Shown here: positions 1 through 64,000 of the stretch, one piece after another | Layout: each line of letters opens with the position of its first letter | Position numbering within the stretch: position 1 is the stretch's first letter | NCBI RefSeq assembly: GCF_015687155.1 | Contig: NZ_JADPQF010000001.1 | Span: forward strand, 1,550,001 to 1,614,000 | Length of the DNA: 64,000 nt | Source: Aliikangiella sp. G2MR2-5 | Lineage (GTDB): Bacteria; Pseudomonadota; Gammaproteobacteria; Enterobacterales; Kangiellaceae | Direction of reading: 5' to 3' | Notes under the pieces: model-generated | What the model was told of the DNA's origin: nothing | Database searches by the model: none | Seen by the model: only the letters and a program-made list of their open reading frames with translations | Translations under genes and position numbers: made by a program

Positions 1-301
1 CTATAGCAGCAACGAAGCGTGAAAAGGTTCCGCTATGGGCGGTATAGATAGTTGCAGCTTCAGCAAGCGCCTGACTTCTGGGTAGGACCTCAAGTCCTCC
101 TTCAATCCTGTTAAATTGATAACCTAGTTGACCAAGCCCGTCGATGGCGTGATTAATATCATCGTTTTCAACCAGGTTTGTCAGTTGCGACCTTGAGCTT
201 GCCAAAGCACACAATGGTACCAGGCGATTAGCCACATATTTGCTACCCGGCAGTTTAATTTGTGCGTCAATCTGGTTTGTTGGCTGTATAATTCTTTGCA
301 A
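1..301 (-). CDS. aroA: 3-phosphoshikimate 1-carboxyvinyltransferase (EPSP synthase), 5' part only
   Basis: I translated this leftward frame by hand; it runs off the window start, leaving about the first 100 codons. It contains IKLPGSKYVANR, matching the LPGSKSxSNR phosphate-binding motif of EPSP synthase. This is followed by a 'DDINHAIDGLGQLGY' segment and 'TIYTAHSGTFSRFVAA', which corresponds to the 'GNAGTAMRPL' loop of the family. The enzyme joins shikimate-3-phosphate and phosphoenolpyruvate in chorismate synthesis. An in-frame TGA lies about 11 codons before the first usable start, so I place the start at TTG (301-299); this is tentative. Frame and motifs are clear. The family variant with 'TAHSGTFSRF' is divergent from E. 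coli AroA, so an AroA-like paralogue is possible. Confidence 0.72.
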   Translation of the reverse strand, partial: MQRIIQPTNQIDAQIKLPGSKYVANRLVPLCALASSRSQLTNLVENDDINHAIDGLGQLGYQFNRIEGGLEVLPRSQALAEAATIYTAHSGTFSRFVAAI

Positions 302-412
302 TGCCTGCTTTCCGTTATTGCTAACATATAATCATCGATTAAACCTTGATGATCGGACAATGTAAATTCACTTTTAACTATATAACAATATTTTATATTC
401 TAAATCTAATTT

Positions 413-748
413 TTAGAACATTATTAAACTATTGAAAATCATAGTAAAAGTAATTTTATAATAACAGTCTTGCCAATCCAGAAGCATGTGTATTATCAAT
501 CCGGTAGCAACAATCCGTGTTGGCCTGAAGCCTAGAAAAACAATATATACCCCTATTGCCCAATAAGTGTGAAGTGGATGAAAATTTATGCTACAGCGCA
601 GAGGATCATAAATCGGTGTCGCCAACAAGTGATCGAGGTCGACCAGCATTGTGGCGCACAGAATAAGCCAGTTTCTGAGCCAACGCTTCTTCCCAAACAA
701 GGGTGAAATTAATGCAGGCAGAACAAAGTGTAACAGTATGTGGAGCAC
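413..748 (-). CDS. DUF6122 family small membrane protein
   Basis: A 111-residue, very hydrophobic protein with three to four predicted membrane segments. It shows the pattern MLVDLDHLLATPIYDPxRCSxNFHPLHT, which I recognise from the DUF6122 family of small integral membrane proteins of unknown function; the Asp/His residues (DLDH, HPLH) resemble metal-dependent membrane hydrolases. The start is GTG at 748-746, chosen because family members begin 'MLHIxLHF' and an in-frame stop lies just upstream. It stands alone between the aroA-like gene and the divergent pabB. Function unknown. Confidence 0.7.
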   Translation of the reverse strand: MLHILLHFVLPALISPLFGKKRWLRNWLILCATMLVDLDHLLATPIYDPLRCSINFHPLHTYWAIGVYIVFLGFRPTRIVATGLIIHMLLDWQDCYYKITFTMIFNSLIMF

Positions 749-915
749 GAAAAAGTAATTTCCGTTTTATTAGTTCACCAGTTTACGACGAGATTTTTTT
801 GCTCGCCAGGTGATGTTTGAATCTGGATAAATGATACCAAAATTAAGTCAGGAAGCCTAAGTCAGAGAAATAAGTTAAAATATCGCAACTGATAATAAGT
901 CGTTGTTTAGAAACT

Positions 916-2322
916 ATGCAATTTATTGAGCTGCCTTATATCCAGCCGGCAGAAAAATTAGAAAAACTCAAACCACTGTCACACCGACCCTGGTTTACCC
1001 TGCTTGATAGTGCCGGCCATGATCTGAATTACAACCGATATGACATAGTCGTATGCGAACCAACTCTGGGCATCAACTTTTCGAATGGAAAACTCTCAAT
1101 CAACAATTTTGCCGACCATTCACTCCCTGAGATTAATGAAAACAAACCGCTGGAAAGTCTGAGAAAAATATTGTCTTTCTACCAGAAAAAATCCCACCAG
1201 CAGTCGAATGAGACTAATCTGAAGCTTCCTTTTAACGGCGGACTAGTAGGCTACATTAGTTATGATTTTGGGCGACATCTGGAAACGCTGCCTGATACAA
1301 CCGATGATGCTATAGCCCTGCCATGGCTTAAAATGGGACTCTATCAATGGGTGCTAATAAATGACCACAAACAAAAAACCACTCGAGTTTACAATTTTGG
1401 TTTGAAACCTTCGCTATGGCAGCAAAATGTTGAATTAGTCAGACGCATTTACCATGCACAAACCGATAGTCAGCAGTCAGAGAACTTTTCGCTGGTTGGA
1501 GAGTGGGAAAGTAATACCTCCAAAACAGAGTACGCCGAAGCATTTAATAAAATCCAGAACTATATTCACGCCGGAGACTGTTATCAGGTTAATTATGCCC
1601 AACAGTTTTCATGCCGTTATCAGGGCAATAGCTATCAAGCCTATTGTAAGCTCTCGCTGGCAAATAAAGCCCCCTTTTCAGCTTATATGCAATGCGAAGA
1701 GCATCAGATACTCAGTTTATCTCCGGAACGATTTATTGAGTCGCATCAGGGCAAAGTTACCACTCAGCCGATTAAAGGCACTCGACCCCGCTCCGCCGAT
1801 CCGGTGGAAGATAAGAAATTGGGAGAGGCATTAAAAAACAGTGAAAAAGACAAAGCAGAAAATCTGATGATTGTCGATCTGTTACGTAATGACCTAAGTC
1901 GAACCGCGGCAAAAGCAAGTGTAAAAGTAGGCGAACTCTTTGGCCACTATCGATTCGAATCAGTTCATCACTTAATTTCAACTATCGAATCAAAACTTGA
2001 TGAGCGATTTGATAACTTTGATCTTTTAGCCACAACTCTGCCTGGAGGCTCGATTACCGGCGCCCCTAAAATCAGAGCAATGGAAATCATTGAGGAACTG
2101 GAAAAGTGCAAACGCAATTTATACTGCGGCGTCATTGGTTATCTCGATTTTAACGGCAATATGGACACCAATATCTGTATACGCACGTTAATAGCAAAAA
2201 ACAATCAACTCTATTGCTGGGCTGGCGGCGGACTAGTCGCCGACTCTGAAATGGAAGTAGAATATCAGGAAACCTTTGATAAGTTGGCTAAAATTCTTCC
2301 AGTGCTTGCAAAGAGCGAATAA
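916..2322 (+). CDS. pabB: aminodeoxychorismate synthase component I
   Basis: 468 residues, the usual PabB length. It converts chorismate to 4-amino-4-deoxychorismate with ammonia from the PabA glutaminase, in folate synthesis. The N-terminal half is the anthranilate synthase component I N-terminal domain; the chorismate-binding domain starts near residue 200. The PIKGTRPR motif (about residue 286) carries the Lys nucleophile typical of PabB and absent in TrpE. 'LPGGSITGAPKIRAMEII' (about 375) and 'MDTNICIRTL' are the chorismate and Mg sites. pabB, nudL and sdaA lie in the same order as in E. coli, which supports the call over trpE. It reads toward nudL with a 15-bp gap. Confidence 0.95.
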   Translation: MQFIELPYIQPAEKLEKLKPLSHRPWFTLLDSAGHDLNYNRYDIVVCEPTLGINFSNGKLSINNFADHSLPEINENKPLESLRKILSFYQKKSHQQSNETNLKLPFNGGLVGYISYDFGRHLETLPDTTDDAIALPWLKMGLYQWVLINDHKQKTTRVYNFGLKPSLWQQNVELVRRIYHAQTDSQQSENFSLVGEWESNTSKTEYAEAFNKIQNYIHAGDCYQVNYAQQFSCRYQGNSYQAYCKLSLANKAPFSAYMQCEEHQILSLSPERFIESHQGKVTTQPIKGTRPRSADPVEDKKLGEALKNSEKDKAENLMIVDLLRNDLSRTAAKASVKVGELFGHYRFESVHHLISTIESKLDERFDNFDLLATTLPGGSITGAPKIRAMEIIEELEKCKRNLYCGVIGYLDFNGNMDTNICIRTLIAKNNQLYCWAGGGLVADSEMEVEYQETFDKLAKILPVLAKSE

Positions 2323-2337
2323 GAGCCCGAGAGCACT

Positions 2338-2934
2338 TTGAATTTTTCCTCAACCCGGAATAAAGTGTTACCAATGATAGATACGATTAAACAACATCTC
2401 ATTCCTTTAGACGAACAACCTGATATAAAGGATTCTTTAAAGTGCGCCGCTGTTTTGTTACCCCTGGTGTTTAACAGACAAGACGATTTATGGGAGGTTA
2501 TTCTTACTCGGCGTGCGGAGCACTTGAAGCACCACCCGGGTCAAATCAGTTTTCCCGGCGGTGGATATGAGGACAAGGACGACTCGCTATCTGAAACAGC
2601 AACCCGGGAAACTTATGAAGAGATAGGAATCCCTGACAATAAAATACAGCTTATCGGCAGGCTCCCTCAACAACAAACAGTCTCTCAGTATAATGTCACC
2701 CCTTACGTAGGCATCGTAGATTCAGATTATAAATTGACAATTGATCGAAACGAGGTAGAAGAAGTCTTTACCGCACCTCTGACCTTTGTAACTGATCAGA
2801 CCAATCAGGAAAAAGTCACCGAAACCATCAATGGGCACCAATATAGCTTCTACGTTATTCGATATAAGCATTATAATATCTGGGGCGCGACTGCTAGAAT
2901 TCTGGTCAATTTTACCCGCCGTATCAGCCGGTAA
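2338..2934 (+). CDS. nudL: CoA pyrophosphatase, Nudix hydrolase
   Basis: A Nudix protein of 186-198 residues. It has the CoA-pyrophosphatase signature 'ILTRRAEHLKHHPGQISFPGG' running directly into the Nudix box (GGYEDKDDSLSETATRETYEEIGI, with the REtyEEiG metal-binding Glu residues intact). Family members split CoA or oxidised CoA into 4'-phosphopantetheine and 3',5'-ADP. The first start is TTG at 2338, with GAG about 8 bases upstream. An ATG at 2374 would give a protein starting MIDTIKQH and is an equally credible start. It follows pabB and precedes sdaA, as in E. coli. Confidence 0.9.
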   Translation: MNFSSTRNKVLPMIDTIKQHLIPLDEQPDIKDSLKCAAVLLPLVFNRQDDLWEVILTRRAEHLKHHPGQISFPGGGYEDKDDSLSETATRETYEEIGIPDNKIQLIGRLPQQQTVSQYNVTPYVGIVDSDYKLTIDRNEVEEVFTAPLTFVTDQTNQEKVTETINGHQYSFYVIRYKHYNIWGATARILVNFTRRISR

Positions 2935-3040
2935 AGCACAACTTGAAAATCAGTCGGACTCGACAGAGCCCTGAATCATGGCTCTTGTATATTAGTCTCG
3001 AATTTAGCATTTAACTCACTACAATAAACCGAGGTATCGC

Positions 3041-4405
3041 TTGGCTGTTTCTGTTTTCGATTTATTTACTGTTGGCATAGGTCCAAGTAGCTCACACACT
3101 GTAGGCCCGATGCGTGCGGCCAAAAAATTCATTCAACAGGTTTTAACTCTGGAGACTCCACCGCACCGTATTTTATCAGAGCTGTATGGGTCGCTGGGTC
3201 ATACCGGTAAAGGCCATGGTAGCGATGTTGCAGTACTACTGGGTCTTGAAGGTGAGCGTCCTCATCTGGTGGATACAGACTCTGTCGCAGAAAGAATGGA
3301 TACCATTCGTCGCCAGGGAGTACTCAAACTCAATGGTAAACTGGCTATCCGCTACGATGACAAATCTGACCTGATTTTTCATCGTAAAAAAACACTACCT
3401 GGCCATGCAAACGGTATGATGTTCACGGCTTTTGACGAATCAGGAAACCTGCTTCTACAGAAAATTTATTATTCTGTTGGTGGTGGCTTCGTCATTGGAG
3501 AAGATACAGATACACAACCAATCAAAGATCTCCATCTTAAGCTTCCGTACGATTTTCAAACTGGAGAACAACTGCTGCAAATGACAAAAGAGAGTGGCCT
3601 GAGCATTAGTAGTTTGATGATGGAAAATGAAAAAGCCTGGCGCACACGAGAAGAAATCATGCAGGGACTAGACGGTATCTGGCAGACAATGAACGACTGC
3701 ATAGAGAAAGGCATGAGAGTTGAAGGAATTCTTCCTGGCGGTTTAAAGGTTAAACGCCGTGCCCCGGCTTTACACAAGAAACTGCTTTCGCGCGCCGAAA
3801 ACGCTGACCCGCTTTCAGCAATGGACTGGGTTAATCTGTATGCTTTGTCAGTAAACGAAGAGAACGCTGCAGGCGGTCGAGTTGTAACAGCCCCTACAAA
3901 TGGAGCAGCCGGCATTATCCCTGCGGTAATTAAATACTACCAACACTTCTACAAGCCACAGAGCCAGGAAACCACACAGAGATTTTTGTTAGCCGCGGCT
4001 GCAATTGGTATTCTGTATAAAATCAATGCTTCTATCTCCGGTGCAGAAGTTGGCTGTCAGGGTGAAGTCGGTGTTGCCTGCTCAATGGCCGCGGCAGGAC
4101 TAGCGGAAGCACTTGGCGGTTCACCGGCGCAAGTCGAATGTGCAGCAGAAATTGGTATGGAGCATAATCTGGGGTTAACTTGCGACCCGGTAGGTGGACT
4201 GGTTCAAGTTCCGTGTATAGAACGTAATGCGATGGGTGCAGTTAAAGCGATTAATGCCGCTCGTCTGGCTTTACAGGGCGACGGCGACCAAAAGGTATCA
4301 CTCGACAAAGTCATTAAGACGATGCGCGAAACAGGCGCAGACATGAAAACCAAATATAAAGAAACTGCTCGTGGAGGGCTGGCTGTTAATATAATTGAAT
4401 GTTAG
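3041..4405 (+). CDS. sdaA: L-serine dehydratase, iron-sulfur type
   Basis: 454 residues, the normal length of single-chain SdaA/SdaB. It deaminates L-serine to pyruvate with a 4Fe-4S cluster. The N-terminal domain begins [20 protein letters not shown] with the SSSHT substrate loop. The catalytic domain carries the cluster cysteines in '[16 protein letters not shown]' and '[18 protein letters not shown]'. The start is TTG at 3041, supported by GAGG about 8 bases upstream and by the family N terminus. A strong terminator follows at 4462. In a genome rich in amino-acid use genes it probably feeds serine carbon into pyruvate. Confidence 0.96.
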
Positions 4406-4461
4406 TTCGAACAGAAACATTCTCTTCTATTAAAAATATCGGGTTTCACCTTGAAACATCG

Positions 4462-4486
4462 GGCTCCGTTTACACGGAGCCTTTTT
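4462..4486 (+). terminator. rho-independent terminator of sdaA
   Basis: Perfect 8-bp stem GGCTCCGT/ACGGAGCC with a 4-base loop (4462-4481) followed by TTTTT. It ends the pabB-nudL-sdaA unit and overlaps the last codons of the convergent gene at 4470-5093. Confidence 0.85.
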
Positions 4487-5093
4487 CTTCAAACAGAGGA
4501 AGATAAAACTCGAAACCTTGTTCTTCGCGCCATTCTAATCTTCCCTTCATTTGCTCTACAAAACCTTTGATAAATGCGAGACCCACATCTTTACTGCCCA
4601 AAAGCATGCGACTGGAATAAAAAGGCTCAAACAGTTTCGTTTTCTGCTCTTCGTTAAAACTGACGCCTGCTGATTCCAGCTGCAAATAAAAATGCTTTTC
4701 TTCTTGTGTTAGGCGGAAACACAACTGGCACTCCGGACTAAACGCTCGACAAAATCGACACAACGATTCCAGACAATACCAGAACCATTGCACATCAGAT
4801 GCTACTTCAGCTTTGGAAAGCTCAGTTTCAAAACTGAACCCATTCCCATTGGCAATTTCTTTCAGAATGGGTACCAGATCTACCGGTTTAAATTGTGCCT
4901 GTAGACGAGAAATCATCGATAATAGCTGTTTGCCAAATACCACCGCTTCTTTCCCGGAGGCTAGCGACAGCTCCAATCTGTCTTTCACCTCTTCGTTTTC
5001 AACTTCCATTAATGACAGCTCGGTAAATCCCATCATCCCGGCAAGGTAGTTATTGTATGAGTGCACCAGAAGGCCGATAGTATCTTTATCCAT
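4470..5093 (-). CDS. small histidine-kinase-like protein (HisKA-like plus reduced HATPase)
   Basis: 207 residues, no membrane segment. The N terminus 'LLVHSYNNYLAGMMGFTEL' resembles the dimerisation helix of sensor kinases, where an H-box His is followed by an Asn ('HDlxNxLtgilGyxEL'). The C-terminal part (about residues 150-200) resembles the end of a HATPase_c domain ('LFEPFYSSR', then 'GLAFIKGFVEQMKGRLEW'). I do not see a normal N-box or a DxGxG motif, so ATP binding is doubtful; it may be a phosphotransfer or adaptor protein. The start ATG has GAGAAA upstream. It is convergent with sdaA and next to uspE on the same strand, but separated from it by a terminator. Confidence 0.6.
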   Translation of the reverse strand: MDKDTIGLLVHSYNNYLAGMMGFTELSLMEVENEEVKDRLELSLASGKEAVVFGKQLLSMISRLQAQFKPVDLVPILKEIANGNGFSFETELSKAEVASDVQWFWYCLESLCRFCRAFSPECQLCFRLTQEEKHFYLQLESAGVSFNEEQKTKLFEPFYSSRMLLGSKDVGLAFIKGFVEQMKGRLEWREEQGFEFYLPLFEEKGSV

Positions 5094-5144
5094 CTTTATT
5101 TCTCACCGCTTTACCCAATGAATCTACTAACTATATATCAGACA

Positions 5145-5174
5145 CAAAAAAGCGGGAATAATATCCCGCTTTTT
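5145..5174 (-). terminator. terminator downstream of uspE
   Basis: Stem AGCGGGA/TCCCGCT (5151-5157 and 5164-5170) with a 6-base loop, flanked by A-run and T-run so it can work on both strands. On the minus strand the hairpin is followed by six T residues, placed just after the uspE stop. Confidence 0.82.
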
Positions 5175-5197
5175 AAAATAGTATTTGCTAGTAGAAC

Positions 5198-6085
5198 CTA
5201 CTTTATAACCATTACATCTGAAGCAACACTATGCAATACATTTTCAGCAGTGTTACCGAGCAAACGTCCACGCAAACTGGTGCGAGTCTTATTGCCGATA
5301 ACAACAACGTCAGCATCAATATTCTGGCTAATACGACAAATCTCTTTCGCCGGCTTACCTGAAACCAGATGAAGTTTGCTTCGATCAAGACCGGCTTCTT
5401 CAACCAGCTTCCTAATCATTGGATCCAAAGTAGACTTCATTCTTTCTTCGTAAGTTTTAGGATCAATCAGATCGAGATCCGCCAATGCCTTTGGCACTGC
5501 AATCGAATAGCAAGCGTGAACAACACTATTTGTCGCATTAGCTAACTTGATAGATTGACGCAAAATATCCTCATTCAAATCCAGAGTTCGCTTACTTGTA
5601 GAACCCAGGTCGAGTGCTGCCAGTATTACGCCCCCTTCTTTCCATGGATTATCTCCCACAATCATTACCGGTTCAGGGCATTGTCTCATTAGCTGCCAGT
5701 CGGAAGGCGTATACAGGAAAGTTTCTGATCGATGACCGGATTTAAATACCATATCAAAAGCTTTTTGATCACAACGGGAGATTACCCAGGATTCAAATGA
5801 CTTTTCCCAAACTACATCAACATGAACATGAACATTGCCTATATCAACGCCTTTCAGAAAGTTGTCTATCTCTTCCTGTTTCTTATCGATATAAGAATGG
5901 TGAACTTTACGCTTTTCTTCATGAGATAGAATCTCTGAACTATCTACACCTGGCGCATGAACAAAACCGACAAATTCAATCTTCGCACCGGTATTTTCTG
6001 CGATCTCCAGAGCATGGAAAAAGGCAGACTGCTTTCCACCTTCCTTATCGGCAATAACAAGTAATTCGCGCATTTCTGACTCCAA
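5198..6085 (-). CDS. uspE: universal stress protein, tandem Usp domains (UspE-like)
   Basis: 295 residues with two Usp folds, about 1-145 and 155-295. The second domain ends with the nucleotide-binding motif 'GNKTRTSLRGRLLGNTAENV' and the closing 'SDVMVIK', as in E. coli UspE. The first domain has no clear G-2x-G-9x-G motif, also as in UspE. Cytoplasmic; the E. coli homologue is linked to stress, motility and adhesion. It is divergent from the GGDEF-EAL regulator at 6347 across a 260-bp AT-rich gap and is followed by a terminator. Confidence 0.88.
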   Translation of the reverse strand: MESEMRELLVIADKEGGKQSAFFHALEIAENTGAKIEFVGFVHAPGVDSSEILSHEEKRKVHHSYIDKKQEEIDNFLKGVDIGNVHVHVDVVWEKSFESWVISRCDQKAFDMVFKSGHRSETFLYTPSDWQLMRQCPEPVMIVGDNPWKEGGVILAALDLGSTSKRTLDLNEDILRQSIKLANATNSVVHACYSIAVPKALADLDLIDPKTYEERMKSTLDPMIRKLVEEAGLDRSKLHLVSGKPAKEICRISQNIDADVVVIGNKTRTSLRGRLLGNTAENVLHSVASDVMVIK

Positions 6086-6346
6086 GAAATTTTATGGCCT
6101 TTTATATTCAAGCCATTCTAGCAACATTTCTTGACTAAATCATGATCCAATTCAAGAATTTTCTCTTATTTTTTAATAACTTTGAGCTAGTCGACTAATA
6201 AAAATAAGTAATGGAAAGCTGCCATTTTCGATACCAAATAGTCTATACTCTAGACAATATCGACCAGGGTAAGCACAATAGACCACTTGTGCTCTGGCGC
6301 ATTCGGTATTTGGGGATTTTATTGAAGTCAGTAAACTAGGAGTTTT

Positions 6347-8830
6347 ATGACTCAAGTAGCATTAAAAAAACAATTATTATTGGTCAATTCCAATGAGGAA
6401 AGACTTCAAGTACTCAAAGAACTGCTTAAATCGGAAACTGATTACCAAATATTAACAGCCACTACCGCACAAAAAGCAGTTGACTGGCTAAAATCGGAAC
6501 AGATCAATTTAATTATCAGTAATATCAAGTTACCAGACCTTGACGGCTGGCGACTGGCCAGACTCGTCCGCTCAGGCGTTTTGAGATGTGAAGCAACCAC
6601 CCCTTTTATTATTGTCGCCAATACCTGGTGTGAGCATATAGCCAACACTACCGCACGCGAGTTCGATATCAATGCATTAACAGCCTACGATCAAAGAAAC
6701 GAATTGCCACAGCTAATTACACTCGTTGAGCAAAAAACAAACAGCACCAATCAGAAGCAAAAGTTACTCGTTATAGAAGACAATCCCGATACACGTCATT
6801 TAGTCTCTCGCATTCTGGGAAATCGATTCGAAATTGTCGGCGCAGAAGACGGTACCTCGGGTTTAGCACTTTGGTCAGAATCTGAATTTGCACTGGTACT
6901 ACTCGATGTTATGTTACCCGGAATGACCGGCAATGAAATACTCAGAAAAATAATGGCTGAGAAGCCAGGTCAATCGGTCGTAATTATGACAGCAAATCAT
7001 CATGCAGAACTGGCTGAAGAGTTGATGCTGGCCGGCGCCGCGGACTTTGTTACTAAGCCATTCAGAGCTGAACAACTGCGCCAGGTATGCGAAACAGCTG
7101 CCAGAAGAGAAGATTTCATGATAAGCAACGAGCAGTTTGCCGATAAAGTCGACTCGCTGAATAAGAGCCGTAAAGAGTATAAAAGAATACTGGATGCTCA
7201 TCAGCACCTCCTGGACCAGCTTGGTAGCGTGGTAATAGAACTAAACGCTAACGGAGATATCTGCTTTCTAAATAAAGCCTGGGAAAAGCTAACCGGGTAT
7301 GCGATAGATGAGAGCCAGCAAAAATCCTTACTTGATTTCATCGAAAAGCCGCTTAATCCTGGAGTCTACATTTCCGACGAATTAAACGGTCTTTTGTCCG
7401 GAAGTGTTAAATCTCACCGCTTTGAGTTTCGACTAAAAAATAAATTCAACGAGGAACTATGGGTAGAAGCGCGCCTTGAAATATCTCCTTCTCAAGATCA
7501 TAAAAGCCGTAGCATTTCTGGAACTATTGATAATGTTACTGATCGTAAAAAAGCGCAAAGGGATCTTGAATATTTGGCAATGCATGATGCTTTAACTGGC
7601 CTGTTTAACCGCCACTATTTCGAGACAGAGCTGAAACACTTTTCAGCAATGGCAGTACGAGGAAATGGACCTCACTCTTTACTCTATATTGACCTTGACC
7701 ACTTCAAAGTGATCAATGACACACTCGGACATCATCAGGGTGACGCTGTTTTAAGAAACATTGCTGAACTGATTTCCGGCCGTTTAAGAGAGTCCGATAT
7801 TTTTTCTCGCATTGGCGGAGATGAGTTCGCATTGTTGCTACCTAATACCGAGCAGGAAACAGCCCTGTCTATTGCTGAAGACATTTGTCAGTTACTCGAT
7901 CAATACAAATGCCAGGTCGAAGGAGAAATATTCAAGATCAGTGGTTCTATCGGTATTTCGCAAATTACCGGAGAAGAAATCAACGCTGATGAATATATGA
8001 AACAAGCAGATATTGCACTTTATGCTGCAAAAAGACAGGGACGAAATCTTGCACATATCTATGATATCAATGATGAGCACAGTGCGGCTTTAAAAGCGAG
8101 CCTGGAATGGGCGAGAAAATTACACCAGGCGGTTGCCGACGATAACCTCGAACTATTTTTTCAACCGGTCATCGATATTAAAACCAGAGAAACGGTTTAT
8201 TATGAGGCTTTGGTTCGATTAAGAATTGAAAATCGTATTGTTTCACCCGGAGAGTTCATTCCTGCCCTTGAGCGAGAGGGAGATATGAGTTTGCTTGACC
8301 GACAAGTTGTGAGCAAAGCCATAAAATATTTAAAGGACTACCCTGCCTTGAACAGGATTGCAGTGAATTTGTCAGCTCAGGGTTTTAGTGATGATCGTTT
8401 AGTCCCTTTGGTAAAAGATAAGCTTCAACAATACGGAGTAGATGGACGACAAATTATTTTTGAGCTAACCGAGAGCGCGAGTCTTTCCAATATCTCAGCG
8501 ACCCGACGCATTGTCTCCCGAATCGAGGAGCTCGGTTGTGAATTTTCCATCGATGATTTTGGTACAGGCTTCAGTACATTCAACTACTTAAAAGAATTAC
8601 CGGCCCGCTCGGTAAAAATTGACGGCTCTTTCGTGGTCGATCTGGTGGATAACCCAGTTGATCAGGCTCTGGTAAAAGCGATTTATGAAGTTGCTACTGC
8701 ACTTAAGAAAAAAACCGTTGCTGAATTTGTAGAGAACGAAGAAACTTTATTATTGCTACAAGAGATCGGGGTATCTTACGCTCAAGGGTATCATATCGAT
8801 AAACCGAAACCGGTCTCCGAAATATTCTAA
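6347..8830 (+). CDS. response regulator with REC-REC-PAS-GGDEF-EAL domains
   Basis: 827 residues. A first receiver-like domain (about 5-125) has Asn in place of the phospho-Asp ('IISNIKLPDLDGW'), so it cannot be phosphorylated normally. The second receiver (about 138-255) is complete: 'VIEDN' acidic pocket, 'LLLDVMLPG' with the phospho-Asp near 187, and 'TKPF'. A PAS domain (about 285-400) leads to a diguanylate cyclase domain with intact GGDEF near 490 and an RESD inhibitory I-site just before it. The phosphodiesterase domain has intact EAL (about 620), FELTES and DDFGTG motifs. Both c-di-GMP synthesis and breakdown are therefore possible. RBS AGGAG lies before the ATG. No histidine kinase is adjacent. 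Confidence 0.93.
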   Translation: MTQVALKKQLLLVNSNEERLQVLKELLKSETDYQILTATTAQKAVDWLKSEQINLIISNIKLPDLDGWRLARLVRSGVLRCEATTPFIIVANTWCEHIANTTAREFDINALTAYDQRNELPQLITLVEQKTNSTNQKQKLLVIEDNPDTRHLVSRILGNRFEIVGAEDGTSGLALWSESEFALVLLDVMLPGMTGNEILRKIMAEKPGQSVVIMTANHHAELAEELMLAGAADFVTKPFRAEQLRQVCETAARREDFMISNEQFADKVDSLNKSRKEYKRILDAHQHLLDQLGSVVIELNANGDICFLNKAWEKLTGYAIDESQQKSLLDFIEKPLNPGVYISDELNGLLSGSVKSHRFEFRLKNKFNEELWVEARLEISPSQDHKSRSISGTIDNVTDRKKAQRDLEYLAMHDALTGLFNRHYFETELKHFSAMAVRGNGPHSLLYIDLDHFKVINDTLGHHQGDAVLRNIAELISGRLRESDIFSRIGGDEFALLLPNTEQETALSIAEDICQLLDQYKCQVEGEIFKISGSIGISQITGEEINADEYMKQADIALYAAKRQGRNLAHIYDINDEHSAALKASLEWARKLHQAVADDNLELFFQPVIDIKTRETVYYEALVRLRIENRIVSPGEFIPALEREGDMSLLDRQVVSKAIKYLKDYPALNRIAVNLSAQGFSDDRLVPLVKDKLQQYGVDGRQIIFELTESASLSNISATRRIVSRIEELGCEFSIDDFGTGFSTFNYLKELPARSVKIDGSFVVDLVDNPVDQALVKAIYEVATALKKKTVAEFVENEETLLLLQEIGVSYAQGYHIDKPKPVSEIF

Positions 8831-8990
8831 CGCGTTAATGCTAAATATCGGTTTTTCATTCTTTTAAATAATTTTTTATCTTAAACATTGATTAATATTT
8901 GAACTACACTTATACGATATGAGATTATAAGCGCCCGTTTAATCTCCTTATGATATAAAAATAAGAATAACGAGCGTTATGAGGTAGTTC

Positions 8991-10796
8991 ATGTCAGTTA
9001 GAAAAGTATCAGAAATCCATCCTGGAGTTTCAAATCAGAGTAGTCCCTGCCGTGACAACAGCGACCTGATTATCGACTACCTTAAAGCCCTTGATATCGA
9101 TTATATTTTTGGCGTTCCGGGAGGAGCGATAGAGCCGCTGTTTAATTCAATTTCCAGAAACATGGCTAACGGCGGACCTGAAATAGTCGTCGCCAGACAT
9201 GAAGCTGGCGCCGCTTTTATGGCTGAGGGCTACGCCCGTGAAACTGGAAAGACCGGTGTGTGTATTGCTACGACAGGACCTGGTGCGACAAACCTGTTGA
9301 CCGGTGTCGCTTCCGCCTACGCCGATAATATTCCGATGCTTGTTATTACCGCCCAAACTCCACTGCCCAAGTTTGGGCGTAATGCGCTTCAGGAGTCGTC
9401 TTGTACCGCAATTGATACCGTCGGGATTTTTCGACATTGCACCCGTTATAACACGCTGATCTCGCATTCTGATCAACTAAACACCAAACTAATCAGTGCG
9501 TTAATGCATGTAAAACAAGTGCCTGCGGGTCCGGCCCATATCAGTATCCCTTCCGATATTCTCAGACAACCGGTTTGCTCGTCCACAAAAGTCAAGGCTG
9601 ACCGCCTGAAGCAGGAGTTTGTTCTCACTGACAACAATGCTGTTGAGCAGTTAACGGATATGCTTTCAAGTGCATGGCGCGTTGGATTATTTCTGGGAAA
9701 AGGCTGTGGCTCAGCGATTAATGAAATTATGGAGTTTGCGGAATTAACTCGCTCTCCGATTATGACCGGCCCAGCCGGTAAACGTTGGATTAACGGTTTT
9801 CATCCACTTTACCGGGGAGTGTTTGGGTTTGCCGGTCATCAAAGTGCAGATATGACTATGGAAGATGACACTATCGACCTTTTATTGGCTGTCGGTACGC
9901 CAATGACGGAACTAGGTACGGGTGGATGGCAGGGGTCTCTTTTAAGTGATCGATTAGTACACATTGATTCAACTATTGAGCATTTCTCTCGCTCTCCGAT
10001 GGCTCAGCTTCATGTATGTGGTGATATCAAAGGAGTTTTTAACCAACTAAACGTGAACGTCAGACTAGGCAAAAAATGGGGACGAACCTGGGATGCTGTC
10101 GACCCGGTTAAACAGAATTTTCTTGATCACCACACCCCGAGCACAGATCATGGTTACCAGATTCGACTTAGAGATCCTGAGAAATGTCATTCAGATGAAG
10201 TTCCTCTGAAGCCGCAAAGAGTTGCCACAGAGTTTGCGAAGCTTATCCCCTCCTCTTTTAGAATTCATCTTGATGCAGGAAACGTCTGGTCCTGGTTCAC
10301 TCATTATTTCCATCGCGCAAGCGCTAAAGGTCACTATCATATTGCCATGGGATTCGGTTCAATGGGTTGGGCGATTGGCGCCTCAGTTGGAACTGCGATT
10401 GCCAGCAAAGAACCAAGTGTGTGTATTACCGGAGACGGTAGTTATTTAATGGCCGGGCAGGAAATCACTACCGCACTTCAGCATAACCTGCCAGTCATCA
10501 TGGTTATTTTTAATGATTCATCTCTTGGCATGGTAAAACATGGTCAAAGACTCGGTGGTGCTGAAGAAGTCGGATTTGAACTACCTAAAATAGACTTTGC
10601 CAAAATGGCTGAATCAATGGGGATTGAAGGTATCCGGGTTGAAACGCCTGAAGACTTGCTGGCGATAGACTGGACCAGGCTAGGAAATAAGAAAGGTCCA
10701 ACAATGATTGATATCATCGTTGACGGAGAAGAAATGCCTCCGATGGGGCAAAGAGTTAAAGGGCTGGCTGATCAGTCGGCTACGCCGGGAGGGTAG
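8991..10796 (+). CDS. ThDP-dependent enzyme, acetolactate-synthase-like
   Basis: 601 residues with the three-domain fold of the acetohydroxyacid synthase/pyruvate oxidase group. The N-terminal domain carries the catalytic Glu in 'ARHEAGAAFMAEGYAR' and the 'TTGPGATNL' loop. The C-terminal domain carries the ThDP/Mg motif starting GDGSYLMAGQE and ending near 'VIFNDSSLGM'. Substrate is unknown: members make acetolactate, decarboxylate 2-oxo acids or ligate aldehydes. No regulatory small subunit (ilvN/ilvH) is nearby, which argues against a branched-chain amino-acid role. The start ATG follows GAGGT. It converges on the citrate-synthase-like genes with a 19-bp gap, so the two units may be functionally related but are not co-transcribed. 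Confidence 0.85.
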   Translation: MSVRKVSEIHPGVSNQSSPCRDNSDLIIDYLKALDIDYIFGVPGGAIEPLFNSISRNMANGGPEIVVARHEAGAAFMAEGYARETGKTGVCIATTGPGATNLLTGVASAYADNIPMLVITAQTPLPKFGRNALQESSCTAIDTVGIFRHCTRYNTLISHSDQLNTKLISALMHVKQVPAGPAHISIPSDILRQPVCSSTKVKADRLKQEFVLTDNNAVEQLTDMLSSAWRVGLFLGKGCGSAINEIMEFAELTRSPIMTGPAGKRWINGFHPLYRGVFGFAGHQSADMTMEDDTIDLLLAVGTPMTELGTGGWQGSLLSDRLVHIDSTIEHFSRSPMAQLHVCGDIKGVFNQLNVNVRLGKKWGRTWDAVDPVKQNFLDHHTPSTDHGYQIRLRDPEKCHSDEVPLKPQRVATEFAKLIPSSFRIHLDAGNVWSWFTHYFHRASAKGHYHIAMGFGSMGWAIGASVGTAIASKEPSVCITGDGSYLMAGQEITTALQHNLPVIMVIFNDSSLGMVKHGQRLGGAEEVGFELPKIDFAKMAESMGIEGIRVETPEDLLAIDWTRLGNKKGPTMIDIIVDGEEMPPMGQRVKGLADQSATPGG

Positions 10797-10815
10797 TATT
10801 AATACAATTTATAAC

Positions 10816-11628
10816 TTATTCAATTGAGCGCTTTGGCTTTCCTATATACTCAATATCACCACAAGCAATTGGTAGAAAAGCCCCCTGTGATTGATGTGAG
10901 GAGTCGAGATAACATGCTAAAACACCACTGTTAACGACGATTGTAAAAATTGAATACGCTTCTTCTGGAGATATTCCTTGATCCGCTAAAAACGCACTCA
11001 CGTATCCATTTATATTCATTCCTTCATTAAAATCTCGAATAAGGATCTCTTCTATTTCATAAGCGGCTTCCATATGCTCGCCAAAATCAAAACCTAATGA
11101 TTTTGTAAAAGGCTCCATGGCAATTATACGTTCGTCTCCCTTTGTTATTGGCCTAGCATACCCCATAAACTGAGGTTTACCTCGAGTCTTTTTTAGCTCC
11201 AATTTTACAAAAGATTCTATGTCTTCGCTTTTAGTCTTGAACTCCACAGCTCTTTTAATAAAATCTACTCCTTCCAATATTGGTCGAGAGCCATAAGTTC
11301 TAGAATCTGCTGCGAGTATTCCTGCACAAGTAGACGCAACTATGCTATTTCGATAACTCCCCCCAAGAGCTCCGATGTGATTACACCAAATACGAGGATC
11401 AGGCCAGCTTAAACAGATGAAAACAGCTTCGAACCACTTTGCTAAATTTTCACTTACCAATTTTCCTGTAGCGTTAAGAATTAAAACTTGCATGTATGAT
11501 TTCTTACCTACTAAATCATCCATCATGGAGAAGCCGTGACAAAATACTCCTTCACCTATTTTCCAACCACCGGTGTGACTAACGATTTTGTTTTTCCGCT
11601 CTTGCCAATATTGAAATTTATTTGTCAT
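10816..11628 (-). CDS. citrate-synthase-like protein 2, catalytic residues replaced
   Basis: 270 residues from the ATG at 11628, which overlaps the stop of the preceding gene (11-base overlap), so translation is probably coupled. A longer in-frame start exists at 11706 but would lie deep in the upstream gene. The region 'AGILAADSRTYGSRPILEG' aligns by eye with the 'AGLAALxGxxHGGA' active-site segment of citrate synthase, with Tyr replacing the first His. 'FMGYARPITKGDERI' corresponds to 'GFGHRVYKxxDPR' with Arg in place of the second His. The catalytic Asp position reads Asn ('MNINGYVSA'). It may be a non-catalytic partner or have altered chemistry. These alignments are by eye. Confidence 0.65.
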   Translation of the reverse strand: MTNKFQYWQERKNKIVSHTGGWKIGEGVFCHGFSMMDDLVGKKSYMQVLILNATGKLVSENLAKWFEAVFICLSWPDPRIWCNHIGALGGSYRNSIVASTCAGILAADSRTYGSRPILEGVDFIKRAVEFKTKSEDIESFVKLELKKTRGKPQFMGYARPITKGDERIIAMEPFTKSLGFDFGEHMEAAYEIEEILIRDFNEGMNINGYVSAFLADQGISPEEAYSIFTIVVNSGVLACYLDSSHQSQGAFLPIACGDIEYIGKPKRSIE

Positions 11629-12439
11629 TGATAATCTCGTAATTTGCATCTGGGACAAATGGCATTGAAGAAAGAGGTTTTGACGCATATTCCATCCCAT
11701 GCGCAAGTATACCTGGAGCTGAAATCAACTGGTGAATTACACTGCCATATTTATAATTAATTCCCAAATCTAAAAGTATACTAGAAACTAAACCTGAACG
11801 AAGAATACCCGCATTTACCCCTTTTAACCTATCCGATAATTCTAAAGACCAAGATAAAAATTTTAAATCATTTATATCTTCGATTATTTTCTTTCCAATC
11901 GAAACACTCATCTCATCAATAGAGTTATAGATTCTCCCGAAGCCTGGAATAATGTGTATCTCTAATTCTTCAGTGTTAGAGTCAGAGTTGATTTCTACTG
12001 CAACGTCTCTTGGTTCAACTCTAGAAAGCTTTCTAATACTTTGCATAACTTGAGAAGTGAGCCCAGCTCCTTGATGCTCACAAGAAAAAGCAGAAAGCCC
12101 TATAGGTAATATATGTAATGGATCTGTTTTTCCTACTCCAGCACAAATAGCAGCTCTGGCCCCTGGATTTCTTAAGCCTTGATTCATACATGAAATTAAT
12201 AAATAGTTAAATAGTTTCTTTTGCTTTTCATTAGGAAGATCCCCTAAAAATAGTAGAAATAACATGTCTGTACTATCTTTTTTCTCCATTAACTCTGTAA
12301 TATCATACCCATGACAATATTGCCTGGATGCCACAAAAGGGTTGTCTTTAGATGGCTCTTCCATAAAGATTTTTGTAGAAAAACGGCTTGCAAACTCTTC
12401 AGCCCTTTTTTCGACATTTAGATGCTTTTTAGAACCCAT
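11618..12439 (-). CDS. citrate-synthase-like protein 1 (short form, citryl-CoA-lyase-sized)
   Basis: 273 residues, much shorter than GltA (about 430) and nearer the short citryl-CoA-lyase-type members. N-terminal 'YCHGYDITELM' and 'FLLFLGDLP' match the small-domain start of citrate synthases; 'GLVSSILLDLGINYKYG' and 'ISAPGILAHGMEYA' match the C-terminal core. His122 in 'CEHQGAGL' keeps the first catalytic His. The second is Arg169 ('IIPGFGRIYNS'), and the catalytic Asp seems lost ('GVNAGILRSG'). Its ATG overlaps the TonB-receptor stop as TAATG. Two unequal citrate-synthase-like proteins made from adjacent overlapping frames suggest a heteromer. Confidence 0.68.
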   Translation of the reverse strand: MGSKKHLNVEKRAEEFASRFSTKIFMEEPSKDNPFVASRQYCHGYDITELMEKKDSTDMLFLLFLGDLPNEKQKKLFNYLLISCMNQGLRNPGARAAICAGVGKTDPLHILPIGLSAFSCEHQGAGLTSQVMQSIRKLSRVEPRDVAVEINSDSNTEELEIHIIPGFGRIYNSIDEMSVSIGKKIIEDINDLKFLSWSLELSDRLKGVNAGILRSGLVSSILLDLGINYKYGSVIHQLISAPGILAHGMEYASKPLSSMPFVPDANYEIINDK

Positions 12440-14571
12440 TAATATTTATACCTCAACTCAAGCCAGACACTACGACCCTCTTTAAGAAAATCATTAGGAA
12501 TTAATCCATCGCTTGGATCGTAAGCGTCTTCATCTAGGACATTTTTAGATTTCAAAGCAACTTCTATTCCTTCACGACCAGTCAAATATGTTAAGCCCAG
12601 ATCTATCATAGTATAATCATCCACCGCGGCTCTAACGTCACCTTCTCGTCGCTTTCTATCCATCACCCTATTAATTGTTGAATTCAAAACCAAAGAGTCT
12701 GAAGCTTTCCAATCAATTTTGACAAACAACTGTCTTCCTGGCGCTTCAGATATTTCTGAATTGGTATCGCTATCTTCAGAATTTTGCATCGAATAGTTCG
12801 CGTTAAGTTTCAAAGATTCACTTAGCTTCCACTTGGCCTCTAACTCAATACCATATCCATCTTGAGCTCTCGCATTTTGGGCAATACTATTTCCTGTACC
12901 GTCTGGAATAAACTCGATTAATCCTTCAGCTTTATAGCTGAAAAGATTTAATATATAGCTGCTATCTCCAGAAGAACGATAATCAAAAACAAGTTCAAGA
13001 GTATCAATTGTTTCAGGATTAAGTCCCGCGTTACCTATAGAAACCGGATTGTTTTTTATATATAACTCTTGAAATGAAGGTGCTCTAAACGCACTACCAT
13101 AAAGTAGTTTTGTAGTTAAGTTTAAATTTGTCGCCCATACTAATGATGCTCTTGGATTAAACGTCGAGCCAAAATCGCTATAATCATCGTAACGAGCGCC
13201 TAAAGTCAGACTCCAATCAGGAGCAACTTGCCATTCATCCTGAACAGATAAGAACCAAATATCCCTTTCCACATCTTCCACAAAAACAAAAGGCGTATTT
13301 GAAACATCAACTAATTCACCAGAGACAACCAATTCAGTTCCATTTAAAACACCCGGCCCAAAATTTTTGAACTCGCTTGTATCCAAGCTTTGATTATTTG
13401 CTCCTAAATTTATTCTTAATTTATGTTGCTCAAGATTGTTGGTCGTCAAAGTAAACTCTAATCTCGACGCCTCATCTATTCCTTTAGGATTTCCTATATA
13501 ACCTTCACTAAATAGACTAACACCTACCGGAGCTGTAAGATTTAAGTTTCCATCCCCACCAATTGGGAGTACTGCTCCAGCAGGAAACAAAACAAATTTA
13601 CTATCGTCATCCAAATATTTATAGCTAAAAGATAACTCTGAATCCCAACCGTCAAACCAGCTTTCACTTTTATAACTAATATCCAGAATGGATTGGGAGG
13701 CATTTTGGAAACCTACAGGATCGATCGTTTGTGCGCCGCCAGAGCCTATTCCTACTTTATCTTGATTCCAGAACCAAAAATCAATATCAAAATTTTCATT
13801 ATTAAAATTAGCATGCATATTTTGAACAGAGTCATTTGTTCTCAGATAACTGGGAGTTAAAGATGCACTGGTCATAAATATGGAATCAAATATTGTTTGC
13901 AGGTCTGAGTCTGCGATCCTGCTTTCATCTCCATCCGTTTCATATGTTTCTAGCGATAACGATACGTTCCAACTATTCAGCTTTAAAAATTTTTGATACC
14001 AAAGCTCATGAGTACCGAAACTTCCTATTAGACCACCTATACTTCTTTCACTATTTTCATCTTTCTTAGCAATAATATTAATCACGCCTGCATAAGCATC
14101 AGCACCATAAACAGCAGAGCCTGGTCCTCGTATAACTTCAATCCTTTCTATACTTTCGACAGGCATAGTGAACAGTGTAGGCTTACCTCCCGTAGCCAGA
14201 TGTTGAAATGGTAACCCGTTGAATAGTAATAAAACTTGAGGATTTAATCCTGTATGAATTCCCCTTACTGAGTATACGGGAGACATGCGAGATAATGAGG
14301 AAGGCGCAACATGAATACCCGGAACAGACTCCAAAACCCCCTTTAAATTTCTAGCACCTAGCTGCCTAATTTCTTCATATGTTATTACCGATGCCACAGA
14401 CGGGGCTTTTCTTATTGGCTGTTTACTCCCTGTCGCTATACTTACAAACTCTTCGTCACCGTAAAAGTCTCCCAGACTTTCATCAAACTCCTCTTCTTGA
14501 CCATGAACAGCCATTATTCCTGATAAAGCCAGAGAAATTGAGAGCGCAACGAATTTCAAGCGATAAGACAT
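12439..14571 (-). CDS. TonB-dependent outer-membrane receptor
   Basis: 710 residues. A signal peptide (about 1-24, ending near 'VHGQ') is followed by 'EEFVSIATGSK', where a TonB box would lie. The plug domain (about 50-165) has 'QLGARNLKGVLESVPGI', 'SVRGI' and 'IERIEVIRGPGSAVYGADA'. A 22-strand-type barrel follows, ending in aromatic 'LRYKY'. The ligand is not evident; the plug style is common to siderophore, vitamin and copper receptors. RBS AAGGTGG precedes the ATG. A 161-bp AT-rich gap separates it from the upstream sensor kinase and may hold a promoter. It is translationally linked to the two citrate-synthase-like genes downstream. Confidence 0.92.
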   Translation of the reverse strand: MSYRLKFVALSISLALSGIMAVHGQEEEFDESLGDFYGDEEFVSIATGSKQPIRKAPSVASVITYEEIRQLGARNLKGVLESVPGIHVAPSSLSRMSPVYSVRGIHTGLNPQVLLLFNGLPFQHLATGGKPTLFTMPVESIERIEVIRGPGSAVYGADAYAGVINIIAKKDENSERSIGGLIGSFGTHELWYQKFLKLNSWNVSLSLETYETDGDESRIADSDLQTIFDSIFMTSASLTPSYLRTNDSVQNMHANFNNENFDIDFWFWNQDKVGIGSGGAQTIDPVGFQNASQSILDISYKSESWFDGWDSELSFSYKYLDDDSKFVLFPAGAVLPIGGDGNLNLTAPVGVSLFSEGYIGNPKGIDEASRLEFTLTTNNLEQHKLRINLGANNQSLDTSEFKNFGPGVLNGTELVVSGELVDVSNTPFVFVEDVERDIWFLSVQDEWQVAPDWSLTLGARYDDYSDFGSTFNPRASLVWATNLNLTTKLLYGSAFRAPSFQELYIKNNPVSIGNAGLNPETIDTLELVFDYRSSGDSSYILNLFSYKAEGLIEFIPDGTGNSIAQNARAQDGYGIELEAKWKLSESLKLNANYSMQNSEDSDTNSEISEAPGRQLFVKIDWKASDSLVLNSTINRVMDRKRREGDVRAAVDDYTMIDLGLTYLTGREGIEVALKSKNVLDEDAYDPSDGLIPNDFLKEGRSVWLELRYKY

Positions 14572-14732
14572 TTAAACCACCTTCTTATAATCTTTTTTAC
14601 TGCGGTTAATAATTAAATAGCGACTTAGTTCGAATTATTTTAATAGAGTCTAGTTTAAATCAAAATATTCTCAAGCAATAACGACGAATATTCTTAAAAA
14701 AATCAGTTAATTAGCAAGATTTGATGTACAAA

Positions 14733-16316
14733 TTACTGCGCTGAAACGGTTAAAACCTGACCTTCTAACTGTAGAGGAATGGAAACTCTAAATGCGGTAC
14801 CAACACCCTCCTCACTTTCAACGGTAATCTCTGCCCCCATCATTTCACAGAAATTCTGTGTAATCGCCATCCCAAGACCCGTGCCTTCAAACTTACGTGA
14901 CTGGCTGCCATCAACCTGAGTGAATTGCTCGAATATGTAACTCAATTTATCTTTTGGAATTCCAATCCCTGTATCCTCAACAGAAAAACGTAATGCCTTA
15001 TCATCGTTCTCTATTTTAAAAGTGATTGTGCCATGCTTGGTAAACTTGCAGGCATTACTTAAAAGGTTGAGAAATACCTGCATCAGCTTCTGACGATCAA
15101 TATTCAATGATTCCGCCAACTCTCCCTTCTCCAAAACCAACTTATTGTCATTGGCATTGGCCATAGGAGTCACAGTTTCAATTGTATCACTGACAAGATA
15201 ATGCATGCTGACCGACTGAATATAGAGGTCCATTTTTCCCGCTTCTATTTTTGCGATATCAAGAATATTATTGATTAATCCAAGTAAAATATGAGCGCTA
15301 CGAATTGCTTTCGTTAAGTCTTCTACCTGTGCGTCCAAACATTCAAGCATTAAGTCTTCTCGCACCAGATCAACATAGCCAATAATTGCCTGCAGTGGTG
15401 TTCTTAACTCATGGCTAATGTTTGCTAAAAACTCGGATTTGTGTCTACTCGCGGTTAAAGCCGTATCTCGTGCCGCTTTTAACTCCTGAGTTCTAATTTC
15501 TACTTCCGACTCCAGATTCGCTCGATGTTTCTCCAGTTCCGCCCTCTGCTTTGCCAGACGACTCATCATTTGATTGTATACTGCCGCAATTCTTCTGATT
15601 TCCTTGGCGCCAGAGACTTCCGCAAAAAGATAATCTCCGGAATCGCCTGCATTTTTCATTGTTGTCGAAAGATTCGATAGTGGCGCCATTAAACGATTAA
15701 TGCCCCAGCTCATCAAACCAACCAGAACTGCGGTAATAAGCGCACCAATCAGAATATTATTGATAAATATGGAACGTTGAATTTGAGCGAGTGCACTCTT
15801 GTCGTAATTTAGAAGAACATAACCAAGATACTGGACAGAGCGCTGCACTTCATCCGGCTCAAAAAATGCCTCATCATCAACTTCTTCTTCAAACAAGACC
15901 GGCGCAGCAAACACCCAGTATTCAGAAAACTCATTGACAAGAATGGGTTGTTGTAACTCACTCTCTAGTTGTTCTTCTATTTCGGAACCGCCTTTTTTGC
16001 TGACGGCCAACAAAGGTTGATTACTTTGTCCATATATAGCAACAGCATCTACTGACTCAAAACCTAACGCGGTATCAACTGCCTCTTTCGCGTTTTCCTG
16101 ACTGCCTGTCAACAAGCCGACTACCGACTGTTGTGCAAAGCTATTCGCTATCTGCAGACCCGTTTTGATTGCTTCTTCTCTTACATTCTTGCTCGTTTGC
16201 CACGCGGTTACTATTGAAGTCGATAAAGAAAGTAAAACGACCCCAAAAACAAAGAAACTGATAAGCTGTTTCTTTAGCGCTGATTCAGATTTAAAAGTAA
16301 TATTCCTGACGACCAT
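14733..16316 (-). CDS. membrane sensor histidine kinase
   Basis: 527 residues. A membrane segment at about 17-38, a periplasmic sensor of about 140 residues, a second membrane segment (about 186-207), a HAMP-like region and a coiled coil (about 250-285) precede the HisKA domain with the phospho-His in 'LANISHELRTP'. HATPase_c has 'LLSNACKFTKHG' (N box), 'VEDTGIGIP' and 'GTGLGMAI'. It lacks a receiver domain and no response regulator is next to it. It begins 3 bp after the substrate-binding-protein gene, so the two are co-transcribed; that protein may present a ligand to this kinase. Confidence 0.93.
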   Translation of the reverse strand: MVVRNITFKSESALKKQLISFFVFGVVLLSLSTSIVTAWQTSKNVREEAIKTGLQIANSFAQQSVVGLLTGSQENAKEAVDTALGFESVDAVAIYGQSNQPLLAVSKKGGSEIEEQLESELQQPILVNEFSEYWVFAAPVLFEEEVDDEAFFEPDEVQRSVQYLGYVLLNYDKSALAQIQRSIFINNILIGALITAVLVGLMSWGINRLMAPLSNLSTTMKNAGDSGDYLFAEVSGAKEIRRIAAVYNQMMSRLAKQRAELEKHRANLESEVEIRTQELKAARDTALTASRHKSEFLANISHELRTPLQAIIGYVDLVREDLMLECLDAQVEDLTKAIRSAHILLGLINNILDIAKIEAGKMDLYIQSVSMHYLVSDTIETVTPMANANDNKLVLEKGELAESLNIDRQKLMQVFLNLLSNACKFTKHGTITFKIENDDKALRFSVEDTGIGIPKDKLSYIFEQFTQVDGSQSRKFEGTGLGMAITQNFCEMMGAEITVESEEGVGTAFRVSIPLQLEGQVLTVSAQ

Positions 16317-16319
16317 CGC

Positions 16320-17252
16320 TTACTCCGGAAACGTTACTTTAAATGTATCGAGCTGCTCGTCTGAATACTTCAACCCTAAGTGGGCTGCGGTTCTCAAATT
16401 GACAGCAAGTTGAAGCGATTTAAGCGCTGCGAACTTTTCCTGCGTAGACTGGTCGGCTAACTCGTTCACCATAATCGCGAGCCGACTGCCCAATGCAACA
16501 TTATCAGGATAAGTTGAAAAAAGAGCACCGCGCTTGGCATGCGAAGGTTTTGAGGAAAAGACAGGAACTTCCTTGGACCAGGCTTTTTCAAGTATCAAAG
16601 GTAATGTGACCTTGTCATGAGAAGACACTTTATCGAGTGGCAACCAAATCGCATCAACATTTGAGATATCTGAATCAAAAAGCTGATTGTAGAATGCAAT
16701 TGCATCTCCCGTGCTTTCGACCTGCTTCGCATTTAATTCCAGTTTATGCTCGATAGCAGCCTGTTTCGCTAATTCGATCAGCCACTCATTTCTTTGACTA
16801 TAGGCAACATGAATTCTGGCGACCTCTGGTGCTACTTGTTTTAGATAATAAAATAAACTTCCCGGATCGGATATCAAACTGATCCCGGATATTCCGTTTG
16901 GGTGTATTGGAAGTGCTCCGGAAACGACGGTAATATCAGCAGGAAGCTTCTTCGCCAGCTGATACCCAGCTCTTCCCAAAACGATAACTTTTTTTATTCC
17001 CTGGACTTCGAGCTTTTGAGTAATTTCAGAAACATCAAACTCTTTTGGTAAGACATTTTCGATCACCTCAGTCCCCGCTGAAGTTTTAACTCCTTGCAGA
17101 ATCTCCTGGTAAATAGTTTTATAGGGTTCACGAACTTCAGGATAGAAAACGGCGACTTTGCTTTTCTGATTGGCATGAAGAATAGAGACGGGTGAAAGAC
17201 TTCCGCTGAGCAGAATAAAAATGGTTATTATTATGCGAGTAATTGTTCCCAA
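16320..17252 (-). CDS. ABC-type substrate-binding protein (ABC_sub_bind family)
   Basis: About 310 residues from a TTG at 17252. That start gives a clean signal peptide (MGTITRIIITIFILLSGS...) ending near 'ILHAN'; a longer frame opens at 17366 but has an unlikely Cys- and Trp-rich N terminus. The mature protein begins 'KSKVAVFYPEVREPYK' and shows the two-lobed periplasmic-binding-protein fold of the TrpX-like ABC_sub_bind family ('VIVLGRAGYQLAKKLP', 'DAIWLPLDKVSSHDKVTLP'). No permease or ATPase genes are nearby, so it may act with the adjacent sensor kinase rather than a transporter. Ligand unknown. Confidence 0.8.
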   Translation of the reverse strand: MGTITRIIITIFILLSGSLSPVSILHANQKSKVAVFYPEVREPYKTIYQEILQGVKTSAGTEVIENVLPKEFDVSEITQKLEVQGIKKVIVLGRAGYQLAKKLPADITVVSGALPIHPNGISGISLISDPGSLFYYLKQVAPEVARIHVAYSQRNEWLIELAKQAAIEHKLELNAKQVESTGDAIAFYNQLFDSDISNVDAIWLPLDKVSSHDKVTLPLILEKAWSKEVPVFSSKPSHAKRGALFSTYPDNVALGSRLAIMVNELADQSTQEKFAALKSLQLAVNLRTAAHLGLKYSDEQLDTFKVTFPE

Positions 17253-17414
17253 ATAATATTGACCCGGAAAAGCTTCAATCTTGAGTATACATCTTTTTGC
17301 AAGTTTTTTACCAAGATTGAAAGCAAGTAGTAAAAGCCAACAGCGGCAAGCGACCCAGAATCCCAAGCCGCCTACTCATTGTCTAATTATTAATCTGGCG
17401 ATCAGTGCTAATGA

Positions 17415-18203
17415 TTAGCTTCCTTTGAAATTTGGTTCACGTTTTTCAATGAATGCCGCCACGCCTTCACGATAATCATGACTACGACCAAGATGTTGCA
17501 TTGCAAGACGTTCTTTCTCTAATTGATCGTTCAGACTGAAATCAAAAGCATTGTGAACCAGTGATTTAATGTTGGCCAATGCTTCAGTAGGTTGAGTTGC
17601 CAGATAATCAGCCATTTTTTGTGCTTCTTCAAGAAATGCCTCGTCATCAGCAACCTGATATATCAATCCCCATTGCTCGGCTTGTTCCGCTTTAACTTTA
17701 TTTCCCAGCATTGCCATAGCTTTTGCTCTGGGAAGACCTATTGCTCGAGCAAAGTGCCATGAGCTACCTGAATCAGGGATTAATCCCACCTTGGCAAATG
17801 AAAGGATAAAACTTGAGGAACGCGCAGCTATAGTAATATCACACGCCATAACAAGGCTTGCACCGGCGCCAGCAGCTACACCATTTAAAGCACAGATAAC
17901 CGGCATTTTTAAGTTGGTGATTCTACGAATTAACGGGTTATAGTACTTCTCAACCGACATTCCGAGATCAGGTGCCTTTTGATCGGCACTCACAGCTCTA
18001 TCGTTCAAATCTTGACCAGCACAAAAACCTCTTCCTGCTCCTGTAATCAACAAACAACGAGTTTCGCCATCCGTTGCAATATCATCTAACGCAACCTGCA
18101 ATTCTTCATGCATTTCTACATTAAAGCTATTTAAGCGATCTGGTCGATTTAAAGTCAGTTTGGCAACGCCATTGTTTTTTTCTAACTCGATTGTTTGGTA
18201 CAT
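17415..18203 (-). CDS. paaG: enoyl-CoA hydratase/isomerase, PaaG-like
   Basis: 262 residues from the ATG at 18203, preferred over 18233 because GAGG stands just upstream and homologues begin 'MYQTIELE'. It has the crotonase fold with the 'GAGRGFCAGQDL' oxyanion-hole motif and 'GVAAGAGASLVMACD', matching PaaG (ring-1,2-epoxyphenylacetyl-CoA isomerase, giving oxepin-CoA) more than FadB-type hydratases. 'LIPDSGSSWHFARAIG' carries the Asp of the isomerase subgroup. It is divergent from paaY across 150 bp. A general enoyl-CoA isomerase function cannot be excluded, but the paaY and paaZ neighbours support the call. Confidence 0.85.
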   Translation of the reverse strand: MYQTIELEKNNGVAKLTLNRPDRLNSFNVEMHEELQVALDDIATDGETRCLLITGAGRGFCAGQDLNDRAVSADQKAPDLGMSVEKYYNPLIRRITNLKMPVICALNGVAAGAGASLVMACDITIAARSSSFILSFAKVGLIPDSGSSWHFARAIGLPRAKAMAMLGNKVKAEQAEQWGLIYQVADDEAFLEEAQKMADYLATQPTEALANIKSLVHNAFDFSLNDQLEKERLAMQHLGRSHDYREGVAAFIEKREPNFKGS

Positions 18204-18354
18204 AGGAGAGCCTCGTTTATAATTCGTTTTCAATAATTCTTTTTCAGTAGGTGGTAGTTTCTCAATTACTACCTTGTTATGGGCGCTAGTATACCGTTTT
18301 TATATGGTTCGATAAATCGCCCATTGAATAATTAAGTTTTAATGGAAGTCGCCA

Positions 18355-18942
18355 ATGCCAATCTATGCCATCGATAATTTTATCCCGGTTATTAAAGCCA
18401 ATAGTTATGTTCATCCAAGTGCGGAAATTATCGGTGATGTTATCATCGAAGAAAACTGCTTTATCGGGCCCTGTGCAGTGTTAAGAGGCGATTTCGGACG
18501 TGTTCATATTTCCCATCACAGCAATGTTCAGGACAACTGTGTGCTTCATAGTTTTCCCGACAAAGATTGTTTTTTGGAGCCCTACAGCCATATTGGTCAC
18601 GCTGCGGTATTACATGGTTGTCGTATTGGAGAAAATTCGCTAATAGGAATGAATGCAGTAGTAATGGATGATGCAGTGATCGGTAAAGAATCAATGGTCG
18701 CTGCCAGCTCCTTTGTCCGTGCAAAATTTGAATGCCCTCCTCGTTCCATGGTTATGGGGACACCCGCCAAAATAGCGCGAGAATTAAGTGAACAAGAAGT
18801 CACCTGGAAATCCAGAGGCACTCAGGAATACATCGAACTGACAAAGCGCGCTTTAAGCAGTATGCGAGTCATCGAACCGCTTTCAGAAGTTCAGGAAAAC
18901 AGACCTCGATTTCAAGATTCAGAACACAAAACTAAGTCTTAA
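18355..18942 (+). CDS. paaY: PaaY, left-handed beta-helix hydrolase/gamma-carbonic-anhydrase homologue
   Basis: 195 residues of hexapeptide repeats (for example 'AEIIGDVIIEENCFIGPCAV'), with the metal-site pattern of the gamma-carbonic anhydrase family: 'HISHHSNVQDNCVLHSFP' and 'HIGHAAVLHG'. PaaY in E. coli is a thioesterase that clears dead-end CoA adducts in phenylacetate breakdown. The C-terminal extension 'WKSRGTQEYIELTKR' is characteristic of PaaY versus YrdA/CaiE types. The start ATG lies at the paaG-paaY divergent region. It overlaps by 11 bp the stop-proximal end of the opposing small gene. Confidence 0.88.
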   Translation: MPIYAIDNFIPVIKANSYVHPSAEIIGDVIIEENCFIGPCAVLRGDFGRVHISHHSNVQDNCVLHSFPDKDCFLEPYSHIGHAAVLHGCRIGENSLIGMNAVVMDDAVIGKESMVAASSFVRAKFECPPRSMVMGTPAKIARELSEQEVTWKSRGTQEYIELTKRALSSMRVIEPLSEVQENRPRFQDSEHKTKS

Positions 18943-19177
18943 ATGAGTGCGCAGCTCTTACTAGCTCTTTATACGAGCAATAATTACAGTCAGGGCTCCA
19001 CTTTTGTTCGTATAACTTTTTGAGTTTGGAAGCGGTGATACTCACCGTCACCAGACTTTCTCCACTATCGTTAACAATTTCCTGGCTCGGCGAATTGTCG
19101 ATCAAGCTTTGCAATTCGATCATCTCTCTTTCGGTTAATTCGATAAGAATTGACAAATCGGCTAAAGATAAATCCAA
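18932..19177 (-). CDS. hypothetical small cytoplasmic protein
   Basis: 81 residues starting at TTG (19177) with AGGA seven bases upstream. No known family recognised. It has an acidic helical N-terminal half, a serine/threonine-rich middle ('SLVTVSITASKLKKLYEQ') and a C-terminal pair of cysteines ('PDCNYCSYKELVRAAH'), which could bind a metal or form a disulfide. It is convergent with paaY, overlapping its 3' end. Real-gene support is the RBS, the non-random composition and lack of a competing gene. Confidence 0.5.
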   Translation of the reverse strand: MDLSLADLSILIELTEREMIELQSLIDNSPSQEIVNDSGESLVTVSITASKLKKLYEQKWSPDCNYCSYKELVRAAHSFKT

Positions 19178-19330
19178 TTTAATATCCTGTCCGTGAAAAA
19201 GAAAATCAAAAATATGTGGATAAGAATTTCCTGGTTAGCCAAAAGCTTTCATTAGTGAATGGCTTTCAGAATGGCAAAAAATTTTAGGTTAGCAAAAATA
19301 CTTTCCACCACATAAGTCACTTGCTTTCTT

Positions 19331-19356
19331 CTTCCCTCTCGAAAAAGAGAGGGAAG
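19331..19356. other. perfect inverted repeat after paaZ
   Basis: Stem CTTCCCTCTC/GAGAGGGAAG (10 bp) with a 6-base loop, 18 bp past the paaZ stop. There is no T-run after the stem in the minus direction, so it is either a rho-dependent or mRNA-stabilising 3' hairpin rather than a classical terminator. Confidence 0.6.
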
Positions 19357-19373
19357 TGAAAACAGCGTGCTTT

Positions 19374-21440
19374 TTAAGCGTCGGAGTTTTTACGCTCCAC
19401 CAAAGTTAAAATGTCATAAATTGCTACCGGATCGTTATGCTGGTTCGTTACCTCAACAGCCCAGGCAACTACACCAGTATGGAACTTATCATCCGGCTTC
19501 TTGCCTTTATTGATTTTACGCTTACATGTGAGTTTTACCTGAATCGTATCACCTATTGCCACTGGCTCAACAAAACGCAAGTTATCAATACCATAATTGG
19601 CAATTACCGGCCCTACACCAGGGTCAACAAACATGCCTGCTGCCGCAGAAATCACAAAGTAACCGTGTGCAACACGTTTTTCAAAGAATGAATCTTTAGC
19701 TGCAACTTCATCAAAATGTGCGTAGAAATGATCGCCGGAGATGCAGCCGAAATTAACAATATCAGCTTCGGTTACCGTACGACGATGTGTCGTTAATGAC
19801 TCTCCAATTTCAAGCTCTTCAAAATACTTTCTAAATGGATGAACAGGATCATTCTTTACTTGTGCTCCCGGCGCGTATTGATTGGTAATTGCCATAATAG
19901 AAGTAGGTGAACCTTGAATTGCGGTTCGCTGCATATAGTGCTTAATAGCTCTTGCGCCACCTAACTCTTCACCACCTCCGGCCCGGCCTGGTCCACCATG
20001 AACAAGTGGAGCCAAAGGAGAACCATGTCCAGTCGATTCTTTTGCGCATTCAGCATCAATTACCAGCATTCTCCCGTGGTGAGAAGCCGTACCCAAAATA
20101 ATGTCACGCGCGTTTTCTCTACTTCTGGTAAATACCGATCCGGCGAGCGATCCTTTACCCATTTTCGCCAGCAGAATTGCATCATCCAGATTGTCGTAAG
20201 GCATCAAAGTGCTAACCGGACCAAAAGCTTCTACTTCGTGAGGAGTTGTTGAAGTTAATGGATTCTTACAGTGCAGTAAGGTTGGCGCCATAAACGCTCC
20301 TTTATCACCTTCAACCCCAATCGTTTTAAACTGTTCGAAACCATCAAGTACGCATTCGCTAGCCTGTTTAAGTTGCTCTACTGCGGCTAGTACATCGTCG
20401 CGTTGAGCCTTTCCTACCAGCGCGCCCATTCGAACACCTTCCTGAGTTGGGTCTCCAATTACGGTACCCGTCAATCGCTTGATCAGCGCTTCAGTAACGG
20501 CATCAATTTTATCAGTTGGAACAATTGCACGGCGAATAGCTGTACATTTTTGTCCCGCTTTGGTAGTAATTTCTCTCGCGACTTCCTTGATATACAGATC
20601 AAATTCTGGATCTTCGACTGAAACGTCGGGAGCCAAAATACAACAGTTAAGGGAATCCGCTTCCATAGTAAATGGAATGCTTTTGGCAATAATATTTTTA
20701 TGCGCTTTCAACATTTGACCCGTTGATGCCGAACCGGTAAAAGTCACAACATCCTGCTCGTTGAGGTGGTCCATGATATCGCCGACACTACCACAGATTA
20801 ATTGCAGTGAACCTTCTGGTAGAATTTTAGATTCAACGATTGCTTTAACGACAGCTTCGGTTAAATAACAGCTAACGGTTCCAGGCTTAACAACAACCGG
20901 TACACCAGCAATCAACGTCGGTGCAATTTTTTCCAGCATGCCCCAGACAGGAAAGTTAAATGCATTAATGTGAAGAGCAACGCCTTCCTTTGAAGTAAGG
21001 ATATGTTGACCAACAAAAGTACCACCGGCTGACAAAGGCTCAACGTTACCTTCAACAACAAATGTATCATTATTCAGCTCTCGACGAGCAATACCGGTAT
21101 AGCTAAATACAGTACCGATACCGCCTTCAATATCAACCCAGGAGTCGGCTTTTGTCGCACCGGTCATATAGGAAATTCGGTAAAACTCATCTTTTCGATC
21201 CATCAGATATTTTGCGACAAGCTTTAATTTTTCTGCTCGTTCATGAGTCGTCAATTTACGCAGAGCAGGCCCACCAACATTTCGTCCGTAGGCAAGAACT
21301 TCGTCAAAACCACTGGTTAAAGATTTTACCTCACCGATAACTTCATCATTAATTGAGTTGACTAAAACATCGCTACGTCCGTCACCAGAAACCCATTCGC
21401 CGCCGACATAACTTTTAATTAAATTTTCACTGTTGCTCAT
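19374..21440 (-). CDS. paaZ: bifunctional oxepin-CoA hydrolase / semialdehyde dehydrogenase
   Basis: 688 residues, the full two-domain PaaZ length. The N-terminal aldehyde dehydrogenase (about 1-520) has the catalytic Cys in 'AGQKCTAIRRAI' and the Glu in 'TMEADSLNCC'. The C-terminal MaoC-like hot-dog domain (about 540-688) has 'GDHFYAHFDEVAAKDSFF' and 'VAHGYFVISAAAG'. PaaZ opens the oxepin-CoA ring by hydrolysis and oxidises the aldehyde to 3-oxo-5,6-dehydrosuberyl-CoA. RBS GGAAG lies before the ATG. The E2 gene lies 60 bp upstream on the same strand. The paaABCDE epoxidase, paaK, paaF, paaH and paaJ genes are not in this window. Confidence 0.95.
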   Translation of the reverse strand: MSNSENLIKSYVGGEWVSGDGRSDVLVNSINDEVIGEVKSLTSGFDEVLAYGRNVGGPALRKLTTHERAEKLKLVAKYLMDRKDEFYRISYMTGATKADSWVDIEGGIGTVFSYTGIARRELNNDTFVVEGNVEPLSAGGTFVGQHILTSKEGVALHINAFNFPVWGMLEKIAPTLIAGVPVVVKPGTVSCYLTEAVVKAIVESKILPEGSLQLICGSVGDIMDHLNEQDVVTFTGSASTGQMLKAHKNIIAKSIPFTMEADSLNCCILAPDVSVEDPEFDLYIKEVAREITTKAGQKCTAIRRAIVPTDKIDAVTEALIKRLTGTVIGDPTQEGVRMGALVGKAQRDDVLAAVEQLKQASECVLDGFEQFKTIGVEGDKGAFMAPTLLHCKNPLTSTTPHEVEAFGPVSTLMPYDNLDDAILLAKMGKGSLAGSVFTRSRENARDIILGTASHHGRMLVIDAECAKESTGHGSPLAPLVHGGPGRAGGGEELGGARAIKHYMQRTAIQGSPTSIMAITNQYAPGAQVKNDPVHPFRKYFEELEIGESLTTHRRTVTEADIVNFGCISGDHFYAHFDEVAAKDSFFEKRVAHGYFVISAAAGMFVDPGVGPVIANYGIDNLRFVEPVAIGDTIQVKLTCKRKINKGKKPDDKFHTGVVAWAVEVTNQHNDPVAIYDILTLVERKNSDA

Positions 21441-21500
21441 TTTATCTTCCAGAATTTTCTATTTTGTTCTGCTATGACTTTAACTAATAATGAATATTAA

Positions 21501-22781
21501 CTACTGTCCCCAGTTCTCGATGACATTTACAAAATGACTCAAGAACAGGTTCGTCTGGTGCGCATCCAGCGCTCTATGATCAATACTTAAAGAAACGTAA
21601 CATTTAGGACGAATAACCATTGTATCTACACCATTGACTTCTTCAACCACAACTCGCTTTTCAAGTTTACCAACCCCCAGTATAGCCACTTGTGGTTGAT
21701 TAATAATGATGGGCGTTGCAAATAAGCTTCCACTCACACCATGGTTGGAAATAGTGATTGTACCATTCTTCATATCGTTCGCAGTCAGCTTACCATTTCT
21801 CGCCTTGGTGGTCATTTCACCAAGACGTTTTGAAATTTCAAACAGATTCATTTCCTGAACCTGTTCAATAACAGGAACAACCAAACCGGCATCACCCAAG
21901 GCGGTACCGACACCGATATTTACATCAGTAAATATTTCCAATGCATCAGCATGAAAGCGCGCATTGGTTTGTGGCACTTCTTTGACCGCTTTAGCCATTG
22001 CTGCAAGAAAGTAAGAGGTAAATGTCAGTTTAACACCCAACTCTTCATATTCTTTCTTATGCCATTTGCGGTGTTCCATAATATTAGTCATATCCATTTC
22101 AAACACACTGGTCACATGGGGTGATGTTTCCAACAGGCTTTCCACCATATGACTGGCAATGGATTTACGCATTTGTGAATGCGCAACCATTTCGCCTTTA
22201 AGAGGACGACTTTGTCTGTCGATACTTGCCAAAGGACTCGGCGATTTTACCGGTGCAGCTTCCTGTGCTGTCTCGATAGTGCGAGGTTTAGGATCTTTGA
22301 GATAATTAATAACATCATCTCTGGTCACCCTTCCCCTTTTACCAGTTCCAGGGATAGGCTCGATAGTCAGGTCATTTTCTCTGAGCAATCGTCTGACAGC
22401 AGGACTGATAAATGCGCGCGCGCTTTCATCACCGGATAGTTCGGTTGTGCTTACCTCAGCGGTTTCAGTAGTTGCTGACATTTCAACCATTTTCTCGGCA
22501 CTCGCTCCGACGCCAGATGTGACAACAGCATTCACTTCACCGATTGCCAACTGACCCAATACTTGCTCAGGCGCCACATCGTCACCCAGATTAGCGGTCA
22601 ATTTGGAAATAACGCCGTTTGCATCGGCACAAACTTCCATGACAACCTTATCTGTTTCCAGCTCAGCCAAAGGATCGCCTTTCTTAACCGAGTCTCCTTC
22701 TTTTACCAACCAGGCAGACAAGGTTGCAGAAGTTCCTTCTAGCTGCCCTTCAGGCAGAACAATATCAATTAAGTTACTCAT
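21501..22781 (-). CDS. dihydrolipoamide acyltransferase, E2 of a 2-oxoacid dehydrogenase
   Basis: 426 residues. One lipoyl domain (about 1-78) with the lipoylated Lys in 'LETDKVVMEV'. A peripheral-subunit-binding domain ('ISPAVRRLLRENDL...GTGKRGRVTRDDV', about 125-165). The catalytic acyltransferase domain runs to the C terminus with 'SIDHRALDAHQ' as the HxxxD active-site region. A Gly is missing after the Asp (usually DHRxxDG), which is seen in some E2s. It starts 15 bp after the E1 gene and is clearly co-translated. The complex probably handles branched-chain or aromatic 2-oxo acids. No E3 gene is present here. Confidence 0.92.
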   Translation of the reverse strand: MSNLIDIVLPEGQLEGTSATLSAWLVKEGDSVKKGDPLAELETDKVVMEVCADANGVISKLTANLGDDVAPEQVLGQLAIGEVNAVVTSGVGASAEKMVEMSATTETAEVSTTELSGDESARAFISPAVRRLLRENDLTIEPIPGTGKRGRVTRDDVINYLKDPKPRTIETAQEAAPVKSPSPLASIDRQSRPLKGEMVAHSQMRKSIASHMVESLLETSPHVTSVFEMDMTNIMEHRKWHKKEYEELGVKLTFTSYFLAAMAKAVKEVPQTNARFHADALEIFTDVNIGVGTALGDAGLVVPVIEQVQEMNLFEISKRLGEMTTKARNGKLTANDMKNGTITISNHGVSGSLFATPIIINQPQVAILGVGKLEKRVVVEEVNGVDTMVIRPKCYVSLSIDHRALDAHQTNLFLSHFVNVIENWGQ

Positions 22782-22796
22782 CGATTTTCTCCAGCC

Positions 22797-24899
22797 CTAA
22801 ACTTCTATTAAGTCTTTCATTGCCTGCATGATTTTTTCCTGAGTAGGAACTGCTGCATTCAATAAATGAATATTATGCGGATTAGGTGTGTCCGGCATAG
22901 TTAAACGCTCGATCGGCGCATCCAGATCAAAGAAAGCTTCTTTGGCTAATATTGCAGAAATTTCTGCACCGAAACCGGCGGTCAAATTATCTTCATGAAC
23001 TATCAGACAACGCCCAGTTTTCTTAACTGACTCAAGTACCGCTTCTTTATCCCATGGTTGAATCGTTCTCAGATCGAGAACTTCAACGCCGTTGGCAAGC
23101 TCCAGGGCAGCGCCTTCGCAGCGCTCAACCATCGCGCCCCAGGTAACAACGGTTAATTTGTTTCCACGAGTCAGAATTTTTGCTTTCCCCAGCGGTAGTG
23201 CGAAATCATCACCTGGATAAGGACGTCGTGCCCAGCGATTATCCAACAGGAAGCGGTGTTCAAAGAAAATTGTCGGGTTGTTATCTCGTAAGGCAGTTCT
23301 TAAAAGACCGACCGCATCTTCGGCATTTGATGGCATAACCACCTGCCAGCCAGTTTTATGAGCCCACTCGACTTCGTCTGACATTGAGTGCCAGGGATCA
23401 CCACGACCTGCAAATCCACCGGGAATACGAACAACCATAGGTGCTGCGAACTGGTTATTGGTTCTCCAGCGCATAATTCCTGTATCAGTCAGTTGCTCTG
23501 CTGCTGGCTCCGCATATTTTCTAAACTGTATCTCGGGTACCGGCATCAGTCCGGCAAGCGCCATTCCCACTGAACGACCGATAATACCCTCTTCAGACAA
23601 GCTGGTATCAAACACCCGGTTATTACCGTATTTCTGGTTTAGCCCTAAGGTTGCAGCATGAACCCCCCCTTTTGGCCCAACGTCCTCACCAAAAACAAGT
23701 ACTCGATCATTATTGGCCAGCTCAAAGTCCAGAGTCTGTCGAATAGCTGTCAACATGTTTAATCTCGGGCCTTCGGGTTTGGCTTCTACCGACGTTTTTG
23801 GAAATTTGAAATCGTCAGCATGTAGTCCACCACGCAGTTGAACTTCAGGATTACCAAAAGCATCTTTTTCAGCGTAAACATAGCGAGTTAATTTCGAGGT
23901 ATCCGGCTCCGGACGTTGTTTCGCCTGGTCAACCGCATCTTTGACTTCCTGATAGGCTTTTTCTTCAATCGCTTTCCATTGCTCAGCCGTCACAACACCG
24001 TATTTTTCCAGATGGTCTTTCAATTTGGGTAGTGGGTCGTTCGCCTGTTCCTCTGCCACCAGCTCGGCGGGCTTATAAGTCTGCGTATCCTGAAATGTAT
24101 GACCACACAGACGAGGTACCCTGAGTCTTAACAAGCAGGTTCCCAGTCCGGCACGAGTGTAATCGATGGCTTCCTTAATCAAGCGTGGCGCTTCAATTGG
24201 GCAGGTGCCGTCACCATCAACAATTTTAAGGTTTTTGTAGGATTTAAGATTGGCCACCTGGTCGCCACCCGGCGTTTGTACTTCCTGAGGAACAGAAATT
24301 CCGTAACCGTTGTCTTCGATATAGAAAAGATGCGGTAGATTATTTGTGGTAGAAATATTAAGTGCTGCCCAGAATCCGCTGGTAGACATGGAAGAGTCAC
24401 CGCCCATAGAAACACCTATTGCACCTCGATAACTATCGTCTTTCAATTCATCGCGATAATACACAATTGACTGAGCCCAGCCTGAAATAGGCGAATATTG
24501 TGAACCTACCCCGCCACACATAGGGAAAAGCATGGCGCCTTCTCTTTTAACATTGGGATAGTTACAAACGACACCGATGTCTCGACCATCGCTATAGCCG
24601 CCTGACTTAGCCATTGGTGAAGCCACAGCATCGACAATATCCAGTCCTAAAGATAGAACAAAAGGTCTTGAGCGATAATAACCGGTAGCACCATCATGAG
24701 GATGAGTTAACAGAGAGCCGATAAGGATCTGAGCCAGATCGTGTCCTCTGGCGGAGAACTGGTTAAACACCAGCTTTGCCGGAACCAGTTCCTGCTCTTC
24801 GATATCGTCCATCGCGCGGGAGAGCAACATGGTGTATACCACTTTCTTCCAATCAAAATCCGGGCTTGGTGCGTTTGAGTCGACTGCTTCGATTGCCAT
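22797..24899 (-). CDS. 2-oxoacid dehydrogenase E1, alpha and beta subunits fused
   Basis: 700 residues combining both E1 halves. The alpha-type part (about 1-340) holds the ThDP motif 'GGDSSMSTSGFWAALN...EDNGYGIS' and the 'RSRPFVLSLGL' entry region. The beta-type part (about 375-700) begins 'LNMLTAIRQTLD' with 'VFGEDVGPKGG', 'DTSLSEEGIIG' and 'GFAGRGDPWHS'. Fused E1s of this type occur in several marine gammaproteobacteria and in Bacteroidetes-like branched-chain complexes. It decarboxylates a 2-oxo acid and acylates the E2 encoded 15 bp downstream. Operon order E1-E2-paaZ suggests it may feed the phenylacetyl-CoA route (inference). Confidence 0.9.
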   Translation of the reverse strand: MAIEAVDSNAPSPDFDWKKVVYTMLLSRAMDDIEEQELVPAKLVFNQFSARGHDLAQILIGSLLTHPHDGATGYYRSRPFVLSLGLDIVDAVASPMAKSGGYSDGRDIGVVCNYPNVKREGAMLFPMCGGVGSQYSPISGWAQSIVYYRDELKDDSYRGAIGVSMGGDSSMSTSGFWAALNISTTNNLPHLFYIEDNGYGISVPQEVQTPGGDQVANLKSYKNLKIVDGDGTCPIEAPRLIKEAIDYTRAGLGTCLLRLRVPRLCGHTFQDTQTYKPAELVAEEQANDPLPKLKDHLEKYGVVTAEQWKAIEEKAYQEVKDAVDQAKQRPEPDTSKLTRYVYAEKDAFGNPEVQLRGGLHADDFKFPKTSVEAKPEGPRLNMLTAIRQTLDFELANNDRVLVFGEDVGPKGGVHAATLGLNQKYGNNRVFDTSLSEEGIIGRSVGMALAGLMPVPEIQFRKYAEPAAEQLTDTGIMRWRTNNQFAAPMVVRIPGGFAGRGDPWHSMSDEVEWAHKTGWQVVMPSNAEDAVGLLRTALRDNNPTIFFEHRFLLDNRWARRPYPGDDFALPLGKAKILTRGNKLTVVTWGAMVERCEGAALELANGVEVLDLRTIQPWDKEAVLESVKKTGRCLIVHEDNLTAGFGAEISAILAKEAFFDLDAPIERLTMPDTPNPHNIHLLNAAVPTQEKIMQAMKDLIEV

Positions 24900-25208
24900 A
24901 TGTCTCTATCCTGTACCTGTTATCTTGCGGGTAATTGGCACCAGTTGATTGTAATTACTTGATGTTTCACCTCTAGCTTCATCTTGATAAACAGCGTTTG
25001 AGCCGCTAGCGCAGGTATTTGAACCTGCCCCTGGCCTGCTACAAAACGGGCTAGTGTAATTTTAGCTGGTGCTTGATGATATGTAGCTAATTATAATTTA
25101 GCTTGAATTGAGCTTTCAACAACTTATTTGCAGCTGCAATCTTTATTGTGATATTTCAAACAGATTACGAAAATCTAATAATTGTAGTAATTGCGAAAAC
25201 AATGGTCC
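24900..25208. other. 309-bp gene-free leader/promoter region of the E1-E2-paaZ unit
   Basis: AT-rich sequence between the E1 start and the 3' end of mtfA, which is read in the same direction toward it. It contains a short hairpin GCAGGT/ACCTGC near 25010-25030 and several repeats of the TAGCT word. It probably holds the E1 promoter and the mtfA 3' end; no ORF or RNA gene was recognised. Confidence 0.4.
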
Positions 25209-26036
25209 TTACCATACAGAAGGATCCAGCTGATAGTAATCCTTCAGCTCCTTATATAGATCAGGGTGTTGTTGTTTTAATTCGAAGGTTCTTTCAAAGA
25301 AAACCTCGGAAGAAACAGCGAAAAACTCGGCCGGATTAGTGGCTCCATAAGGGTCAATTAGTGTTTTATGGCCTTTTCTGATTTGACACTCAAGATTCTC
25401 AAACTCCTTCTGGAAGACTTCAGACCATCTTTTTATTGAATTATTCGCAAGAAAAGGAGCGCCATTGGCCGCTCCTGTAGCCTGATCCAGTTGATGGGCA
25501 AACTCATGAATGATCACATTGTGGCCGTCCTCCTGATCCAGTCCACCTTCCTTTGAATCTTTCCATGAAAGAATGACCTTTCCCAGCTCCCACGACTCAC
25601 CACTTAAGACTCTATGATGTTCCTGAAGAACACCCGCTGAATCTACTCCTTTATGTTTTGCTACAAACGCCATGGGATACACATAGATCGACTTTAATTT
25701 AGGATAAAATTCAATGTCTCGATTAAGAATCAACAGGCAGGCTTGCGCAGCAATAGTGACTCGAATTTCATCGGTGATCTCAAGCCCTTCGAATCCATAG
25801 AACTCCTTTTCATCGAGAAATATTTGAATTTTGTCTTTAAGCTGTAGCTGCAAATCGGCAGGCATCCGATAGAAGTAAGGCACATTCTTGCGCAAAATCT
25901 GCCGCCAGGACTTTGGAAATGGAGTCTCTGCAACTTTCTGCCGTCTCCATTTATCCCATTTGGGACGAAAAACAATAAAAGTAATTAATGCAGCCGGAAT
26001 AAGGAGAAGCAAAACTATTGGAGTATCTATTTGCAA
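25209..26036 (-). CDS. mtfA: MtfA-family zinc metallopeptidase
   Basis: 275 residues. An N-terminal membrane segment (about 7-22) is followed by a soluble domain. It has the zinc-binding HEFAH motif ('VIIHEFAHQLDQATG') and downstream 'EFFAVSSEVFFE' supplying the third ligand region. In E. coli, MtfA binds the regulator Mlc and has aminopeptidase activity. The predicted N-terminal anchor is typical of the marine-bacterium members. It stands alone on the minus strand, downstream of the Ap4A-phosphorylase-like gene with an 88-bp gap. Confidence 0.9.
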   Translation of the reverse strand: MQIDTPIVLLLLIPAALITFIVFRPKWDKWRRQKVAETPFPKSWRQILRKNVPYFYRMPADLQLQLKDKIQIFLDEKEFYGFEGLEITDEIRVTIAAQACLLILNRDIEFYPKLKSIYVYPMAFVAKHKGVDSAGVLQEHHRVLSGESWELGKVILSWKDSKEGGLDQEDGHNVIIHEFAHQLDQATGAANGAPFLANNSIKRWSEVFQKEFENLECQIRKGHKTLIDPYGATNPAEFFAVSSEVFFERTFELKQQHPDLYKELKDYYQLDPSVW

Positions 26037-26124
26037 TTGAGAAGCGCTCGATTATTAGAGTTGGCAATAAGACTTTATTTGAAGGCGAAAACTGCTTTTT
26101 CAAGCCTGAAGCCAAAAATAATCG

Positions 26125-26922
26125 TCAGCGGCCGCTCACGGCAAAAGAACATTCCGTCAACACCGACAAGCAGGAGTTTTCTTTCAAATAAGTGTGTTGT
26201 TCTTCAGATTTTAACAAGAAGTATCCTGCATAATTTAAACCATTGAGAAAGATATCTTCATGTTTAACTTTGGAACGAGGAACAATCAAAAACCAGCGAT
26301 TAGTTAGAAGAAGATTATTAGCTTTGCAATAGGGTTTCGCTAAAAGTGCTAACTCCTTCATACCTGCAAGATAACAAGAATAAACATCCTCTGCATTCAA
26401 TTCATCAAACCGATAGAGCTTGTGCTCAAATGGCAATTGCCCCTTAAGAATTGTGGTCTCCAGTGGTGCTTTTCCTAGAACAAGCTGCATGTGACGGTGT
26501 GGTTGACTTGCCCCGGCATCTCTTCCGCCGTTATAAAAGCCCAGCTCATCTCCATTTTGGAAGCATTCAATCCATGCAGCAAAATCCTGCAGCGTTAAAG
26601 CTTCGCGCTGTTCGACAAATGTTTTACTACAAACCAGAATGTGGGGTGTTAACACTGGAAACTTGTTTAACAGACAAACATGCTCATCACCGATATCGCA
26701 CACATACATGTCGTCATCATAGGGTAAGAACGGGTTACCTTGAGTTTTGGAAGTGGATATTTTTGTATGAATATTTTGATTAATTACGCGTAACTCAAAA
26801 TCAATCGAGTCCTGACTTAACTGCTTCGCATTTGTCGTTATCGGGAACAATGATCCACAATTTTTTGCTGAAATAGCAATTTTTTCTGCTTTTGACCATA
26901 TCATTTTTTGCCACCTGGACAA
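26125..26922 (-). CDS. Ap4A phosphorylase-like (ATP adenylyltransferase, HIT superfamily)
   Basis: 265 residues. The active-site triad region 'GRDAGASQPHRHMQLVLG' matches the HxHxQ signature of ATP adenylyltransferases (APA1/2 type, with DUF4922). Other family marks are 'NKFPVLTPHILVCSKTFVEQ' and 'LLTNRWFLIVPRSK'. Such enzymes phosphorolyse diadenosine tetraphosphate to ADP and ATP. Its start overlaps the 3' end of the upstream gene by 22 bp, so the two are probably co-translated. Confidence 0.88.
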   Translation of the reverse strand: MSRWQKMIWSKAEKIAISAKNCGSLFPITTNAKQLSQDSIDFELRVINQNIHTKISTSKTQGNPFLPYDDDMYVCDIGDEHVCLLNKFPVLTPHILVCSKTFVEQREALTLQDFAAWIECFQNGDELGFYNGGRDAGASQPHRHMQLVLGKAPLETTILKGQLPFEHKLYRFDELNAEDVYSCYLAGMKELALLAKPYCKANNLLLTNRWFLIVPRSKVKHEDIFLNGLNYAGYFLLKSEEQHTYLKENSCLSVLTECSFAVSGR

Positions 26923-28040
26923 GGATTGTAGGCAGGATCACTGGAACGCCTCACGGCTTCTTCTACCAAAAGTGCGTGCGCTTCAATCTCACCGTAATTA
27001 ATCAGAGCTTGTGACCAGTATTGAAATAGTGAATGATCATACAATGCCAGATTAAACACTTTTGAGTAATCTTCTCCTGAAATGGCAGCCAACACTTCCT
27101 CGGCCTTATTTTTATAGCTATTTGCCATCTCCTGATTACCTAACGTGGCATAAATATCATTTTGCAGGTTGTTTCCCAATACTCTCTCGATACCACTAGT
27201 CGAATCAGCGGCTATGCGCTCTCCTACTCGTAAACATAGTTCAGAGAACTCAACATTTATACTAGAGTTTTCTTTACACCAGTTTGCAAATTGATACGCT
27301 GGAAGCTCGTTTGCTGCATGAACGCCCAATACAGTCAGTCCAATTTCATTTTCTGAATATCTGGACAAATCATTCATCGCTCGACTATAAAGGGAAAGCT
27401 TCTCCCCCAAATAATCTCGGTAATCGGGTGCGGAAAGAAAGGCTTTTAACGATTCAACAACCTGAACTACGTCATTTTTTTGAATTTGTAACGAGGAGTA
27501 GAGCAACCAAGCTTTTGCATTATCCTTGTGTGCACTTAATGACTCCGCGATGAGGTTATCCTCACAAGAAGGAGTCAATTCGATCGAGCAATTTTTTAGT
27601 ATTTCCCAATAAAGAAGTTCTTTATCTTCCACGTAAGGTAATAACCAACCAAGCTTTTCAACTTTTTCATTGCGCAAATCTGACTCCCATTCAAAAATCT
27701 CTAGCAACGCAGATTTTTTTCGAGAGTAATCTTTATAGTCTTGGATCATATCCTCGACAGAAAAACTTGTTCTAGCAGAACCGTGTCCTCCATCATCAAT
27801 ACATTCGATAATATATCCGTCGCCAGTTGGAGTAGTAACCCCGCTCCTTGTCATCACCTCATTATTTTCGCTATTAAGTTTCTCATTAGTAACAGGCTTG
27901 TTAACTATTTCTCTTTTGCCTTCATTGTGCTCTACTTTTGATTCCTCATTTTTTACTGGCTCGATGTAAATACTACAAGAATAATAGGCCAACCCTACAA
28001 AGGCGAAAAAAAATAAAATTGCAATTCCTGTTTTTACCAT
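26901..28040 (-). CDS. hypothetical membrane-anchored helical-repeat protein
   Basis: 379 residues. An N-terminal hydrophobic segment (about 3-22) anchors a charged linker (about 25-65) and a long alpha-helical region. That region has the spacing of Sel1/TPR-like repeats ('NAKAWLLYSSLQIQKNDV', 'NEMANSYKNKAEEVL'-type helices). Several cysteines occur. The C terminus 'AYNPCPGGKK' is unusual. No family recognised. It lies between uup and the Ap4A-phosphorylase-like gene, 16 bp before uup's stop side, within a same-strand run. Possibly a periplasm-facing scaffold; function unknown. Confidence 0.6.
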   Translation of the reverse strand: MVKTGIAILFFFAFVGLAYYSCSIYIEPVKNEESKVEHNEGKREIVNKPVTNEKLNSENNEVMTRSGVTTPTGDGYIIECIDDGGHGSARTSFSVEDMIQDYKDYSRKKSALLEIFEWESDLRNEKVEKLGWLLPYVEDKELLYWEILKNCSIELTPSCEDNLIAESLSAHKDNAKAWLLYSSLQIQKNDVVQVVESLKAFLSAPDYRDYLGEKLSLYSRAMNDLSRYSENEIGLTVLGVHAANELPAYQFANWCKENSSINVEFSELCLRVGERIAADSTSGIERVLGNNLQNDIYATLGNQEMANSYKNKAEEVLAAISGEDYSKVFNLALYDHSLFQYWSQALINYGEIEAHALLVEEAVRRSSDPAYNPCPGGKK

Positions 28041-28055
28041 TGATTTTTTCCTGGC

Positions 28056-29966
28056 CTAGTTTTCCTTCAAATTAGCCACTTTTTCTTCCAGCTCATCCCA
28101 AAGTTCATAGTCTTTAGCCAGCTCTTCCTGTAAACGTTCAAACTCTTTAACCATTCCATCCGCTTTTTCTCTATTTTGATAAAAATCCGGTTGTGACATG
28201 GCTTCTTCTATTTCACCAATTTTTTCTTCAGCAGCCTCAATTTTCGCTGGCAATTCATCAAGCGCTCGCTGCTCTTTATAGGAAAGCTTGGCAGGTTTTG
28301 GCTTAGACTTGGCTTTTTCCTTTTTTGCCTCACTTTTCTTTTCTTCTCTGGGCTTGGCATTTTCAAAATAATGCTGCCACTCCTGATACCCTCCCACTAT
28401 TTCAATAATCTGATAGAGCTTGGTGTCTTCGCCTCGCAGCGGGGGTAATTGGTTATCAAATACCAATAATTCCGAACAACAGTTATCCAGGAATAAACGG
28501 TCATGGCTAATAATGATGACCGTTGCCTTAATTTCAACCAGCATTTGTTCCAAAATTTCCAGCGTTTCAACATCCAGATCGTTGGTAGGTTCATCCAGTA
28601 CAAACAGATTAGCCGGTCGAGTGAATAATTTAGCAAGCAATAAACGATTGATCTCCCCACCCGAAAGTGAGCTGGCGGGAGCACGAACATTGTCAGCGGT
28701 AAAATTAAAATCAGCCATATAACTGATTACGTGAAGCTCCTTCCCATCAACCACCACAAAATCTTTACCATCGGCAATATTGTCTGAAACCGTTTTATTT
28801 AAATCGATGGCTTCACGCAATTGATCGAAATAGGCAATTTCCAGTGTATCTGAGACTTGAATATCACCGGCGAAAGGTTTTATTTGACCCAAAAGCGTTT
28901 TTATAAAGGTCGTCTTGCCACTACCGTTATCACCCAGTATTCCGACTTTGTCGCCTTTTTGAATAATCGTCGAGAATGGCAGGTTCAGGGCTTTATCGTA
29001 ACCCACTTGTAAGTCATCGAGTTTAGCGACGACTTTACTGCCGGCAGTTTCCACGCTGGCTTTAATATTACTGGTGCCGACTTGATTACGTCTTTGTGAT
29101 CGTTCTTCTCTCATCTTTTTGAGCGCACGGACGCGACCTTCATTACGTGTTCTTCGAGCCTTGATGCCTTGTCTTATCCAGACTTCTTCCTGAGCCAGTT
29201 TCTTATCGAACTCGGAATTGACCTTCTCTTCTTCTTTGAGTTGTTGCGCTTTAAGTTCGGTATATTTCTGGTAGTTTCCAGGGAAGAAGTTGATGTGACC
29301 ACGGTCTAGCTCCATGATGGTGTCAGCGACTTTGTTCACAAATTGGCGGTCATGCGATACAAACAACAATGCCCCTTTAAACTTTACTAGCTGTTCTTCA
29401 AGCCATTGAATGCTGGAAAGGTCGAGGTGATTGGTCGGCTCGTCAAGAATGAGCAGGTCTGGCTCCTGAACCAGAGCTTTTGCCAAAGCAGCACGGCGAC
29501 GCCAACCTCCAGAGAGCTCGGACATTTGTACGGCGCCATCCAGTCCTAAACGGGACAAGGTCTGTGAAACTCTTGTTTCAATAGTCCAGCCATCATGAGC
29601 ATTGATCAGACTCTCCAGTTCAGCGACTTTCGGCGAGTCCATATCTTCCATGATGAGTTTCTGGTATTGCTCCACCCACTCTTGAACTTCCGCCAGTCCG
29701 GTTTCAACAAATTCCCTGACCGTCAAAGCAGACTTTTCAGGCAGTGCTTGCGGCAGGAATCCAATCAGGTGGTTACGAGAACGGTTAATCACGCCATCAT
29801 CTGGTGCCACTTCACCGTTGATAACTTTTAGCAGAGTTGATTTACCGGTACCGTTACGTCCTACCAGACAGACTTTCTGCCTTTCTTCGAGAGCAAAAGA
29901 AGCGTTATCGAGAAGAATTTGTGGACCATAAGCGAGTGAGAGCTTATCACCGCGGATTAAAGACAT
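28056..29966 (-). CDS. uup: ABC-F ATPase Uup
   Basis: 636 residues from ATG 29966 (homologues begin 'MSLIRGDKLSLAYG'); the longer frame from 30002 is unlikely. Two ABC domains: Walker A 'GRNGTGKSTLL' and 'GDNGSGKTTFI', signature 'LSGGWRRRAALAKAL' and 'LSGGEINRLLLAKLF'. A lysine-rich linker and C-terminal coiled coil (about 560-636) identify Uup rather than EttA, YbiT or YheS. ABC-F proteins act on the ribosome; Uup is also linked to transposon excision stability. Soluble, no membrane part. It is separated from metF by a terminator. Confidence 0.95.
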   Translation of the reverse strand: MSLIRGDKLSLAYGPQILLDNASFALEERQKVCLVGRNGTGKSTLLKVINGEVAPDDGVINRSRNHLIGFLPQALPEKSALTVREFVETGLAEVQEWVEQYQKLIMEDMDSPKVAELESLINAHDGWTIETRVSQTLSRLGLDGAVQMSELSGGWRRRAALAKALVQEPDLLILDEPTNHLDLSSIQWLEEQLVKFKGALLFVSHDRQFVNKVADTIMELDRGHINFFPGNYQKYTELKAQQLKEEEKVNSEFDKKLAQEEVWIRQGIKARRTRNEGRVRALKKMREERSQRRNQVGTSNIKASVETAGSKVVAKLDDLQVGYDKALNLPFSTIIQKGDKVGILGDNGSGKTTFIKTLLGQIKPFAGDIQVSDTLEIAYFDQLREAIDLNKTVSDNIADGKDFVVVDGKELHVISYMADFNFTADNVRAPASSLSGGEINRLLLAKLFTRPANLFVLDEPTNDLDVETLEILEQMLVEIKATVIIISHDRLFLDNCCSELLVFDNQLPPLRGEDTKLYQIIEIVGGYQEWQHYFENAKPREEKKSEAKKEKAKSKPKPAKLSYKEQRALDELPAKIEAAEEKIGEIEEAMSQPDFYQNREKADGMVKEFERLQEELAKDYELWDELEEKVANLKEN

Positions 29967-30028
29967 GCTATACCTTGCCAAAGAAATAAAAACTGGCAGC
30001 ATTCTAGCAAATTAGTATTCGGCTGTAT

Positions 30029-30053
30029 AAGGCTCTGTCGCTTTCAGAGCCTT
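30029..30053 (-). terminator. terminator of the metB-metL-metF unit
   Basis: 9-bp perfect stem AAGGCTCTG/CAGAGCCTT (30029-30037 and 30045-30053) with a 7-base loop, just past the metF stop on the minus strand. The T-run after it is weak (TTAT), so it may be only moderately efficient. Confidence 0.65.
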
Positions 30054-30068
30054 AATGTGGAGATAAAC

Positions 30069-32441
<2,373 letters not shown>

Positions 32442-32449
<8 letters not shown>

Positions 32450-33638
32450 TTGAAACTTCCTTGACTTCGTGCAAGCGACACTGTTCGAATCCACTATCCA
32501 AATCAGTCAATAGATCTTCAACATTTTCAATACCAATTGAAAGTCTCAACAGGTTTTGTGTGATACCAGCAGTTATTTGATCTTCAATTGCTACTGCGGC
32601 ATGAGTCATGGTTGAAGGATGACAAATTAAGCTTTCTACGCCCCCCAAAGACTCAGCAAGAGAGAACACAGAAAGTCCGCTCAAGAATTTTTTAGCATCC
32701 TCAACATCACCATTCAGCTTGAAGGAAATCATTGCACCAAAGCCACTCTGTTGTTTCTTGGCGATTTCATGGCCTTCATGGTCTTCAAGACCAGGAAAAT
32801 AAACTTTTTCTACTTGAGGATGTGCCTGTAGGTACTCAGCAACTCGAAGCGCATTTTTACAATGGCGTTTAATACGAACATCCAGCGTTCTCAAGCCTCT
32901 AAGAGTCAAAAAACTATCAAAAGGAGCGCCCGTTATCCCGGTACAGTTCGCCCACCATTTCAAGTCCTCATATACGGCTGCGTCTTTGGCAACAACAGCT
33001 CCGCCCACGACATCACTGTGGCCATTAATATATTTGGTAGCGGAATGGATTACAATGTCAGCACCAAGTAATAAAGGTTTCTGTAAAACGGGCGAAAGGA
33101 AAGTATTATCGACTACTACAAGTGCGCCCTTCTCTTTGGCAAGTCGCGAAATTTTTTCAATATCCACCACCCTTAGCAAAGGATTACTGGGTGTTTCTAT
33201 CCAGACTATTTTCGGATTTTTTTCCAGACCCGCGAGTAAAGCCTCATCATTTGTTTGGTCAACAAAATCTACACTAATAATGCCTTTTTCATTATATGAG
33301 CGAAATAATCGAAAACATCCTCCATAACAGTCATGAGGCGCTAAGACACGTTCGCCGGCTTTAAGTAGCTGCAAAACCAGAAAAACTGCAGACATGCCAC
33401 TCGAGGTAATGACGCCGCCCACACCTTGTTCCAGATCAGCTATAGCTTGTCCCAAAATTTGTCTTGTAGGATTGCCTGAACGAGTGTAATCAAACTCCCT
33501 CGGCTCATCAAAGCCGGCAAAGCTGTAATTGCTCGACAAATAGAGCGGCGGTGTAATTGCACCATGCTGAGTATCGGTCTCGATACCCGCCCTGACAGCA
33601 ATGGTATCGCTAGCGAAATGGTTTACTACTTTAGTCAT
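32442..33638 (-). CDS. metB: cystathionine gamma-synthase
   Basis: 398 residues from ATG 33638 (GAGGAACACAAA upstream); the frame opens at 33668 but the family N terminus ('TIAVRAGIETDTQHGAI') favours the shorter start. It is a PLP enzyme of the Cys/Met metabolism family. The PLP-Lys lies in 'SATKYINGHSDVVGG', the phosphate loop in 'TSSGMSAVF', and 'YTRSGNPTR' contacts the neighbouring subunit's PLP. It joins an activated homoserine with cysteine to form cystathionine. It is preceded by tandem met boxes and divergent from metJ, so it is very likely MetJ-repressed. Confidence 0.94.
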
Positions 33639-33779
33639 TTTGTGTTCCTCGATTAACTCGTTTCCCATTAAGGGATTTTTCTGGTTCCACTGGCTCGCGG
33701 GAAAGAATTCTGATCAGGTGGCGTATATCCACACGCCGACCTCTTCTCAGGTTTTGTCATATGACCGAACCACCCATAG

Positions 33780-33811
33780 AGCCGTTTGGACGTCTATATG
33801 CCTAGAAGTAT
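33780..33811. promoter_or_regulatory. MetJ operator: four tandem met boxes in the metB/metJ gap
   Basis: Four contiguous 8-mers match the AGACGTCT met-box consensus: AGCCGTTT (6/8), GGACGTCT (7/8), ATATGCCT (5/8), AGAAGTAT (6/8). They lie about 85 bp before metJ and 140 bp before metB. MetJ with S-adenosylmethionine binds two or more adjacent boxes cooperatively, so this array should control both divergent genes. Confidence 0.85.
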
Positions 33812-33895
33812 ATTTGGGTTTTTTCATATGTCAAGATGGTTAGATGGCTAAAATGGTGTAAAATAACCACGAATTATTAAGATTTAGAGGATTCT

Positions 33896-34186
33896 ATGGC
33901 TAAAGAGTGGAATGGGGAGTTCATTAACCCCTATGTAGAACACGGTTCTAAGAAAGAAAATGTAAAGAAAATTACGGTTTCAATTCCATACAAGGTGCTT
34001 AAGATCTTAACTGACGAGAGAACTCGCCGTCAGGTCTCAAACCTGCGCCACGCAACGAATAGCGAGCTATTATGTGAGGCTTTTCTGCATGCTTACACGG
34101 GGCAACCTTTACCGACCGATGAAGATTTAAGCAAGGAAAAAGAAGATTATGTTTTGGCCTACGCCGAGCAGGAATCAGAATCTTAA
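33896..34186 (+). CDS. metJ: methionine repressor MetJ
   Basis: 96 residues. It has the ribbon-helix-helix core '[20 protein letters not shown]' and '[20 protein letters not shown]', nearly identical to E. coli MetJ, including the beta-strand that reads met boxes. E. coli MetJ is 105 residues; here the C-terminal tail is shorter and acidic ('[10 protein letters not shown]'). RBS AGAGGA precedes the ATG. It is divergent from metB with met boxes between, so autorepression is expected. SAM is the corepressor in the family. Confidence 0.97.
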
Positions 34187-34250
34187 GTAAATTTAAAGGC
34201 CATAACCACAGCGCCAGGACATAACCAAAAGTTATTCACTTTGCGCAACG

Positions 34251-34269
34251 AAAAGGCGCTGTTAGCGCC
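34251..34269 (-). terminator. terminator of cysK
   Basis: Stem GGCGCT/AGCGCC with a 3-base loop (34255-34269), followed on the minus strand by TTTT. It lies between the convergent metJ and cysK genes, about 85 bp beyond the cysK stop. Confidence 0.6.
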
Positions 34270-34354
34270 CTCTCGCATACCCTGGCTCGTCACTCTTCAT
34301 TAAGACTCGAAGAGAAATTCGTAACATCGCGAGCATGGGTACAGACAATTGCCA

Positions 34355-35293
34355 CTAAACTTCGTCAGAAGCCTCAGTAATGCCTTCGAACAATGGAGTG
34401 CTCAGGTAACGCTCTCCAGTGTCCGGCAACATAGCCAGAATCACCGATCCTTCAGCCGCTTTTTCGGCAACATTCAAGGCCGTTGCGAAAGTAGCACCAG
34501 CCGAAATTCCACAGAATATGCCTTCATTTTGCGCCAGAGCAAGTGATGTTTCGATGGCTTTGTCATCTGAAATAGTCAACACTTCGTCGATAACATCACG
34601 ATTTAGCACCTCAGGAATAAAATCAGGAGTCCAACCCTGGATTTTATGGGGATTCCATTCTTTTCCGTGGAGTAATGCTGCACCTTCAGGTTCAGTTCCG
34701 ATGATTTGAATTTCAGGTCGAGCGGCCTTGAGTACCTGACCGACACCAGTAATGGTTCCACCTGTACCGTACCCACTGACGAAGTAATCCAGACGCTCAC
34801 CGGCAAAATCTCGCAAGATTTCCGGAGCAGTTGTATTACGGTGGTATTCAGGGTTTGCTGGGTTTTCAAATTGCTGTGCCAGGAACCAACCATTAGCTTC
34901 AGCGAGTTCAGCGGCTTTCTTAACCATTCCTGTACCTCGTTCAGCAGCCGGAGTAAGAACAACCTTGGCACCAAGTGCTTTCATAATTTTGCGACGCTCT
35001 ACTGAAAAGCTTTCAGCCATGACTGACACGAAAGGATAGCCTTTGGCAGCACAAACCATCGCCAGGGCGATACCAGTATTACCTGAAGTCGCTTCGATTA
35101 CCGTCTGACCAGGTTTCAAACGTCCTTTTTGCTCTGCGTCATTAATAATAGCAAACGCCAACCGGTCTTTAACCGAAGACAACGGATTAAAGAACTCTGC
35201 TTTGACATACACAGTGACATGCTTTGGTGCCAGCTTATTAACCTTAATGATTGGCGTGTTGCCGATAGTCTCGAGAATCGAGTTATATTTCAT
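34355..35293 (-). CDS. cysK: cysteine synthase A (O-acetylserine sulfhydrylase)
   Basis: 312 residues, PLP fold type II. The PLP-Lys is in 'NPLSSVKDRLAFAI', the Asn loop in 'ATSGNTGIALAMV', the phosphate loop in 'SGYGTGGTITGVG', and 'ISAGATFATAL' near the C terminus. It makes cysteine from O-acetylserine and sulfide. Length and the 'CGISAGA' stretch suit CysK better than CysM. It is 75 bp downstream of cysG on the same strand and convergent with metJ. No obvious CysB site was identified. Confidence 0.92.
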   Translation of the reverse strand: MKYNSILETIGNTPIIKVNKLAPKHVTVYVKAEFFNPLSSVKDRLAFAIINDAEQKGRLKPGQTVIEATSGNTGIALAMVCAAKGYPFVSVMAESFSVERRKIMKALGAKVVLTPAAERGTGMVKKAAELAEANGWFLAQQFENPANPEYHRNTTAPEILRDFAGERLDYFVSGYGTGGTITGVGQVLKAARPEIQIIGTEPEGAALLHGKEWNPHKIQGWTPDFIPEVLNRDVIDEVLTISDDKAIETSLALAQNEGIFCGISAGATFATALNVAEKAAEGSVILAMLPDTGERYLSTPLFEGITEASDEV

Positions 35294-35368
35294 TGGATTT
35301 TCCTTTATAAATTAAATAGATATTATTTTAAGTTAAATTTAATTCTTTACTATTTAACGAGCTATTAA

Positions 35369-36793
35369 TTACAAATTGACTACTTTTTTCAAGTCAGGCT
35401 GAGAAAAACAGGAGTCGATCATGCTTCCTCTTGAATACCATTGTAGCTCATTTGCCAGTGAAGCGACCTCTCCGACAATAATCAAAGCAGGAGACTTAAC
35501 ATCATAAGATTTGGCTAGTTCAGGCAATTCAGAAATTTTCCCGAGAATTACGCGTTGCTCACTAGTTGTCCCCTTCTCAATAATAGCCACTGGCGTTGAA
35601 CCGGCACGACCATGACCAATCAATTGTTCAGCGATTCGTTGACTTTTAAGTAATCCCATATAGAACACCAGTGTCTGATTTGGTTTTGCCAGATCCACCC
35701 AATTAAGGCTTGACGCTTCTCCCTGCTCGTGTCCGGTAATAAACCTGACCGATTGGGCGAAATCACGATGAGTCAGCGGGATACCAGCATAGCCGGCGCA
35801 ACCAATAGCGGCAGTAATTCCCGGAACTATTTCAAATTCAATATTTGCTTGTACCAGTACTTGCGCTTCTTCTCCTCCACGCCCAAAAATAAAGGGGTCG
35901 CCACCTTTAAGGCGAACTACATCCATTCCCTGTTCGGCAAATTCGACCAATAACTCATTAGTTCTGTTCTGAGTTACAAAGTGCCTGTTCGCTCTCTTCC
36001 CCACATGAACCAGAGTCGCATCTTTGCGCACACAATCCAGAATATCCCGCGATACCAGGGCGTCATACAATACTACATCTGCTTTTTGCAAGATTTTAAG
36101 TGCTTTGACGGTTAACAACTCAGCATCACCAGGACCTGCACCAACGAGATAGACTTTGCCTGACTTCTGGTCTCTATCCTGATAGTCAGCAATCGCGCCT
36201 TCAACGCCAGACTCCAAAGACTCAGGTTTTGTCATTGCTTTTTCAATATACCACTCTGAAAAACGCTTGCGCTCAATCATCGAGTTGAATTTTTTTTTAG
36301 CCAGCGGTCTAAGTCGCTTTAAGTTCGCCATTAGCTGTCCAAAGTTTGCGGGCAGCAACCACTCTATTTTCTCTCTCAGCTTGCGCGCTAACACGGGGGA
36401 AACCCCTGAGCTGGATACGGCTATTAACAAAGGCGAACGGTCGATAATCGCGGGCATAATAAAAGTGCTTAACTCAAGACTGTCGACAACATTAACCCAA
36501 ATATTGTGAGTCTTAGCTGAGTCACTGACCTGTTTGTTAATCAGGTTATCATCGGTAGCAGCAATCACCAGATAAACATTTTTCAACAGTTCGATAGTAA
36601 AATCACCTTTGATTAATTCTATCTTTTCCTGTTCGGCCAATTGAATGATTTCGGTATTGAACTCGTGACTAACCATTTTAACCATTGCTTTCGCTTTTAA
36701 CAGGTGCTTCAGCTTACGCGCAGCAACTTCACCTCCACCAACTATCAGGCAGAGTCGCTCTTTCATATCGACGGTAATTGGCAAATAATCCAT
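35369..36793 (-). CDS. cysG: siroheme synthase (trifunctional)
   Basis: 474 residues. N-terminal precorrin-2 dehydrogenase/sirohydrochlorin ferrochelatase half (about 1-210): 'LCLIVGGGEVAARKLKHLL' Rossmann motif and 'SSSGVSPVLARKLRE'. C-terminal uroporphyrinogen-III methyltransferase half (about 215-460): 'VYLVGAGPGDAELLTVKAL', 'VVRLKGGDPFIFGRGGEEA' and 'VPGITAAIGCAGYAGIPLTH'. It supplies siroheme for sulfite and nitrite reductases. It is divergent from cysB, sharing the 278-bp gap that contains met boxes near the cysB side. RBS AAGG lies before the ATG. Confidence 0.95.
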   Translation of the reverse strand: MDYLPITVDMKERLCLIVGGGEVAARKLKHLLKAKAMVKMVSHEFNTEIIQLAEQEKIELIKGDFTIELLKNVYLVIAATDDNLINKQVSDSAKTHNIWVNVVDSLELSTFIMPAIIDRSPLLIAVSSSGVSPVLARKLREKIEWLLPANFGQLMANLKRLRPLAKKKFNSMIERKRFSEWYIEKAMTKPESLESGVEGAIADYQDRDQKSGKVYLVGAGPGDAELLTVKALKILQKADVVLYDALVSRDILDCVRKDATLVHVGKRANRHFVTQNRTNELLVEFAEQGMDVVRLKGGDPFIFGRGGEEAQVLVQANIEFEIVPGITAAIGCAGYAGIPLTHRDFAQSVRFITGHEQGEASSLNWVDLAKPNQTLVFYMGLLKSQRIAEQLIGHGRAGSTPVAIIEKGTTSEQRVILGKISELPELAKSYDVKSPALIIVGEVASLANELQWYSRGSMIDSCFSQPDLKKVVNL

Positions 36794-37003
36794 AAGTATT
36801 AACCTTCAAATCATTGGTTATTTGATCAAACTTTATCCAGACAACATCAGAACATGAGCGCACAAATTTAAGAAATAGGCATTTGCTCTTGGAACATAAC
36901 CAGCAGAAATACCCACTGTTCATTAGGGCTAGATGGTTATTTTCGACTATCAGACCTATTATTAATAAGGTATTGCTATTCCCTTCAAAGGGTGTTAAAT
37001 TTG

Positions 37004-37027
37004 CGCCATCTTGACGTCTGGACGTCC
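37004..37027. promoter_or_regulatory. putative MetJ operator in front of cysB
   Basis: Three adjacent 8-mers match AGACGTCT: CGCCATCT (5/8), TGACGTCT (7/8), GGACGTCC (6/8). The core 'TGACGTCTGGACGTCC' is an excellent two-box site, 45 bp before the cysB ATG, where repression of the promoter would be expected. metH lies just after cysB on the same strand. Confidence 0.75.
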
Positions 37028-37071
37028 AAATGAAATATAGAGATTAGGGTATAAACCCGTGTGAAAATGAA

Positions 37072-38052
37072 ATGAAACTACATCAATTGAAATATCTGGT
37101 CGCAATCGTCGAAAATAATTTCAACATTACAACCGCGGCAGAAAAGATCTACACCTCACAACCGGGTATCAGTAAACAACTGCGCTTGTTGGAAGACGAA
37201 CTCGACCTGAGAATATTTGAGCGAAGCGGAAAACAGCTAATAGGCTTGACAGCTTTAGGTGAAGATGTTGTAAAACATGCGCGCCGCGCCCTACAGGAAG
37301 TGGAAAACATTAAACGGATTTCTCAGGACAAAAACCAGGTAGAGTCTGGCAGTTTTAGTCTGGCAACAACACAAACTCAGGCCAAATATGTGCTACCTCA
37401 GGTATTTAAGCGTTTTCATGCTCGCTATCCTAATCTGCAAATCGACATTCAACATGGTTCCGCTGAGCAAATGAGCGATCAACTCGATAAAAAGCAGATC
37501 GATTTTGCAATTGCTTCAGATAATACTCAATTATCACCGGACATCATCAAAGTCCCTTGTTATCACTGGGACAGAGTCATAATCTTTCCTCAAGATCACC
37601 CTTTGGGTGATCTAACTAAACCAACGCTGGAAGATCTTGCCAGGTATCCTATCATTACCTATAAAGAGCCAACAGTTGGTGAATCCAGTCTGGTAAAAAG
37701 CATGAAAGCTAAAGGCTTGAAGCCGAATATTGTTTTTACTGCCAGAGATGCAGACGTGATAAAAACTTATGTTCAGAACGGTATGGGGATAGGCATTGTC
37801 GCCAGCATGGCTTTTAACCCAAAGGAAGATCAGGACTTGATTGGCTATTCCGCGAAAGGAATATTACCCCGCTGTACAACCTGGTTAGCTTTTAACAAAA
37901 ACCTTTTGCTTCGTCGCTATATGTATTGCTTCATCGAGCTCTTCGCACCACATATAACCAGAGAGTGGCTCGAAAGCTACATCAATAAAGATGCAGCTTA
38001 CGAAAATCGGTTTATACAAGCGAACAATAAAAGTCCGTTGCCGATGCATTGA
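37072..38052 (+). CDS. cysB: LysR-type regulator CysB
   Basis: 326 residues. Helix-turn-helix 'NFNITTAAEKIYTSQPGISK' and the family N terminus 'MKLHQLKYLVAIVE'. The effector domain keeps CysB marks: 'LATTQTQAKYVLPQVFKRF' (Thr-rich inducer loop), 'PCYHWDR', 'TARDADVIKTYVQNGMGIGI' and 'RRYMYCFIELFAPHITR'. CysB activates sulfate assimilation when N-acetylserine is present. It is divergent from cysG and 80 bp before metH. A MetJ-type operator stands upstream, so methionine may repress it here. MetR-like paralogy is excluded by the close CysB match. Confidence 0.95.
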   Translation: MKLHQLKYLVAIVENNFNITTAAEKIYTSQPGISKQLRLLEDELDLRIFERSGKQLIGLTALGEDVVKHARRALQEVENIKRISQDKNQVESGSFSLATTQTQAKYVLPQVFKRFHARYPNLQIDIQHGSAEQMSDQLDKKQIDFAIASDNTQLSPDIIKVPCYHWDRVIIFPQDHPLGDLTKPTLEDLARYPIITYKEPTVGESSLVKSMKAKGLKPNIVFTARDADVIKTYVQNGMGIGIVASMAFNPKEDQDLIGYSAKGILPRCTTWLAFNKNLLLRRYMYCFIELFAPHITREWLESYINKDAAYENRFIQANNKSPLPMH

Positions 38053-38132
38053 TATTTAGTGAATTGAAATCAGAGCAACCTCTGACTTCTTGGCCTTGAT
38101 AGTTACCTGTTAAAAAAGTTGAAAAAAATTCC

Positions 38133-41100
38133 ATGAGTAATAAAACCAGTCAATTAAAAGAAATTCTTGAAGAGCGCATTTTACTTTTAGATGGCGCCAT
38201 GGGAACCATGATACAGTCATACAAATTTACGGAAGATGATTATCGCGGTGAAGAATTCAAGAATTGGCCTAGCGATTTGAAAGGCAATAATGATCTGTTA
38301 AGTTTGACCCAACCCGAGGCGATCAAATCTATCCATCGCGCTTATCTGGAAGCTGGCTCCGATATTATTGAAACTAATACCTTCAACGCGACTCAGGTCG
38401 CGATGGCCGATTATGCTATGGAAAGTATCAGCGCTCGAATTAACTTTGAGTCAGCCCGTATTGCCAAAGAAATTGCAGAAGAATTTTCAACGGAAGATAA
38501 ACCGCGATTTGTCGCTGGTGTACTCGGCCCGACCAATAAAACCAGCAGCATATCTCCTGATGTAAATGATCCCGGTTTTCGAGCTATCGACTTTGATGAA
38601 CTAAAAACAGCTTACTATGAGTCAGCCAAAGCATTGGTAGATGGTGGCGCAGATATTATTTTGATCGAAACCATTTTTGACACCTTAAACGCCAAAGCCG
38701 CGGTATTCGCCGTTGAAGAGCTTTTCGAAACTGAAAACATTCAACTTCCGGTAATGATATCGGGTACTATTACTGATGCATCAGGTCGTACTCTTACCGG
38801 CCAAACCACCGAGGCATTCTACAACTCACTACAACATGCAAAACCAATTAGTATTGGACTTAACTGTGCTTTAGGAGCAAAAGAACTTAGACAATATATT
38901 GCCGAGTTATCCCGAGTTGCCGACTGTTATGTATCGGCTCACCCGAATGCTGGTCTACCCAACGAATTTGGTGGCTATGACGAAACGCCACAGGATATGG
39001 CTGAGGAGCTTTCTCAATGGGCAGAACAGGGATTGTTAAATATTGTTGGCGGCTGTTGCGGTACTTCTCCCGATCATATTCGAGCCCTAAAAGCATTAAC
39101 AGATAACTACTCTCCCAGAAAAATTCCACCCTCCGATAAGGCATGCCACTTGTCTGGACTAGAGCCGTTAACTATCAATAGAGACAGTCTCTTTGTTAAC
39201 GTAGGAGAGAGAACCAATGTTACTGGTTCAGCCAGATTCTTGCGGCTGATAAAAGAAGGAGACTTTGAAACCGCGCTGGATGTTGCACGAGATCAAGTGG
39301 AAAATGGTGCCCAGATAATTGATATCAACATGGACGAAGGCATGTTGGATTCCGTCACCAGCATGCAACGATTTTTAAATCTGATAGCCGCAGAGCCCGA
39401 CATATCTAGAGTTCCAGTTATGATCGATTCTTCAAAGTGGGAAGTAATTGAAGCAGGCCTGAAATGCATTCAGGGCAAAGGTATCGTTAACTCGATTTCG
39501 ATGAAAGAAGGTGAACAGGCTTTTATTGAACAAGCGAGAAAAGCTAAGGGCTATGGAGCAGCCGTTATTGTCATGGCTTTCGATGAAAAAGGTCAGGCAG
39601 ATACTTATGAGAGAAAAATTGAAATATGTGAACGCGCCTATAATGTACTGACCGAAAAAGTCAATTTTCCGGCTGAAGATATTATTTTCGATCCCAATAT
39701 TTTTGCAATTGCAACCGGAATTGAAGAACACAACAATTACGCGGTGGACTTTATTGAGGCGACTCGATGGATTAAGCAGAACCTGCCTGGAGCAATGGTA
39801 TCTGGTGGCGTTTCCAATGTCTCATTTTCATTTCGCGGTAACAATCCTGTCCGAGAGGCCATTCATGCGGTGTTTCTCTACCATGCCATCAATGCAGGTA
39901 TGGACATGGGGATTGTCAATGCAGGGCAACTTGAAGTCTACTCTGAAATAGAGCCAGAACTTAAGCAAGCAGTTGAAGATGTCGTATTAAATCGTCACCC
40001 TGAAGCGACAGAAAAGCTGGTTACCATTGCTGAAAACTTCCGACCCGGAACGACAGCCCAAAAAGAAGATAACCGCCTTGCCTGGAGAGAACTTCCGCTG
40101 AATGAGCGAATTGGTCACGCACTGGTCAAGGGAATCACTGAATTTATCGATGAAGATATTGAGCAAGCCAGACAAGCAGTCGAACGACCGCTTAACGTGA
40201 TTGAAGGTCCCTTGATGGACGGAATGAATGTTGTGGGCGATCTCTTTGGTTCAGGAAAAATGTTCCTGCCGCAAGTTGTTAAATCTGCAAGAGTTATGAA
40301 GAAAGCAGTTGCCTATCTTGAACCATTCATGGAAGAAGAGAAAAAAACACTTAATCTAGAAGATAAAGCCAAAGGTAAAATATTGCTCGCGACGGTTAAA
40401 GGCGATGTTCATGATATCGGCAAAAATATTGTAGGCGTTGTATTGCAATGTAATGGCTATGAGGTAATTGATTTGGGTGTAATGGTAAGTTGCGAAGAAA
40501 TTATTCGAGTTGCCAAAGAGGAAAAATGTGATCTTATCGGTCTATCAGGTTTAATTACTCCGTCTCTGGATGAAATGGTTTTTGTCGCCAAGGAAATGCA
40601 GCGTAGCGGATTAAAAATTCCACTTCTAATTGGTGGAGCGACTACTTCCAAGATTCACACTGCGGTAAAAATTGAGCCAAACTATGAACACTCGGTTATC
40701 TATATTACGGATGCTTCAAGAGTGGTCACAGCGGCAACGCATCTTCTTAGTGAGGAGCATAAAAGTGACTATGTAAATCAGGTGAGGTTGGAATATGAAG
40801 ATTTGCGTATTGCGCGAGAAAGCAAAACTACCAAGATCCGAGCTACAGCGCTAGATGATTCGCGCTCCTTCAAAGCTCAAATAGACTGGCAGAACTTCAC
40901 CCCGACTAAACCTCAATTTCTTGGAGAGAAAATATTTGATGACTACCCTCTGGAAGATTTGCTTGAGCGTATTGACTGGACTCCATTTTTTCGCAGCTGG
41001 GAACTGGCTGGACGATTCCCGAGAATTCTGGAAGATGAAGTAGTAGGCGAGTCAGCGCGTAAACTTTATCAGGATGCTCAGGATATGCTTGCACGTCTTG

Positions 41101-41825
41101 TAGAGGAAAAGTGGCTAACAGCCAGGGCCGTTATCGGTTTTTATCCAGCCAACTCTGTATATCACGATGATGTTGAAATTTATCAAGATGAATCACGTGA
41201 ATCCACTTTAACCAGGTTACATTTTTTAAGACAACAGAAGCAGACTCGAGAGGGAAAAGCAAATCATGCCCTTTCTGATTTTGTTGCGCCAAAGGAGACT
41301 GGAGTAAGTGACTATATTGGGGCTTTCGCGGTAACTGCTGGCATAGGAATAGATGAACATGTTGAAAGATTCGAAAAAAATCACGACGACTATTCTGCAA
41401 TTCTCCTTAAAGCACTAGCCGATCGACTAGCAGAAGCATTTGCAGAGAGAATGCATGAGCTGGTCCGTAAAGAGTTCTGGGGTTATGCTTCGGATGAAAG
41501 CCTGAGCAATGAAGAACTGATTGATGAAAAGTACAAAGGTATTCGCCCTGCTCCAGGTTATCCCGCTTGTCCCGATCACACTGAAAAAGCAACTCTCTGG
41601 TCTTTGCTTAAGCCGGATGAGAATATCGGACTTAAAATTACAGAAAGTTTTGCGATGTACCCTACTGCGGCTGTTTCAGGCTGGTATTTCGCACACCCTG
41701 AATCACAGTATTTTGGTGTAGGTAAAATTTCCAAAGAACAAGTGGAAAGCTATGCAAAACGCAAAGGCTGGTCGCTCGAAGAAGCCGAGCGGTGGCTCGC
41801 GCCTAATCTGGCTTACGACTACTGA
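38133..41825 (+). CDS. metH: cobalamin-dependent methionine synthase
   Basis: 1230 residues, complete. Domains in order: homocysteine-binding (about 1-330; '[11 protein letters not shown]', with zinc cysteines 'GLNCALGA' and 'VGGCCGTSP'), methyl-THF-binding (about 350-610; '[16 protein letters not shown]'), B12 cap and cobalamin-binding (about 645-900; '[20 protein letters not shown]' with the cobalt-ligand His), and SAM-dependent reactivation domain (about 920-1230; '[15 protein letters not shown]'). It methylates homocysteine with 5-methyl-THF made by MetF. Same-strand position 80 bp after cysB suggests co-transcription under the met boxes. Confidence 0.97.
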
Positions 41826-41835
41826 CTAGAATTTA

Positions 41836-41877
41836 ACAGGACTTGCATATCCTAATATTCGTGTGTCCAAGTCCTGT
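41836..41877 (+). terminator. 3' hairpin of metH
   Basis: 10-bp perfect stem ACAGGACTTG/CAAGTCCTGT (41836-41845 and 41868-41877) 11 bp past the metH stop, loop about 22 bases. No T-run follows, so termination is uncertain; it may stabilise the mRNA end. Confidence 0.45.
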
Positions 41878-41955
41878 CAGCAACTTGCTATCGGCATTCG
41901 CAAAACGCCGACACTAGAGCTAAACTAAGATTAATTCCGTTATTTTTCTAGCTCA

Positions 41956-42357
41956 ATGAAACAAAATCTTAAGCAAATCATTATCTATTTAACGCTATTC
42001 GCTCTGGCTGGCTGCACCACATTTCAACCACGCCAGATTGTTAGTACTGAGTTACAGTCGGAGCCAAAACAAGTCAAACCGATACTAAAAATCAAAGACA
42101 AAATTAAGGTTTACCTCAAAACCGGAAGAATTGTCGAGTTGACAGTCGTTTCTTACGACAAACAACAAATCACGGGGGCTCTTGTTGCCAACCCGCTTAA
42201 CTCGGTCTCCATTCATCTTGATGAGGTTGCAGCGCTTGAGGTGGAAGAAATTGATGGTGGTAAGACAACTTTAGCAGTAATCGGAAGTATCCTTCTGCTC
42301 CCCCTTCTTATTATCGGCGGAAGCATTGCATTACTAGTTGCAGCAGAAGAATACTAG
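41956..42357 (+). CDS. small lipoprotein with C-terminal membrane segment
   Basis: 133 residues. The lipobox 'LFALAGC' (Cys at 20) predicts lipidation. The middle 'KIKVYLKTGRIVELTVVSYD' looks like a small beta (Sm-like or PRC-like) domain of the type found in bacterial lipoproteins. A C-terminal hydrophobic stretch (about 107-128, 'LAVIGSILLLPLLIIGGSIA') could enter a membrane. Envelope role likely; no family confidently recognised. The IS element is inserted about 50 bp after its stop. Confidence 0.75.
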   Translation: MKQNLKQIIIYLTLFALAGCTTFQPRQIVSTELQSEPKQVKPILKIKDKIKVYLKTGRIVELTVVSYDKQQITGALVANPLNSVSIHLDEVAALEVEEIDGGKTTLAVIGSILLLPLLIIGGSIALLVAAEEY

Positions 42358-42409
42358 CCTACGCGGATTTAAAGTTAACTTCATTTTTGGAGCAATCCTG
42401 ATATTAAAT

Positions 42410-42446
42410 AAAAAGCCCTCTACTGAGGTAATGCCGATCAGTTAAG
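42410..42446 (+). repeat. left terminal inverted repeat of the IS
   Basis: Begins AAAAAGCCCTC, then TACTGA (variable core), then GGTAATGCC and a CAGTTAAG end. It pairs with the right repeat at 31 of 37 positions. It contains a GATC (Dam) site not shared with the right end. Confidence 0.8.
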
Positions 42447-42480
42447 CATAAACCGCTTGATTTTTTCGGCAATGAGATCA

Positions 42481-42513
42481 AAATCCGGTGATCGATGATC
42501 ACCGGATTTTTTT
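42481..42513 (+). terminator. terminator hairpin abutting the transposase start
   Basis: 13-bp perfect stem AAATCCGGTGATC/GATCACCGGATTT (42481-42493 and 42497-42509) with a 3-base loop, followed by a T-run that ends at the ATG at 42514. Two GATC sites lie in the stem. There is no ribosome-binding sequence between hairpin and ATG. It should block read-through from outside the IS and also hide the start of translation. Confidence 0.85.
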
Positions 42514-43839
42514 ATGCAACTCGCCCAAGCTTTAGATGCCATCAATCATTTCGCACCGAACAAAATAGACACCTTATGTGACTTGCTACCCCTTGATTTA
42601 ATCAATCAAGCCCTTGAACAAACCGAAACGGTGACATTGAGAAAGCGTAAACTCTCGTTAGAGTCGATGGTGTGGCTCACCATAGGAATGGCTATCTACA
42701 ACGATAAACCACTCTCTCAAGTGGTTAACATGCTGGATATAGTAAACCGTCAAGGAAAGCCTTTTGTTGCACCAAGTGCCATAGTCCAAAGACGCCAAGC
42801 CCTAGGTGAAGACGCGATAAAAGCCGTGTTTGAACTGACTCAACGACACTGGAATGACCAAGCGCTTCATCCCCACTGGAATGGTTTGACTTTATTGGGC
42901 GTAGACGGTGTCGTCTGGCGCTTACCGGACAGCGATGAAAATAAAGCCGCGTATAGCCGCCATATCAACGCGAATAAAACAAACAGTGAATACCCCCAAG
43001 TTCGTATGGTCTGCCAGATGGAACTCAGCAGCCACCTAATCACCGCCAGTGCTTTTGATGATTACTCTGTTAATGAAATGAAGCTCGCTGAGCGGCTGAT
43101 TATCAATACGCCCGATCATAGTCTGACATTATTTGACCGGGGGTTTTACTCACTTGGATTACTCCACCATTGGCAATCTGAGGGAACTGAACGCCACTGG
43201 CTAATTCCACTTAGAAAAGGCACACAATATGAAGTGCTGAGAAAACTTGGCCGTACTCAAAGCATTGTCCGCTTAACGAGTAATCCGAGAGCCAGAAAGC
43301 TTTGGCCGAACCTCCCCGAAACGATAGAAGCTCGGTTAGTGAGCAAGAAAATCAATGGGAAACTCACTCAAGTGCTCACATCGATGACCAATGTACAGAG
43401 GTATCCAGTTGAAGATATCGCTGATTTATACAGTCACCGTTGGGAAATTGAGCTCGGTTTTCGAGAGCAAAAACAGTATATGCTCGGCAATCGTTTAACC
43501 TTACGCAGCAAGCTTCCGGAAATGGCCCGTCAGGAGCTATGGGGAATACTACTGACTTACAATATGATTCGATTTCAGATGGTTAAAATGACTCATCATC
43601 TAAAAGGAGACTATCTGCCTTATCAACTTAGCTTTAATGGTGCTTTAGCCCATATCGTCAGGTTATTAGTTGGGTTACCGTTTTCGTCTCCCGGCGCTAT
43701 ACCTGGACAACTTAAGACATTTTACGAATTATCAAAAAGTCTAGTGAATGAACCAAGGCGACAGCGGAGTTATCCGCGAGTCGTCAAGAAAAGACCGCAA
43801 CGCTATGCGCAAAAAAAATGCCAGTCAGTTCTTAACTGA
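42514..43839 (+). CDS. IS4-family transposase
   Basis: 441 residues. DDE catalytic core: first Asp in '[13 protein letters not shown]', second Asp in '[11 protein letters not shown]', Glu in '[15 protein letters not shown]', which is the Y-x2-R-x3-E-x6-K signature of IS4-type transposases. N-terminal helical domain (about 1-110) typical of the group. The frame is complete with no stop or frameshift, so the element may be active. No RBS precedes the ATG; the T-run of a terminator ends directly at it. Confidence 0.95.
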
Positions 43840-43847
43840 CTGGCATT
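43811..43847 (-). terminator. terminator hairpin at the right end of the IS
   Basis: 14-bp perfect stem AATGCCAGTCAGTT/AACTGACTGGCATT (43817-43830 and 43834-43847) with a 3-base loop; the minus strand then has a run of T (43818 to 43811). It would stop transcripts entering from the degQ side, so it can also serve as that gene's terminator. Confidence 0.8.
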
Positions 43848-43867
43848 ACCTCTACTGAGGGCTTTTT
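43831..43867 (-). repeat. right terminal inverted repeat of the IS
   Basis: Read on the minus strand: AAAAAGCCCTC, AGTAGA, GGTAATGCC, then AGTCAGTTAAG. The repeat overlaps the transposase stop codon region and forms part of the terminator hairpin at 43817-43847. Confidence 0.8.
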
Positions 43868-43894
43868 TTGGTTTCTTACAAATGACATATTCTG

Positions 43895-45262
43895 CTAGCG
43901 TATGACCATATAAAAGGCTGCTCGTCCTCTCTTAATCCGTAGCAAGATTTTGTCACTATCCAACCTCAGCGCTTTGGCAAAATCTCTCAAGTTATCAACT
44001 CGGCGTTTATTGACACTCAAGATGAGATCTCCTGGACGTAATCCGCCATAGGCGGCATTAGAATACTGTTCAACTGACGCAACCAAAATACCATTACCAT
44101 CTTCAGCGTTTTCGAATCGCGCTCCTTCAAGTAACGGATGGAATTCACCGCTGGAGGCTGCAATATCACCAGGCTCACCGATTTCGACATCATAGGTTTT
44201 CTCTTTTTCGCCACGTAATACTGTCACCTCAACCTCATCTCCAATTTTACGTTTGGCAATTTGGCTCCTCAGCTGACCGGAAGAAGTAATCTTCTTACCA
44301 TCAATAGCAACAATAATATCATCTGGCTTCAACCCGGCCTTTTCTGCAGGAGAACCATCACTTACACTGGTTATTAAGACACCCTGTTGACCATTTTTAA
44401 GCTCAAATGCGATTTGCAGATCCACATCAATTTCCTGGATTCCAATGCCCAGCTGCCCTCGACGAACCTCACCAGCATCAAGAATTTGCTCCATGGATGC
44501 TTTAACCATATCAACCGGAATTGCAAAACCAATTCCTACATTGCCACCAGCAGGAGCAATAATGGCTGTATTAATTCCTATCAACCGGCCTTTTAAATCC
44601 ACCAATGCGCCGCCAGAATTTCCCGGGTTGATTGAAGCATCCGTCTGGATAAAGTTTTCATACCCTTCAATCCCCAATCCCGTGCGACCTAGAGCGCTGA
44701 CAATTCCTGTTGTCACTGTTTGTCCCAGACCAAATGGGTTTCCGATAGCTACAACAAAATCACCAACTTCCAATTTTTGCGAATCTCCCAGCTTCACGGA
44801 TGAAAGATTTTTGCCATCGATTTTTAGTACTGCGACATCAAGCTCAGGATCACTTCCGAGAACTTTGGCATTGAAATGGCGACCATCTATCAATGACACC
44901 CTGACTTCATCCGCCTGTTTAATCACATGGTGATTGGTTAGCACGATTCCTTCTTTAGCATCGACAATGACACCTGATCCTGCGCTCATTTGTCGCTTCT
45001 TGGGTCTTTCATCTCGACGAGGCTGTTCCGGTATATTGAAAAACCGTCTAAAAAATGGGTCGTTAAACAATGGGTTTTGAGCTTGTTGCTGTTCGGAAAA
45101 TGTTGCGATATTGACCACCGCAGGGTTGACTTCCTTCAGCATTCCAGAAAGCGACGGTAGCTCTCGACCTTCACTATCTTTTTGCGGCAAAGATGCTCCG
45201 GCATTAAGAGATAGTGCACTAAGACTCAAGAGTACAAACAAGGATTGAATAACAGCTCTCAT
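43895..45262 (-). CDS. degQ: periplasmic trypsin-like serine protease, DegQ/DegP type
   Basis: 455 residues. Signal peptide (about 1-24, 'SLSALSLNAGASLPQ'). The protease domain has the triad His in 'VLTNHHVIKQADE', Asp in 'DPELDVAVLKID' and Ser in 'NPGNSGGALVD'. Two PDZ domains follow ('GQLGIGIQEIDVDL' and 'LRPGDLILSVNKRRV'), the second with the closing 'LLRIKRGRAAFYMVIR'. A short loop ('RRDERPKKR') and length fit DegQ or MucD-like proteins rather than DegS, which has one PDZ. The promoter region to its right is long (45263-45956). The IS lies 27 bp beyond its stop. Confidence 0.92.
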   Translation of the reverse strand: MRAVIQSLFVLLSLSALSLNAGASLPQKDSEGRELPSLSGMLKEVNPAVVNIATFSEQQQAQNPLFNDPFFRRFFNIPEQPRRDERPKKRQMSAGSGVIVDAKEGIVLTNHHVIKQADEVRVSLIDGRHFNAKVLGSDPELDVAVLKIDGKNLSSVKLGDSQKLEVGDFVVAIGNPFGLGQTVTTGIVSALGRTGLGIEGYENFIQTDASINPGNSGGALVDLKGRLIGINTAIIAPAGGNVGIGFAIPVDMVKASMEQILDAGEVRRGQLGIGIQEIDVDLQIAFELKNGQQGVLITSVSDGSPAEKAGLKPDDIIVAIDGKKITSSGQLRSQIAKRKIGDEVEVTVLRGEKEKTYDVEIGEPGDIAASSGEFHPLLEGARFENAEDGNGILVASVEQYSNAAYGGLRPGDLILSVNKRRVDNLRDFAKALRLDSDKILLRIKRGRAAFYMVIR

Positions 45263-45956
45263 TGAGTATCCTCCAATTTATGATTATTCGCTGCTATGAC
45301 CATAGTAAAACCTTTTGGTTCACTTCAGCCATGGGTTGATTCGGTTCAATCGTTTCTACTATATAGTTTTCAACCTCGGATACCGTGCTCAAGCTAGATT
45401 AGGACAGCTCAATTAAGGCTCGAATATAATCCATCAGTACTCACACACCGCTGTTGATATCCCTAAAATAGGGATTACTTTCTAATTTTCAAGGGACGAC
45501 TACTTTTCCCCTTGAATTACACCTGAGAACACCTGGCTATTTGACACTGCAGCGATTTATCCTGTTTCATTAATAAATCGTAACATTTTACATGCACGCC
45601 GATAGCAGACAATCTTCTGTGGGCTTGTGACGACCAATACTAGTCCGTCTAAATTTTCACCAACTTATACCAAAAGAGATTTTACATAATTTTTTGCCAG
45701 GTTCGATTCAAAGAAAAATAAGATGAAAAAGTTCTTCTCTATACATGAGAGGTATCGGCATCTTTTCTCTATTTAAAGTATTAGCTTTGAGACAGTCGTT
45801 GAGATAGTTTCCGGGCGAGTCTTTGACTTACAGGTCATATCGCTTTTCAAAGCCAACAAAGTCCGGACCGTTTTACGATTCAATCATCAAAGAAAAGAGA
45901 ATAAACCATAAACCAGAAGAGAAAAATGCCAGTGAACAAAATCTTTTATTGGCTAA
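45263..45956. other. 694-bp gene-free region between degQ and a GGDEF/EAL gene
   Basis: AT-rich sequence upstream of degQ on the minus strand and beyond the 3' end of the GGDEF/EAL regulator. It must contain the degQ promoter. I saw no tRNA, IS end or convincing terminator; a 23-codon frame at 45926 was considered and rejected. A small RNA is possible but nothing in the sequence shows one. Confidence 0.4.
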
Positions 45957-48314
45957 CTAGTCTATATCGCACTTTTCTACAAGAGAGTCAGGCTTAGCCA
46001 GATAAAACCCCTGTACCATATCAACATCACGCGCCTGAAGTAATTCTAACTCTGCCGCCGATTCTATATGCGTGGCAATAACTTCGATCGAGTTCTGTCT
46101 TGCAGTTTTAACAATGGCATCAATCAAATTACATCGAGGTAAACTGGTTTCGAGCTCACGAGTGAGTGAAGTATCCAATTTAATTGCATCGACCGGCATT
46201 TGCGGGAGAGCTAGTACAGAAGAAGAGTTCATACCGAAATGGCTGATGATAATACCAAATCCCTTTGCTCTAAGACTTGATAATCGAGATTTCCATTGCG
46301 GAAAATTAAACAAATCTTCTTCTGCAAATTCGAACCGTAAGTGTTTGGGCAGCAGCCCGGAGTTGTACCACTTGTCTAAAATGTTAATCAGAAAGGTTTC
46401 ATCCGACATTGCCTCAATCGAAAGACTCAAGGAGTACCAGGCGAGGTGACTATCATGATTTTCTTTCGCATAGGAAACCAGCATGTCTACGACTTTTTCA
46501 TCTATTTTTGTAATCACGCCAAATCGCTTTGCATTCGACATAAATACCGCTGGAGATATCAATGCGGCGCCTTCTCTTAGCCGCAAAAGACAGTTGGCTC
46601 CAATCTTTCGACTATCAAAAGTCGAATATACAGGTTGCTCAAGAAGTGTGAACTGTTGCTCTTTCATCGCATTTGTCAGGCGCTGATACCAGTTCCCCTG
46701 TTCCATGTGCACGGCTGACTGCTCTTCATAAATATCCCACTGATTTTTGCCCTTTTGCTTTGCTCTTTGACAGGCACTGTCCGCTCGAGCAAGACATTCT
46801 CCGATTGAATCAGCATGCTGATCAAGAACCACCGCACCAATAGAGCCTGTTACGCTGTAACTCTTACCTTCCCAGAGTAGCAGCGTCTCTTCCAACAACA
46901 ACCGATAACTCTCGATGACTTCAGCAAATTCCTCTTTGCTCACATGAGTCAATAAAGCCAGAAACTCATCTCCGGACATTCGCCCAAGATAATCTGTCCC
47001 CCTTGATCTCTCTTTAAGGTTTTCGGCGAGGTTAATAAGTAGCTGATCACCTGCAGCATGGCCGAGCTCATCATTAATCAACTTAAATCGGTCAAGATCG
47101 ATGAATAAAAGTAATGAGCATTCTTTGGTGCGCCTCACACGATTCAGTTCTCGATTCAACATATCTTCAAAGGCACTTCGATTTAGCAATCCAGTGAGAT
47201 GATCATGACTTAATTGCCACTGCCAGTTCTTTTCAAGCCTCTGTTGCTCGGAAATATCTCTAAACACCACCACAGATCCTAAATTGGAAGTGCCATCACC
47301 AAGGTTGGTTAAGTTACACTCTACAGGAAATAGAGAGCCGTCCGAACGTTGGAACAAGGTTCTCCACTCCCTCAGCTCGTCTCCCAACAAGTAGGCCTGC
47401 TGTAAAAAACAGTGATCGAACGACGTTTGTTCGCCACTATTATCTGTAGGATGAATCACTTCATGCGGGTAGCATCCCATGAGTTCACCAAGCGACTGAC
47501 CGAGTAACTTCATGGTAGCCGGATTGACAAACTGAATCCTGCCATCAGGGGTAATTCCATAAACACCTTCTGCGACAGAATTGAGTAAACCGATTAACCT
47601 TGAGCGTTCACTGGAAATTTGTCTTTTACTTTCTACACTTTTTACCAGTGTGCGAACACGAGTTAGGAACAATTCCTCTGATTCATTTTTAAACATGCAC
47701 TCGCGAGCGCCCGCTCGAATACACTTATCAACAACTTCAGCCTTGTATTCCGCAGTCAGAATGGCTGCTTCGAGCTCATATACCTCGTCATCAGCGCGCA
47801 TTTTGGCACAAAGTTCTGCTCCGGTGTCGCCGGGCATATAGTAATCAATAATGGCAAGATCATACTGGTTTTGCTTCATCTTGCTGAACCCTTCTTCAGC
47901 ATTCCCCGCTAAATCAACCAGATAGCCTTGCCGCTGCAATATCTTTTTATATTTAACCTGAATCGTTTTCGAATCATCCACCAACAAAATTTTAGCCTTA
48001 CTTTGGCTCATCTCATCATCAGCTGTGCCGATTCGATTGCAAAAAGCCCTTAATCTAAGCTTAAATTGCGTCTCCGGTTGTTCTTTCAAACAAAAGATGG
48101 GCACTTGAGGATATCTTAATGAAAAGCGAGTTAAAAAGCTTTGATAAGTGGGTAAAACCAGATCAACAATCAGCCCACCAGGCTGAGGGTTAAGTTCTAG
48201 CCATTGCTGGGCATGCGCTATCGTATCAAAGAAGAGTACCTTTGAATGATGCTGATTCACCTCTTCTAACAGGTGAGCAAATTTTTTGGAATCACTTATA
48301 AGAGCCAGTATCAC
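45957..48314 (-). CDS. response regulator REC-like/REC-PAS-GGDEF with degenerate EAL domain
   Basis: 785 residues. A first receiver-like domain (about 1-95) is short and incomplete. A full receiver (about 105-230) has 'ILLVDDSKTIQVKYKKIL' and phospho-Asp in 'LAIIDYYMPGDTG', but 'MFKNES' replaces the usual KP motif. PAS (about 240-360) leads to a GGDEF domain with SGDEF (about 446) and 'DHLTGLLNR', a permitted variant. The EAL domain (about 545-785) reads 'GANCLLRLREG' and 'SHFGMNSS' where EAL and DDFGTG should stand, so phosphodiesterase activity is unlikely. It may be a cyclase with a c-di-GMP-binding or structural tail. Confidence 0.88.
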   Translation of the reverse strand: MILALISDSKKFAHLLEEVNQHHSKVLFFDTIAHAQQWLELNPQPGGLIVDLVLPTYQSFLTRFSLRYPQVPIFCLKEQPETQFKLRLRAFCNRIGTADDEMSQSKAKILLVDDSKTIQVKYKKILQRQGYLVDLAGNAEEGFSKMKQNQYDLAIIDYYMPGDTGAELCAKMRADDEVYELEAAILTAEYKAEVVDKCIRAGARECMFKNESEELFLTRVRTLVKSVESKRQISSERSRLIGLLNSVAEGVYGITPDGRIQFVNPATMKLLGQSLGELMGCYPHEVIHPTDNSGEQTSFDHCFLQQAYLLGDELREWRTLFQRSDGSLFPVECNLTNLGDGTSNLGSVVVFRDISEQQRLEKNWQWQLSHDHLTGLLNRSAFEDMLNRELNRVRRTKECSLLLFIDLDRFKLINDELGHAAGDQLLINLAENLKERSRGTDYLGRMSGDEFLALLTHVSKEEFAEVIESYRLLLEETLLLWEGKSYSVTGSIGAVVLDQHADSIGECLARADSACQRAKQKGKNQWDIYEEQSAVHMEQGNWYQRLTNAMKEQQFTLLEQPVYSTFDSRKIGANCLLRLREGAALISPAVFMSNAKRFGVITKIDEKVVDMLVSYAKENHDSHLAWYSLSLSIEAMSDETFLINILDKWYNSGLLPKHLRFEFAEEDLFNFPQWKSRLSSLRAKGFGIIISHFGMNSSSVLALPQMPVDAIKLDTSLTRELETSLPRCNLIDAIVKTARQNSIEVIATHIESAAELELLQARDVDMVQGFYLAKPDSLVEKCDID

Positions 48315-48650
48315 AGATACCTATCACCCCGACTTAATATTTCTTAAGAAAGAATACCCTAGTTAACAATTAAATAGAATGCTCTGACAATTGCTTTATC
48401 TAGAGTTTAGGCCATTCGTCCAAAATAAAGCAAAATTATTAATTATTTCAGTCAATTAGTTAAAAAGTGAACACAAGTTCTCGCCATTACCGATATAGTG
48501 GAACAAACGAACAAATTAGCTGGCGTAACTCTATGTAATTATTGGTATTATATTAAGGTTAAAAGACTTGATCTAACTCAGGCTTTACCGGCTCTGCTGG
48601 AATTATACTCTCTCGGTCAAGGCTAAAAATAATATACCTGGGAGAGAGAA
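48315..48650. other. 336-bp AT-rich gap, divergent promoter region
   Basis: Separates the GGDEF/EAL regulator (minus) from the CcmI-C-like gene (plus). No ORF, RNA gene or strong hairpin recognised. It probably holds both promoters; GGGAGAGAG just before 48651 is the ribosome-binding site of the plus-strand gene. Confidence 0.4.
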
Positions 48651-49091
48651 ATGAAGAGAATATTGTTGGGACTATGTATAGGTACGGCACTCGCTTTTCC
48701 ATTTTTAGCATATACTTTAAGTCCGACGGGCAAAACGATCAAAGTATCAGTCTCCATTAAGCAAAATCTACTGCCTGAAAAATCGGATGGCTGGCCTCTT
48801 TATATCTACGCTGCACGTCCGAATACCAGGCTTCCACTATCCTCTTACAAAGGCAAAGTCAGTGATCTGCCAATTAGTATTACTCTGGATGAATCTATGT
48901 ATCTTCTACCAGAGTTAACTCTAAAAGATGCGAAACAAGTAGTTGTAGTAGCAAAGATAAGCAAAAGCACTGATCCTCACAAAAAAAGCGAACAGGATTT
49001 AATTGGCTTCAGTCGGATAGTCAGCTTTGACCAGGGACTCAATCAGCAAGTTTCACTCGTCATCGATCAGACGGATAAAATCACAAAGTAG
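48651..49091 (+). CDS. secreted protein resembling the CcmI C-terminal domain
   Basis: 146 residues. Signal peptide or anchor (about 1-21). The mature part has the pattern of the C-terminal domain of the cytochrome c maturation factor CcmI/CcmH: 'KVSVSIKQNLLP', 'LYIYAARPNTRLPLSSYKG', 'DLPISITLDESMYLLPELTL', 'VVVVAKISKSTDP'. In CcmI that domain binds apocytochrome c; here it stands alone without the membrane and TPR parts. No ccm genes are nearby. Possibly a periplasmic chaperone-like protein; function is inferred from resemblance only. Confidence 0.72.
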   Translation: MKRILLGLCIGTALAFPFLAYTLSPTGKTIKVSVSIKQNLLPEKSDGWPLYIYAARPNTRLPLSSYKGKVSDLPISITLDESMYLLPELTLKDAKQVVVVAKISKSTDPHKKSEQDLIGFSRIVSFDQGLNQQVSLVIDQTDKITK

Positions 49092-49138
49092 ATTCATAAA
49101 GCGACATTTGACGATAAAACATTTTTCGATTCACTGGT

Positions 49139-49603
49139 TCAAAGCACCTTACCGGCCTGCTTTTCTAAAGCTTTGATCTGTTTAGTAATTTCAAGAGGAA
49201 TCGGGCAGGTAATTCCAGTTTTATAATCGAGAAAAATAACTTCACCTGAGCCGGTAGCGACAACTTTATTTTGCTTCTTACTTAGTATTTCGTAATTCAT
49301 GGTGAAACGCTTTTCTCGGAGTATCGTCACTCCTGTTCGAATAGTAATTCGATCGGGGTAAGTGAGAGGCGAAAGATAACGGCAGCTGGTTTCCCCAAGT
49401 ATTGGCCCTACTTTTTCTTTTGCCATAAACTGGTTAATGCCTACTTTTTGAAAGTATTCGATTCTTACATTCTCAAAATATCGAAAGTATTTTGTATTGT
49501 TAATATGATTAAAAGCATCCATATCACCCCAAATCAAATCTTGTTCGATTGAAAAAGAAAACTGATTAGTATTATTTTGTTGATTAGTCATTTGATTACT
49601 CAA
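49139..49603 (-). CDS. hot-dog acyl-CoA thioesterase (4HBT/YbgC-like)
   Basis: 154 residues. The motif 'WGDMDAFNHINNTKYFRYFE' matches the thioesterase active-site loop with the catalytic Asp, and 'GPILGETSCRYLSPL' continues the fold. It hydrolyses an acyl-CoA; substrate unknown. Its ATG overlaps the upstream SGNH hydrolase stop by 4 bp (ATGA), so they are co-translated. Confidence 0.9.
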   Translation of the reverse strand: MSNQMTNQQNNTNQFSFSIEQDLIWGDMDAFNHINNTKYFRYFENVRIEYFQKVGINQFMAKEKVGPILGETSCRYLSPLTYPDRITIRTGVTILREKRFTMNYEILSKKQNKVVATGSGEVIFLDYKTGITCPIPLEITKQIKALEKQAGKVL

Positions 49604-50295
49604 TTATTTTGCGACAAGCTAGAAACCATATTTGTAAATTCAATTTGGTCTACTTCAGAATTATCAGAAATCCACTTAGCAACGTAAACCGAAAGTAAGT
49701 GATGTCCATAACGACCTAAATGAACGCCATCATTATCTATCAATCTTCTATCGTTAGCTTCAGAGTGAATTTTCGAACTTAATAGTTTATTTAGATCCAG
49801 AAAATCAAGAGTGAAATCATTCGCCAGCTTTTCCAATGTCTGATTGTATAATTCAATATGGGAGTTAAAACGGAGTTTACCGTGACAATCAATCACGCCA
49901 TTGTTTTTCTCACTGACATAATAGTTACCCAACAATAGCAGTGTTAAATTCATTTCTCTGGCAACTTTAATGCAAGTTTGAATATTTCTACGATAATATT
50001 CAATCGGTGCAATATTCTTATTTTTATGAATTACTACATCATTAAGGCCATATTGGAGAATAGCTAAATTCGTTTCTTTTTTGAAATAGCGAGAAGAGAC
50101 TTCCTGTTCAAACCGACTAACAAGTCCATCGCTCGTTTCCCCGCCTAGACCAAGATTAAAAATACGAAGTGACTGAAGATTGGATTTGACAAGATATCGT
50201 ATCGAGGCAATGTGTAATCTATTAACCCATCCACCCAGTTCTTCATCTTTTTCGCCAGCAGTAACACTATCACCAAAGCAAAATACGTTGATCAT
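49600..50295 (-). CDS. SGNH/GDSL-type hydrolase
   Basis: 231 residues. The four family blocks are present: 'CFGDSVTAGEKDEELGGW' (Ser), 'NLGLGGETSDGL' (Gly), 'ILQYGLNDVV' (Asn), 'DNDGVHLGRYGHHLL' (Asp and His). No signal peptide is clear, so it is probably cytoplasmic. It is an esterase or acyl hydrolase of unknown substrate, co-translated with the thioesterase. Both may act on acyl chains. Confidence 0.9.
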   Translation of the reverse strand: MINVFCFGDSVTAGEKDEELGGWVNRLHIASIRYLVKSNLQSLRIFNLGLGGETSDGLVSRFEQEVSSRYFKKETNLAILQYGLNDVVIHKNKNIAPIEYYRRNIQTCIKVAREMNLTLLLLGNYYVSEKNNGVIDCHGKLRFNSHIELYNQTLEKLANDFTLDFLDLNKLLSSKIHSEANDRRLIDNDGVHLGRYGHHLLSVYVAKWISDNSEVDQIEFTNMVSSLSQNN

Positions 50296-50321
50296 ATGCT
50301 TTCTTTTTCCAGGCTATCGAA

Positions 50322-50885
50322 CTAGCTATGTACCGGCATACCCGCAAAGTAAATATGAGAGTGTACCAATGCCATCAGAACACCTATGGCAATTACAATA
50401 TTAGCAAGCTCTCGCATAAATGTTGGAGGCTCAGGCTTTATCCACTTATTATCTCGTCGGTTGATTACTATAATCTCTGCAATGGACCAGAGAAAAAAAC
50501 CAGCAAACAATACTAGCGAACGAATATCTCCATTCATTAATAGGTGTGCCGACGACCACAAAATAAGGCCAACCAGCATTGGATGACGGATCAGGGTCTT
50601 TATTTTACTGGGAAAATTGGCAACCGATAATAAGTACACAGATATAATCATCAATAGCAAGGAAACTTTATGTACTTCAGGCCCTAGATAAAATAAATGA
50701 GCAGTATCACTAGACTTCCAACCAAAAACAATCATTAATATAGCGACTAAAATCGAAAGTGAAAAAACGCCTTTATATCCAATCACTCCGAGTTTTTTAA
50801 TGACTAGTTTTTTTAAATCTGGAAGCATTCCAGGTACCAGATGAGTGAACGCCCATAAAACAATGCCGGCTACCAGTAAAAACAT
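50322..50885 (-). CDS. NnrU family membrane protein
   Basis: 187 residues with about five membrane segments. It begins 'MFLLVAGIVLWAFTHLVPGM' and has 'TLIRHPMLVGLILWSSAHLL', the NnrU hallmark, with conserved His and Arg residues at the membrane face. NnrU is linked to nitrite/nitric oxide metabolism and to carotenoid or sterol-like reductase relatives in plants (Z-ISO). No denitrification gene is nearby. It lies within a leftward run starting from the HD-GYP gene. Confidence 0.88.
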   Translation of the reverse strand: MFLLVAGIVLWAFTHLVPGMLPDLKKLVIKKLGVIGYKGVFSLSILVAILMIVFGWKSSDTAHLFYLGPEVHKVSLLLMIISVYLLSVANFPSKIKTLIRHPMLVGLILWSSAHLLMNGDIRSLVLFAGFFLWSIAEIIVINRRDNKWIKPEPPTFMRELANIVIAIGVLMALVHSHIYFAGMPVHS

Positions 50886-50897
50886 TGTTCTACTCCT

Positions 50898-52178
50898 TTA
50901 AAGAAATTTGGCAAAAGGTGAATTTGTAGTGATATTGCTCTTTTTTATCCATTCAGGTACATCAAACGAATCTTTATTAATATACTGGCTAACATCAACC
51001 TGAAAACTACCACTAGCCAGGCTGTTAGCAATCCGATACAAGTTTCCACTCGAATGTACTGCTGTGTCCCGTAAATCGATCACTTTAGTAACTCCAAGTT
51101 GCTTTAGTTCATCCGAAACTAACATAATTCTGGGACGTTCGGGAAAGTCTTTACGATAGTTCAAGATAATGCCCACTTCCCCAGTCCTCATTTCCACCAA
51201 ACTGCCAACGGGAGTTTTTCCCATCCAGCCTGTAAAAGAGTCAACCAGATTTTTATCAAATTTGCTGCCTTTATTTTTCTCGAGTAAACCTATCGCCTCA
51301 GGAGCCGGCCTGGCAGAAGAGTATGGTCTGTCACTCATAACTGCATCAACAAAGTCGATGATTGAAATAATTTTAGCGTATCGAGATACCCGCTCTGCGT
51401 GGATCGTTCTTGGGTAGCCTTTTCCATCAACTCTTTCATGATGAGAGAGCGCAATTTCTCGAACAGTATCGCTAATACCGACAACTCGAGATAAAATATT
51501 AAAGCTTTCTCTGGGGTGCTCTCTCAAAACCAAAGCTTCATGTTTATCTATTTTTCCTGCTTTATTTAGTATGCCAGGAGTAACTTTTAGTTTACCGATA
51601 TCAAACAACATCCCTCCTAGCCCCAGCTTAACCAGCTGCTGTTCACTTAAGCCAAGTTCTATCCCATAGGCTATTGCGATAACGCCAACTCTTATTAAAT
51701 GCTGATAATGATAGAGACGCTTCGACTTACTGGCGATAACGAGTAACAATGCCTGAGGACAACGCTTCAGGCTGGTAATAGCTTGTTCCACATAGCCTGT
51801 TAAACTCTCAAGTTCTACAACCTGATCGGCCAAGACCTGCTTGCTTATTCCAACGAGAGCTTGCAGTAGCTTAACGTTAAGCTCGCTAGCCATCGGTAAT
51901 TCTTTAACCAGCTCTATATCGCTTTCTGTATGTTCTACAACGACCTCGCTGCCCGCTTTTAGCAAGTAAACATCGTATGCTTGCTGACTCTTGAAGTCGA
52001 CATAAACCTTACGACATTCTTTTCTTAGTCGCTCAATTTGTTCCTGATTCTCAATTGGAAATCCCTGAAATGCGAAAGAAGACTTTTCCCAGGGTTTATC
52101 CAGCTGACCGACAAACATACCGACTTCCAGACGAGTGACATCCATTTCAACGCGTTTTATATAGGTATACTCTTTCAT
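50898..52178 (-). CDS. HD-GYP domain protein (DUF3391 N terminus) with substituted HD motif
   Basis: 426 residues. The N-terminal DUF3391 domain (about 8-110; 'VTRLEVGMFVGQLDKPW'). The HD-GYP domain (about 130-330) keeps 'HPRESFNIL', 'LSHHERVDGKGYPRTI' and 'IISIIDFVDAVMSDRPY'. The HD dyad that should read HDIGK is FDIGK (Phe192), removing a metal ligand. c-di-GMP hydrolysis may therefore be weakened or lost. GYP itself is intact, so it may still bind the nucleotide. Translated from ATG 52178; 12 bp from nnrU. Confidence 0.9.
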   Translation of the reverse strand: MKEYTYIKRVEMDVTRLEVGMFVGQLDKPWEKSSFAFQGFPIENQEQIERLRKECRKVYVDFKSQQAYDVYLLKAGSEVVVEHTESDIELVKELPMASELNVKLLQALVGISKQVLADQVVELESLTGYVEQAITSLKRCPQALLLVIASKSKRLYHYQHLIRVGVIAIAYGIELGLSEQQLVKLGLGGMLFDIGKLKVTPGILNKAGKIDKHEALVLREHPRESFNILSRVVGISDTVREIALSHHERVDGKGYPRTIHAERVSRYAKIISIIDFVDAVMSDRPYSSARPAPEAIGLLEKNKGSKFDKNLVDSFTGWMGKTPVGSLVEMRTGEVGIILNYRKDFPERPRIMLVSDELKQLGVTKVIDLRDTAVHSSGNLYRIANSLASGSFQVDVSQYINKDSFDVPEWIKKSNITTNSPFAKFL

Positions 52179-52511
52179 TTAATGTCTATAAAATCAATAA
52201 GTTAAAAATATGCTTGAGGGAAATTGTGAAATTATACCATAAATCTCATAAATCGAACTTCTACCGTAAATATCGCCTGTATTTGCGCCAGCCAGAGTTT
52301 ATAACTAATAGTTTTGAGCCAGACGCTTGCTAAAAGGAATATTATTGTGTTAAAAATCTAGCCATTAATTTGTAGCAATTTTTCTGGAAACAGAACTTCT
52401 TTGTAACAATAGCTCAGGTAATATTTCCCCGGTCTAATGTTGCAAAAGTTGAGAAGTGAGAATAAATCGCTACCGATAAAAATTTCATTTTTTAATTAAT
52501 TATCGCAGACT
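52179..52511. other. gene-free upstream region of the arginine leader
   Basis: About 330 bp of AT-rich sequence between the divergent HD-GYP gene and the arginine leader ORF. It must hold the promoters of both. I saw TGAAT-type half sites but no convincing pair of ARG boxes. Confidence 0.35.
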
Positions 52512-52655
52512 ATGAATATTAGACCACAGCCTAAACTATCAACTGATTCAGCTTTCTCGGCTGCAACAGGCTGTGCATTATTAATAACTTCTTCTAGTAT
52601 CGCTGTAATCCGTCGCCGCCGCCGTACCTACTGGGCTGGGTGCGATGGTGTATAG
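52512..52655 (+). CDS. arginine operon leader peptide
   Basis: 47 codons from ATG 52512 to TAG 52653-52655. It encodes MNIRPQPKLS...IAVIRRRRRTYWAGCDGV, with five successive arginine codons CGT CGC CGC CGC CGT at 52611-52625 and another Arg (AGA) at codon 4. It precedes a terminator and the arg biosynthetic operon. A run of the operon's own product in a leader is the hallmark of ribosome-mediated attenuation (as His codons in hisL, Trp in trpL). No strong ribosome-binding sequence precedes the ATG, so the exact start is the weakest point. Confidence 0.75.
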   Translation: MNIRPQPKLSTDSAFSAATGCALLITSSSIAVIRRRRRTYWAGCDGV

Positions 52656-52707
52656 TATTTTTTAAAAAACACTTTCGAAAAACCCGGCCATCGCGCCGGG
52701 TTTTTTT
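52617..52707 (+). promoter_or_regulatory. arginine attenuator with alternative 1:2, 2:3 and 3:4 pairings
   Basis: Segment 1 (CGCCGCCGTACC, 52617-52628) overlaps the Arg codons and can pair with segment 2 (52639-52650) over 12 positions with one mismatch and some G-U pairs. Segment 2 (GGTGCGATGG, 52639-52648) can pair over 10 bp with segment 3 (CCATCGCGCC, 52688-52697). Segment 3 belongs to the terminator AACCCGGC/GCCGGGTT (52681-52702) with a T-run. Stalling at the Arg codons would free segment 2 and form the antiterminator. Confidence 0.8.
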
Positions 52708-52755
52708 ATGCCTGATTTTCGACCCAATTAATTTCAACAACCAACAGGAATACCA

Positions 52756-53769
52756 ATGAAACACTTCATCACGACAACAGACTGGAGTCAAAACGAACTT
52801 CAAAACATGATAGATGAGGCAAATGCTTTCAAGAGTGGAATGCAAAGCAATGCACTACACAACAAATCGGTCGCGTTATTGTTTTTCAATCCAAGCTTAA
52901 GAACCAGAACCTCTTTCGAACTCGGCTGCTGGCAACTGGGAGGGCATGCAGTTGTTTTGGAGCCTGGTAAAAGCGCATGGCCGCTTGAGTTTAAATTTGG
53001 TGAAGAAATGAATGGACTCGCAGAAGAACATGTCATTGAAGCAGCTCAAGTTTTATCCCGTTATTGTGATCTGATTGCGATAAGAGCATTCCCTAAGTTT
53101 GAAAATTGGGACGAAGACAAACAGGATAATGTTATCAATGCTTTTGCCAAATATGCCTCTGTTCCTGTAATAAATATGGAAACTATCACCCATCCCTGTC
53201 AGGAACTGGCTCATATGATGGCTATTCAGGAACAGCTTTCTCAGGTGAATAAAACACACCAGAAAAATAAGAAATACCTACTGACCTGGACCTATCACCC
53301 AAAACCACTTAATACTGCAGTAGCTAACTCGTCTCTACTTATAGCCTCAAAGTTTGGTATGGATATAACTTTATTATGCCCTAATGAAAGCTACCTTCTT
53401 GACGAAAAATACCTGTCTTTAAGCAAACAAAACGCAGAAGAATCTGGTGGCAGTTTGCAGGTAAGTCATGATATCGCCAGCGCTTATGAGGGAGCCGATA
53501 TCGTTTATGCCAAAAGTTGGGGTGCACTCCCCTATTTTGGTCAGTGGGAAGCTGAAAAATCGATCCGCGACCAATACAAACACTTCATTGTTGACGAAGA
53601 AAAAATGGCGCTAACAAATGATGGTTTATTTTCTCACTGTCTACCACTTAGAAGAAATGTCAAAGCAACAGATGCAGTGATGGACTCAAACTATTGTTTC
53701 GCCATTGACGAAGCTGAAAACAGATTACACGTACAAAAAGCTGTAATGAGTCAACTCATTACACAGTAA
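52756..53769 (+). CDS. argF': N-acetylornithine carbamoyltransferase (ArgF')
   Basis: 337 residues, close to the 339 of the Xanthomonas enzyme. Carbamoyl-phosphate motif 'SLRTRTSFELG'; 'EPGKSAWPLEF', 'VRxFPKF'-type 'IRAFPKFENW', 'VINMETITHPCQELAHMM' and 'HCLPLRRNVKATDAVMD' are marks of the acetylornithine (AOTCase) branch rather than ArgF/ArgI. It carbamoylates N-acetyl-L-ornithine. The route therefore makes acetylcitrulline, which the deacetylase encoded two genes on converts to citrulline. It is the first structural gene after the attenuator. Confidence 0.92.
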   Translation: MKHFITTTDWSQNELQNMIDEANAFKSGMQSNALHNKSVALLFFNPSLRTRTSFELGCWQLGGHAVVLEPGKSAWPLEFKFGEEMNGLAEEHVIEAAQVLSRYCDLIAIRAFPKFENWDEDKQDNVINAFAKYASVPVINMETITHPCQELAHMMAIQEQLSQVNKTHQKNKKYLLTWTYHPKPLNTAVANSSLLIASKFGMDITLLCPNESYLLDEKYLSLSKQNAEESGGSLQVSHDIASAYEGADIVYAKSWGALPYFGQWEAEKSIRDQYKHFIVDEEKMALTNDGLFSHCLPLRRNVKATDAVMDSNYCFAIDEAENRLHVQKAVMSQLITQ

Positions 53770-53802
53770 ATATATTGACTCAACTTCGATAGGATTAATC
53801 TA

Positions 53803-55134
53803 ATGAAAAACCAAAAAAGTGATACACAAAACTTAAATAACAATAGCAACGATACTGGCTACAACTCTAACTCTAACTCTAACTCTAACTCTAACTCTAA
53901 CTCTAAAATCGTATTAGCCTTTTCTGGCGGACTCGATACCAGTTTTTGCGTTCCTTACCTCTTGGAGAAAGGCTACAGTGTACACACTATCTTTGTTGAT
54001 TCTGGCGGCGTTAGCAATGAAGAAAAGCTAAATATTAAACGTAGAGCGATGGAACTGGGTGCAACCGAACATCATGAAGTTTCAATCGGTGAAAGTCTAT
54101 GGAAACAGGTGGTAATTCCATTAATCCAATCAGGCCACTGGTATCAGAATCAATATCCTTTACTTTGCTCCGACAGATATTTAATTGTTGAAGAATGTTT
54201 AAAGCTTTGTGATCAACTACAAACAAATCTGTTCGCCCATGGTTGTACCGGAATGGGAAATGATCAGGTTCGTTTTGATTTGGCTGTAAAAAGTCTTGGA
54301 GACTACAAAATAATTTCTCCAATTCGAGAGATTCAGAGAAAAACAAGTCAAGTCAGAGACTACGAGATCGAGTATCTGAAAAATAAAGGTTTTACTGTGT
54401 CAGACAAAGCATCGCAATATTCAATTAACGAAAACCTTCTGGGCGCTACTATTTCTGGTTCGGAAATTGATTTATGGCAGACACCCGGGAAAGGTAGCTA
54501 CGTTCTAACTCAAGAACCACACCTAACGGAAAAAAAAACTACCAATCTAAAACTTGGATTCGTTCAAGGCGTATTAGTATCTGTAAACAACGAAAAATTG
54601 CATCATCAATTCAATGGTGAAAAGGTCATTCAGTTTCTCAATAAAATTGGTGGTGATTATGCTATAGGAAGAGGTATTTACACTGGCGACACTACAATAG
54701 GACTAAAAGGTAGAATTGTTTTCGAGTCTCCTGCTCTTGAAATTTTACACACGGCTCATATTGCGCTCGAGCAGGCCGTACTATCGAAAGCACAAAACAG
54801 ATTTAAAAATCTCGTCGCACAAAAGTGGACTGAGCTAGTCTATGAAGGATTCTTTTACGAGCCCCTAAAAGTCGATCTGGAAGCATTCATTCGTTCAACA
54901 CAGGTTAATGTTACCGGAGAAGTCACTCTATCTCTCTCCACTGGCCAAGCGTTTGCAGTCAGCATCGAGTCCGGCAACATCCTTAAAGATGACTCAGCGG
55001 TATACGCACAATCGGCGAGCTGGACAATCGATGAAGCGCAGGGATTTATCAAATTGTTTGGACAATCCAGTGTGCTTGCAGCAAAAAACAGCATTGTTTT
55101 AAATAATAGCAACTTATGTGAACAAGCAGGTTAG
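53803..55134 (+). CDS. argG: argininosuccinate synthase
   Basis: 443 residues. PP-loop 'VLAFSGGLDTSFCVPYLLEKG' begins only at about residue 45. Later marks are 'FAHGCTGMGNDQVRFD' and 'SPIREIQRKTSQVRDYEIEYL'. It condenses citrulline and aspartate. The N-terminal extension is a low-complexity linker, (Asn-Ser)7, encoded by seven exact copies of AACTCT at 53863-53904, following 'LNNNSNDTGYN'. The core enzyme looks intact. Thirty-three bp after argF'; the next gene overlaps or abuts its stop. The xanthomonad-type sequence fits the operon type. Confidence 0.94.
   Translation: MKNQKSDTQNLNNNSNDTGYNSNSNSNSNSNSNSKIVLAFSGGLDTSFCVPYLLEKGYSVHTIFVDSGGVSNEEKLNIKRRAMELGATEHHEVSIGESLWKQVVIPLIQSGHWYQNQYPLLCSDRYLIVEECLKLCDQLQTNLFAHGCTGMGNDQVRFDLAVKSLGDYKIISPIREIQRKTSQVRDYEIEYLKNKGFTVSDKASQYSINENLLGATISGSEIDLWQTPGKGSYVLTQEPHLTEKKTTNLKLGFVQGVLVSVNNEKLHHQFNGEKVIQFLNKIGGDYAIGRGIYTGDTTIGLKGRIVFESPALEILHTAHIALEQAVLSKAQNRFKNLVAQKWTELVYEGFFYEPLKVDLEAFIRSTQVNVTGEVTLSLSTGQAFAVSIESGNILKDDSAVYAQSASWTIDEAQGFIKLFGQSSVLAAKNSIVLNNSNLCEQAG
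53863..53904 (+). repeat. hexanucleotide tandem repeat (AACTCT)7 inside argG
   Basis: Seven exact copies of AACTCT encode Asn-Ser repeats in the N-terminal linker of ArgG. Copy-number change would keep the frame because the unit is 6 bp. The preceding bases 'AAATAACAATAGCAACG' are also A-rich, encoding more Asn. Confidence 0.95.
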
Positions 55135-55141
55135 CTCTATT

Positions 55142-56260
55142 ATGAATAACTCAAAAACACTTTTATCGAGAACTCTTACTTATCTGGAGTCTTTGGTGGG
55201 ATCTGACACACAAAACCCGCCACGTAGAGTTGACAGCTCATCACCCATATTTTGTTTTCTAAAGGAAAACCTACCAGAATTTGATTTCAAAATCTATGAC
55301 GCTGGCGATGGCTGTATTGCACTTCTGGCGGTAAGGGGGAATCCAAAGCTACTTTTCAATTTTCATATTGATACTGTACCAATAGCGGACGGGTGGCAAA
55401 GTAACCCGTTTATACTGAAAGTAAGAGACAATAAGGCTTATGGTCTCGGAGCATGCGATATTAAGGGTGCTTCAGCCTGTATGCTAACCGCAGCCAACGC
55501 AACCAACTCTGATCTAGCACTACTCTTTTCAAGTGATGAGGAGTTTGGTTCAAGTGCAGCCATAAAACACTTCCTATCATTTAAACACAACTTCGAAAGT
55601 GTGATTGTTGCCGAACCAACTAATGGGGGCGCCGTTTGTGCACACAGAGGAATTGAGTCTGCCACCATTACTTTCCAGGGAAAATCAGGACATGCATCTT
55701 CGCTTGATGCTCTTAAATTTAACGCCATACACCATGCATCCAAATGGATCAGTAACTCAATTGACTGGATAGCAGCACAGGCTTTTCAATTTGAAAACTT
55801 GAAGGGTCTTCCATTTAATGCAGGTAAAATTAATGGCGGAATTAAAGCCAACATGGTGGCTTCTGAATGTGAAGTTTCTTTTGGCTTCAGACCACTTCCC
55901 GGGACGAATGTAGAAGCACTGATTAATCAGCTGAAAATAGCAGCCCCGAATGATGCAGAAGTTACCATTAAATCTTCATTTAGTGGTCCTGCACTCCCCG
56001 CTACCCACTCTCTCTTTGACGAAGAAGTGAGAAAAGCAAAAGCTTTGATTAACTCACTGAATCTGCCCTTAGCTGAACCAGTAAACTTCTGGACAGAAGC
56101 CAGCCTTTTTTCCAGGTCTGGATTAACTTCAATTGTCTATGGACCAGGAGATATCAATCAGGCTCACACCGCTAACGAATGGGTAGAACTAAAGCAGTTA
56201 GAAGAAGTTACCAATCAGTATATTGAAATTATCGAAAATACAGGACAGAAAAATGGATAA
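55142..56260 (+). CDS. argE': N-acetylcitrulline deacetylase (ArgE' type, M20 family)
   Basis: 372 residues from ATG 55142. The frame also allows a GTG start at 55118 overlapping the argG 3' end; the best start is uncertain. M20 metallopeptidase motifs: 'HIDTVPIADGW' (first metal His/Asp), 'GLGACDIKGASACML', 'SSDEEFGSS' (catalytic Glu) and 'VAEPT'. In the argF' route the enzyme removes acetate from acetylcitrulline. Its stop overlaps the next gene's ATG by 8 bp. It could also act on acetylornithine, but the neighbours favour acetylcitrulline. Confidence 0.85.
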   Translation: MNNSKTLLSRTLTYLESLVGSDTQNPPRRVDSSSPIFCFLKENLPEFDFKIYDAGDGCIALLAVRGNPKLLFNFHIDTVPIADGWQSNPFILKVRDNKAYGLGACDIKGASACMLTAANATNSDLALLFSSDEEFGSSAAIKHFLSFKHNFESVIVAEPTNGGAVCAHRGIESATITFQGKSGHASSLDALKFNAIHHASKWISNSIDWIAAQAFQFENLKGLPFNAGKINGGIKANMVASECEVSFGFRPLPGTNVEALINQLKIAAPNDAEVTIKSSFSGPALPATHSLFDEEVRKAKALINSLNLPLAEPVNFWTEASLFSRSGLTSIVYGPGDINQAHTANEWVELKQLEEVTNQYIEIIENTGQKNG

Positions 56261-57644
56261 CGTAATTTCACAGTCCAGAGAAAAAAAGACAAAAGCTAAA
56301 GAAACCATTATTCAGTTATTGTCAAACCTGGCTAACCCAAAAGAGATTGAACAATATCTAAAACGTTTTGTCGGTGCAGGTAAAACTCATTTTGCGGTTA
56401 TCAAAGTTGGTGGTTCAATATTAAAAACAGAAATAGATAGTCTATGCTCATCTCTTGCTTTCCTGGAGCAAATTGGTTTATTTCCAATCATTGTTCATGG
56501 TGCCGGGCCACAGCTTAGCGAGCAACTTATTAAGCAGGATATTGACTGCCAATTCATTGAAGGCCAAAGAGTTACATCCAGTGAGGTTTTACATAATGCA
56601 AAAAAGGTGTTCACTCACGAAAACCTGAAGCTATCCAATAGACTGCAATCTCTCGGGGTCAGGGCTAGTTCAATTACTTCGGGAGTATTTATTGCTAGTC
56701 CAAGTAAGGATAAAAAAATGGGACTAGTCGGAGAAATCGTAGATATCGATCTATCACCAATAAAAACTGCAATTGAAAATGGTTCGATTCCCATACTTTC
56801 CTCCCTTGGTGAAACGCTTGACGGACAATTACTCAACATCAATGCAGATATGGCTACAAACCAACTTGCAATAGCACTAAAACCTTACAAAATAATATTT
56901 TTAACCGGTACAGGAGGAATTCTTGACGAACACAATAAAATAATCTCTTCTATTAATCTTGTGACCGACTTCAACTATCTTGTCGAGCAGCCCTGGTTAA
57001 ACGGAGGTATGAAACTAAAACTAACACAAATAGCAGAAATACTTAGTCAACTACCCTCTACGGCTTCTGTATCGATCACCAAACCAGCTAATTTGGCAAA
57101 AGAACTTTTTACTCACAAAGGCTCAGGAACACTGGTTAGAAAAGGTGAGTCAATTATGACACACGAGTCTATAGAGAGTATCAAGCTAAAAAAACTGAAG
57201 AATCTAATCGAATCATCTTTTAAACAACAACTTGAAAACGACTATTTTGAAGCACTGAAAATCAGTAAGGCGTATATAACCTACTGTTACAGAGCTGCAG
57301 CAGTAGTAACTTTTGATGGACAGCATCACTATCTTGATAAATTCGTTGTCGCCGATGAAGCAAAAGGCGAAGGTCTTGGCAAAGTACTATGGGAGAAGTT
57401 AACTTCAGATACACCAGCATTCTATTGGCGTTCAAAAGTCAGTAACCCTATTAACCCATTCTACTTTAATAAAGCGAGCGGAATGCAAAAGAGTAAGAAG
57501 TGGTTTGTATTCTGGAAGGGTATAGATAAATTTGACGAAATAAGTTCATGTGTAGCCAAAGCAAAGAACAAACCCGCCAGCTTTATTACGGCAGATACTG
57601 TCGCACCTGAAAGTTTTTCTCTCAAGGTAGGAGTTGTATCATGA
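56253..57644 (+). CDS. argBA: bifunctional N-acetylglutamate kinase / N-acetylglutamate synthase
   Basis: 463 residues from ATG 56253 (8-bp overlap with the argE' stop). The kinase half (about 30-300) has 'VIKVGGSI', 'IIVHGAGPQLSEQL', 'INADMATNQLAIAL' and 'FLTGTGGILDEH'. The C-terminal GNAT half (about 310-463) is of the DUF619 type: 'VVTFDGQHHYLDKFVVAD', 'GEGLGKVLW', 'YWRSKVSNPINPFYFNKASG'. This is the fused NAGS/K known from Xanthomonas and related to animal NAGS, not E. coli ArgA. It performs the first two steps from glutamate, with arginine as likely feedback inhibitor. Confidence 0.93.
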   Translation: MDNVISQSREKKTKAKETIIQLLSNLANPKEIEQYLKRFVGAGKTHFAVIKVGGSILKTEIDSLCSSLAFLEQIGLFPIIVHGAGPQLSEQLIKQDIDCQFIEGQRVTSSEVLHNAKKVFTHENLKLSNRLQSLGVRASSITSGVFIASPSKDKKMGLVGEIVDIDLSPIKTAIENGSIPILSSLGETLDGQLLNINADMATNQLAIALKPYKIIFLTGTGGILDEHNKIISSINLVTDFNYLVEQPWLNGGMKLKLTQIAEILSQLPSTASVSITKPANLAKELFTHKGSGTLVRKGESIMTHESIESIKLKKLKNLIESSFKQQLENDYFEALKISKAYITYCYRAAAVVTFDGQHHYLDKFVVADEAKGEGLGKVLWEKLTSDTPAFYWRSKVSNPINPFYFNKASGMQKSKKWFVFWKGIDKFDEISSCVAKAKNKPASFITADTVAPESFSLKVGVVS

Positions 57645-58642
57645 AAACAGAGCTCAAACAAAACTATACCGTAGGCTTGCTTGGGGTTAGAGGATACGTT
57701 GGTAGAGCAATAGTTAAATTAATCAACCATCATCCACAGCTTTCGTTGCAATGGATTAGCTCTAGACAGCTTAAGGGTTTATGCCTTTCAACTTTGGAAC
57801 CAGAACACCCTCCACTGACTATAGATTGTTTTTCACCAACCGATTTAAAAAATAACCCTTGCGACATTTTGATTCTGGCGTTACCTAATGGACTTGCTAA
57901 CAACTATGTTAATCACGTTAGACATTTAAACTATAAATTAGTCATTGACCTCTCGGCCGACTATCGATTTAATGATGAATGGCAATATTTAGTACCGGAA
58001 ATTAATGGTGAAAAATTTGTCTCACAGAAATCACAAGGGAAGACAATAAAGATAAGCAATCCGGGTTGCTACGCTACCGCCATGCAGTTGGCACTTGCCC
58101 CAATTTTACCCTTGATCGAATCAAGACCTGGCTGCTTCGGGGTCTCTGGATACAGTGGCGCGGGAACAACCCCCTGCGCAACCAACAACCAAAAAAATCT
58201 GGAAAATAATATTATTCCTTACCAGCTTATAAATCACTTCCATGAAAAGGAAGTTAGTTTTCATCTCGACACACCTATTAGCTTTACTCCACATGTAGCT
58301 GATTTTTTTAGCGGAATAAGTATGACAGTTCAATTGGAATTGGCGCAATCAGTTCCTTATCACACTCTATTATCTTTATATCAGAACTACTATTCTGATT
58401 CAGAGCTAGTGAAAATACAGAAAGAAGCAGCGACTATTCAACAGGTTGTAAATACTCATTGCGCAGTAATCGGTGGATTTTCTCTCGCGCAAGATAACAA
58501 ACGCCTCCACCTAAATTGTGTGCTTGATAACCTGTTAAAAGGAGCCGCTTCCCAGGCAATACAAAACATAAACCTGGCATTAGGTTTATCACCTACTCTG
58601 GGACTTTCTACTGAAACAAATTCATTCAAGCTGACTGCATAG
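57641..58642 (+). CDS. argC: N-acetyl-gamma-glutamyl-phosphate reductase
   Basis: 333 residues. NADP-binding 'VGLLGVRGYVGRAIVKLI' and the catalytic Cys in 'ISNPGCYATAMQLAL'; later 'SGYSGAGTTPCATN' and 'FTPHVADFFSGI'. It reduces acetylglutamyl phosphate to the semialdehyde. The ATGA overlap with argBA (4 bp) gives translational coupling. It is followed by argH after 10 bp. The argD aminotransferase is not in the window and is presumably elsewhere. Confidence 0.95.
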   Translation: MKTELKQNYTVGLLGVRGYVGRAIVKLINHHPQLSLQWISSRQLKGLCLSTLEPEHPPLTIDCFSPTDLKNNPCDILILALPNGLANNYVNHVRHLNYKLVIDLSADYRFNDEWQYLVPEINGEKFVSQKSQGKTIKISNPGCYATAMQLALAPILPLIESRPGCFGVSGYSGAGTTPCATNNQKNLENNIIPYQLINHFHEKEVSFHLDTPISFTPHVADFFSGISMTVQLELAQSVPYHTLLSLYQNYYSDSELVKIQKEAATIQQVVNTHCAVIGGFSLAQDNKRLHLNCVLDNLLKGAASQAIQNINLALGLSPTLGLSTETNSFKLTA

Positions 58643-58652
58643 AGGAATTGAA

Positions 58653-59948
58653 ATGAGTTCACCTATCTGGCAAAAACAAAAGCAAGCAAAAATTGATCAA
58701 TCAATAATGAATTATATGGCTGGAGAAGACTGCCTTCTTGACAAGCATCTTATTCAATATGACATTCAGGCCAGCATAGCCCATGTGCAAGGGCTGGCAT
58801 CAATCAATATCGTTACCGAGCAAGAAGCTAAAAATCTAGTTAAAAATCTTAATGAACTTTGCACAGCCCTTAAAAACAAACAGTTTCAACTGGATTCACG
58901 CTTTGAAGATGGACATTCTGCAATTGAATTCTATCTGACCGAAAAACTTGGTGATCTCGGTAAAAAGGTTCACACAGGACGTTCGAGAAATGACCAGGTG
59001 CTGGTCGCCACTCGTCTATATATGAAAGACGCTATAAAGCAAGCTCTTGAATTAGCCAACGAGACAATTGAAACCTTGCTTGTTCAAGCCAAGGAAACAC
59101 AAACTATACCTATGCCTGGTTACACCCACATGCAGCGCGCAGTTCCCTCTTCCTGTGGGATGTGGTTTACCGCTTTTGCTGAATCCATGCTAGACAACAA
59201 AATACCTTTAAAATCATCATTAGAGCTGATCGACGCGAACCCTTTGGGGACAGCTGCTGGCTATGGTGTTAACTTGAATTTGAATCGTCAACTAACTACT
59301 GAAAAACTCGGGTTTTCCAGAATTCAAGTCAATCCTATTTATGCGCAAAATAGCCGTGGAAAACTCGAACTCAATCTACTCAGTGCTTTATCAAATTGCT
59401 TACTCGATATAAGGAGATACTGCTGGGATTTATCACTATTTATGACGCAAGAATTTAACATGGTTTCTCTTCCAGATGAAATGACAACCGGAAGTTCGAT
59501 CATGCCCAACAAGCGCAACCCGGATCTTGTAGAACTGATGAGAGCAGCTTACTCAATAGTGCAAGCTGCCAAGGTCGAGTTAGAATCAGTTCTTTCGCTT
59601 CCTTCAGGTTATCAACGAGATCTGCAACTGACCAAATCACCACTTATCCGTGGAGTCAATAAATCGTTGGAGACTATGAAGCTATTTCCTCAGCTTGTTC
59701 GAGCAACAAGGTTTAATGAAAGTAAACTACGCGAAGCCATTGATGCGCCTATGTACGCCACAGACCTGGCAACACAAATGGCAGCTGAAGGCGTCCCTTT
59801 CAGAGAAGCCTACAAACAGACCGCAAATCATTATGAGCAATTAGAAAGAGCAAGTCCGGAAGAAAGCCTTGCTAAAAGAATATCTCTGGGCGGCTCAGCT
59901 AATTTAGGTCTAAACATCATTGAAGAGCGGTTTAGAAGTATTGAGTAG
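58653..59948 (+). CDS. argH: argininosuccinate lyase
   Basis: 431 residues. The family signature 'GSSIMPNKRNPDLVELMR' holds the catalytic Ser loop. Other marks: 'DGHSAIEFYLTEKLG', 'HTGRSRNDQVLVATRLYMKD' and 'PGYTHMQRAVPSSCGMW'. It cleaves argininosuccinate to arginine and fumarate. Xanthomonad-type ArgH sequences begin with 'WQKxxxxxDxxIMxYMAGED' as here. Ten bp after argC, it is the last gene of the operon; a hairpin follows. Confidence 0.95.
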   Translation: MSSPIWQKQKQAKIDQSIMNYMAGEDCLLDKHLIQYDIQASIAHVQGLASINIVTEQEAKNLVKNLNELCTALKNKQFQLDSRFEDGHSAIEFYLTEKLGDLGKKVHTGRSRNDQVLVATRLYMKDAIKQALELANETIETLLVQAKETQTIPMPGYTHMQRAVPSSCGMWFTAFAESMLDNKIPLKSSLELIDANPLGTAAGYGVNLNLNRQLTTEKLGFSRIQVNPIYAQNSRGKLELNLLSALSNCLLDIRRYCWDLSLFMTQEFNMVSLPDEMTTGSSIMPNKRNPDLVELMRAAYSIVQAAKVELESVLSLPSGYQRDLQLTKSPLIRGVNKSLETMKLFPQLVRATRFNESKLREAIDAPMYATDLATQMAAEGVPFREAYKQTANHYEQLERASPEESLAKRISLGGSANLGLNIIEERFRSIE

Positions 59949-59966
59949 ACGAATACCTTAGCAGCA

Positions 59967-60005
59967 TATGACCAGACTATTTCAAAATGAAATAATCTGG
60001 TCATA
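59967..60005 (+). terminator. 3' hairpin of the arginine operon
   Basis: Stem TATGACCAGA/TCTGGTCATA with an inner TATTTCA/TGAAATA stem separated by a C-A mismatch and an AAA loop. AT-rich sequence follows, without a long T-run. It lies 19 bp after the argH stop. Confidence 0.65.
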
Positions 60006-60073
60006 ATTTATTAACATATTTAGATTAATTTTTTCCTGCTTGCTAATCTTCTTTCCGTAGCGTCAACCTTTTA

Positions 60074-60110
60074 TAAAGACCATGAAATCTCAGAAAAGCT
60101 ATGGTCTTTA
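60074..60110. repeat. inverted repeat in the argH-lipoprotein gap
   Basis: Perfect 10-bp arms TAAAGACCAT/ATGGTCTTTA with a 17-base loop. It could be a second terminator or an operator; no ORF spans it. The rest of the gap 60111-60367 is AT-rich with nothing recognised apart from the AAGGAG ribosome-binding site of the next gene. Confidence 0.5.
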
Positions 60111-60367
60111 TCTCACAGAAAAATGCAACATAGTCTTCGACGAGTTTAAGTATTTTTTCTACATCAATTATCTATTTTAAAAACTAGAATCTTCTCCAGA
60201 TTAACAAGACAAATATCTGAAAAAAATTAAAAATCATTACACAGAAAAGGATTCGTCATAGTTGTTTGGCGAAGCGCTTATGATTTATTTCGTAGCGTGT
60301 TTAGTGCTCATAGTTCCCTCTATGGGCTTAAAAATAAAATGGAAATTTTCCACAAGGAGAGACAGTA

Positions 60368-61573
60368 ATGAAATTATCAAGGAAACTCTATTTGTTTCTT
60401 ATCGTTTTAGCCACATTTATTGCAGGTGGCTGTACCGTTGGTGTTCAAGATGGAATGCGAGTCAACAATACCGGCAGCACAGTCAAACCGACAGGCTATG
60501 TAACAAAAGCTCCTGTTTCAGGGGATATGGTAAGAATACAGGCAAGGAATGCCTCAACCGGAGGCTGGGTGACGTTAAAAAGCAACATTAGTATCAGTGC
60601 ATCAAAAAGCTGGACAACAAAAGATGGTACAGACTTGTTCTTCTGGGATGCAGGCAATATGACGATTCCAGCAGCCTACTGGTATTCTGGCACTGGCGGT
60701 AACTACGCACGATTAAGGGCCCAGTGGCTTAGCAACGGTTCATGGTATAACACACTGGTATCGCGAAAAGATTGGCTAACTTGCTTTACCGAAAACTACA
60801 ACAATGAAGGTAACACGCTAAACTATATGCTGGACAATTGTTTCTCTCATCGTGGAGAAGCCTATATCTATACCGCTAACTATCGAGAAGGGGCAGCCAG
60901 TTGTCCTACGCCATCAGCAACACTTGCAAAAACTCATGAGCACTACATGATGCACCAGATCCCGTCTTGCGCGCGCACGATTATTAGTGATCATATGCGA
61001 GAAAAAATTGACGAAAACATGATCTTGCTGCATTACGAAATCAACCACAACTCCGCTAATGCTGACTCAAAAAATCAACTTGGCAACGATACCTCCAACA
61101 CCTGTGGCCGTCAGCCTGGAAATAATGGCATGTGTGAACTAGGCGGATTTTTTGGTGGACATGAACGCTATATTCGTCGTATGGAAAGACATGTAATGGT
61201 TTACGACTACCCATGGATGCCTGTCGGCAAGATTCCAGCCTGGAATGGAAGTACCTGGATCCCGACTCAGTTTCAGAATGCAGAAGTCTCTCCAAATGGT
61301 AGCTGTAACAGCTGGACCTGTAATGGCTGGCGCTCAGACGCGATCACGGACTCAACACCGAATGCATCCAAACCAAGCCAGATTTCTCCAACAAACGTTT
61401 GTAACTACGCAACCGTTGACGACGTTGCAGCAGCTTCGAATGGCTGGCACGGTAACGGTCATGTTTTGACTGGTGGTCACTTCGGCACTTTCGACTCTCC
61501 GGCAAACCCACTGTTTTTCACATGGCATAACGCAATAAATGATGTCTGGTTAGACTATAAGGCTTGTCCCTGA
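60368..61573 (+). CDS. lipoprotein with a tyrosinase-like copper-site region
   Basis: 401 residues, starting after AAGGAGAGACAGTA. The lipobox 'FIAGGC' (Cys22) predicts a lipoprotein. The C-terminal third reads 'WHGNGHVLTGGHFGTF', 'SPANPLFFTWHNAINDVWLD', resembling the CuB region of tyrosinases and hemocyanins (HxxxH ... DPxFxxHHxxxDxxW), with some changes. An earlier 'THEHYMMHQIPSC' and 'GGHERYIRRMERH' may provide CuA histidines. Cys residues are numerous, so disulfides are likely. Function is inferred: an envelope copper oxidase or a catalytically altered relative. Confidence 0.68.
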   Translation: MKLSRKLYLFLIVLATFIAGGCTVGVQDGMRVNNTGSTVKPTGYVTKAPVSGDMVRIQARNASTGGWVTLKSNISISASKSWTTKDGTDLFFWDAGNMTIPAAYWYSGTGGNYARLRAQWLSNGSWYNTLVSRKDWLTCFTENYNNEGNTLNYMLDNCFSHRGEAYIYTANYREGAASCPTPSATLAKTHEHYMMHQIPSCARTIISDHMREKIDENMILLHYEINHNSANADSKNQLGNDTSNTCGRQPGNNGMCELGGFFGGHERYIRRMERHVMVYDYPWMPVGKIPAWNGSTWIPTQFQNAEVSPNGSCNSWTCNGWRSDAITDSTPNASKPSQISPTNVCNYATVDDVAAASNGWHGNGHVLTGGHFGTFDSPANPLFFTWHNAINDVWLDYKACP

Positions 61574-61590
61574 TTAAACAGGTTTTAGTC

Positions 61591-61624
61591 GGAAGGACTT
61601 GTATTATAACAGGCAGGTCCTTCC
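61591..61624 (+). terminator. terminator after the tyrosinase-like gene
   Basis: 11-bp stem GGAAGGACTTG/CAGGTCCTTCC with one G-U pair, 12-base loop, followed by TTTGACTTT. It lies 18 bp after the stop. Confidence 0.7.
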
Positions 61625-61723
61625 TTTGACTTTAGGTTTTATCTTGATGAGAGCTAATCCGAAATTTCGTTTCTAATAGATCAGATAAAGTACTAGTTGC
61701 TCATTCACAACAAGGAGAAAACA

Positions 61724-62404
61724 ATGAAACAATGGATAGTTTTTCTTGCCGCAAGTTTTGCTACCGTCTTACTATTTTTAAGCCTGCAAGTTACTGACAA
61801 AAATAAAAGCTTGATTGGCGTTTCTAAAGCAACCGTTTCCGAAAAGGTAGCAACGCTCTCAAATAAAAAACAGTTGCCGGAAGCTAATCTGGCTAAAGGC
61901 ATTTTGCCTCCTCTAAAGCAGTCAGATTCAAATTCTGGAATTACATTTAAAAAAGAGAAAAAAATTGACGTGGAAGACACTCCGGCTACCCAGGACGAAA
62001 TAATGGCGAGCTATATTAATTCAGGTAATCCTGAGCTAGTCCGTCAAAAATATGCAGAAAGAAGAGTCGCCAGAGCTGAGTTACTCATTCGGAAAATGGA
62101 TGAGGAAAATCAAAACCCTGCCTGGGCAGATGAGCTAACAAGAAAATATAATGCAATGAGTCAGATGCTTCCTGGTATAAAGCCACTTGAACTAGAATCA
62201 ACCGACTGTCGAGAAAGTATTTGTGCACTCAATCTATCCTACCATTCAGTTAATGACTATAAAAAGCTGGAACCATTTATCCTTAATGCCGGCAGTATAC
62301 TCGGTAGTGATAGCTTTGTTCACTACGATGCAACGCCTAACTCTGCGGTGCTTTACCTGTCGAGGGCTGATGCATCACTACCACAGCTAGAATTTGAGGA
62401 CTAG
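61724..62404 (+). CDS. hypothetical membrane-anchored or secreted protein with a Cys pair
   Basis: 226 residues from ATG 61724 (AAGGAGAAAACA upstream, better than 61697). An N-terminal membrane segment (about 5-22) is followed by a low-complexity linker and a C-terminal domain with 'ESTDCRESICALNLSY'. The C-x5-C pattern in a 'DCRxxxCxxxx' context is common in secreted gammaproteobacterial hypothetical proteins and probably forms a disulfide. No function recognised. It follows the tyrosinase-like gene after a terminator. Confidence 0.7.
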   Translation: MKQWIVFLAASFATVLLFLSLQVTDKNKSLIGVSKATVSEKVATLSNKKQLPEANLAKGILPPLKQSDSNSGITFKKEKKIDVEDTPATQDEIMASYINSGNPELVRQKYAERRVARAELLIRKMDEENQNPAWADELTRKYNAMSQMLPGIKPLELESTDCRESICALNLSYHSVNDYKKLEPFILNAGSILGSDSFVHYDATPNSAVLYLSRADASLPQLEFED

Positions 62405-62542
62405 TTGGCGTTGTTTCAATTAAATGCCCTCTTTTTTCGATTGAGGGCCACTTACTCATTACAAACTGTTGCATTGGAACATTATTTGAAATTATCCTAT
62501 GAGCGTATTCAAACATACAGAACAACCCAAATGGAGAAAAAT

Positions 62543-62965
62543 ATGAAAATGCTAAAATGCTCAATCGCGCTTTCGCTTATTGCCGCCACCACATCGGCGA
62601 CAATTGCTGAAGAGCTGAGCGTTAATCCGGGTCTGTGGAAAAGTACCTCAACGATTACCAATTCTTTTTCCAATCAACCAGTGACCGAGACAAAACAGGA
62701 ATGCATTAAAGAGAAAAAGTCATTTGATCCACAAGAGTTATTAAAAGAAGCACAAGGCTGTAAAATGTTAGATAATAAACTTGACGGTAAGACTGTGTCG
62801 TTCAAAATGGAATGCGATATGAACGGTGGCAAATCGTCAATCAATGGTCAGTTTACTGCCGAAGAAGAAAAAGGTAACGGCCATATGGATATGAAATTTG
62901 AAGTTCAGGGAATGTCCATGCAAATGAAACTGGACTGGGAATCAGAAAGACTTGGCGACTGCTAA
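62543..62965 (+). CDS. DUF3617 family periplasmic protein
   Basis: 140 residues from ATG 62543 (GGAGAAAAAT upstream); the frame opens further left at 62405 but the signal peptide begins 'MKMLKCSIALSLIAATTSAT'. The mature protein has 'NPGLWKSTSTITN', 'ETKQECIKEK', 'CKMLDNKLDGKTVSFKMEC', the DUF3617 pattern with conserved Cys residues. Periplasmic; function unknown in the family. Confidence 0.85.
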   Translation: MKMLKCSIALSLIAATTSATIAEELSVNPGLWKSTSTITNSFSNQPVTETKQECIKEKKSFDPQELLKEAQGCKMLDNKLDGKTVSFKMECDMNGGKSSINGQFTAEEEKGNGHMDMKFEVQGMSMQMKLDWESERLGDC

Positions 62966-63043
62966 TTTGCTTAAAAAGTTAGCTCAATTAACCTCTCACA
63001 GTTGGAGTCGCTAACAGGCGGCTCCCGACTCAAGACCTTTAAA

Positions 63044-63226
63044 CTAGTACAAGAAGACGATTAAGTAGACTTGAAATAACACCGACATTAATACAGCGAA
63101 AGGTAATGCTTTTCGCCAAAACGGTAAGCGAATGTTGTATTGCTGCCCTTTACGAGCCTGCACTTTTTTCAATTCAACCTTATTTTTCAAAGAGTTATAA
63201 TGTTTGTTTAAAGTAGAGCTGTACAT
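63044..63226 (-). CDS. hypothetical small membrane protein
   Basis: 60 residues: a basic N-terminal half ('KNKVELKKVQARKGQQ') and one C-terminal membrane segment ('ALPFAVLMSVLFQVYLIVFLY'). The start ATG lacks a clear ribosome-binding sequence. No homologue recognised. It may be a real tail-anchored protein or a chance frame. Confidence 0.35.
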   Translation of the reverse strand: MYSSTLNKHYNSLKNKVELKKVQARKGQQYNIRLPFWRKALPFAVLMSVLFQVYLIVFLY

Positions 63227-63378
63227 CTGTCTATCATTCTACCAAGGTTGAGTTGTAGTTAAAGGAAGCTAATTCTGGGTGTAATATATAGAGCTTGACT
63301 AGAAAAAAATAGTTAAATAGTTACAGAGTGAATATTTCACACTAACAAAAGAGCATTGACTGGATAAAAATATCACTC

Positions 63379-63924
63379 TCAATTAATTTGTATTTCAGCT
63401 CCCTTCAACAGATAAAAGAACGCTTCCTTTTGTTTAAACTTTAGCTCAAGATCAAGATAGGCTTTGTCGATGCTTTTTGACTTTTCCTGTAAATGATAAT
63501 ACACGGTCCAATGGTAGTAAGCAGGTTTATCTCGTCGTAGAAACTCTGTTTGAAATTTTCTAAATTCAGCCAGAGAATTTTCGTCAATACGGAACGTATA
63601 TTGATTAACGAGTCTAGTAGAGAAAACCCAGTGACTCATCTCAACCTGTTTCTCACTCGTCGGTTGCAGCTGAAAGCGGTACTCATCAACTCGACTACCA
63701 GCGTATCGAAATTGAAGAGCAAGCTGGACGTTTTTCAACTCCAGCTTCAAGGGAGAGTCCAGACTAATTCTGGCTCGAACATCTCTTCCATGTATTGAAA
63801 GTAAATCGCTATGTTCAAAATCAGAAAACCTCAAAATAGAAGTAAAGGGCATCGAACTGCAGGCGGTGAGCAGCATGCACATAGTTACCAAGAAGTACAA
63901 CCTGAATACTGACAATTCTAGCAT
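63379..63924 (-). CDS. hypothetical lipoprotein
   Basis: 181 residues from ATG 63924; the frame continues up to 63993 but the shorter start puts a normal signal peptide before the lipobox 'CMLLTACSS' (Cys22). The mature part looks all-beta ('DVRARISLDSPLKLELKNVQ', 'YRFQLQPTSEKQVEMSHW'), suggesting a beta-sandwich envelope lipoprotein. Family not recognised. It is the last recognisable gene, reading leftwards. Confidence 0.7.
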   Translation of the reverse strand: MLELSVFRLYFLVTMCMLLTACSSMPFTSILRFSDFEHSDLLSIHGRDVRARISLDSPLKLELKNVQLALQFRYAGSRVDEYRFQLQPTSEKQVEMSHWVFSTRLVNQYTFRIDENSLAEFRKFQTEFLRRDKPAYYHWTVYYHLQEKSKSIDKAYLDLELKFKQKEAFFYLLKGAEIQIN

Positions 63925-64000
63925 CCAGGTTATCTGCGGTAGATGCCTGATGCCGAATAAAATGGCAGAATTCAGAAGACCAGAGATTTTCATTTATTGA

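Follow-up and report, generated by a model that had tools for sequence, protein, structure and literature searches.

The stretch of DNA analysed here, referred to as the window, comprises 64,000 nucleotides from Aliikangiella sp. G2MR2-5, a member of the Kangiellaceae. It contains an operon with the gene order argF'-argG-argE-argB-argC-argH, for which profile matches were obtained for all six products, located 3' of a short leader ORF. The following features were defined:

50898-52178, minus strand: gene 5' of the leader region, divergent
52512-52655, plus strand: leader ORF of 47 codons plus TAG (MNIRPQPKLSTDSAFSAATGCALLITSSSIAVIRRRRRTYWAGCDGV); the frame is open, and positional homologues with Arg runs are found in relatives
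52611-52625, plus strand: regulatory codons, five tandem Arg codons (CGT CGC CGC CGC CGT)
52756-53769, plus strand: argF', N-acetylornithine carbamoyltransferase (NF003384, 562 bits, cut-off 288)
53803-55134, plus strand: argG, argininosuccinate synthase (TIGR00032 above cut-off; NF003385 with 575 bits, under its cut-off of 603)
55142-56260, plus strand: argE-like acetylornithine deacetylase (NF006439); start codon unsettled, 55118 in the ORF list
56256-57644, plus strand: acetylglutamate kinase, long form (NF003387), which we take to be an argB/argA fusion
57641-58642, plus strand: argC (TIGR01850)
58653-59948, plus strand: argH (TIGR00838)

The same order of arg genes is known from Xanthomonas. 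Since the gene at 50898-52178 is located on the opposite strand, the leader region requires a promoter of its own, and since it is divergent, the hairpin of the leader cannot be its terminator. No sigma-70 consensus promoter was detected on the plus strand in a promoter scan, and no clear Shine-Dalgarno sequence was seen by eye 5' of position 52512. At the start of argG, a run of AACTCT repeats (53863-53906), encoding (Asn-Ser)n ahead of the synthase domain, is probably prone to slippage.

Between the Arg codons and argF', folding of the RNA defined the following elements:

52610-52623, plus strand: segment 1, part of the protector 1:2; 52610-52616 pairs with 52642-52648, and 52619-52623 with 52634-52636 and 52638-52639 (folding)
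52634-52641, plus strand: segment 2, 5' arm of the antiterminator (GGCUGGGU), within the leader ORF close to its stop
52642-52648, plus strand: GCGAUGG, 3' arm of the protector helix
52682-52689, plus strand: segment 3 (ACCCGGCC), partner of segment 2 in the antiterminator or of segment 4 in the terminator
52677-52706, plus strand: intrinsic terminator 3:4, 52677-52688 paired with 52695-52706, loop 52689-52694, with a U tract (folding and covariation)

The three helices, protector 1:2, antiterminator 2:3 and terminator 3:4, are mutually exclusive in the folding of the window, and the leader folds more stably than expected by chance. The region 52603-52707 reaches -43.0 kcal/mol (z -4.25), a stability attained by none of 200 shuffled sequences, and none of 200 shuffles was as stable as 52603-52668 (z -3.29) or 52628-52694 (z -3.10) either. 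A simple terminator scan of 52200-52800 reported no site, probably because the U tract pairs with A residues and is thereby counted into the stem.

An initial annotation, made from sequence alone, had described the 47-codon ORF with its five Arg codons and a strong intrinsic terminator with no gene in between. Both statements held, the codons being placed at 52611-52625 and the hairpin at 52677-52706 with argF' next at 52756. It had further claimed exclusive structures of the kind used by trp, his and leu attenuators, which was confirmed in the folding and in relatives, but its pairing registers held only in part. The proposed 10-bp helix of 52639-52648 with 52688-52697 is present in the letters, with one G-U pair, but is not conserved: the letters of its partner in the loop vary in relatives, while GGCUGGGU and ACCCGGCC are constant by eye. 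The conserved antiterminator register is 52634-52641 with 52682-52689. Likewise, a pairing of segment 2 with the Arg codon region (52617-52628) had been suggested; a 1:2 pairing is obtained in folding, but its register is placed elsewhere.

A switch between terminator and antiterminator in front of a biosynthetic operon would also be compatible with a metabolite-binding riboswitch or a T-box-like RNA in place of a translated leader. However, an Rfam search of the window gave no family match, and thus no T-box or amino-acid riboswitch family, and conservation falls on the Arg codons, segment 2 and the terminator and not on a compact aptamer. This alternative is considered very unlikely.

To define how widely the arrangement is distributed, the region 5' of argF' was examined in 112 loci (L002-L029, L036-L039, L066-L145), 105 of which remained after removal of seven duplicates. 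The full anatomy, an Arg codon leader ORF followed by segments 2, 3 and 4, was fitted by script in 98 of the 105 distinct loci, 27 outside and 71 inside the Xanthomonadales. Three of the seven loci missed by the script carry the element by eye (L013, L091, L097) and three are accounted for by contig edges (L016, L021, L073; L016 and L073 are apparently on the same contig); L094, from a Myxococcales MAG, lacks it. Eight more distant argF'-like loci (L041-L048) showed no such leader by eye within 300 nt upstream, where the sequence mostly looks coding. The same-genus set of the window's genome includes Aliikangiella marina and A. coralliicola, both with the leader. In two loci, L013 and L070, inserted or repeated sequence separates the attenuator from argF', with distances of 489 and 344 nt, respectively, from leader stop to gene. 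In L111 (Lysobacteraceae NML07-0707), CGC replaces a CGA codon conserved in the other Xanthomonadales leaders and segment 2 is imperfect (GCCGGC); this could be an attenuator in decay.

Outside the Xanthomonadales, the N-terminal part of the peptide varies from genus to genus, and the Arg runs persist. Of the 270 codons that make up the last ten positions ahead of segment 2 in these 27 leaders, 117 specify Arg. Only CGN codons are used (119/119); in the argF' genes of L002-L029, by comparison, 129 of 272 Arg codons counted are AGA or AGG. The distance from the first Arg codon to segment 2 (GCUGGG) is 21 to 27 nt in 26 of the 27 leaders and 18 nt in the remaining one. For the Xanthomonadales, the first Arg codon of a conserved TSRARR stretch is located 30 nt from segment 2 in 66 of 71 leaders, placing the third Arg codon 21 nt away. 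Across all relatives, the spacing between Arg codons and antiterminator ranges from 18 to 33 nt.

Comparison of the elements revealed that segments 2, 3 and 4 vary jointly, as GCUGGG/CCCAGC/GCUGGG, GCCGGG/CCCGGC/GCCGGG or GUCGGG/CCCGAC/GUCGGG; the combination GCUGGG/CCCGGC/GCCGGG is tolerated by means of G-U pairing. The script's own counts of pairing are biased, because segment 2 had been picked as the best match near the stop. Pairing statistics were therefore taken from a structure-blind MAFFT alignment, which covered 39 of the 98 elements. In this set, 96.7% of the cells of helix 3:4 are paired, with 22 two-sided changes, and 87.2% of those of helix 2:3, with 12 two-sided changes. The covariation scores of both helices were reached by none of 500 shuffles and by no slid register. 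Not all measures were equally clear. Two of five measures for helix 2:3 were ordinary when compared to shuffles, namely how many pairs show two-sided change (59/500) and how many pair types occur (107/500), and two slid registers have four such two-sided pairs versus three in the true register. The pair types of helix 3:4 were also ordinary (186/500).

A covariance model of the element gave matches of at least 48 bits in 25 of 61 relatives, and the best match in the other 36 reached 37.5 bits. The 25 positive genomes are exactly those with a close argF' (E below 1e-100). Among 369 genomes across the class, scores of at least 59 bits were obtained only in the window's genome and in G110, G262, G370 and G462, and these five also have the top five argF' scores. 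Judging from their leaders and, for three of them, from Rfam Xoo5 matches, the latter four probably belong to the Xanthomonadales. Outside argF' loci, the matches examined did not exceed 41 bits. Inspection of 22 loci at lower-scoring matches yielded five His leaders; apart from L161, described below, the rest appeared by eye to be ordinary terminators. The His leaders, found by eye before a hisG-like gene in genus g5 of the window's family, which we take to be Kangiella, are of the same build and serve as a positive control. They are located at L175 573-681, L176 1821-1929 (minus strand), L177 639-740, L178 681-790 and L181 1899-1990 (minus strand); L175-L178 gave no Rfam match. Attenuators of this kind, with His codons before hisG, are already known.

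Short ORFs occur frequently, as do terminators, and an Arg-rich short ORF could adjoin an ordinary terminator simply by coincidence. As chance controls, 480-nt windows elsewhere in the same loci gave 40 detector hits among 3590, and dinucleotide-shuffled leaders gave 3 among 980. L161 (1438-1563), a model match below threshold in an unrelated gammaproteobacterium, provides an example: a 41-codon frame with four consecutive Arg codons adjoins a terminator, which is followed by a tRNA-like sequence on the minus strand (by eye), and no tie to arginine genes is visible. This case is likely to be a product of chance. As an explanation for the element before argF', coincidence can be all but excluded, as 98 of 105 orthologous places share the arrangement, and compensatory changes are found among them.

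ArgR was detected in none of the 25 leader-bearing relatives, as opposed to 23 of the remaining 36, and in none of 119 genomes of the Xanthomonadaceae-like family to which G262 belongs. The window's genome gave no match to PF01316 in a search that was positive in 9 of 14 control genomes including E. coli. The contrast between leader-bearing and other relatives is confounded by kinship. Nine genomes of the window's family, f1, have neither ArgR nor a close argF' (G007, G008, G010, G014, G020, G023, G032, G037, G038). They may be arginine auxotrophs, or some may be incomplete assemblies (G007 73% and G038 86% complete).

The effect of a translating ribosome on the competing helices was predicted by folding with the ribosome footprint masked; relative to the first base of the A-site codon, the mask covered 16 nt on the 5' side and 12 nt on the 3' side. 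Folding was applied to the transcript at the stage preceding synthesis of segment 4, and antiterminator probabilities above 0.5 were scored. The fractions of leaders scoring positive are given in the order ribosome on the first Arg codon, ribosome at the stop codon, no ribosome:

Aliikangiella group: 8/8, 0/8, 2/8
g3: 4/4, 0/4, 2/4
g5: 12/12, 3/12, 3/12
f4: 2/2, 0/2, 2/2
f13: 1/1, 0/1, 1/1
non-Xanthomonadales total: 27/27, 3/27, 10/27
Xanthomonadales: 51/71, 0/71, 47/71

The position of the ribosome was also scanned, using slightly longer transcripts and a sample of 24 of the 71 Xanthomonadales leaders, 23 of which entered the position counts. In the three Kangiellaceae groups, an A-site 15 to 24 nt before segment 2, corresponding to the Arg codons, was permissive for the antiterminator (0.89-1.00), which dropped between 12 and 9 nt. 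A ribosome on any of the first four Arg codons left segment 3 of the window sequestered at 0.98-1.00, one on the fifth at 0.80. Segment 3 was still sequestered at 0.40 with the ribosome at the stop, and the mean of the Aliikangiella group at stop spacing was 0.44 (5 leaders). In the window, the permissive stretch opens 42 nt out, six codons ahead of the first Arg codon (0.95-1.00 over these codons). As a ribosome upstream of the Arg codons is thus permissive as well, specificity must come from the site of stalling. Without ribosome, the scan gave antiterminator values of 0.21-0.57 in the three Kangiellaceae groups, 0.67 in the Xanthomonadales and 0.90-1.00 in f4 and f13; with a ribosome, the Xanthomonadales reached at most 0.88 versus these 0.67. 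Even with the first Arg codon occupied by the ribosome, the full-length RNA at equilibrium gave a mean probability of helix 3:4 of 0.92-0.99 in the three Kangiellaceae groups. The terminator is therefore nearly always favoured once the RNA is completely made, and read-through needs co-transcriptional trapping of the antiterminator.

In the Xanthomonadales, the leader overlaps a catalogued RNA. Rfam family RF02242 (Xoo5) matches it in 3 of 4 and 11 of 20 Xanthomonadales-type loci given (14/24), and the window is below the gathering threshold of the family. Xoo5 was detected by Northern blot, its 5' end being determined by RACE and its 3' end taken from a clone of 124 nt (PMC3039613). Bands of approximately 130 and 100 nt were reported, the longer one in early growth only, and the words arginine, leader and argF do not occur in that publication. 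The RF02242 consensus extends from 2 nt 5' of the leader AUG, which implies nearly leaderless initiation there, to beyond the leader stop. In 8 of 8 loci measured, the gap between the annotated Xoo5 3' end and the C-rich arm of the terminator is 9-10 nt, so that Xoo5 would be either a trimmed or an under-read leader. Where RF02242 matches, Xoo5, catalogued as an sRNA without an explained role, is part of the leader. The opposite view, in which the leader functions chiefly as a trans-acting small RNA and the ORF is incidental, is supported by these Rfam matches and by the Northern detection. It appears very unlikely, since the Xanthomonadales ORF is under selection at the amino acid level (see below), the element tracks argF' one to one in 61 relatives, and the window has no Rfam match. 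An action of the terminated leader in trans as a by-product remains conceivable.

The Xanthomonadales leaders share more than Arg codons. MTSRARR is present in all 71 fitted leaders, despite synonymous change at the Thr, Ala and first two Arg codons. Among 68 distinct sequences, pN/pS is 0.03 over TSRARRP and 0.16 over the 14 codons from a conserved Ala to Pro, compared to 1.01 in the five codons that follow this block and 0.90 in the nine that precede it. Selection at the amino acid level implies that the ORF is translated in this group. In 70 of 71 leaders the final Arg codon is CGA; the argF' genes of the named loci use this codon for only 15 of 1187 arginines. Ser is encoded by TCG in 71/71 and Pro by CCG in 68/68 leaders; from the former it follows that part of the constraint acts on nucleotides. 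No conserved peptide beyond the Arg codons was seen by eye in the window's clade, and a comparison of two leader peptides to NCBIfam and Pfam gave nothing above cut-off.

These observations raise the possibility that, at least in the Xanthomonadales, ARMAxGMTSRARRP is an arginine-sensing arrest peptide acting in the ribosome tunnel. The pause would answer to arginine or to the CGA-CCG pair, and the same hairpins would turn it into termination or read-through. In favour of this explanation are the low pN/pS of TSRARRP relative to its flanks, the invariance of MTSRARR and the strong bias towards CGA. On the other hand, the Kangiellaceae leaders, including that of the window, lack the motif and keep mainly the Arg codons, RNA pairing inside the ORF could fix some codons, and the uniform TCG and CCG codons are more than amino acid selection requires. 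An arrest peptide in place of an attenuator is therefore regarded as unlikely. Plain attenuation needs the Arg codons alone, and the conservation of other residues may hint at a contribution of the nascent chain or of slow codons.

Sequence and folding show tandem Arg codons in a leader ORF, three exclusive helices and an arginine operon located 3'. By inference from sequence and folding, the element is very likely a ribosome-mediated transcription attenuator sensing charged Arg-tRNA (probability about 0.9). The features expected of such an attenuator are largely in place. The short leader ORF is rich in codons for the amino acid made by the operon, an intrinsic terminator lies between it and argF', and the competing antiterminator is conserved with compensatory changes. 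In folding, a stalled ribosome covers segment 1 and leaves segment 2 uncovered. The protector 1:2 is found in the window and the Kangiellaceae groups, but is predicted by the folding model to be weak in the Xanthomonadales and in f4 and f13.

In the mechanism proposed, RNA polymerase would start just 5' of the leader with a ribosome trailing behind. When Arg-tRNA is scarce, the ribosome would stall at the Arg codons and cover segment 1, and segment 2, remaining free, would capture segment 3 before segment 4 is made, resulting in read-through into argF'-argGEBCH. When Arg-tRNA is ample, the ribosome would reach the stop and cover segment 2, or depart and allow 1:2 to form; with segment 2 blocked, 3:4 would form and transcription would end before argF'. 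On this model, the arg genes would probably be read only at low arginine, a prediction from sequence and folding.

The initial annotation had proposed such an arginine attenuator, and its interpretation is very likely correct, given the changes in pairing registers and in the organism. Lack of conservation in relatives would have refuted it, but ORF, Arg codons and pairings are kept. Its reference to ArgR control in enterobacteria has to be corrected, as the organism belongs to the Kangiellaceae and no ArgR was found in its genome. Read-through under scarcity of arginyl-tRNA stands as a prediction only. The suggestion that the element may be undescribed is in line with the open-access literature searched, in which no arginine attenuator of an arg operon was found (titles and starts of abstracts). 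No such element is reported for Actinobacteria, and arginine genes elsewhere use T-boxes (PMC1262725). For P. aeruginosa, a carA leader peptide is cited, with pyrimidine control possibly exerted by attenuation (PMC4997734). The relevant sections of PMC8632094, PMC2965389 and PMC4833913 do not contain an arg operon attenuator. Attenuation as such is a well-known mechanism; what is provisionally regarded as new, on the basis of open-access literature only, is the arginine version, its link to the absence of ArgR, the interpretation of Xoo5 and the conservation of the peptide.

The attenuator specificity is very likely shared by two lineages without detected ArgR, the relatives including the Xanthomonas group. 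By inference, the attenuator probably stands in for the missing repressor in these lineages. A bolder reading, which is no more than possible as a whole, combines several proposals. Loss of ArgR in two gammaproteobacterial lineages would have accompanied a shared attenuator moving with the argF'-type operon. The Xanthomonadales version would be a hybrid sensor, in which the ARMAxGMTSRARRP peptide and the rare CGA-CCG pair tune pausing, an arginine-responsive arrest peptide acting via an intrinsic terminator and partly catalogued as Xoo5. Arginine is the textbook case of control by the ArgR repressor in gammaproteobacteria. If the attenuator reading is true, arginine gains a codon-reading attenuator like trp and his, a possible ArgR-free control of arginine genes in the Xanthomonadales and much of the Kangiellaceae is explained, and the orphan Rfam family Xoo5 obtains a role. 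The Xanthomonadales peptide makes the boundary between attenuator and arrest peptide directly testable.

Ribosome-mediated attenuators are classical for the enterobacterial trp, his, leu, ilv, thr and phe operons. With these, the arg leader shares an ORF containing codons for the product, exclusive 1:2, 2:3 and 3:4 helices, an intrinsic terminator and a biosynthetic operon 3', and the his leader of g5 is similar. The arg leader differs in that it would sense arginine, for which the literature searched showed no attenuator of a biosynthetic operon, and occurs where ArgR was not found. ArgR regulons (PMC5343134) comprise the same genes in those gammaproteobacteria that have ArgR, but there control is exerted by a DNA-binding protein, which was not detected in leader-bearing genomes. 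Xoo5 (RF02242), where matching, sits in the arg leader, but it is filed as an sRNA with a 3' end before the terminator and does not match the window. In fungi, the arginine attenuator peptide also provides arginine control by an upstream peptide; this system is eukaryotic and relies on arginine-induced arrest of translation without a transcription terminator. Two further bacterial leaders are comparable. In the speF leader of Salmonella, consecutive Arg codons of orf34 sense arginine by ribosome pausing (PMC6386406), but a polyamine gene is controlled via Rho, access to the RBS and RNase G, and no intrinsic terminator of an arg operon is involved. Arg codons of the leader peptide rbfL of Staphylococcus aureus likewise sense arginine limitation (PMC13009471), but regulation there works through blockage of the ribosome-binding site of a biofilm regulator and with the opposite sign, low arginine leading to repression.
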